Shown here: positions 1 to 35,668 of the stretch, one piece after another
Position numbering within the stretch: position 1 is the stretch's first letter
Layout: each line of letters begins with the position of its first letter
Assembly (NCBI RefSeq): GCF_902809815.1
Contig: NZ_CADDIL010000003.1
Location: 173,635-209,302, forward strand
Source of the DNA: Spiroplasma endosymbiont of Danaus chrysippus
Lineage (GTDB): Bacteria > Bacillota_I > Bacilli_A > Mycoplasmatales > VBWQ01
Direction: 5' to 3'
Length of the DNA: 35,668 nt
Translations under genes and position numbers: made by a program
Notes under the pieces: model-generated
Seen by the model: the letters and a program-made list of their open reading frames with translations, nothing else
What the model was told of the DNA's origin: nothing
Databases searched by the model: none

Positions 1-409
1 ACTCTTGCAACTGCATTCTAATATCTGATAAAGTCATACCTTTTGCATATAGTGAAAGAACTTGTTGATCAAAACCATCAAATCTTCTCTGTCTTTTTGT
101 GATTATTACTGGTTCAAAATTACTATTGCGATCTCTTGGTAGATCAATTTCAATTTTACCTTGTTGAGTTATTAATTTTTTTGATGTTGTACCATTACGA
201 ACATTGTCATTATTACTGCGTTGATTTCTTTCGTGTCCTAAATAATTTTGCATCTCAGAATTCAACATTTTTTCTACCAATCGTTTAGTTAATTCTTTAT
301 ATAAGCCTCCCTCTTTAAAAACTGTTGTTAAATCCTCAGTATTTTCTAATAATAAATCTACTGCTTTTGATATTGGATCATTGTTATTAAGATTATCTTT
401 TTTAGCCAT
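1..409 (-). CDS. IS256-family transposase, N-terminal part
   Basis: This is the first 136 codons of a mutator-type (IS256) transposase, cut by the window edge. It starts at an ATG with the same upstream sequence as the two complete copies. It differs from the minus-strand copy near the window end by one base in the stretch compared, which changes Val to Leu in the segment IEIDVPRDR (residue 90). The catalytic Asp and Glu residues lie beyond the window. Whether this copy is intact cannot be judged. Confidence 0.93.
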   Translation of the reverse strand, partial: MAKKDNLNNNDPISKAVDLLLENTEDLTTVFKEGGLYKELTKRLVEKMLNSEMQNYLGHERNQRSNNDNVRNGTTSKKLITQQGKIEIDLPRDRNSNFEPVIITKRQRRFDGFDQQVLSLYAKGMTLSDIRMQLQE

Positions 410-504
410 CTGTAACTCACTCTTTCTAGATATATAAATTATATTTACTAGAATTAATTAAACATAGTTATTTTTGTAAGTCACACAGATTACTAAACAT
501 TCCC
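1..504 (-). mobile_element. IS256-family element, copy 1 (partial, runs off window)
   Basis: This is the transposase-upstream end of an IS256-type element. It is almost identical to the copies at 26105-27479 and 34291-35665. The terminal repeat includes TTTAGTAATCTGTGT read from the outer end, preceded by GGGAATG, which is the same outer end as in the other copies. It abuts phage DNA at 504/505 and interrupts the membrane-protein gene of the left island. The rest of the element and its far flank lie outside the window, so a target duplication cannot be checked. Confidence 0.9.
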
Positions 505-771
505 AACTAAACCAATTGTTCCTAATCCTAATAATATTTTTTTACTACTATTAATTAATTTAGTTTTTGAACTTGGCATTTGATTTAAATTTCAAATATC
601 AATTCCTAATTTTTTACTAAATAATAAAGCATTTATACTTCCTAAAATAGGATTATCTATTAATTGACCATAATATGAAGATGTTCCTATCATTGCACTT
701 AATGGTGCAATTCCAGTTCTTATTAATTTTAATAAAGTATAATTTGATTGTGAGTTTTCTGTATTTGGCAT
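493..771 (-). pseudogene. Phage membrane protein truncated by IS256
   Basis: The first 89 codons match the start of the 276-residue membrane protein encoded at 25243-26073 in the right island. The reading frame then enters the IS256 end after ...GLV, adds Gly-Asn-Val and stops at a TAG inside the element. The remaining 3' part of the gene is lost or lies beyond the IS outside the window. The start follows the previous gene's stop by 3 bp, as in the right copy. Confidence 0.88.
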
Positions 772-774
772 TTT

Positions 775-1032
775 CTATTCTCTTTTTATAAATTTAAATT
801 TCATATTTCCAATAGTATCTCTATTATTACCGACAATAATTAAATATCCAGTTTGATTATTTTCTAATATTCATGAATAATAAATATCTTGTGGATATAA
901 TTTTGGATATAAATTTAATGCTAATAAATAACATAAAGCATCTTCTTTATTTTTTAATAAACTTACTGTTTTACATATTATTTCTTTAGGACTTTTTTCA
1001 TTATAAAATCATTCAGTTTTAATGTTTCTCAT
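775..1032 (-). CDS. Phage-island protein of 85 residues (left copy)
   Basis: An 85-residue protein starting MRNIKTEWFYNEKSPKE, nearly identical to the one at 24982-25239. I do not recognise a family. It is rich in aromatic residues and mixed charge, with no clear membrane segment, and its C-terminal half looks beta-rich (GYLIIVGNNRDTIGNMKF). The start codon sits just downstream of the hammerhead-like RNA, and its Shine-Dalgarno AAAAGG overlaps the 3' strand of ribozyme stem II. Two tryptophans are encoded by TGA. Confidence 0.8.
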
Positions 1033-1044
1033 TATTTCACATCC

Positions 1045-1139
1045 TTTTATGAACTCATCAGCACCGTTTACTACGGTGGACTATAGAATTATAATGTTAT
1101 CCAAATTTTAATAATTCTATAGTTTCGTTCTGTATAAAA
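1045..1139 (-). ncRNA. Type II hammerhead ribozyme candidate (left copy)
   Basis: The sequence is identical over 95 nt to the copy at 24875-24969, read on the minus strand. It has the GAAA core, a perfect 12-bp stem III, a GUC cleavage triplet, a perfect 6-bp stem I and the CUGAUGA core. The outer ends pair as stem II (GUUC with GAAC, then AUAAAA with UUUUAU across a 3-nt bulge). Predicted cleavage falls between window positions 1079 and 1078. See the right copy for details. Confidence 0.87.
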
Positions 1140-1157
1140 TAAAATTTAGGACTTACA

Positions 1158-1203
1158 TTGACATATTTAAATAAAAATAGGAGTTAAACAGGTTATATGT
1201 CAA
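1158..1203 (-). promoter_or_regulatory. Inverted repeat with TTGACA box (left copy)
   Basis: Two perfect 9-bp arms, TTGACATAT and ATATGTCAA, are about 28 bp apart, just upstream of the hammerhead RNA. It is the same element as 24811-24856. It could be an operator or promoter, or an RNA hairpin; the sequence alone does not decide. Confidence 0.45.
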
Positions 1204-1219
1204 ATGCCTATCATTTTAT

Positions 1220-1333
1220 TTAATCTTTTATTATTGCTATTGCTCCTAAAATAAGAGCAACTAAACAAAATAATAATATGATTGCTATTGGTGTAGTTGC
1301 TATCACTATTAATAATATTCCTCATCAAGGCAT
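1220..1333 (-). CDS. Small membrane protein, 37 residues (left copy)
   Basis: A 37-residue, almost wholly hydrophobic peptide beginning MPWWGILLIV and ending AIAIIKD, the same as the right-island gene at 24681-24794. It has a single transmembrane helix. The start overlaps the stop of the preceding 50-codon gene by one base (TAATG), indicating translational coupling. Both early tryptophans involve codon-4 reading. Function unknown; a role in the phage membrane or lysis is possible but not shown. Confidence 0.7.
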
Positions 1334-1485
1334 TATTTACTCTCCTCTTTTCATGTCATTTCAAACTGAATTTTAAATTTTCCAAATAAAATAAATGCTA
1401 GTAAATTATAAGGAATAGAGATTAAAGATAATAATAAAAATATTGGTAAAATTAATATTCTTAATAAGATATAAAATAATTTCAT
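1333..1485 (-). CDS. Small membrane protein, 50 residues (left copy)
   Basis: A 50-residue protein, MKLFYILLRILILPIF..., with a strongly hydrophobic first 37 residues and a charged tail ending in EESK. It is the counterpart of 24529-24681. It starts 18 bp after the preceding 38-codon gene with an AAAAGGTGA-type ribosome site and overlaps the next gene by one base. No family is recognised. Confidence 0.7.
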
Positions 1486-1502
1486 TAATCAAATTCACCT
1501 TT

Positions 1503-1619
1503 TTATATAAATTCAAGTACTTTATAATAAGCAGTAAGTTTACCGGCTTCTTTTAAAGAATCACATAAACAAATACTAATTTGTTTTTTTATTCAAATAA
1601 TTAATTTTTCTTTATTCAT
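1503..1619 (-). CDS. Small phage-island protein, 38 residues (left copy)
   Basis: A 38-residue basic protein beginning MNKEKLIIWIKKQIS, the counterpart of 24395-24511. It starts 17 bp downstream of the recT stop. Its N-terminus resembles that of the 46-codon gene at 2451-2591 (MNKEKIIACIKERID), so the two may be paralogous. Function unknown. Confidence 0.6.
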
Positions 1620-1636
1620 ATTAAATTTACCTTTCA

Positions 1637-2458
1637 CTAGACCTCAAAATTTTCTATAATTTCTTCTTCTTTTTCTAATTCTTTTAATTTAGATAAAGTA
1701 GAATTTATATCAGTATTATCAATATTATTATTTGAATTAATAATTTTTATTTCATCACCAGTATTATCTTTATAAGCAATTGTTTCTTCATCAATTACTA
1801 CACCTTGGTCTAATTGAAGTGCTAAATTAATATCATCTTGATTATTTAATACTATAATTGGTGTTTTATTAATTTCTCTAATTAATGCTTTAACTACTGT
1901 TTTTAAAGACATTTGGTCAAAACTAGTATTTCAAGGACTATCTTCACGCTTAGTTTTACTAAATTTTTTTCTTCATTCTTGACATTCTTCAACTGTCATA
2001 CCTTTATAAAAATTATTAACTTTACCATTTTTATCTAAAAGAGAAATATAACAATAATAACCAATAGTAGTAATAGTTTTTCTTTCAAAAATTAATGCTG
2101 GATTAATTTCTCATTTATTATTTTCTTTATTAAATTTATGTGCTGATGTTATTTTTTCTCTTTGAAAATCCATTACTAATCCAGTTCTTTGTAATAATGT
2201 TAATCAACCATCTTCTTGAATTTGCAATTGTAATTCATCACCATATGGAATTAATGCTAATTCTTTTTTAATAGGATTAATTGAAAGATTTAATTTATAT
2301 AAATTAATTAATGCATTAATTAAACTTTGAGTATTCATATTTTTTAAATCTTTACTAGAATTTATAATCATTTCATAATAATTTCTAAATTTTACATATT
2401 CTTCTTTATTACTTTTAATAAAATTAGGAATTTTTAATTCATTTTTATTATTACTCAT
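1637..2458 (-). CDS. recT: RecT-family ssDNA-annealing protein (left copy)
   Basis: A 273-residue RecT-like annealing protein that would pair complementary single strands during phage recombination. RecT-type features are the ALIPYGDELQLQIQ segment near residues 68-81 and SPWNTSFDQM near 174, followed by a basic helix; the C-terminus is acidic. The C-terminal third is nearly identical to the right copy. I chose the ATG at 2458 because it aligns with the right copy and has GAGGTG upstream; an in-frame ATG at 2479 would add seven residues. The start overlaps a 46-codon gene by 8 bp, and the exonuclease gene lies a little upstream. Confidence 0.87.
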
Positions 2459-2591
2459 TATCAAATTCACCTCTTTCAATTCTTTTAATTCAATTTTCTA
2501 ATTCATAAAGTTTCGATGAATCTTGTCTTAATACATTATTTAAAAAATCTATTCTTTCTTTTATACAAGCGATTATTTTTTCTTTATTCAT
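2451..2591 (-). CDS. Small protein of 46 residues, only in left island
   Basis: A 46-residue charged protein beginning MNKEKIIACIKERIDF. It lies between the 41-codon gene and recT and overlaps both by 8 bp. The right island lacks it. Its N-terminus resembles the 38-residue protein downstream of recT. The exact overlaps on both sides suggest a real, translated gene gained or lost as a cassette. Function unknown. Confidence 0.6.
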
Positions 2592-2709
2592 TATTTTCTT
2601 CTCCTTCATCTCAAATTATTTTTTCAGCATTTAATATTTTTAAAATTTCATCTAATTTTTTATTAATTTTTCCTATATGTTTTAATAAAATTAAAATTGA
2701 TTTATCCAT
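2584..2709 (-). CDS. Small helical protein, 41 residues (left copy)
   Basis: A 41-residue protein, MDKSILILLKHIGKINKKLDEI..., related to the 35-residue protein at 23453-23560 but longer at its C-terminus. The heptad-like leucine and isoleucine spacing suggests a short amphipathic or coiled-coil helix. AGGAG lies just upstream. It overlaps the next gene by 8 bp. Function unknown. Confidence 0.6.
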
Positions 2710-2718
2710 AAGTTACTC

Positions 2719-2910
2719 CTATCATTTTTTAATTGTTTTAAATCTATTATCTAAATGTACTTCAATATTTTTACTAGGATTAAGTATTAAATGACTATTA
2801 ATAACAATTCAATTATTTTGATTACTATCTAATTTTTTAGGTAACTTATCAAATTCAATTGAATTACAAGAATAAATAGTTTTTTCTTTAATTGTTTTTT
2901 CATTAATCAT
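2719..2910 (-). CDS. Phage-island protein of 63 residues (left copy)
   Basis: A 63-residue protein beginning MINEKTIKEKTIYSC and ending RFKTIKKW, close to the one at 23251-23442 with scattered substitutions. No domain is recognised. Its start overlaps the previous stop by 8 bp through the motif ATGATTAA. Confidence 0.65.
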
Positions 2911-3127
2911 TTTTATTTCTTCTCAATCATTCTTTAATATTATTTTTTAAAATATTTAATTCTTTAATTTGACCTCTTAAAACATCTAATTCTCATAAAT
3001 TTAATTGATTTAAATTAATTTCTTCAATTTGATATTCTAAAAATTCAATTCTAGCATTAAGATTTTTAACTAATAATTCATTAAAATTACATTTTTTATT
3101 TTTACAATATTCCAATTTATATTCCAT
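2903..3127 (-). CDS. Coiled-coil phage-island protein, 74 residues (left copy)
   Basis: A 74-residue charged protein, nearly identical to 23034-23258. It begins MEYKLEYCKNKKCNF, with two cysteines six residues apart, then a long helical stretch with regular leucines and isoleucines that looks like a coiled coil. An in-frame ATG 60 bp further up exists only in this copy; the chosen start matches the right island and has AAAGGAG upstream. Function unknown. Confidence 0.7.
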
Positions 3128-3776
3128 TTTTATTTTCTCCTTTAAAATATTTTGTTTTTGCTTTAAATCATTCAAGTAATAATTCATTCGTTATTTGAAT
3201 TTCAATTTCTTCTTGAACATTTTTATTAGTTAAATAAACATAAGTTTTATCTGATATATTAATGCCAACTTGACCACTTTTAATCATTCAATAATAAGCA
3301 GTTAATTGTAATTTAATTCTTTTTAATTTATCTTCATCAATACAAGCATAAGTTTTATAATCAACTAAATAATATTTATTTTCTTTTTTATCTAAATAAA
3401 CTAAATCTGGTGTTCCGGCAATTACACTATCAACAATAGGTTTTTCTATAATAAATTCATAATTATTTTTATTTTTAAATTTTTCTTGTAAAAATATAAG
3501 TGATTTTTTACAATAAGAATAATTTATATTATTAGTTACTGGTTTTAATTTTTTTAATAAATTATTAATAATATTTTCTTGATTAATATTTTGTAAATAT
3601 AATTCATTAAGTTTATGAACTCATTTACCACGATTTGAAGCATTTTTTAATATTTCTGGTGATATATGACTATAGCCAAAACCTAAATAATTATCAATAA
3701 TTCTAGAAACTGATATTAATTCTTTATCATCTAAAAAATATTGATGAGTTTCTTTTTTAAAAAAGAATTTACTCAT
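3117..3776 (-). CDS. PD-(D/E)XK exonuclease-like protein (left copy)
   Basis: A 219-residue nuclease of the PD-(D/E)XK fold, homologous to 22389-23030. Visible motifs are the AGTPDLVY segment with its catalytic Asp, VDYKTY (the D-x-K pair) and KLQLTAYY. Such enzymes resect DNA ends for RecT-type annealing. The N-terminal part resembles the right copy, but the C-terminal third differs at several places, including an insertion after the QLTAYY motif. The start ATGAGTAA overlaps the zinc-ribbon gene stop by 8 bp. It is an inferred partner of RecT, two small genes downstream. Confidence 0.8.
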
Positions 3777-3891
3777 ATTTATTTCTACCTATTAATATTC
3801 AAAAACATTTATTACATAATCTATTACCAAAAGAAGATTTTTTTCTACATCTATCACAAGAACCATTCATTCTATATTCTCTATATTCCAT
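3769..3891 (-). CDS. Small four-cysteine zinc-ribbon protein (left copy)
   Basis: A 40-residue protein beginning MEYREYRMNGSCDRC, with two CxxC pairs (CDRC and CNKC) about 12 residues apart, spacing typical of a treble-clef or zinc-ribbon knuckle. The metal ligands are conserved in the right copy. Its stop overlaps the exonuclease start. It may bind DNA or assist the nuclease; that is inference. Confidence 0.65.
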
Positions 3892-3908
3892 AAATATTGT
3901 TCCTTTCA

Positions 3909-4148
3909 TTAATTAAGTTTTTCATTTAATTCCTTATTATTTAAATTTATATCTAATTCCATTACTAATATTTCATAATGTGTAATAAATGCTGGTTCTT
4001 GATTTTTTTGACTATTATAACTGCCAGTTAATATATGATGTTTATAATTTTTATGAAAATTAATAACATTTTCAATTGTAGAAAATAATTTATATTTTGT
4101 TTCATAAACATAATTAACTTTATATTTTAATAAATAAGCATATTTCAT
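3909..4148 (-). CDS. First protein of phage island, 79 residues (left copy)
   Basis: A 79-residue protein beginning MKYAYLLKYKVNYVYETKY. It shares both ends with the 69-residue protein at 22047-22256, but the middle differs and is ten residues longer (a segment near SYNSQKNQEP). It is the first gene after the structured leader, with a good GGAG-type ribosome site. No family is recognised. Confidence 0.7.
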   Translation of the reverse strand: MKYAYLLKYKVNYVYETKYKLFSTIENVINFHKNYKHHILTGSYNSQKNQEPAFITHYEILVMELDINLNNKELNEKLN

Positions 4149-4187
4149 TTTTAATTTCTCCTTTATTTTTTTTATTGTGTTATGATA

Positions 4188-4215
4188 TTGTTAATGAGGT
4201 ATGTATTTATATATA
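4188..4215 (+). promoter_or_regulatory. Candidate promoter reading into the leader (left)
   Basis: TTGTTA, a 16-bp spacer, then TATATA (or TATAAA with 18 bp), pointing away from the island genes and into the structured region. The same arrangement occurs in the right copy on the minus strand. It would drive an RNA antisense to the leader. Prediction only. Confidence 0.35.
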
Positions 4216-4235
4216 AAACCCCCTATTTTTTAAAT

Positions 4236-4441
4236 AATACAAATGTAATTATTAATATAGATTAATGGGTTCTTTACTGAGCCATAATAAGGCTATTCAA
4301 ATTAATCTATAATTACATTAAGCGATACAGTGTAACATTTTAACTTGCTTAACATTAAATGCTCTTTTATTCTGATATAGAAGCATTTACATGCAGTACT
4401 CACTATTAGACTTCTACGACAGTTTTATGAAGTTTTAATCT
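4236..4441. ncRNA. Structured conserved noncoding region (left copy)
   Basis: About 200 bp without a gene that match the right island (21753-21958) almost base for base, although the neighbouring early genes have diverged. It contains a long interrupted stem around an inner AGCC/GGCT hairpin, and further hairpins described for the right copy. It could be a leader RNA, a trans-acting RNA transcribed from either strand, or a replication origin. The strand is not determined. Confidence 0.5.
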
Positions 4442-4446
4442 TTTAA

Positions 4447-4478
4447 CAAAAAAAAGAACGATAGTTATATCGTTCTTT
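4447..4478 (-). terminator. Rho-independent terminator, minus strand
   Basis: A perfect 11-bp stem (AAAGAACGATA with its complement) and a 4-nt loop, followed on the minus strand by a long U run. It lies upstream of the leader, so it would stop transcription entering the island or act as an attenuator. The mirror copy is at 21717-21748. Confidence 0.7.
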
Positions 4479-4527
4479 GTTATCCGTTTTATTTTATGAA
4501 TCTATCCATTAAAGTTATGCGCCCTTT

Positions 4528-4735
4528 ATAACTATATTACTAATCTTTTTAAATATTTATTTAAAAATAAAAAAAGTAGATAATAACTTTTGAGATGCTA
4601 TTGAAAATTGTGAAATTATTAATAATTACTATGTTCATTAATTTTTTATTTATTATAAGTTAAACTAAGAAATTTAAAGACTATTGATTATATTTATTAT
4701 TTAATATAGTAAGCATAGATAAAATTATATGCTTA
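4528..4735. other. AT-rich gap without a gene
   Basis: Between the end of the left island's similarity to the right one (ATGCGCCCTTT at 4517-4527) and the dnaE stop, I see no gene. A perfect 13-bp inverted repeat (4705-4717 with 4728-4740) overlaps the dnaE stop. It lacks a clear U run on the minus strand, so it is at best a weak terminator for dnaE. Confidence 0.5.
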
Positions 4736-7700
4736 CTATAAATTTTTAATTACTCTTGATAAAATTAACTGAATATTATCATTATAAATTTCTACCTTTC
4801 CTTCCATTAAAATTACTTTATTAACTTGTAAATATTCTTGGTATATTTGATATAACTTTTCAAAAACCGTTACTTCAATAATATTACTGTCATTTTGCAT
4901 TTCAAAAAAAGCCATTAATTTTTTAGTTTTAATTACTCTAATATTATTGATAACTCCATATACTCTAACATGTTGATCAACATAATTATTAATATATGCT
5001 AAATCAATAGCTTTATTATGAGGATCTAATTGTTTTTTTCATAGTAATTTAGGATTATATTTTAAATAAAGTCCTAATGCACGATGTTCATTAATACTAT
5101 TATTATTTCAATCATCTTCTCTTTGTAACATAATTGGTTTAGGAATTAAATTAAAATTTAATGATAATTCACCACTAGTTTCATCTTTTACCTGCACCAT
5201 ATTGGCATATTCTAATGCAGCATCCAAGTTTAATAATAACATTGTTCGATTTGATTGAATATCATCTAAAGCACCAGCAGCAATTAAATGCTCAATGTTT
5301 TTACGATTCAAACCAATAAATATTGCTCGAGCACAAAAGTTAAAAAAATCTTGAAAAAATCCATTACTAGTACGTTCTTTAATAAGATTACTACAACTAC
5401 CTTGACTCATTTGCTTAATTGCTTGTAAACTATAACGAATAGCTTTTTTAGCACCATCAATTAAAAAATCAATGTCAGAAAATTGAATTGATGGTGGTAA
5501 AACTTTAATTTGATATTTTTGACATTCATTCAAATATTGTAACATTTTTTGATCATTACCAATAACGCTACTTAATAACGACACCATAAATGCCAATGGA
5601 TAATTTGCTTTTAAATAAACTAAATAATAACTAATTAATGAATAAGCGACAGCATGAGATCGATTAAATCCATAACCAGCAAATTTTTCAATATCTTCTC
5701 ATATTTTCTTAACAACTCTTGGTGAATAACCTCTATTAACAGCACTTTTAATAAATGAGTTTGCTTGTTCTTTCATAACTGTAGTATCTTTTTTACTAAT
5801 TGCACGACGAATTAAATCAGCTTTTCCCAATGAATAACCAGCAACTTTCTGTAAAATTAATAATATTTGTTCTTGATAAATAATAATGCCATAAGTTGAT
5901 GCTAAATAAGGTTTTAAATCTTCATGAATATACGTAACTTTTTGTTTTCCTAATTTACGATTAATATAATCTTGAATGTATTCTTGTGGTCCAGGACGAA
6001 ATAAAGAAGAACTAGCAATAATATCTTCTAAGTTATCAACTTTCATTTTAATTAAAATTTGACGCATTCCTGAAGATTCCAATTGAAAAATACCGGTTGT
6101 ATCACCATTTTTAATAATGTTAAAACTTTTTTCATCATTTAAAGGAATTTGAGATAATTTTAAATTTAAAAAATAATGTTTGCTTACTTGTTGTAAAATA
6201 TTTTGCAAAATAGTTAAATTACGTAATCCTAAAATATCCATTTTTATTAAACCAAGAGCTTCTAGGATTTGCATTGGAAATTGCGTTTGATAAATACTTT
6301 GAAATCCTAGTTGTAATGGAATAGCAGTAACTAACGGTGCTCTTGTAATAACGATTCCTGCTGCATGAGTACTAGTTTGTCGTGGAAAACCAAGAATTTC
6401 TTTGGTTAAAGTAAACAATAAAGGATACTTATTTGCATATCATGCTAATTTTGGTGATTGTTTAATAGCCATATCTATTTCAAAATTATATTGAATTGGT
6501 ATTAATTTTGTCATTTCATTAATATCTTCAATATTAACTTGAAAAACTCTTCCCAAATCACGAATTGCCATTTTACTAGCAATTGTTTGAAAAGTAACAA
6601 TATATGCAACATGTTCTTTGCCATATTTTTGATGAATATAATTAATAACTTCATCTCTTCTTGTATCTTCAAAATCGATATCAATGTCTGGTAATGATAT
6701 TCGTTCTGGATTTAAAAATCTTTCAAAAATTAAATTATAAGCAATAGGATCAACACCAGTAATTCCTAAAACATATGCCACTAAACTACCAGCAACACTT
6801 CCTCTACCTGGTCCAACCATTATATTCTTGCTTTTTGCAAATTTAACATAATCATTAACAATTAAAAAATAATCAGCAAAACCCATTTCATTAATTACTT
6901 GTAATTCATATAAAACTCTTTTAACATATGTTTCAGGAATTTCACGACTTTGAAAATGCGCTTCTAATCCCTGTTTACATAATTCTTGCAAATATAAATT
7001 ACTAGTAAGATTATTAGGGCAAGTAAATTTTGGTAAACTTAATTCTGCACTATTTGGCTTATTTTTAGGAAATTTTAAATTACATAATCAAATAACCTTT
7101 TCAATATTTTCAATAATTTCATTTGGATAATGTTGCATTAAATCTTGTTTAGTTTTATATAAAAACTCATTACTTTTTGATAAATCTTCTGATTTTAATG
7201 TTTTTTGTTCTTTAATAGCTTGTAAAATTTGATAAGTACGATGTTGTTTTTCATCTAAATATAAAACCAAATCAATTGGAATAATATTAGATGTAATCGA
7301 TTTTAATAAAGTAATATTATCCATATCACTAGGTACTAAACCAAAATAAATTAATTCATGACCTGTTGAATTTAAAATATCATAATTATTTTTAATATAT
7401 CTAATATTTTTATTATTAGCATGAATAATAACTAAAACTTCACGTGTTTGATTAAGATATTTTTTTACATCATTAGTAGTAACAATATTATTATTAGTAC
7501 TAATAATAGTAGAAAGTTCTATTAATCTTTGATAACCAGCATATGAAGTTGCCATAATAGTTAATTCAACTTTATCAGTAGCACTTTCTCAAACACAATT
7601 TAAACCAATTAATGGTTTAATATCATTCTCTATACATAAATTACAAAATTCATAAGCACCATACATTATATTTTTATCTACTAAAGATAGAACTTTTAAA

Positions 7701-7798
7701 TTATTTTTGTCAGCAAATTCAATATAATCACTTATTTTAATAGTTGATGAAAGAAATGAATAATTAGAACGAACATTTAAATTAACTATATATTTCAT
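4736..7798 (-). CDS. dnaE: DNA polymerase III alpha subunit, DnaE type
   Basis: A 1020-residue replicative DNA polymerase of the C family, read as one frame across several TGA tryptophan codons. It begins with a PHP domain (NLNVRSNYSFLSSTIKI near residue 5). The polymerase core shows PGRGS (330-334), PDIDIDF with two catalytic aspartates (370-376) and LIKMDILGL (third Asp near 521), then FAGYGFNRSHAVAY. The C-terminus has an OB-fold region (VRVYGVINNIRVIKTKK). There is no proofreading exonuclease insertion, which separates it from PolC. The start at 7798 begins the PHP domain and has GGGGAT upstream; an in-frame ATG at 7852 would add 18 residues of unlikely sequence. It is transcribed away from the ankyrin gene. 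Confidence 0.93.
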
Positions 7799-8005
7799 AC
7801 TATCCCCTACAATTCTTGAATGACTTATATTACAAGTTAATTTTAACATCATTTTATCTTGCTAGGTTATTTTTAAGTTATTGTTTTTAATACAAAACTA
7901 TTTAAAACACTTAAAATAAACTTTTTTAGAAATAAAATAAAAAAATAAACATTATTTTTTCAATAATTAATAATAAATAATTTGGAAAAAATTATAATAT
8001 ATTTT

Positions 8006-8037
8006 TTTACATATTAAAACCAATAATATGTTAAAAT
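8006..8037 (+). promoter_or_regulatory. Candidate extended -10 promoter for the ankyrin gene
   Basis: TGTTAAAAT (8029-8037) fits an extended -10 element. A poor -35, TTTACA, sits 20 bp upstream. The transcript would have an untranslated leader of about 80 nt containing an imperfect hairpin (around 8063-8096) before the AAGGAG ribosome site. The gap 7799-8124 otherwise shows only AT-rich sequence and presumably also holds the dnaE promoter. Confidence 0.35.
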
Positions 8038-8124
8038 CTGCATAAACTTAATACAAGTTTTCAACTTATTACTTCATTTTAAAGTAAGTGAGTTTGTTAT
8101 TTTTAATCAAATAAGGAGAAAAAA

Positions 8125-8847
8125 ATGGATATTCAAAATATTAATTTAATAAAAGCTGCTAAAATAGGTGATCTACAAGTAATTAAAAAAATTATTAAAA
8201 ATGGTGGCAATGTTAATTATATATGCGATGATATAACCGCTTTAATATGAGCAGCGCAAAATGGTCATTTAGATGTAGTTAATATCTTAATAAATAATGG
8301 TATTAATATTTATCATGTAGTTAAAAATAGACCTGATCCTTGAATATTAAATAATATTAATGGACAAATAATTATAGCCAAATATTTAAAAACAAATGGT
8401 TATTATAACTATGCTAATCTTTTACTAGATACCATTGAAAATGGTGATACAGCTTTAACAATAGCTGCTAAAAACAAACACCCAAAAATAGTTGAAAGAT
8501 TAGCCTATGAAATTTATGAACAAGAAATAAAGCAACGATATAAATTTGGATTACCTACTATTCTTAATGTTACAACCAATAAAAATAATTTTGAAGTTAA
8601 ATCTCTTCAAGAATTAGCAAATGAAGTACAAAAAATAACAACCAATATTGACTTTAGAGAACCAAATCCATATCAAAAATTACAAATAAATTTAAAACTT
8701 GCTCAATTAGAAATTGATAAGAAAAAATTAAATGAATTCAATAAAAGAATTGAAAAAACAAAATTATTAGTAAATGAAATAAATGCAATTGATTTACAAA
8801 ATCAAACTTCAACCAGTAATCAAAATACTTATTGTAATATTTTATAG
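8125..8847 (+). CDS. Ankyrin-repeat protein, 240 residues
   Basis: It carries two clear adjacent ankyrin repeats (about residues 7-36 and 37-66, e.g. ITALIWAAQNGHLDVVNILI) and a third near 106-126 (GDTALTIAAKNKHPKIVERL). A degenerate region separates them. The last 80 residues (157-222) are highly charged and look like a coiled coil. No signal peptide or membrane segment is visible. Ankyrin repeats mediate protein-protein binding, and in host-associated Spiroplasma such proteins can target host factors, but nothing here shows secretion. The gene stands alone on plus, divergent from dnaE, with a strong AAGGAGAAAAA ribosome site and a perfect terminator just after it. Confidence 0.88.
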
Positions 8848-8860
8848 TTTACTATTAAAA

Positions 8861-8898
8861 AATAACAAAAAGAGTGAAACTTCACTCTTTTTGTTATT
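8861..8898. terminator. Bidirectional terminator between ankyrin gene and thiI
   Basis: A perfect 17-bp stem (AATAACAAAAAGAGTGA with its complement) and a 4-nt loop lie between two convergent genes. U-rich arms on both strands let it serve both the ankyrin transcript and the thiI transcript. Confidence 0.85.
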
Positions 8899-8950
8899 TA
8901 AAGTAAATAAACTGCATTTAATAAAAATATTAAATTATTAATAAATTTAT

Positions 8951-10123
8951 TTATATTTTTTCAATATCTTTAAAACTATTTATTAAAATTTGTTCTCAAT
9001 CAATTATTTGCTTTAAATCATTTTCTAAAAGTTCAAATTCTTTAATCTTTGGTTGTGTAACAGGGTTTTTGGGAACAAATAATGAACAACAATCAGCGAA
9101 TGGTAAAATTGATGTTTCATAAGTACCAATTTTTTTAGCAAGATTAATAATATCAACTTTATCTTCGGCAATTAAACTACGCAAAATTGGTAAATTGCTA
9201 ACAATATTAATAGCATTAATACTTGCTAATGTTTGTGAAGCAACCTGACCAATCGCTTCACCAGTTGCTAATGCTTGAATTTTATATTTTTCTGCAAATA
9301 AACTAGCAATTCTAATAAACATTCTACGCATTAAAGTAATACGATAACTTTCTTTCTTAATATGACTTAATTCATTTTGCAAGTTAGTAAAATTGCAAAT
9401 ATATAAATTTTTACTACCAGCATTATAAGGTGCTAAAATTTGAACTAAAGTTTCTACTTTTTTTAATGCTGTTGGTAAAGTAAAAGGTGGAGTAGCAAAA
9501 TGTAAATATTGAACTTGTAATCCTCGTTTCATTAATTTATATGCTGCTACAGGGGAATCAATACCACCGCTCAATAATAATAACACTTTCCCTGAACTAC
9601 CTACTGGAAATCCACCAGCACCAATAATTTTATTTGCAAATAAATAAATATCATCCTTATTAACTTTGATATTTATTTTTAAATCAGGATTAGTAACATT
9701 AACTTTTAAATCTGTTTTTTTTAAAATTATAGAAGCTATAATTTTAACTATTTGTTCTGAATTTAATGAAAAACTCTTATCACTACGACTAACAAAAAGT
9801 TTAAATGTTTTAAAATTTGTTAGATCTTGACTTAAAATTAATGATATTACTTTTTCTGATAATATTTCCATATTTTTAGCAATTCTAAAAGCAGGTGATA
9901 ATGAACTAATGCCAAATATTTTCACCAAAATATTAATAACATCATTCATTACGTCAAGAGATAAATTAGTTAGTTCCATCCGATCATGAAAATGAATAAT
10001 ATTTATTTGTTTATAATCACTAAGAGCATACTTAATATTTATTTTTAATTGTTTAATAAAATCAATCCGATTTTTACTTTTAGTTGTTAATTCACCATAA
10101 CGAATAATAATAATTGGTACCAT
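8951..10123 (-). CDS. thiI: tRNA 4-thiouridine synthase ThiI
   Basis: A 390-residue enzyme that activates U8 of tRNA with ATP for sulfur transfer. The N-terminal ferredoxin-like and THUMP region occupies about residues 1-165. The PP-loop ATP-binding motif is SGGIDSP at 185-191 (LLLLSGGIDSPVAAYKLMKRG). There is no C-terminal rhodanese domain, as in Firmicutes forms that take sulfur from a dedicated cysteine desulfurase; no such partner is in the window. It ends with DWEQILINSFKDIEKI after a TGA tryptophan. It starts 23 bp after the ezrA-like gene. In Bacillus, ezrA and thiI are also near neighbours. Confidence 0.93.
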
Positions 10124-10146
10124 TTAATTTTCCTCTTTTTTAAAAT

Positions 10147-11841
10147 TTATTCCATTAATTCCAATAATAATGTTAATGCTTTTTGATTATGATTATTAGT
10201 GATATTATTTTCAATTTCATTAAATTTACTATTAAGTTGCTGATTAATTGAACGATGACGATTAGCATAAACAAGAGTTAAATGTGATAATTTATGAATA
10301 GTAATTTCCATTTTTAATTCAGTATAAAGATGAAAAATTTTATTTTGTAAATCATTAAATTTACTAAAAGAAGAATTATCATAATTTCCATTTTTAAAAT
10401 TTAAAATAGTATCATTTATTAAATATTGTAAATCACTAAACTTTTCTTTATAAATTTCATTTAAATAATAAAAATTAATATTATTTAAAATATTATCAAT
10501 TTGTAACATCATTGAATTGATTTTATCAACATAAGTTTTAAATTTAATTTTTGCTTTATTTTGTTCATTCAACAATTTATTATACTCTTTTAAACTATTA
10601 AAAACAACAATACTATTTTCAAATAATGCTGCTAATAACATCACTAATGTTTCATAACTAGTATTTTTTATTGATTTTTGATGTTCTATGATTAATAAAT
10701 TATCAAAATGATTAACAGTAGCAAGTTGTTTATTAATAATAGTTTCTAAGTTAGTTTTTTTGCTATTTTCTATCATTTTAGAATTAATTTTATTTGAAAG
10801 AGCAATTTCATTTTTAATAGTTTCAAATATTTCATTAAAATTAAAACTCATAACTAAAAATTTTTCATAATTTTGTTTAAAAATATTATAAAATATTTGT
10901 TCTTTATCAATTTTATTACTAAAAGTGGCAATTAATTTTAATATTTCTTGAGTGTTAACCTTAGCTTTTTTGTATTGTAAATTATTAATTTGTTTATTAA
11001 TAAAACTTAACTTTTCATCAACGTTTGCTACTAATTGTTCGTATTGTAAAAGTAAAGTATTATTTATTTTTATCATTTGATATTTATTTTTTAAGGCCGC
11101 CATTTTCTGTTTAATTTCATATGTTATAATATAACGAAGTGTTGGTAAATTATCTAAAATTTCTGCCAATGTTACAACAGCAATCGCAATCTCACTTAAA
11201 ATAGTAATAATTTGACTAACATTAATAGCATTAATATTTGTTTCTAATTCTTTAAACATATCATTAATTATTTTAATAACTTCATCTAATTGTTCTCGAT
11301 TAAGATCGTTTTGTAAATTAATCTTGATCATTTGATCTTGTAAATAATTAAAATTTTGTTTAAAAAATAATTGATATTCTCGTAATAATTGATCAATACT
11401 AATAAAATAATCTATTTCAATTGTTAATAACTGCAACTGATTTTTTAAATTATTACTCTTATTATGCATTCTATACATTAATTTATATCTTTTTCATAAT
11501 TCTTTATTATTTTGTAATTTTAAAATTTGAATATAATTTTTAAAAACCTTATTTAAATCTTTTTTTAAAAAAAGATTATAACGACTAATTCAAATCCCTA
11601 AAATAGAACTATATTGTTCATTTGCTTGTACCATTTGATTAATACGATTTAATCTTTCTTTAATATTAATATTTTGAATATATTGCAAATTTTTATAAAC
11701 CATAAATTGTTTATTTTTATACGAACTAAAAATTACTAATAAACTTGTTAAAACTATAATAGTAAAAATTAATAAACTAATAATAGTTATTATAATAATT
11801 TGTGCACTAGTTAATTTATAAATTTTTATTAACATCAACAT
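10147..11841 (-). CDS. ezrA: EzrA-like septation-ring regulator
   Basis: A 564-residue protein with one N-terminal membrane helix (about residues 12-38) and a long cytoplasmic part that is nearly all predicted helix and coiled coil, rich in Asn, Lys, Ile and Leu. Length, topology and position next to thiI match EzrA, the spectrin-like regulator of FtsZ ring assembly in Firmicutes. Sequence motifs are weak, so the name rests mainly on architecture and neighbourhood. The reading frame crosses TGA tryptophans between 11478 and 11590. The start has GGAG nine bases upstream. Other membrane-anchored coiled-coil proteins remain possible. Confidence 0.68.
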
Positions 11842-11885
11842 AGTTTTATTCTCCTTTCCTTATATCTTAAATATATTAAAAGATA

Positions 11886-12659
11886 TTAATCTTTTATTTT
11901 ATTATTACTTCTAAAATATTTAATAATATCAACCAAACCTAAAAATAACATTTGTGGTTCATAAATATAAGAAAAATCAAAATAAGATTTTAAAATTGGT
12001 ACACTACCCCCTGTTAAAATTACAGGTAAACTAATATTTGTTTCATTTTGAATTCTAGCAACTATACTATTAATCATTGCACTAAAACCATAACCATAAC
12101 CAATTGATAAAGCATGATTAGTATTTTTACCTAACATTGATTGATAATGTTGCATTTCAAAATCGACAAGTAAAGCAGCATTATCAATCAATGCATCTTT
12201 ACTTGTACTAAATCCAGGTCCAATAATAAGGCCAACCAAAACATCATTAACAACAACACTATAGGTAGTAGCAGTTCCCAAACTGACAACTATCGCATTG
12301 TGATACTTAGTATAAGCAGCATATGATAATGCTATCAAATCACTACCTAATTGACGATTTTCTAAATTAAGTTTTAAAGGTAAAGAACTTAGTAAATTGA
12401 AATCAACAATTAACGGTTTTAAATTATATCTAAAAACAATTAATTTTTCTATTATTATTAAAAAATTTGGAACAACACAACTAATAACAGCTTCTTCAAA
12501 ATGTAATTTTTTATTTAATTTAAATGCTTTTTTCAATTGAACAATTGCAGTTTTACTTTTGGTTTCTATTACTGCTCATTGTTCAATAATTTCACTATCA
12601 TTAATCATAGCAATCTTAATTAATGTATTACCAATATCTACTAATAACAAACTTTTCAT
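11886..12659 (-). CDS. coaX: Type III pantothenate kinase
   Basis: A 257-residue ASKHA-fold kinase that phosphorylates pantothenate in the first step of coenzyme A synthesis. Visible motifs: the N-terminal phosphate-binding VDIGNTLIKI (Asp8), GSDLIALSYAA at 105, LGTATT (127-132), and IGPGFSTSKDAL. The usual G-x-D-R motif reads GSDL, a replacement in the pantothenate-binding motif. The start ATG lies three bases downstream of the cyclase gene's stop, so the two genes are almost certainly cotranscribed. One tryptophan is a TGA codon. Confidence 0.87.
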
Positions 12660-12661
12660 TA

Positions 12662-13336
12662 TTATACTTGTTGAACCATTTCTTTAGTTGAAGCTAATTC
12701 ATCATATAGTGTACGAACAAGATTATTTAAGTTTTCAACTTGTAAAAACTTACCACTACGAGCTATTGAAACAGAACCATTAGTTTCACTAACAATAACT
12801 GATACTGCATCAGTTTGCTCTGATATTCCAATAGCAGCACGATGACGTGAACCAAATTGACTAGATATTTTTTTATTAGTTAGTGGAAAATAAGTAGAGG
12901 TACATTCAATACGACCTAAACGAATAATAACTGCACCATCATGCAATGGTGAACCTTTAATAAAAATAGATTGTAATAGTTGTGAAGTTACTTCACCATC
13001 AATTTTTACTCCCAAATCAGTATATTCATTTAATGAAACATTCCTTTCAATAGTAATTAGTGCTCCAATTTTTTCTTCTGCTAATTTAATCACTGCTTCT
13101 GCTAAAACACTTGCTAACATTCTTTTTTCTGAAGTTGCTAGTAGTTTCATATGAGATTTATTTCTTGTTGTTCATCAAACTTTTTTACCACGAATAAAGG
13201 TATTCATAACTATTAAAATAAGAATTGTCATTAATAAAGAAATGGTTATTCCAAATAAAACCGCTATTTCAGCAATAACTGTTCCAATATCTGCTGAAAT
13301 TACAGTCGAAATAATATTTAACGGTAATACACTCAT
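12662..13336 (-). CDS. cdaA: Diadenylate cyclase (CdaA/CdaM type)
   Basis: A 224-residue membrane cyclase that makes cyclic di-AMP from ATP. A hydrophobic N-terminus (about residues 17-45) precedes the DAC domain, with KGSPLHDGAVII (DGA at 133-135) and GSRHRAAIG (RHR at 164-166), the two catalytic signatures. It has fewer membrane helices than the three-helix CdaA of Bacillus and resembles the shorter mycoplasma CdaM. The start is uncertain: I used MSVLPLN; in-frame alternatives are ATG at 13351 and GTG at 13372. No ybbR-like regulator or glmM follows; coaX does. Confidence 0.9.
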
Positions 13337-13413
13337 ATTAAATACCACCATTCCTTTATTTTTTGATTTCACTACTTTAATTATAAAGTAAAAAAATTAT
13401 TTTTGATATTATT

Positions 13414-13440
13414 AGTATAACAACTTATCATAATTTACAA
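13414..13440 (-). promoter_or_regulatory. Candidate promoter for cdaA-coaX
   Basis: On the minus strand TGTTATACT forms an extended -10 element, with a TTGTAA -35 candidate about 15 bp upstream. It lies between the terminator of the upstream gene and the cyclase start, where an operon promoter is expected. Confidence 0.4.
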
Positions 13441-13442
13441 AA

Positions 13443-13474
13443 TACTCCTTTTAAAAATAAATTTAAAAGGAGTA
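13443..13474 (-). terminator. Terminator after coiled-coil gene
   Basis: A perfect 13-bp stem (TACTCCTTTTAAA with its complement) around a 6-nt loop, followed by a short U-rich stretch on the minus strand. It lies 76 bp beyond the stop of the unknown gene at 13550 and separates it from the cyclase operon. Confidence 0.65.
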
Positions 13475-13549
13475 CTAATATTTTTGATAATTTTAGATTT
13501 TATCTTATATAAGTTTATAAAATTATTATTTGTTAATTATCTTTATTAA

Positions 13550-14056
13550 CTATAAATTTGGTACAGTGTTATGAACATAATTTTTATTTACTACGGATAA
13601 TGTTGATAAATTCTTATTTACTTCTGCTTTTATTAAAAAATCATTATCACTATCTTTACTGTTTTCTGATAAAGATATTTTTTCTTCTACTATTGTTATC
13701 TCTCTTAACACTGCTGATACTTTTTCTTTTAATTCTACTAATAATGTTAATGATTTTGCTGTTTTTAATTCTTTAGCATCTAATACTTTTTTTTCTAATA
13801 TTTCCAATACTTGTGATAATGATATTTTTAATTTTGTTAATGTTTCTTTTGTTTTTTCCACTGATAAAAGTTCTGTTTCTAATTGTTTTAATGATTTCAA
13901 GAAATATGATAAATCATTTTCTAATGTAGATTTGTATACTGCTAATTCTGATTTTCATTTCTTTTTTGTTTTTTGTAATTCTTTTATCATTAATTCTATT
14001 GGCATTACAATACCGTAGGCTATTAAGCTGGCTAATGCCTTTAGTGCTAAACCCAT
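13550..14056 (-). CDS. Unknown coiled-coil protein, 168 residues
   Basis: I do not recognise this protein. It begins MGLALKALASLIAYGIVMPIEL, a hydrophobic segment that could be a membrane anchor or uncleaved signal. Residues of about 25-125 are a charged helical region with regular leucines (KTKETLTKLKISLSQVLEIL), a likely coiled coil, followed by a polar tail ending in NTVPNL. It reads through one TGA tryptophan near residue 34. AAGGAAG lies nine bases before the ATG. It has its own terminator and about 190 bp of AT-rich sequence up to gmk. Mollicute-specific cytoskeletal or surface roles are conceivable but unsupported. Confidence 0.75.
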
Positions 14057-14246
14057 CTTTTAATCTTCCTTTTCTAATTAAATAAAAAAATCTATTACTT
14101 TAAAATTAAAGAAATAGGATTTAAAATAAACTTGATATTAAGTTTATAAAATTATTGTAATATAGTTTTCTATACCATTATATTTTTATACAAATTAACA
14201 TCGTTAAATGTTTTTAATATTTAATTCTAAACTATCAAATCAAAAA

Positions 14247-14825
14247 CTAATTAATATTATTTTTAATAATATCTGTTATTTTTTTAACAGCAATATCTAA
14301 GTCATCGTTAATAACAATATAATCATATTCATGTTGAACTTTAAATTCTTCTTTTGCTTTATTTAACCTTTTCTCAATAATTACTTCTGACTCACTAGCA
14401 CGCATACGAATTCTTTGTTCTAATTCTTGATAAGAAGGAGGCATAATAAAAATACTCATAATATCATTGCGATGTTCATAATTTTTTAAAACTTGACTAG
14501 CACCATCAACCTCAATTTCCAAAATAACGTTATAACCTTGATTTTGCAAATTTAAAACATAACTCTTACTAGTACCATAGTAATTACCAATAAAATTTGT
14601 ATATTCTAAAAAATCATTACCTTTAACATGATTTAAAAAAGTTGATACATCAACAAAAAAATAATTAATGCCATCTTGTTCTTTATTACGTGGTTTTCTT
14701 GTTGTCATCGAAACTGAATATGCTAAATTTAATGATTTATCAGCAAATAATTTAGCAATAATTGCACCCTTACCAACACCACTTGGTCCAGAAAGAATAA
14801 TTAATTTTCCTTTTTTTTGTGCCAT
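14247..14825 (-). CDS. gmk: Guanylate kinase
   Basis: A 192-residue enzyme that converts GMP to GDP with ATP. The P-loop GPSGVGKG lies at residues 13-20. The following VSMTTRKPRNKEQDGINYFFV stretch is the GMP-binding signature, and DYIVINDDLD near the C-terminus is typical of the family. Full family length. It starts 14 bp after the rsmD stop with no strong Shine-Dalgarno site, suggesting reinitiation from the upstream gene. Confidence 0.97.
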   Translation of the reverse strand: MAQKKGKLIILSGPSGVGKGAIIAKLFADKSLNLAYSVSMTTRKPRNKEQDGINYFFVDVSTFLNHVKGNDFLEYTNFIGNYYGTSKSYVLNLQNQGYNVILEIEVDGASQVLKNYEHRNDIMSIFIMPPSYQELEQRIRMRASESEVIIEKRLNKAKEEFKVQHEYDYIVINDDLDIAVKKITDIIKNNIN

Positions 14826-14839
14826 TTACATTCTACTTT

Positions 14840-15397
14840 CTACTTTTCATAAAATTGAATTATTTTAATATATATTTTACCGTATTTTTTATTAGATACT
14901 ACTTTAAAATGGAAATTTAATTGTAAATTTTCAAGTGATACATTTGTTTCTAAAACAATTAAAGCATTATTAGCAAGTAAATTATTTTTATAAAAGAAAT
15001 CAATAATTCACTGTTGACAAGTAATATTTGCAAACGGTGGATCAATAAAAACAATATCACACTGTTGTACTAGTGTTTTACTAAAAATTTGATAATCCAA
15101 ATTACTTATTTTAACTTGTTCTTGTAAATTACAAGCAAAACAATTTTGATTAATAATATTACAAGCAGCTTTATTAATATCATTTGCAAAAGCAAATTTT
15201 GCCCCTCGTGATAAACTTTCAAGAATTAAATTACCACTTCCAGCAAATAAATCAACAACAATTTTATCTTCAAAACTACAATAATTTAACATAATATTAA
15301 AAATATTTTCTTTAATTCGATTTAATGTTGGCCGTGTTGATAAACCATCTAAAGTAATTATTTTTTTTCCTTTTAATTTTCCAGCAATAATTTTCAT
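14840..15397 (-). CDS. rsmD: 16S rRNA (guanine-N2)-methyltransferase RsmD
   Basis: A 185-residue SAM-dependent methyltransferase for G966 (E. coli numbering) of 16S rRNA. The N-terminus MKIIAGKLKGKKI with TRPTLNRIKENIFNI is characteristic. The SAM-binding motif is DLFAGSGN (49-56) and the catalytic motif is DPPF (119-122), a variant of the usual DPPY. A TGA tryptophan follows at residue 130. It heads an rsmD-gmk pair and diverges from def. Confidence 0.93.
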
Positions 15398-15418
15398 GTT
15401 TTCTCCAAAATTTAGTTT

Positions 15419-15446
15419 ATAATAACTTTATCATTAAATTTGATAA
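15419..15446 (-). promoter_or_regulatory. Candidate rsmD-gmk promoter
   Basis: On the minus strand TTATCA, a 16-bp spacer and TATTAT lie just upstream of the rsmD start. It overlaps the divergent def promoter candidate, so the two could influence each other. Confidence 0.4.
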
Positions 15447-15470
15447 AAGCAAATTAGTTTAATTTATTAT
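15440..15470 (+). promoter_or_regulatory. Candidate def promoter
   Basis: TTGATA with a TATTAT-like -10 about 19 bp downstream (or TTTATT at 17 bp) lies 29 bp before the def start, leaving a short leader with the GAAAGGA ribosome site. Confidence 0.35.
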
Positions 15471-15498
15471 TTATTACAAACTGATGAAAGGATCTGCA

Positions 15499-16089
15499 AT
15501 GTTAAAAAAATTACAAAACGAAGTACCATCAGCATCTTGAATTACTGAAGATACAAAACCTAGTTTATTAAAACCTTGTGCTGATGTTGTTTTACCCTTA
15601 ACACCTAAAGATGAAAATATTATGAAACGTATGATTGATTGAGTAAAAGCATCACAAGATAAAGAATTTAATGCTAACAACATTTTAACCGAAGCTATTG
15701 GTATTGCTGCACCACAAATTGGAGAAAATATAAAAATGTATTATATTTTATTACCAATTCCTGATAAAAATGAAAAGATTATTTACTATGAACATGCATT
15801 AATAAATCCAAAAATCATTGGTAAAAGCGAACAAATAGCTTATTTAAAAAAAGGTGAAGGTTGTTTAAGTGTAACTAATCACCCTCATGAAGGTTTAGTT
15901 CCACGTAGTTATAAAATCAACATTACAGGTTATGATTATTTCAAAAAGAAAAAAGTAACTTTAACTGTTAGAAGTTATGAAGCAATTGTTTTTCAACATG
16001 AGCAAGACCATTTAGAAGGAAAACTCTTTTATCATCACATTAATAAGGATAATCCTTGACTTAATGATGATAAATGGATTATGATATAA
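15499..16089 (+). CDS. def: Peptide deformylase
   Basis: A 196-residue metalloenzyme that removes the formyl group from nascent N-termini. All three family motifs are visible: AIGIAAPQ (66-73; the usual first Gly is Ala), EGCLSV with metal-ligand Cys122, and HEQDH (167-171) supplying the two His ligands and the catalytic Glu. It is somewhat long, with N-terminal and mid-loop extensions like other Gram-positive type 2 enzymes. Tryptophans at residues 14, 48 and 187 are TGA codons. GAAAGGA precedes the ATG. Confidence 0.95.
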
Positions 16090-16117
16090 AGTAGAATGAT
16101 AAACTTAAGTTTTTAAA

Positions 16118-16146
16118 TTGTTTTATTATAGTTAAATATAATATAC
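16118..16146 (+). promoter_or_regulatory. Candidate rnj promoter
   Basis: A consensus TATAAT occurs at 16137-16142 about 107 bp before the rnj start, with only a weak -35 (TTGTTT gives 13 bp spacing; with ATATAC at 17 bp). The long AT-rich leader has no strong hairpin. Confidence 0.3.
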
Positions 16147-16248
16147 CAAATAAGTAATAAGTAAAAACATGATTAAATTCATTACATTTTTTATGTTATG
16201 TTTTATGTTATTTCCTTATAATTTTAAAATGAATGAAGGAGAAAAAAT

Positions 16249-17961
16249 ATGAGTGATACACCCACAAAAAATACTATACCAGTTAAAAAGTTCGTCACGA
16301 AAATCTTTGCGCTTGGTGGGCTAGAAGAAGTTGGAAAAAATACTTATGTAATTGAACAAGATAATGAAATTATTATTATTGATGCTGGAGTAAAATTTGC
16401 TGATGCTTCTATGCCAGGAATTGAAGCAGTAATTCCTGATTATAGTTACCTAAAAGAAAATAAACATAAAATTAAAGGAATATTTATTACTCATGGTCAT
16501 GAAGATCATATTGGTGGTATACCATACTTATTAAAAGAAATTAGTGATATTCCAGCTATTTATGCTCCTAACTTAGCAGCAGCTTTAATTCGTCATAAAA
16601 TTAAGGACAAAGGAATAAAATCAAAAATAAAAATAAATATTGTTGATGGTAATAGTAAAATTAAAACTAACAGATTTATTATTAGTTTTTTTGCTGTTAA
16701 TCATTCAATTCCTGATGCATATGGAATTTGTGTAGAAAATTCAAATGGAACTGTTGTAACAACAGGTGATTATAAATTCGATTGAACACCTTTAGGTCAT
16801 AAAGCAGATATTGATAAAATGGCACAAATGGGTCAAAAAGGAGTAACATTATTTTTAGCAGATTCAACGAATGCTGAAGTACCCGGTTATACAATGACAG
16901 AAATGCTTGTTGTTAAAAGAATTAGTGAAATATTTGCTAAAGCAAAGGGCAGAATTTTAATTTCTACTTTTGCTTCTAATGTACACCGTTTACAACAAAT
17001 TATTGAAGTTGCAACAAAACATAATAGAAAAGTTATTGTTGTTGGAAGAAGTTTAGAAAGAATAGTTAATGTTATTCGTCAAATGGGACATTTAAAAGTT
17101 CGTGATAGTTCATTTATTAAAGCAGAAGAAGCTAAAAAATATGATAATAATCAAATTGTTATTATTTGTACGGGTTCCCAAGGTGAACCAATGGCAGCAT
17201 TATCAAGAATTGCTAATCGCGAACATCGTCAAATAAAAATTATACCCGGTGATACAGTAATATTCTCTTCATCAGCAATTCCCGGTAACCGTGCTGACGT
17301 TGAAAGAGTAGTTAATAAACTAACACGACTTAGTGCGATTGTTGAAGAAAATTCACCATTAAATTGATTGCATACTTCTGGTCATGCTTCACAAGAAGAA
17401 CAAAAATTAATGTTAAATTTAATTAAACCATCATACTTTATGCCAATGCATGGTGATTATCGAATGTTAAAAGTTCATAAAGAAACAGCTGTATCAATTG
17501 GAATCCCTGAAGAAAATATATTTATTTGTGCTAACGGTGATCCAATTATTATGGATAATGGTAAATGTTCTTTAAGCGATAAACGCATTGCTGCTGATCC
17601 TATTTATGTTGATGGTGGTAAAGATATGTCAGGAGTAACAACCGCTGCAGTAATCCGTGATAGACAAATTCTTTCTAAAGATGGTTTAATTGCAATTGTT
17701 GTTTCTATTGATTCACAAAATAATAAATTATTAGCACCACCAACGTTTATTTCTCGCGGTTCTTTCTATGTTCGTGATGCAGCACCTTTAGTATCTGAAG
17801 CAATATCATTACTAACAAAAGCTATTAATGAAGTATTAAAAAGCGAAAGACCTACTTTTGCTACAATAAAAAATGCTATCAAATCAACATTAGCACCTTA
17901 TATATTTAAAAAGAAAAGAAGAAACCCTTTAATTATTCCTGTTATATTAAATAAAAAATAG
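16249..17961 (+). CDS. rnj: Ribonuclease J
   Basis: A 570-residue metallo-beta-lactamase/beta-CASP nuclease for mRNA decay and RNA maturation. The zinc motif THGHEDHIGG places HGHEDH at 82-87. The metal-ligand Asp is in LADSTNAE (about 205), the beta-CASP region has ISTFASNVHRLQQI, and GHASQEEQ and PMHGDYRML follow. The C-terminal domain is of normal length. The frame runs through TGA tryptophans at 16784 and 17365. It has an AAGGAGAAAAAAT ribosome site. Whether it corresponds to J1 or J2 cannot be decided from one paralogue. Confidence 0.95.
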
Positions 17962-17988
17962 TTTTTAAAACTATTTTTTATTTTTTTG
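17953..17988 (+). terminator. rnj terminator
   Basis: An AAAAAATAGTT stem pairs with AACTATTTTTT across a short loop and is followed by a run of T. It overlaps the rnj stop codon. Confidence 0.7.
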
Positions 17989-18031
17989 ATATATTTTATT
18001 AAAATAATTAGCATTGAGTATGATGCTATTA

Positions 18032-18277
18032 TTAAGGGTTAACTATTAATTCTTCTCCTACAAAAATCATAAATTCACCGATTTTAAATCTAACTGTAAT
18101 TTTATCATTGGCTATAAAATTACCTGTTGATTTATCATTTTTTGTTACTAACAATTTTAATGATCCTTTATTTAATAATTTTTGGATTCCAAAGATTGTT
18201 TTAACATTATCTTTAGAATTATCTAACATTGAAGTCAAATCACTCTTAATTTGAAATTTACTTACTGATTGGTGGTT
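18032..18277 (-). pseudogene. C-terminal remnant of an unknown gene, cut by IS3 element
   Basis: An open frame of about 81 codons whose 5' end runs into the IS3-type inverted repeat, so only the C-terminus survives. It reads SDLTSMLDNSKDNVKTIFGI... and ends GEELIVNP. The style (short polar beta-strand-like segments ending at the chain end) recalls C-terminal domains of Spiroplasma surface lipoproteins, but I do not recognise a family. The phage portal remnant on the other side of the IS is also minus-strand, but the two do not look like parts of one protein. Confidence 0.45.
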
Positions 18278-19397
18278 AGCCCTAAATACTGGACCACTTT
18301 TGGATAGACAGTTTTAAATTTTTATTTGTGAAATTGGTGGTTTTAGAAATTTAGAATGTATTCTTTCGTAATTATAAAACATAATATATTGGTTTACATC
18401 ATTTATAGCTTCATTGAGAGAAAAATATTGATTTGAACCTTTAGGTAGTCATTCTTGAGATAAATGAGAAAATCAGTTTTCAGATATTACATTGCCACCA
18501 ATATCATAAGGTTGTTTTTTGCTTAAAATTATTTGCTTATCAGCAGCTCAATTTGTGATGTCTTGACAATAAAATTCGTTGGCGTTATCTGAGTGTAAAA
18601 TAACGTTTTTTACTTGGTTTCAAGAGAATTGTTGATTTATTTTTTCAAGTGCAGGAAGGATTAAATCTTGATAGGATTTGTTTGAACATGTATTATAGCT
18701 TACAATATTATTTGAATAAAAATCAATAATTACAAAAAGATATAATCAACCTTCTTTAGTATTTATTTGTTTAGTGTCCATTGATCAAATTTGATTTGAA
18801 GAGGTTGTACTTTTATAATCTTTGTTTACTTTATCCATTGTAGGTATTCACTTATTTGGATTTTTTTTGTTTTTAGGATAGTTATTTTTAGTTTGTTTTA
18901 ATCCTTGAAGATTGTGATCTTTCATAATTTTTCGCATTTGTTTTGTTGATAATTCTAGATTTAAAATAATATGTTTGTATTGTTTTAATCATTCTTTAAA
19001 TGCTGAAAAAATTCGTAAATAGCCATAAATTTGTCCTTTTCTTGTAAAATGAAATTCAAGTAAAAGTTGGCATAATTCTTGATATTTATGTGTACAATTA
19101 CTAATTTGATTTTTTTCTTTTTTAATAGGGTTTTGTTTGTTTTTTACAAAATAATATGTTGATCGGTTTAGTTGAAGATGTTGGCAAAGATATCTAATTG
19201 AATATTGGTTTTTGCTATCATCAATAATTTGAATTTTTTGTTTGATATTTAACTTGTTAATTACTAATGCTATTTGTTTAATTTTATCCATTATTAAAAA
19301 TCCTTTCATGTCAAAATTAGTGTTAATTGTATAACACAATTGTTTTTCGAATACATTCAAGTTTTTTTTAAATTAATGGTCTAGTAAAAAGGGCTAA
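18276..19397 (-). mobile_element. IS3-family element (about 1.1 kb)
   Basis: Imperfect inverted repeats of about 21 bp bound it: TTAGCCCTAAATACTGGACCA at the left and TTAGCCCTTTTTACTAGACC as the reverse complement of the right. Inside is a single orfB-type transposase; there is no room for a normal orfA. I could not see a clear target duplication. Flanking fragments on the two sides look unrelated, so the site may have rearranged after insertion. Confidence 0.8.
18314..19291 (-). CDS. IS3-family transposase (orfB type, DDE)
   Basis: A 325-residue transposase with an HTH_21-like N-terminus (IRYLCQHLQLNRSTYYFVK) and an rve integrase core. The catalytic triad is visible: Asp172 (IWSMDTKQI), Asp235 (ILHSDNANEF) and Glu271 (VISENWFSHL), with the Asp-Glu spacing of 35 residues typical of IS3. 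It reads through several TGA tryptophans. The start at ATG 19291 has AAAGGA upstream. A normal IS3 makes an OrfA-OrfB fusion by frameshifting; orfA is missing here, so it may be inactive alone. Confidence 0.9.
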
Positions 19398-20527
19398 GTA
19401 GCAAGTAGCAAGTAGCCAGTCATAGCAATTGGAATAAATTTAAATGAATAAGGTCTTTCTCCAATACCATTTCATAAATTTTCACTAATAAGTAATAAAT
19501 CAAATATATGATAAAAATAAGCACTATAAAATGCTATTTTTATTTCTGTTGTTTCCATATCAAATTTATTATTAAACATTGATTGAGTTTTATTAGTATA
19601 AACATCATTACCATGTTCATCATAATCATAACCTGCACCATTAAATATTACTTTAGCAGTACCATTATAATCTAATCAATATTCATTAAATTTAGGGTCA
19701 CCTTGAATAATTTGCATACCTCCATTACCATTTTTATCATAACCAGCACTACCAACATTAACAAACATATCTTTTTTAGGATTTTCAATAATATTACCAT
19801 TTTCTTGCATTTCTTTAACTGTTTCATTATCTAATGCAGCAAATAAAGTAGTAACATTTAATTCTCTTTCTAATCTTTTTTGTCTAATTACACGATTTAA
19901 ATCTCAAATTAAATCTCATACTGGTGTACAATCTGGATATGCATTTAAAGTTGTAGCATTACCATATAAATTTATTATTGGTAAATTTGTTATTTCAAAA
20001 ATAGGTATATAATTAAATGGATTTTTAATTTCATAAGTTTTTAATGGATTAATATTTGGTTTTAATTTAGTACGTGTACAACCTAAAATAATATCTTTAT
20101 TATTATCTTTATATGTTTCATATTTTACTTTTCCATTTTGTATTGTTACTCAAGTTAAAGTTGCTGAATCTGCTTGTTCATTAATAAAATAAAATTCTGC
20201 TGCTTGTTCTTGTTCATTATATTTAGCCACTCTACCACAAAAACTATTAGGTAATATTTTAAGTGATTTACTATTATCTTCATTAATAATAATCATAATA
20301 AATACTTTACCCATAAGTGAATTTTGTAAACCAAATTTATAAAATTTTTCTAATCATTTATCTTTTAAATTCATTTCATTAAGATAATCTAATATTTCTT
20401 TTTTACTTGAATTAAATAAAAAACCTTTACCTAATCATAATTTAGTTGATTTTTGAGCAATTCTCATAGGAATATCACTATATCATTCTCTTCTATTACA
20501 AGAAAGATATTCTAATGGATTATTCAT
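19394..20527 (-). pseudogene. Phage portal protein, 3' end truncated
   Basis: A 377-codon frame beginning MNNPLEYLSCNRREWYSDIP, placed directly after a large-terminase frame as in tailed phages. Segments such as IPIFEITNLPIINLYGNATTLNAYPDCTPVWDLIWDLNRVIRQKR fit SPP1-type portal proteins that form the DNA entry ring. The last genuine residues are about YSFKFIPIAMT; the frame then runs through a short repeat (GTAGCAA units) and stops inside the IS3 end. Portal proteins usually exceed 400 residues, so the C-terminus is lost. No capsid gene follows. Confidence 0.6.
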
Positions 20528-20529
20528 TT

Positions 20530-21633
20530 TTATCACTCTCCAAATTTATTTTTATTAATTAATCATTTCATTTTATGCATTAAAGCATACATATCACTAT
20601 CTCAAGTATCATCATGTAAATCTAACATTTTGGGTTGATTATTAGTATCTAATTTCTTTTTATCTAATCATTGCATTAAACTATATTGTCTTTTAGTTTC
20701 TGGACATCTTTCTCAATTAAAACTAATAATATTTTTAAGCATACAAATTGTTGTAAAATCAATTCTATCATTTAAATATAAAGTTAATTTATCTACTGCG
20801 ATAAATTTTAATCATGTTATATTACGTTTTTTAACTCAACTTTTTAAAACATCAATAAATACTAATCCACAATTACCATAATCAACATAACAAGTAAAAC
20901 CAAATAACATTGCTATATAACGTTTACTTTCATTTAAATAATAATTAATAATATCATTTGCTAAAGTATCAGTATCTTTATATTGCATAGTAACATTACT
21001 ATGATAAAATTCACTTTCTTTATGAGCTCTTCTACTATTATCATTTTCACCAATAAATCATAATGAAGCAGCAGTTGGATGACCACTTGAACTTGTTGCC
21101 ATACCAATATCTAATCCACCAGTTATTTTAGAAACTTGAAAATCTAATTTAGTACAAACTTTATCTAAATATCTTGCAAATATAGCACCAGTAAGAATAC
21201 TAGGTACCCCATAATATCAACTTTGTGCTTTAATAGGGTCTAATATTTTTAATTCTTCTAAATCATTAATCATATCTAATGTCAAATTATGAGAATTTAT
21301 TTTTCAATTTGAATAATGAAATAATTTAAAAATATTATTATCAAATATTGATTTAATTTCTTCATTATTTTTTTTCATACTTTCTAAATTAAAAGGTACT
21401 ATTTTATTAATTTTTATTTTTATTCTTTTTTTAGCATTACCTAATGCAAATGTTATTGCTTGAAATTCTGCTTGACTAAATTCATTTGCTTCTTCACATC
21501 ATTCAATTGCTAAATCAAAACCTTTTATTTCACTACGAGAAAGACCTTTTAAAGGTATTCTATCATTTGAATTACTATATACACCCATAACTCTAATAAA
21601 TGATTTACTACCTTTAAAACAAAATCTGCTTGT
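20530..21633 (-). pseudogene. Phage terminase large subunit, N-terminus missing
   Basis: A 367-codon open frame without its start. It opens with RFCFKGSKSFIRVMGVYSN and continues to the Walker B-like DLAIEWCEEANEF, then a C-terminal nuclease-like region (KITGGLDIGMATSSSGHPTAA with an Asp, and LDLHDDTWDSDMYALMHKMKW). This is the terminase_3 type motor that packages DNA. Walker A is absent. A short stretch upstream in another frame (PPKDFTLKYPNKQADFV) looks like a piece of the same protein, implying a frameshift near 21610-21635. It stops 2 bp before the portal start. Confidence 0.65.
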
Positions 21634-21716
21634 TTATTTGGGTATTTTAAAGTAAAATCTTTGGGCGGTTGTCAAAGGGCGCATCACTTTAACCCTTAGA
21701 TTCATAAATGAATAAC

Positions 21717-21748
21717 AAAGAACGATATAACTATCGTTCTTTTTTTGT
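21717..21748 (+). terminator. Rho-independent terminator at start of right island
   Basis: AAAGAACGATA pairs perfectly with TATCGTTCTTT across TAAC and is followed by more T residues. It faces the island genes, so it either blocks transcription from outside or acts as an attenuator. Mirror of 4447-4478. Confidence 0.7.
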
Positions 21749-21752
21749 TAAA

Positions 21753-21958
21753 AGATTAAAACTTCATAAAACTGTCGTAGAAGTCTAATAGTGAGTACTG
21801 CATGTAAATGCTTCTATATCAGAATAAAAGAGCATTTAATGTTAAGCAAGTTAAAATGTTACACTGTATCGCTTAATGTAATTATAGATTAATTTGAATA
21901 GCCTTATTATGGCTCAGTAAAGAACCCATTAATCTATATTAATAATTACATTTGTATT
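21753..21958. ncRNA. Structured conserved noncoding region (right copy)
   Basis: No gene fits here. Visible pairings on the plus strand: GUAGAAG with CUUCUAU enclosing a GCAU/AUGC hairpin; UUAAGC with GCUUAA; and a long stem in which AAUGUAAUUA and UAGAUUAAU pair with AUUAAUCUA and UAAUUACAUU around an AGCC/GGCU hairpin. It is nearly identical to 4236-4441. It may be a 5' leader of the early operon, a separate small RNA from either strand, or a replication origin. No known riboswitch consensus was recognised. Confidence 0.5.
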
Positions 21959-21978
21959 ATTTAAAAAAATAGGGGGTT

Positions 21979-22006
21979 TATATATAAATACATACCTCAT
22001 TAACAA
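21979..22006 (-). promoter_or_regulatory. Candidate promoter reading into the leader (right)
   Basis: On the minus strand TTGTTA, 16 bp and TATATA point through the structured region toward the terminase remnant. The same arrangement is kept in the left island. A plus-strand promoter for the operon is less obvious (TTGTAT at 21952-21957 with poorly spaced TATAAA). Confidence 0.35.
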
Positions 22007-22046
22007 TATCATAACACAATAAAAAATTAAAAGGAGAAAAATAAAT

Positions 22047-22256
22047 ATGAAATATATTTACTTATTAAAATATGAAGTCAATTATACTAATCAAATAAAA
22101 TTTAAAGCATTTTCAACTGTAGAGCATGCTAATAATTATCATAGAAATTATAAACATCATTTAATTAAAGATGCTTATATTGAAAAATATGAAATATTAG
22201 TAATGGAATTAGACATAAATTTAAATAATAAGGAATTAAATAAAAAACTTAATTAA
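22047..22256 (+). CDS. First protein of phage island, 69 residues (right copy)
   Basis: A 69-residue protein beginning MKYIYLLKYEVNYTNQIKF and ending MELDINLNNKELNKKLN. It is a shorter variant of the 79-residue protein of the left island, missing a ten-residue middle segment. It has mixed charge, many tyrosines and no membrane helix. AAAGGAGAAAAA lies upstream. No family is recognised; its position fits a phage early protein. Confidence 0.7.
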   Translation: MKYIYLLKYEVNYTNQIKFKAFSTVEHANNYHRNYKHHLIKDAYIEKYEILVMELDINLNNKELNKKLN

Positions 22257-22273
22257 TGAAAGGAAAAATATTT

Positions 22274-22396
22274 ATGGAATATAGAGAATATAGAATGAAT
22301 AGTTCTTGTGATAAATGTAGAAAACAATCTTCTTTTGGTAATAGATTATGTAATAAATGTTTTTGAATATTAATAGGTAGAAAAAAATATGAGTAA
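22274..22396 (+). CDS. Small four-cysteine zinc-ribbon protein (right copy)
   Basis: A 40-residue protein with CDKC (12-15) and CNKC (27-30), a probable zinc knuckle, and a short hydrophobic and basic tail (WILIGRKKYE). An in-frame ATG at 22256 overlaps the previous stop and would add six residues; the chosen start matches the left copy. The stop overlaps the nuclease start by 8 bp (ATGAGTAA), so the two are probably coupled. Confidence 0.65.
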
Positions 22397-23030
22397 ATTT
22401 ATTTTTAAAAAAGAAACTCATCAATATTTTTTAGAAAATAAAGAATTAATATCTGTTTCTAGAATTATTGATAATTATTTAGGTTTTGGATATAGTCATA
22501 TAGCACCAGAAGTATTAAAAAATGCTTCAGTTCGTGGTAAATGAGTTCATAAACTTAATGAATTATATTTACAAAATATTAATCAAGAAAATATAATTAA
22601 TAATTTATTAAAAAAATTAAAACCAGTAACTAATAATATAAATTATTCTTATTGTAAAAAATCACTTATATTTTTACAAGAAAAATTTAAAGATAAAAAT
22701 AATTATGAATTTATTATAGAAAAACCTATTAATGATAGTGTAATTGCTGGAACACCAGATTTAGTTTATTGAGATAAAAAAGAAAATAAATATTATTTAG
22801 TAGATTATAAAACTTATGCCTGTATAGATGATGATAAATTAAAAAGAATTAAATTACAATTAACTGCTTATTATTGTATGTTACTTGCTAATGGTATATG
22901 GCCATCTAATAAAACTTATGTTTATTTAACTAATAAAAATACTCAAAAAGAAATAGAAATTGAAATAACCAATGAATTAATACTTGAATGAATAAATGCA
23001 AAAACAAATTATTTTAAAGGAGAAAAATAA
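22389..23030 (+). CDS. PD-(D/E)XK exonuclease-like protein (right copy)
   Basis: A 213-residue protein with a Cas4/RecB/YqaJ-like nuclease core: ASVRGKWVHKLNELYL (46-61, the N-terminal helix with His54), Glu111 in IIEKPI, Asp124 in AGTPDLVY, Asp139 and Lys141 in VDYKTY, and the LQLTAYY motif (Gln157, Tyr161). These fit a metal-dependent exonuclease. There are no cysteines for a Cas4-type iron-sulfur cluster at the C-terminus. It lies three small genes upstream of recT, the classic phage exonuclease plus annealing-protein pairing. The substrate polarity is not known. Confidence 0.82.
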
Positions 23031-23033
23031 AAA

Positions 23034-23258
23034 ATGGAATATAAATTGGAATATTGTAAAAATAAAAAATGTAATTTTAATGAATTATTAGTTAAAAATC
23101 TTAATGCTAGAATTGAATTTTTAGAATATCAAATTGAAGAAATTAATTTAAGTCAATTAAATTTATGAGAATTAGATGTGTTCAGAGGTCAAATTAAAGA
23201 ATTAAATATTTTAAAAAATAATATTAAAGAATGATTAAGAAGAAATAAAAATGATTAA
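23034..23258 (+). CDS. Coiled-coil phage-island protein, 74 residues (right copy)
   Basis: A 74-residue charged protein with Cys8 and Cys14 near the N-terminus, then a helical region (residues 20-70) with regular hydrophobic spacing. It starts three bases after the exonuclease stop, with AAAGGAG inside the exonuclease gene, and overlaps the next start by 8 bp (ATGATTAA). Function unknown; its place inside the recombination module suggests an accessory role. Confidence 0.7.
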
Positions 23259-23442
23259 TGAAAAAACAATTAAAGAAAAAAATATTTATTCTTGTAATTC
23301 AATTGAATTTGATAAATTACCTAAAAAATTAGATAGTAATTTAAATAATTGAATTGTTATGAATAGTCATTTAATAGTTAATCCTAGTAAAAATATTGAA
23401 GTACATTTAGATAATAGATTTAAAACAATTAAAAAATGATAG
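23251..23442 (+). CDS. Phage-island protein of 63 residues (right copy)
   Basis: A 63-residue protein beginning MINEKTIKEKNIYSCNS and ending FKTIKKW, the last Trp being TGA immediately before TAG. Central segment NNWIVMNSHLIVNPSKNIEVHLDNR looks beta-rich. It is conserved between the islands with a few substitutions. No domain is recognised. Confidence 0.65.
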
Positions 23443-23452
23443 GAGAAAAATT

Positions 23453-23560
23453 ATGGATAATCAAACTTTAATTTTATTAAAACACTTAGGAAAAATTAAT
23501 AAAAAATTAGATGAAATTTTAGAATTATTAAATAAAAAAGGAGAAGAAAATAATGAGTAA
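23453..23560 (+). CDS. Small helical protein, 35 residues (right copy)
   Basis: A 35-residue peptide, MDNQTLILLKHLGKINKKLDEI..., probably one amphipathic helix. AGGAG lies upstream. It overlaps the recT start by 8 bp. The left counterpart is 41 residues and overlaps a different gene there. Confidence 0.6.
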   Translation: MDNQTLILLKHLGKINKKLDEILELLNKKGEENNE

Positions 23561-24377
23561 TAATACTAAAAATGAATTAAAAATTCCTAATTTTATTAAA
23601 AGTAATAAAGAAGAATTATTAAAATTTAGAAATTATTATGAAATGATTAGAAATTCTAGTAAAGATTTAAGAAATATGAATCAACAAAGTTTATTTAATG
23701 CTTTATTTAATTTATATAAATTAAATCTTTCAATTAATCCTATTAAAAAAGAATTAGCATTAATTCCTTATGGTGATGAATTACAAGTTCAAATTCAAGA
23801 AGATGGTTGATTAACATTATTACAAAGAACTGGATTAGTAGTTGATTTTCAAAGAGAAAAAATAACAACTGCACATAAATTTAATAAAGAAAATAATAAA
23901 TGAGAAATTAATCCAGCATTAATTTTTGAAAGAAAAACTATTACTACTATTGGTTATTATTGTTATATTTCTCTTTTAGATAAAAATGGTAAAGTTAATA
24001 ATTTTTATAAAGGTATGACAGTTGAAGAATGTCAAGAATGAAGAAAAAAATTTAGTAAAACTAAGCGTGAAGATAGTCCTTGAAATACTAGTTTTGACCA
24101 AATGGCTTTAAAAACACTAGTTAAAGCATTAATTAGAGAAATTAATAAAACACCAATTATAGTATTAAATAATCAAGATGATATTAATTTAGCACTTCAA
24201 TTAGACCAAGGTGTAGTAATTGATGAAGAAACAATTGCTTATAAAGATAATACTGGTGATGAAATAAAAATTATTAATTCAAATAATAATATTGATAATA
24301 CTGATATAAATTCTACTTTATCTAAATTAAAAGAATTAGAAAAAGAAGAAGAAATTATAGAAAATTTTGAGGTCTAG
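23553..24377 (+). CDS. recT: RecT-family ssDNA-annealing protein (right copy)
   Basis: A 274-residue protein with the RecT signature layout: LNLSINPIKKELALIPYGDELQVQIQEDGWLTLL (about 57-90), a central beta region with KITTAHKF and TTIGYYCYISLLDK, then FYKGMTVEECQEW, and the diagnostic SPWNTSFDQMALKTLVKAL (175-193). The C-terminal 50 residues are acidic and low complexity. RecT proteins anneal complementary single strands and act with a phage exonuclease, here encoded at 22389. AAAGGAG precedes the ATG. Two tryptophans are TGA codons in the signature region. Confidence 0.92.
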
Positions 24378-24394
24378 TGAAAGGTAAATTTAAT

Positions 24395-24511
24395 ATGAAT
24401 AAAGAAAAATTAATTATTTGAATAAAAAAACAAATTAGTATTTGTTTATGTGATTCTTTAAAAGAAGCCGGTAAACTTACTGCTTATTATAAAGTACTTG
24501 AATTTATATAA
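24395..24511 (+). CDS. Small phage-island protein, 38 residues (right copy)
   Basis: A 38-residue basic protein beginning MNKEKLIIWIKKQIS, 17 bp after recT. AAAGG lies upstream inside the recT end. It is similar in its first half to the left-only 46-residue protein. Function unknown. Confidence 0.6.
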
Positions 24512-24528
24512 AAAGGTGAATTTGATTA

Positions 24529-24681
24529 ATGAAATTATTTTATATCTTATTAAGAATATTAATTTTACCAATATTTTTATTATTATCTTTAATCTCTATT
24601 CCTTATAATTTACTAGCATTTATTTTATTTGGAAAATTTAAAATTCAGTTTGAAATGACATGAAAAGAGGAGAGTAAATAA
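24529..24681 (+). CDS. Small membrane protein, 50 residues (right copy)
   Basis: A 50-residue protein with one long or two short membrane helices in the first 37 residues and a charged end (TWKEESK). AAAAGGTGA provides the ribosome site. Its stop overlaps the start of the next gene (TAATG). Together with the following peptide it forms a pair of tiny membrane proteins; a lysis or membrane-remodelling role is possible but unproven. Confidence 0.7.
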
Positions 24682-24794
24682 TGCCTTGATGAGGAATATT
24701 ATTAATAGTGATAGCAACTACACCAGTAGCAATCATATTATTATTTTGTTTAGTTGCTCTTATTTTAGGAGCAATAGCAATAATAAAAGATTAA
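24681..24794 (+). CDS. Small membrane protein, 37 residues (right copy)
   Basis: A 37-residue, single-helix membrane peptide starting MPWWGILLIVIATT. Translationally coupled to the gene before it by a 1-bp overlap, with GAGGAG just upstream. It is identical in protein sequence, as far as I compared, to the left copy apart from conservative change at one position. Function unknown. Confidence 0.7.
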
Positions 24795-24810
24795 ATAAAA
24801 TGATAGGCAT

Positions 24811-24856
24811 TTGACATATAACCTGTTTAACTCCTATTTTTATTTAAATATGTCAA
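24811..24856 (+). promoter_or_regulatory. Inverted repeat with TTGACA box (right copy)
   Basis: TTGACATAT (24811-24819) and ATATGTCAA (24848-24856) are perfect complements. The first arm contains a consensus -35 hexamer; TATTTT-like -10 candidates lie 17-18 bp downstream. It may be a promoter with operator for the downstream two genes, or an RNA hairpin just 5' of the ribozyme. Confidence 0.45.
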
Positions 24857-24874
24857 TGTAAGTCCTAAATTTTA

Positions 24875-24969
24875 TTTTATACAGAACGAAACTATAGAAT
24901 TATTAAAATTTGGATAACATTATAATTCTATAGTCCACCGTAGTAAACGGTGCTGATGAGTTCATAAAA
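24875..24969 (+). ncRNA. Type II hammerhead ribozyme candidate (right copy)
   Basis: Read 5' to 3': UUUUAU (24875-24880), ACA bulge, GAAC (24884-24887), core GAAA (24888-24891), stem III CUAUAGAAUUAU (24892-24903) with a 18-nt loop and AUAAUUCUAUAG (24922-24933), cleavage triplet GUC (24933-24935), stem I CACCGU (24936-24941), AGUAA loop, ACGGUG (24947-24952), core CUGAUGA (24953-24959), then GUUC (24960-24963) and AUAAAA (24964-24969) closing stem II. All conserved core bases and the G10.1-C11.1 and C15.2-G16.2 pairs are present. Stems I and III are closed and stem II is open, which defines type II. Cleavage is predicted after C24935. Confidence 0.9.
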
Positions 24970-24981
24970 GGATGTGAAATA

Positions 24982-25239
24982 ATGAGAAACATTAAAACTG
25001 AATGATTTTATAATGAAAAAAGTCCTAAAGAAATAATATGTAAAACAGTAAGTTTATTAAAAAATAAAGAAGATGCTTTATGTTATTTATTAGCATTAAA
25101 TTTATATCCAAAATTATATCCACAAGATATTTATTATTCATGAATATTAGAAAATAATCAAACTGGATATTTAATTATTGTCGGTAATAATAGAGATACT
25201 ATTGGAAATATGAAATTTAAATTTATAAAAGGAGAATAG
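24982..25239 (+). CDS. Phage-island protein of 85 residues (right copy)
   Basis: An 85-residue protein, MRNIKTEWFYNEKSPKE..., without a recognised domain. The middle (LLKNKEDALCYLLALNLYPKLYPQDIYYSWILE) looks helical and the end beta-rich. Its Shine-Dalgarno (AAAAGG, 24966-24971) overlaps the last four bases of ribozyme stem II, so its translation may depend on whether that stem is open. It ends 3 bp before the next gene. Confidence 0.8.
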
Positions 25240-25242
25240 AAA

Positions 25243-26073
25243 ATGCCAAATACAGAAAACTCACAATCAAATTATACTTTATTAAAATTAATAAGAACTG
25301 GAATAGCACCATTATCTGCCATGATTGGTACCAGTGCTTATTATGGTCAATTAATAGGAAATCCTATTTTAGGAAGTATTAATGCTTTATTATTTAGTAA
25401 AAAATTAGGAATTGATATTTGAAATTTAAATCAAATGCCAAGTTCAAAAACTAAATTAATTAATAGTAGTAAAAAAATATTATTAGGATTAGGAACAATT
25501 GGTTTAGTTAATTATAGTAAATTTACTAATGCAGATATTAATCCTAATCCAACAGAAAATCCAATAACAACTACTACTGTTGACCCATTTCCACCAGATT
25601 TATTATTTAGTAATCATGATACTATTGATAATCATTTAATGGATTGAGATACATATATATCTTTAAATTCATATGGTATTGCCAATTTGGTTGCTGGAAT
25701 TACTGAGTTAATACCTAATAAATTTGAAGCAATAAGAAAGATATGTAATATGGCTACTGGTGGTTGTTTGATTAGTAGTGGTGTAGCAATGGGTATAAAT
25801 AATGATTTTATGAATGCTTATGCAGTACCTACCATAATTGCTGGTGCAAGTGAAATTATTCATAATTTATTACCTATGGAAACAACTAATCATATTGAAG
25901 AAATGCAAGAAACACCATTTAATAATGAAACTACAAGATTAATTAATGATAATAGATTCACAATTAATAGTGAAACATCAAGTCAATATTATGGTAGTGA
26001 TAATATGACCGAAGTACCATTAAATTATGATAATGCTTCATTAAATTGAGATTATAATCACATGAGTTTATAA
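25243..26073 (+). CDS. Phage-island membrane protein, 276 residues
   Basis: I do not recognise this protein. It has hydrophobic, Gly-rich stretches at about residues 13-57 (IRTGIAPLSAMIGTSAYYG...), 73-88 and 145-225 (LVAGITELIPNKF..., GGCLISSGVAMGI, VPTIIAGASEIIHNLL), separated by a Pro/Thr-rich linker near 98-118 (NPTENPITTTTVDPFPPD). The C-terminus is polar and Asn-rich. This layout would suit a virion or membrane-associated phage protein. It is the last gene before the terminator; the left copy is cut by IS256 after residue 89. Confidence 0.78.
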
Positions 26074-26079
26074 ATAAGT

Positions 26080-26104
26080 AAAAATGCCTATTAAAGGCAT
26101 TTTT
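26080..26104 (+). terminator. Terminator of the right phage island
   Basis: AAAAATGCCT pairs with AGGCATTTTT across ATTAA. The IS256 copy begins at the very next base, so the T run after the stem belongs to the hairpin arm itself. Confidence 0.8.
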
Positions 26105-27479
26105 GGGAATGTTTAGTAATCTGTGTGACTTACAAAAATAACTATGTTTAATTAATTCTAGTAAATATAATTTATATATATAGAAAGAGTGAGTTACAGA
26201 TGGCTAAAAAAGATAATCTTAATAACAATGATCCAATATCAAAAGCAGTAGATTTATTATTAGAAAATACTGAGGATTTAACAACAGTTTTTAAAGAGGG
26301 AGGCTTATATAAAGAATTAACTAAACGATTGGTAGAAAAAATGTTGAATTCTGAGATGCAAAATTATTTAGGACACGAAAGAAATCAACGCAGTAATAAT
26401 GACAATGTTCGTAATGGTACAACATCAAAAAAATTAATAACTCAACAAGGTAAAATTGAAATTGATGTACCAAGAGATCGTAATAGTAATTTTGAACCAG
26501 TAATAATCACAAAAAGACAGAGAAGATTTGATGGTTTTGATCAACAAGTTCTTTCACTATATGCAAAAGGTATGACTTTATCAGATATTAGAATGCAGTT
26601 GCAAGAGTTATATGATGGCGCAGATATTAGCGAAAGCGTAATTAGTCAAATTACTGATGATGTCATTGATGATGTCAAAGCATGGCAAAATCGTCCATTA
26701 GATAGTGTTTATCCAATCATTTATTTTGATTGTATCGTAGTTAAAGTACGTCAGGATAAACGTATTATTAACAAATCAGTTTATATAGCTTTAGGAGTTG
26801 ATTTAGAAGGTAAAAAAGATGTTTTAGGTTTATGAATTAGTGAAAATGAAGGTGCTAAATTCTGATTAAATAATTTTACAGAAATGAAAAATCGAGGCTT
26901 AAATGATATTCTTATTGCTTGTAGTGATAATTTAACAGGCATGTCAGAGGCAATACAATCAGTTTATCCTAAAACTGAACATCAATTATGCATAGTTCAT
27001 CAAATTAGAAATAGCTTAAAATATGTTTCATACAAACATCGAAAGTCTCTAGTTATCGATTTAAAGCCAATTTATACAGCATGTAGTGAAGAACAAGCAA
27101 TGCAAGCTTTAGAATCATTTGAAAGTAAATGAAATAAACAATATCCACAAATTGCTAAATCTTGATATAAAAATTGAGAAAATTTAATGGTTTTTATTAG
27201 TTATCCAGCAGAAATTAAAAGGGTAATTTATACTACAAATGCTATTGAATCTGTTAATAGCCAATTACGAAAAGTTATTAGAAATAAAAAAGTTTTTCCT
27301 AATGATATGGCAGTTTTTAAAATTTTTTACTTAGCAATTGAAAATATCACAAAAAAATGAACATTGCCTATTCAAAATTGAAATACAGCAATTGCTCATT
27401 TTATGATAAAATTTGAAGACAGAATTAATCTGAACTAGTACTTTGTAAAACAAAGAAACACAGATTACTAAAAAGCCTC
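26105..27479 (+). mobile_element. IS256-family element, copy 2 (complete)
   Basis: A 1375-bp element with the inner repeat TTTAGTAATCTGTGT at both ends; the outer ends are GGGAATG on the transposase-start side and GAGGCTT on the other. Copy 3 has the same length and ends. IS256 elements usually make an 8-bp target duplication; none is visible here, so one end may have rearranged. Confidence 0.9.
26200..27438 (+). CDS. IS256-family transposase (complete)
   Basis: A 412-residue mutator-type transposase. Catalytic residues: Asp177 ([12 protein letters not shown]), Asp243 ([10 protein letters not shown], followed by the conserved [13 protein letters not shown]) and Glu350 ([14 protein letters not shown]). 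The N-terminal region holds the DNA-binding part. Several tryptophans are TGA, so it is full length only under code 4. GAGTGAG-type ribosome site upstream. Confidence 0.96.
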
Positions 27480-27489
27480 CTTTTCTTAT

Positions 27490-27783
27490 TTATAAAAATA
27501 TATGTTTAGTTTGATTTTCACTTTCTTCTTCAAAAATAGTAATATTATTAATATTAATTTCTTGTATCTTTTTTTTCAATGGTTTTGAAATAATTTTTCT
27601 ATTTGAAAAAACTGTTGATGTATTTTTAGTTGGTTGTTCAACAGCTATTGTTTTAGTAGTAGATGTAGTAGTTTGATAATTAGTAGTGGGGTAGTACATA
27701 TAGTTTGAATCCATAGGTTGTAAATATTGATATTCATTATCAAAATTATTACTAAAGAATTTAATATAGCAGTTTCATAACAT
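27490..27783 (-). CDS. Unknown polar protein, 97 residues
   Basis: A 97-residue protein beginning MLWNCYIKFFSNNF (Trp as TGA). The centre is low complexity and Thr-rich (TTNYQTTTSTTKTIAVEQPTK), the end charged. AAAAGGAAAAAAG gives a good ribosome site. It ends 11 bp from the IS256 copy, so it could be a fragment whose remainder was lost. No family is recognised. It is transcribed divergently from the membrane protein and ABC genes. Confidence 0.5.
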
Positions 27784-27837
27784 TTTCTTTTTTCCTTTTC
27801 TTTTTTGAATATTTGAACACTATCTAAAACTAAATAA

Positions 27838-27867
27838 TTGCATTATTTAATTTTAATAGTTTATAAT
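27838..27867 (+). promoter_or_regulatory. Promoter for the ABC transporter cluster
   Basis: TTGCAT (27838-27843), an 18-bp spacer and consensus TATAAT (27862-27867), 36 bp before the ATG at 27904. This is the best sigma-70-like promoter in the window. Confidence 0.6.
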
Positions 27868-27903
27868 TATAATAATAGCAAAGTTTATTTAAAGGTGAAT
27901 ATA

Positions 27904-28767
27904 ATGTTACGTAGTAGTAATATTTTAAAAATTAATAGTATTAATAATTTTGAACAATTATTTATTTTTTTTGGTTTACCAGTTCTTTTTTTACTTTTAA
28001 TTATGAAATTAACTTTTTTAATTACTATTAATTTTCATAAAAATAGTATTAATAATAAAAAAATATTTAATAAAACAAAAATCATTATTCTTCAATTTAG
28101 TTTATGATTTTTATCACAATTTTGTTTATTTTTATTACCAGTTCAAGAAATGGTAATTAATATTAATTTTTTAGATTTAGAAAGTTTACCAATGCTATCA
28201 TTGATTTCGATTTTACATTTATTTATTTGTTTTAGTTTTTTAAGTCGTAATAATAATCAGATTATGAAAGTGATGCGTTTTACTATTTTGTCAATTATTA
28301 TAATTACTATTATTTTACAATTTAATTTTACTATGATTAAAATATCATTACCATCAATAAATAACTTTGTTTCAGTACTAATTTTAGTGTTCTTTTACTA
28401 TTGATTAGGTTTTTTTTCATGAAAAATGTTTAGTGATAATTTATTTACAATTTTTAATTTAATGAAAAAAAATTGAGTGACATTATTTAGTAATTCTTCA
28501 TTACCCAATATTATTAATAAACAATTTCCAGTAAAAGCATATACTAAAACTAAAATTATCATTTTAACATGGCAATTTAAAAAACAAATGTTTACTAATT
28601 TTGACCACCAAGTTTCTATTACTGATAATAATAAAAAACTTTTAATTGCTATTTTTAAGAAGAATTTAACTTATTTTTTAAGTGCCCAATTAACACTACT
28701 TATTACTAAAACTATTCAAGATTTAAAAACTTTAATTAATGGCTGAAAAATGGCTTTAATTCAATAA
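27904..28767 (+). CDS. Unknown multi-pass membrane protein, 287 residues
   Basis: Six or so hydrophobic segments fill residues 15-190 (for example LFIFFGLPVLFLLLIMKLTFLI, LSLISILHLFICFSFL, ILSIIIITIILQF, VSVLILVFFYYWLGFF). A roughly 100-residue basic cytoplasmic-like tail follows (KTKIIILTWQFKKQMFTNF...). No family is recognised. AAAGGTGA supports the start at 27904; an ATG-less upstream extension is open. It lies 42 bp before the permease gene and probably shares its transcript, so it may belong to the same export system. Confidence 0.75.
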
Positions 28768-28809
28768 CTTTTTTTGTTTTAAAATTTATAAAAGAAAGGA
28801 AGAACGAAT

Positions 28810-31800
28810 ATGAAAAAACAATCATTTTTGCTTTTTAAAAATGCGTTTAAACAAGCATTTCGTAATAAAATTCAATTAGTTGGTTTAATTGTTTTAGTAT
28901 TATTATCATCAACTATTTTTTCATTAATGCAAACAAGTTTAGCAAGAATTTCTGATGAATATTCAACATTAGTTGCAAAATCTAATTTACATGATTTTGT
29001 TATTGATTTATCTAATACTACTCCAAAAACTATTTCTAATAAAATCTCAACATCAACAACTGCTGTTGATGAAAAGAATGATTTTGATATTAACAATATT
29101 GCAAATGATGCTGGTAATGAATTTATATGAGATCGTGTTGAAGGCAGAACTATGCAATTAGATAATAATAGTAATCCTAGAATTTTAAAAATATTAACTT
29201 ATAATCAAGATGCTCGTATTGATAAATTAATCATTAGTGATGGTTATCAATTAGGAGATAGTAATAATCCAGATAAAACTCCAAGTTGAAAACAGGTAGT
29301 TATTAATAAAGAATTTGCTCAAAAAAATAATTTGCATATTAATGATACAATTCGTGTGCAATCAGATCAATTAGGAAGTAGTTTAAAAGTTTCAGGATAT
29401 GATTTAAATGATGCTGCTTATAGTAGTTATAATTGATTAAAAATTGTTGGATATGGTGTATCTGCTGATTTCACAACCCCAATTATTGATCAAACTACAC
29501 CAATTCCAAATAAAACTCGTGAAGGTTTATTATACGTTGATCCAATGCAATTTGGTTTAAGTAAAAGGTTAGAAAAAAATAATTATATTTGATCATATGA
29601 TAAAGCTAATGAAAAAATCACAATTTCTTCTGATAATGATCGCGAAATTTATTTTGTTGGAAAATCAACAATAGGTAAAATTAATGATATTAAATTAATT
29701 TCACAAAGTTTAAGAAGTAAATATATTAATACTATTGATTCTGATGCCGCTTTAGTATATAAGTTAGGAAATAATAAGTATACGTTTAATAATCGTACTG
29801 CTACTTTGAATGCAACTATTATTGGATTTAAAAGTTTATTAATTGGTTTATTGTTAATTGTTTTAATTATTACAGGAATTACAGTAATATTAATTACTTA
29901 TAAAAATATTGATAATTCACGAACACAAATTGGAATTTTAAAATCATTAGATTATAGTAATATTAAAATTTTAATTACATCTTTAGCTTATCCAATGGTA
30001 GCAGCATTTATTGGTACTATTTTAGTGTTTTTACCAGCAAGTGGTTTACAAGTAATTATAGTTCAAACATTTGCCAACTATTTTAATCTAGATTTTGGTC
30101 ATTTTATTTTTAATGGTTTAGGATTTATATATTGTTTAATTTTAATATTTGGTTTTTTATCAATTATTGCATGAGTTATTAGTGCTTTAACAGTTATTAA
30201 AAAACCAATAGATTTAATTAAAAACGAATCAGCTACTGTTAATTCTCGCTTTAGTCGAATTATTAAAACAAAAAGTATTAATCGTGGATTTTTAACAAGA
30301 TTCCGTTTATCACTATTTACATCATCAATTGGAAAAATGGCAGCAGCATCATTAACTATGTTTTTAGGAACAACTTTAATGACAACATCTATTATTGGTC
30401 CAAAAATTATGGCTGATAATAAAAGATTTTCATATACAGGTATGAATTATCAATCAATAGTAGAATATAATATGCCAAGTTATAATTCACCATATACAAT
30501 GTATAAAACTTATAATCCTAATAATCAAGATAAATGAAAAAATAAAACTATTACTGATCCTGATGGTACTAGTTATATTCGTACAGATCGTGATAACCCA
30601 AGTCAGTATCTTGATGAAATACTTGTTAATAATATTAATTCAGAAGCATATGCACCAATGTCATTAAGTACTAGTGCTGCGGCTGCTCCAGCTGAGTTAG
30701 GAATGAGTAGTTTAACTTTTTTATATGGTAAAATGCTTACTAAACAATTTTTAAATAATCTAGATGAAAGTAATATTAATAATGCAATGTTTGCAGGACA
30801 ACTTATTGCACCTAGTGCTTGACCAACAGTGGTACCAATTTATGATATTTTAGCTAATACTAATAATGATACTTTTTATAATAATGAAACTTATAATACA
30901 CTTAGAAAATTTTATGAAGATTATCGAGTGACAGTAGCAATGAGTATTAACGGTAAAGTTTCTAAAACTAAAAATAATAGTATTAATGCTGATGATTGAT
31001 CTGCTACTGAGTTTAATAATTTTGCTAGTAGTCATGATCCTGATGGTAACCTTAATTTACCTGCTTATAATAATAAACCAAATGATGGTGGAATTAGTTT
31101 AAAAGAAGCAGTAAATAATTTTCAACTTGATGGTTTAGATAATAAATATCCACTTCATATTCTTGATGAAAAAGAATTATTAGATAATGATGCTTCAAAA
31201 CTTCCTTTTGCAATAAGAAATAATTGAATTAATAAAGTAACTATTTGATTTGGTTCATTATTTTATGGTCGAGTTGGACAAACAGTAGTACAAGGTGCAT
31301 ACAGTCGTTCGCCTTATTTTATTCGTCAGAATATTGCTAAAGCTTATAACAATCCTGATTCGCAATTTAATGTTAGTTTTAATGTGATTCCTTTTGACAA
31401 AAATAATGATGAATTAGGAACTTATTTTGTAGGAACACCTAATATTAAGTTTAAAGGGCATAAGTATCCGATAAAAGTTTATGGTTTACAAAATCAGCAG
31501 CAATTGGGTAAGCCATCAATGATGCAGTTATATGATACAGGTGGTTCAGCTTTAAATCCATTATTAGAACAAATTAATAATGATAATAGTATTAGTATTG
31601 TTATTAATCAAACAATTGCTAAACAATTAAATTTAAAAGTTGATGATAAATTTACAATGAATACTAATGGTAATATTATGAAATATAAAGATAATAAGTT
31701 ACATAAATATGAAGAGTTTGCTCCTAAATTAGTTGATTTTTCTAATATTAGTGATAATTCTATTGATAACAATGTTACATTAAAAACTCAAAATGTAAAA

Positions 31801-32829
31801 TTTAATGATTCTGGTTTTGTATCAAGTGGTAAAGATGTTTATTCTAATCTGGGTGGTCTTACAGAAATGTTAAAAAACGTTAGAGATGGTGATGTAGTTA
31901 ATGAACATGATAAAAAAATGAAACGATTTAAAGTAGTAGGAATATACAATGGTTATGGTCAACCCAATGCTTACGTTTCTAAAACTAGTGCTGATAAGTT
32001 ATTACATTATAATGATATGTCCAAGTCTAATAAAGATCATGATAATGATACACGTAGTATGTTATTTAGAATATTTCAACAAGAATGGCAAAATAAAGGA
32101 AATATTAATGGAATTGATTTTAATGTTTTAAAATCAATGAAATATTCTGATTTTTTAAATTTATTTGCTAATTCTAAACTTGTTATTGCTTTTGATAATG
32201 AATATCCTATTTTTAATTTTAAATTTTCAAGTTCCCAATCATTACCAGATATAACTAGTTCATTTTCAACTTCACAAATATATGGGGATTATAGTGCTTT
32301 TGGCTTAAATGGTGGTATGGATAATGATAGTGGTGTTAGTTATCAAGGTTATGGTGCAGGTAGTGCTATTAATATTACACCACAATCTGTACATCGTCAG
32401 TTATTAAATCAAATTACTGCTTTAGTTGATACAGTATTGGTTGCATTTATTATCTTTTCATTAATCATTTCGTTCTTTATTATTTTATTAACAAGTAATT
32501 TAGTAATTTATGAAAATCGTAAAACAATAGCAACAATGAAAACACTTGGTTATAGTGATGCAAAAATAACTAATATTGTTATTGGTATGTATTTACCAGT
32601 GATTGCTGTTATGTTTGTTATTGGTTTTCCTGTAGGATGAATAATTGTTAAGTTTATTCTTAACTATTTAGCTGCTAATACAACATGGGTTTTACCATTA
32701 TTCTTTGTTTGATGATTACCGCTTGTGGTTGGTTTAATTGTCTTTGGTATTTATGCAACAACCTTTATTATTGATTGATATGCCATGAAGAAGATTAATC
32801 CAATTAAAACTTTAAATCAAATTGATTAA
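28810..32829 (+). CDS. Large FtsX-like ABC permease, 1339 residues
   Basis: One frame over many TGA tryptophans. An N-terminal helix (about 20-42) precedes a 290-residue soluble domain. Helices follow at about 339-362, 388-415 and 430-460, the first FtsX core, with the YKNIDNSRTQIGILKSLDYS motif after the first of these. A second half starts near KMAAASLTMFLGTTLMTTSI (about 510), has a soluble domain of some 680 residues, then a second FtsX core (about 1205-1320) with ENRKTIATMKTLGYSDAKI and LPVIAVMFVIGFPVG. This is the MacB/LolC-style mechanotransmission permease, doubled in one chain, as in mollicute and Firmicute exporters. It pairs with the ATPase 20 bp downstream. The substrate is unknown: peptide, lipoprotein or lipid are all possible. 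Confidence 0.88.
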
Positions 32830-32849
32830 AAGCAGAAAGGAATAAAAAC

Positions 32850-33854
32850 ATGAAAAATGATAAAAAAAACACTAAAAATTCAAGTGAACAAGTAACTAAA
32901 AAAAAGTTAGAATCTAGTTTTACAAAGAAGTCAGTATCTAAAAATGAAGGTACAATACCACCAGTAACTCATAAATCTCATGATAAACCAGAATCAAAGG
33001 AAGAAATAGAAGCTAATAAAGCCAAATTGCAAGCTTTTAAAGATAATCAAAAATCAATTAAAAAATTAACAAAAACTCATTCAAAAGAAATTTTAGCAGG
33101 TAAAATTGTATCAATGACTAATAATACTCCTGATACTAAAACTAATGTTATTGAATTATTTGATGTTAAAAAATCTTACTTAACGGGAGACTTAGAATAT
33201 GAAGTATTAAAAGGAGTAAATTTAAAAATTAAATTAGGTGATTTTGTTGTTATCTTAGGACCATCGGGAAGTGGTAAGACAACATTATTAAATATTATTT
33301 CGGGATTGGATAAGCCTAATACTGGTGATGTTTTTGTGGCCGGATACAATTTATCTTTATTAAAAGATAGTCATTTAACTAAATTTAGACGAGATAACGT
33401 TGGTTTTATTTTTCAACAATACAATTTATTAACTAATTTAACTGCTCGTGAAAATGCTGAAGTTGGTGAAAATCTTGCTAAAAATAAAAATAAAAATATG
33501 AGTATTGATGATATTTTTCAAGTTATTGAAATGGATGAACATATGAATAAGTTTCCAAGTCAATTATCAGGTGGACAACAACAAAGAGTATCGATTGGTA
33601 GAGCACTAGCAAAAAATCCGACAATTTTATTTTGTGATGAGCCAACAGGAGCACTTGATGAGGAAATGGGGCGTAAGGTATTAGAAATTTTATTGGATGT
33701 TAATCGAGAATATAAAACATCAATTATTATGGTTACTCATAATCCTAACTTCCAATATGTTGCAAATACTGTTATTAACGTTAAAAATGGTAAAATTATT
33801 AGTGTAAAGAATAATGAAAAACCAATGAAACCAAGTGAAATAAATTGATCATAA
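32850..33854 (+). CDS. ABC transporter ATPase with Lys-rich N-terminal extension
   Basis: A 334-residue ATPase of the LolD/MacB type. Walker A is GPSGSGKT (137-144), Q-loop FIFQQYN (187-192), signature LSGGQQQR (239-246), Walker B ILFCDEPTGALD (259-270) and H-loop MVTHNP (His297). The first 95 or so residues are an unusual Lys/Ser/Glu-rich, probably unstructured extension not needed for the fold. It powers the permease encoded just upstream. It ends WS after a TGA tryptophan, just before a terminator. Confidence 0.95.
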
Positions 33855-33890
33855 GAAAAGGCTATAGATGGGGGGGTTGATTTAATAAAT

Positions 33891-33926
33891 ATAAGAAAAA
33901 TGCATAAAAATATGCATTTTTCTTAT
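33891..33926 (+). terminator. Terminator of the ABC cluster
   Basis: A perfect 16-bp stem, ATAAGAAAAATGCATA with its complement, around a 4-nt A loop. It is symmetrical, with U-rich 3' arms on both strands. A run of seven G (33870-33876) lies just before it, unusual for this AT-rich DNA. Confidence 0.8.
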
Positions 33927-33945
33927 ATTTATATAGAGTAAATAC

Positions 33946-33973
33946 TTGTATAAAAAAAATATTAAATTATAAG
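33946..33973 (+). promoter_or_regulatory. Candidate promoter for the 79-residue membrane protein
   Basis: TTGTAT (33946-33951), 16 bp and TATAAG (33968-33973), about 68 bp before the gene. Confidence 0.4.
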
Positions 33974-34040
33974 AATCTAATAGAAAATACTATATTTTAT
34001 TTAGTTTAATTATTTTTTAGAAAGAAAAAGGTGCAAGGTA

Positions 34041-34280
34041 ATGAGTATTGGTTTAATTACATTTATTATATGAATATGTTTAGTAATTTGAATAGTGTTT
34101 TTAATTTGAGGTATAAGTTTATGTAATAGTAATAATGCATTAGGCATCATATTATTATTTTTAACATTAAATTTAATTGGTTTAATAATAGGAATTTTTT
34201 TATTATATAATAAAAATAAGCAAAATGTAGATAACAAAAAAAATATTAATAGTAATATTAAAATAGAAGAACTAAGTTAA
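34041..34280 (+). CDS. Small two-helix membrane protein, 79 residues
   Basis: Two hydrophobic helices (about residues 3-27 and 32-55; several tryptophans as TGA) and a polar Asn/Lys-rich tail ending KIEELS. AAGGT lies upstream. No family is recognised. It ends 10 bp before IS256 copy 3. It has its own promoter candidate separated from the ABC genes by a strong terminator. Confidence 0.65.
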
Positions 34281-34290
34281 ACATTTCTTT

Positions 34291-35665
34291 GAGGCTTTTT
34301 AGTAATCTGTGTTTCTTTGTTTTACAAAGTACTAGTTCAGATTAATTCTGTCTTCAAATTTTATCATAAAATGAGCAATTGCTGTATTTCAATTTTGAAT
34401 AGGCAATGTTCATTTTTTTGTGATATTTTCAATTGCTAAGTAAAAAATTTTAAAAACTGCCATATCATTAGGAAAAACTTTTTTATTTCTAATAACTTTT
34501 CGTAATTGGCTATTAACAGATTCAATAGCATTTGTAGTATAAATTACCCTTTTAATTTCTGCTGGATAACTAATAAAAACCATTAAATTTTCTCAATTTT
34601 TATATCAAGATTTAGCAATTTGTGGATATTGTTTATTTCATTTACTTTCAAATGATTCTAAAGCTTGCATTGCTTGTTCTTCACTACATGCTGTATAAAT
34701 TGGCTTTAAATCGATAACTAGAGACTTTCGATGTTTGTATGAAACATATTTTAAGCTATTTCTAATTTGATGAACTATGCATAATTGATGTTCAGTTTTA
34801 GGATAAACTGATTGTATTGCCTCTGACATGCCTGTTAAATTATCACTACAAGCAATAAGAATATCATTTAAGCCTCGATTTTTCATTTCTGTAAAATTAT
34901 TTAATCAGAATTTAGCACCTTCATTTTCACTAATTCATAAACCTAAAACATCTTTTTTACCTTCTAAATCAACTCCTAAAGCTATATAAACTGATTTGTT
35001 AATAATACGTTTATCCTGACGTACTTTAACTACGATACAATCAAAATAAATGATTGGATAAACACTATCTAATGGACGATTTTGCCATGCTTTGACATCA
35101 TCAATGACATCATCAGTAATTTGACTAATTACGCTTTCGCTAATATCTGCGCCATCATATAACTCTTGCAACTGCATTCTAATATCTGATAAAGTCATAC
35201 CTTTTGCATATAGTGAAAGAACTTGTTGATCAAAACCATCAAATCTTCTCTGTCTTTTTGTGATTATTACTGGTTCAAAATTACTATTGCGATCTCTTGG
35301 TACATCAATTTCAATTTTACCTTGTTGAGTTATTAATTTTTTTGATGTTGTACCATTACGAACATTGTCATTATTACTGCGTTGATTTCTTTCGTGTCCT
35401 AAATAATTTTGCATCTCAGAATTCAACATTTTTTCTACCAATCGTTTAGTTAATTCTTTATATAAGCCTCCCTCTTTAAAAACTGTTGTTAAATCCTCAG
35501 TATTTTCTAATAATAAATCTACTGCTTTTGATATTGGATCATTGTTATTAAGATTATCTTTTTTAGCCATCTGTAACTCACTCTTTCTAGATATATAAAT
35601 TATATTTACTAGAATTAATTAAACATAGTTATTTTTGTAAGTCACACAGATTACTAAACATTCCC
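34291..35665 (-). mobile_element. IS256-family element, copy 3 (complete)
   Basis: A 1375-bp copy in reverse orientation to copy 2 with identical ends: GAGGCTTTTTAGTAATCTG at 34291 and, on the other side, ...ACTAAACATTCCC to 35665. Only three flanking bases remain on the right, so a target duplication cannot be checked. With copy 2 it brackets the ABC cluster. Confidence 0.92.
34332..35570 (-). CDS. IS256-family transposase (complete, copy 3)
   Basis: A 412-residue transposase, identical to the 26200-27438 protein wherever I compared, including the three catalytic residues and the TGA tryptophans. The identity points to recent transposition and makes the two copies ready substrates for homologous recombination. 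Confidence 0.96.
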
Positions 35666-35668
35666 AAA

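Follow-up and report, generated by a model that had tools for sequence, protein, structure and literature searches.

A conserved type II hammerhead ribozyme, predicted to be self-cleaving, ahead of a small gene in phage-derived DNA of Spiroplasma

The window analysed here, a stretch of 35,668 nt from the genome of the Spiroplasma endosymbiont of Danaus chrysippus, corresponds to G000:C3:173635-209302 (the source genome, G000, has 12 contigs and 1,745,430 bases). Reading frames are open under translation table 4 and broken under table 11. A phage-type island on the forward strand carries genes for an exonuclease and a RecT protein, with small genes between them, followed by a leader with an inverted repeat, a hammerhead ribozyme and two genes of one operon encoding proteins of 85 and 276 aa (Table 1). 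The 85-aa protein has no Pfam or PHROG match; the 276-aa protein is probably helical, as judged from a model of low confidence. With mean pLDDT values of 59 and 31, respectively, the predicted structures of the two were not reliable enough for structure searches. Downstream of the 276-aa gene lies an IS256-type (Mutator family) transposase gene. Transposase copies of this type at 26102-27479, 34291-35668 and 1-506 are identical or near-identical, and one copy interrupts the 276-aa gene of a second, inverted recT island at the left of the window. A host gene of the Ribonuclease J1 type is situated at 16249-17961.

Table 1. Features of the two recT islands (positions in the window)
Feature	Position	Strand	Details
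PD-(D/E)XK exonuclease gene, upstream	22389..23030	+	PF12705; phrog_298 exonuclease
RecT single-strand annealing protein gene, upstream	23553..24377	+	PF03837 (4.7e-25); phrog_148
Conserved leader	24804..24868	+	inverted repeat UUGACAUAU/AUAUGUCAA, variable middle
Type II hammerhead ribozyme, catalytic unit	24884..24963	+	stems II/III/I of 4/13/6 bp
Stem II, 5' strand GAAC	24884-24887	+
GAAA	24888-24891	+	final A is A15.1
Stem III	24891-24903 / 24922-24934	+	13 bp including A15.1-U16.1; 18-nt loop
GUC	24933-24935	+	H17 is C24935
Predicted self-cleavage site	24935..24936	+	after C17 of GUC, from H17 in hammerhead numbering
Stem I, CACCGU/ACGGUG	24936-24941 / 24947-24952	+	6 bp, loop AGUAA
Loop I	24942..24946	+	AGUAA here; UUAUU, UAAAU, UUAUUU, UUGUU in relatives
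CUGAUGA	24953-24959	+
Stem II, 3' strand GUUC	24960-24963	+	pairs with GAAC, 4 bp; G10.1-C11.1 present
Possible hairpin UUCAUA-AAAGGA-UGUGAA	24961..24978	+	ViennaRNA; weak, -2.3 kcal/mol
3' tail AUAAAA	24964..24969	+	can pair with UUUAU of loop I in most alleles, not in the window allele
Ribosome-binding site AAAGGA of 85-aa gene	24967..24972	+	9 nt before ATG at 24982; starts 3 nt past stem II
85-aa gene, directly downstream	24982..25239	+
276-aa gene, next in same operon	25243..26073	+
85-aa gene, second copy	775..1032	-	ORF list, table 4
Ribozyme, second, identical copy	1051..1130	-	cleavage predicted between 1079 and 1078; R1 match 1039-1130
RecT gene, second copy	1637..2479	-	TIGR00616

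Reading of the sequence identified every invariant nucleotide of the hammerhead core, with segments in the order GAAC-GAAA-stem III-GUC-stem I-CUGAUGA-GUUC. This is the type II order: stem II is open, while stems I and III are closed by loops. The segments common to hammerheads of any type (CUGANGA, GAAA and UH, with the pairs A15.1-U16.1 and G10.1-C11.1) are present here and in all 17 intact copies described below, and three helices of 4, 13 and 6 bp surround the core. An earlier note, made from the sequence alone, had proposed a complete core in the permuted type II order with a 6-bp stem I; both our reading and a scanner bear this out. Its perfect 12-bp stem III is correct as long as A15.1-U16.1 is left out; with this pair the stem has 13 bp. 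No open frame runs through the ribozyme unbroken, apart from stretches of chance length.

The scanner, which required an exact hammerhead core and imposed limits on stem lengths, reported two sites in the window, 24884-24963 on the plus strand and the identical minus-strand copy at 1130-1051, with no third. When set to types I, II and III, it found no further candidate on either strand of 791,666 bases of related DNA. In 300 dinucleotide shuffles, look-alikes arose at 0.02 per window with loose stem limits and not once (0/300) with strict limits of at least 5/8/4 bp, in line with the very small chance put forward in the earlier note. Energy models favour stems I and III and leave stem II weak; in longer RNA ViennaRNA, whose scoring does not extend to the hammerhead core, gives stem II a probability of at most 8%.

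One could suppose that the long palindrome of stem III is a terminator or a DNA site and that the core around it is coincidental. Stem III is indeed a strong hairpin, and Rfam reports no ribozyme. This explanation is very improbable given that the core is complete in its three segments, that all the stems and the G-C pair at 10.1/11.1 are there too, with invariance extending beyond stem III, that none of the 300 shuffles reproduced them at strict limits, and that stem III has no following U-tract and is not listed by a terminator scan.

The earlier note had expected a match to the Rfam hammerhead models and had named a low covariance-model score as counting against the assignment. The score is low: RF02276 (Hammerhead_II) gave no match at E <= 10 in the window, in the relatives or in three whole genomes, and scans at several window sizes returned noise with no type II match. 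The model RF00008 reached only 14.8 bits, in a different register. The RF02276 gathering cut-off of 37 bits is a threshold of detection, not a chemical definition. The miss may be due to the long stem III with its 18-nt loop together with the AU-rich composition. The case for the ribozyme is carried by the exact core, the chance estimate and sequence conservation, not by Rfam; by all sequence tests other than the Rfam cut-off, the catalytic unit is a real type II hammerhead, with catalysis predicted.

To follow the family across genomes we used R1, a covariance model built from this ribozyme family, which scores the window ribozyme at 118.9 bits (the family itself being included in the model). 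In the source genome R1 detected 10 intact copies together with a truncated one; G001 and G003, both congeneric, have four and three copies, respectively. The 245 other genomes searched within the order had none, and 395 genomes sampled from the class added one false match: a weak hit (26 bits) in another Bacilli genome, G497, rejected as lacking the hammerhead core. All 17 intact ribozymes are found in phage remnants of the recT/exonuclease kind, each immediately ahead of the 85-aa gene; conversely, each of the 17 starts of the 85-aa gene in the three genomes has a ribozyme upstream. The core, its permuted order, conservation and the recT/exonuclease linkage support the earlier proposal that this phage-type recT island of Spiroplasma carries a type II hammerhead. 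Searches with the ribozyme DNA and with the 85-aa, 276-aa and RecT proteins against phage, plasmid and IMG/VR collections gave no match. More distant recT islands in G004 and G001 (53-55% identity) have no hammerhead of any type.

Eight alleles were compared. Outside loop I, the ribozyme (core, stems and loop III) had 0/75 variable sites, while the first 30 codons of the adjacent downstream coding sequence had 12/90 (Fisher P = 4.9e-4, the alleles being related and the test treating sites rather than events). Loop I is the only freely variable part of the ribozyme, with a mean pairwise difference of 37% among these alleles. Since the differences are confined to loop I and one indel in the A-run of loop III, variation falls where a hammerhead tolerates it. 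No stem position varies and no compensatory changes are seen; with zero changes in the stems, covariation offers no proof of the pairing. Loop III (18 nt, 24904-24921, UAAAAUUUGGAUAACAUU) is invariant save for the A-run indel, a near-invariance that the ribozyme fold does not account for.

The leader repeat (24804-24868) lies always just ahead of the ribozyme, with UAGG/CCUA outside its arms and a middle that varies in length. Its arms had 0/17 and 1/25 variable sites and its middle 15/24. It folds as a hairpin, and the inverted repeat could be an RNA hairpin or an operator. A promoter at TTGACA (24811) was considered but is not claimed: there is no conserved -10 element among the copies, and promoter-like matches are as numerous as in shuffled sequence.

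In most type II hammerheads loop I can pair with the strand that immediately follows stem II on its 3' side, and in one tested example disruption of the contact made the reaction slower by a factor of 20 to over 100 (PMC3088659). This pseudoknot, of at least 4 bp, is found in the majority of members, not in all. Pairing of UUUAU in loop I with AUAAA in the tail is possible in 6/8 alleles, in one via a G-U pair, but such short AU matches are not significant against shuffled loops. The window allele, with loop AGUAA, and one other (L003) are without it; pairing of the window loop with the 5' flank instead (AGUAAA/UUUAUU) was no better than for shuffled loops and was discarded. The same AUAAAA would serve an outer stem II of 6 bp, UUUUAU (24875-24880) with AUAAAA (24964-24969), which the earlier note had added to the inner 4 bp. 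The inner pairs stand, and the outer ones can form in the window copy; as a conserved feature the outer helix is unsupported because its register shifts between alleles, UUUUAU being 3 nt from GAAC in the window copy vs ∼9 nt in other alleles.

Loss of the complementarity between loop I and the 3' tail in the window allele would suit a relic, active in an ancestral phage and now carried passively, with little or no cleavage, in decaying copies riddled with IS elements. The islands are broken by such elements and contain truncated genes, no obvious structural phage module lies beside them, and the six identical copies in the source genome may be recent duplicates. We nevertheless regard a relic as unlikely: the ribozyme is strictly conserved across three genomes while the adjoining coding sequence and leader have changed, and the RecT and 85-aa genes are still open in most copies.

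We consider it probable, on the evidence of sequence, that a genuine type II hammerhead in an early phage operon leader cuts itself and separates the recT-side message from the downstream one. Cleavage, end protection and an effect on expression are what we infer from the observed motif, its conservation and its fixed position. As the polymerase passes, stems III and I would form, GUUC would pair with GAAC and the RNA would be cut at 24935/24936. The upstream RNA would be left with a 2',3'-cyclic phosphate after the 13-bp stem III at its 3' end. The message that encodes the 85-aa and 276-aa proteins would have a 5'-hydroxyl, would open with the hairpin of stem I (6 bp) and would begin 46 nt ahead of the start codon. 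5'-OH ends are poor substrates for 5' exonucleases of the RNase J type. The likely effect would be two separated messages, each with a protected end, which might thereby give the downstream genes stability and translation of their own.

Folding with ViennaRNA suggests a hairpin that displays the ribosome-binding site in its loop and excludes stem II of the ribozyme; the prediction holds for the full RNA as well as for the 3' product. The modelled probability of stem II falls from ∼0.4 to 0.07 once the transcript reaches 24978 and the hairpin forms. Because transcription of UGUGAA (24973-24978) costs the RNA its stem II, the model hints at cutting during transcription.

Such competition could also mean that the leader is regulated, with the upstream hairpin, loop III or the ribosome-binding-site hairpin controlling the cutting. 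Besides the drop of stem II at 24978 and the prediction of the hairpin in both RNAs, the conservation of the leader arms and loop III, which matches that of the core, is in line with this. We find such control improbable: the hairpin is weak, the ribozyme by itself accounts for the conservation of the shared bases, and no ligand, protein or condition is indicated. In a particular form of the idea, GUUCAUA is needed both for stem II and for the site-presenting hairpin, which makes the two mutually exclusive, so that cutting would have to occur before ∼24978 is transcribed or the ribosome binds. That transcription and ribosome arrival decide the cutting in this way, making the leader self-timed, is improbable as well; if true, cutting would free the ribosome site, and in many repeated islands the translation of a single small phage gene would be coupled to self-cleavage.

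Separation of messages by self-cleavage agrees with what is known of other hammerheads. Type II hammerheads are a kind already known from phages; they occur commonly in bacteria, in many cases close to prophage genes, and one proposal is that they divide long phage transcripts into mRNAs the length of a gene or an operon (PMC3088659). The Spiroplasma ribozyme shares with the bacterial and phage members (Perreault et al. 2011, PMC3088659; RF02276) the core, the permuted order with open stem II, the GUC-type cleavage site, the phage or prophage context and, in most alleles, the possible pairing of loop I with the 3' tail. Unlike them, it has a stem III of 13 bp with a conserved 18-nt loop, is AU-rich, escapes RF02276 and forms a many-copy family in a mollicute, and its window allele is without the usual pseudoknot. 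As far as the searched open-access literature shows, it is the first hammerhead in mollicutes.

The HHphage ribozyme of haloviruses HF1/HF2 (PMC3088659) is likewise located just upstream of the first start codon of an early phage operon, 13 nt before it, and the transcript 5' end lies within 3 nt of the cleavage site, which fits the proposal that the cut sets the 5' end of the downstream mRNA; in both systems cleavage would set that end. The hosts of HF1/HF2 are halophilic archaea and their variant core is thought to need high salt, whereas the Spiroplasma core is fully canonical; the gene downstream in HF1/HF2 is unrelated to the 85-aa gene. Clustered hammerheads that flank prophage genes in the A. 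tumefaciens ardA region and in C. scindens (PMC3088659) lie, as here, between genes of a polycistronic phage transcript; in contrast to these clusters, each Spiroplasma island has one ribozyme, and the small gene that follows it never differs.

For the question of what hammerheads do in bacteria and their phages, the Spiroplasma family is well suited: a single ribozyme precedes a single fixed gene, differences between the natural alleles are nearly all in loop I, and related phage islands lacking the ribozyme are available for comparison. Since AU-rich hammerheads with a long stem III can escape current Rfam models, counts in AT-rich genomes may be too low.

Two tandem truncated copies of leader and ribozyme (L027/L037) occur at G000:C2:80600-80960, one of which ends in CTATAGT followed by assembly N. 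A partial copy at G000:C2:80827-80957 that seemed to end near the cleavage site was discounted, its end being assembly N. Spiroplasma ixodetis SHM (NZ_AP026933.1) has the 276-aa gene in 16 places with no hammerhead nearby; the small gene ahead of it is likely a weakly similar positional counterpart of the 85-aa gene, and in several copies its start plainly overlaps the preceding gene, a contrast that counts in favour of a role for the ribozyme in separating the two messages. The islands with the 276-aa gene in this genome (L039-L054) number at least 16; some have large downstream phage-like genes, with no PHROG of known function, and the islands look like a poorly described family of Spiroplasma phages.
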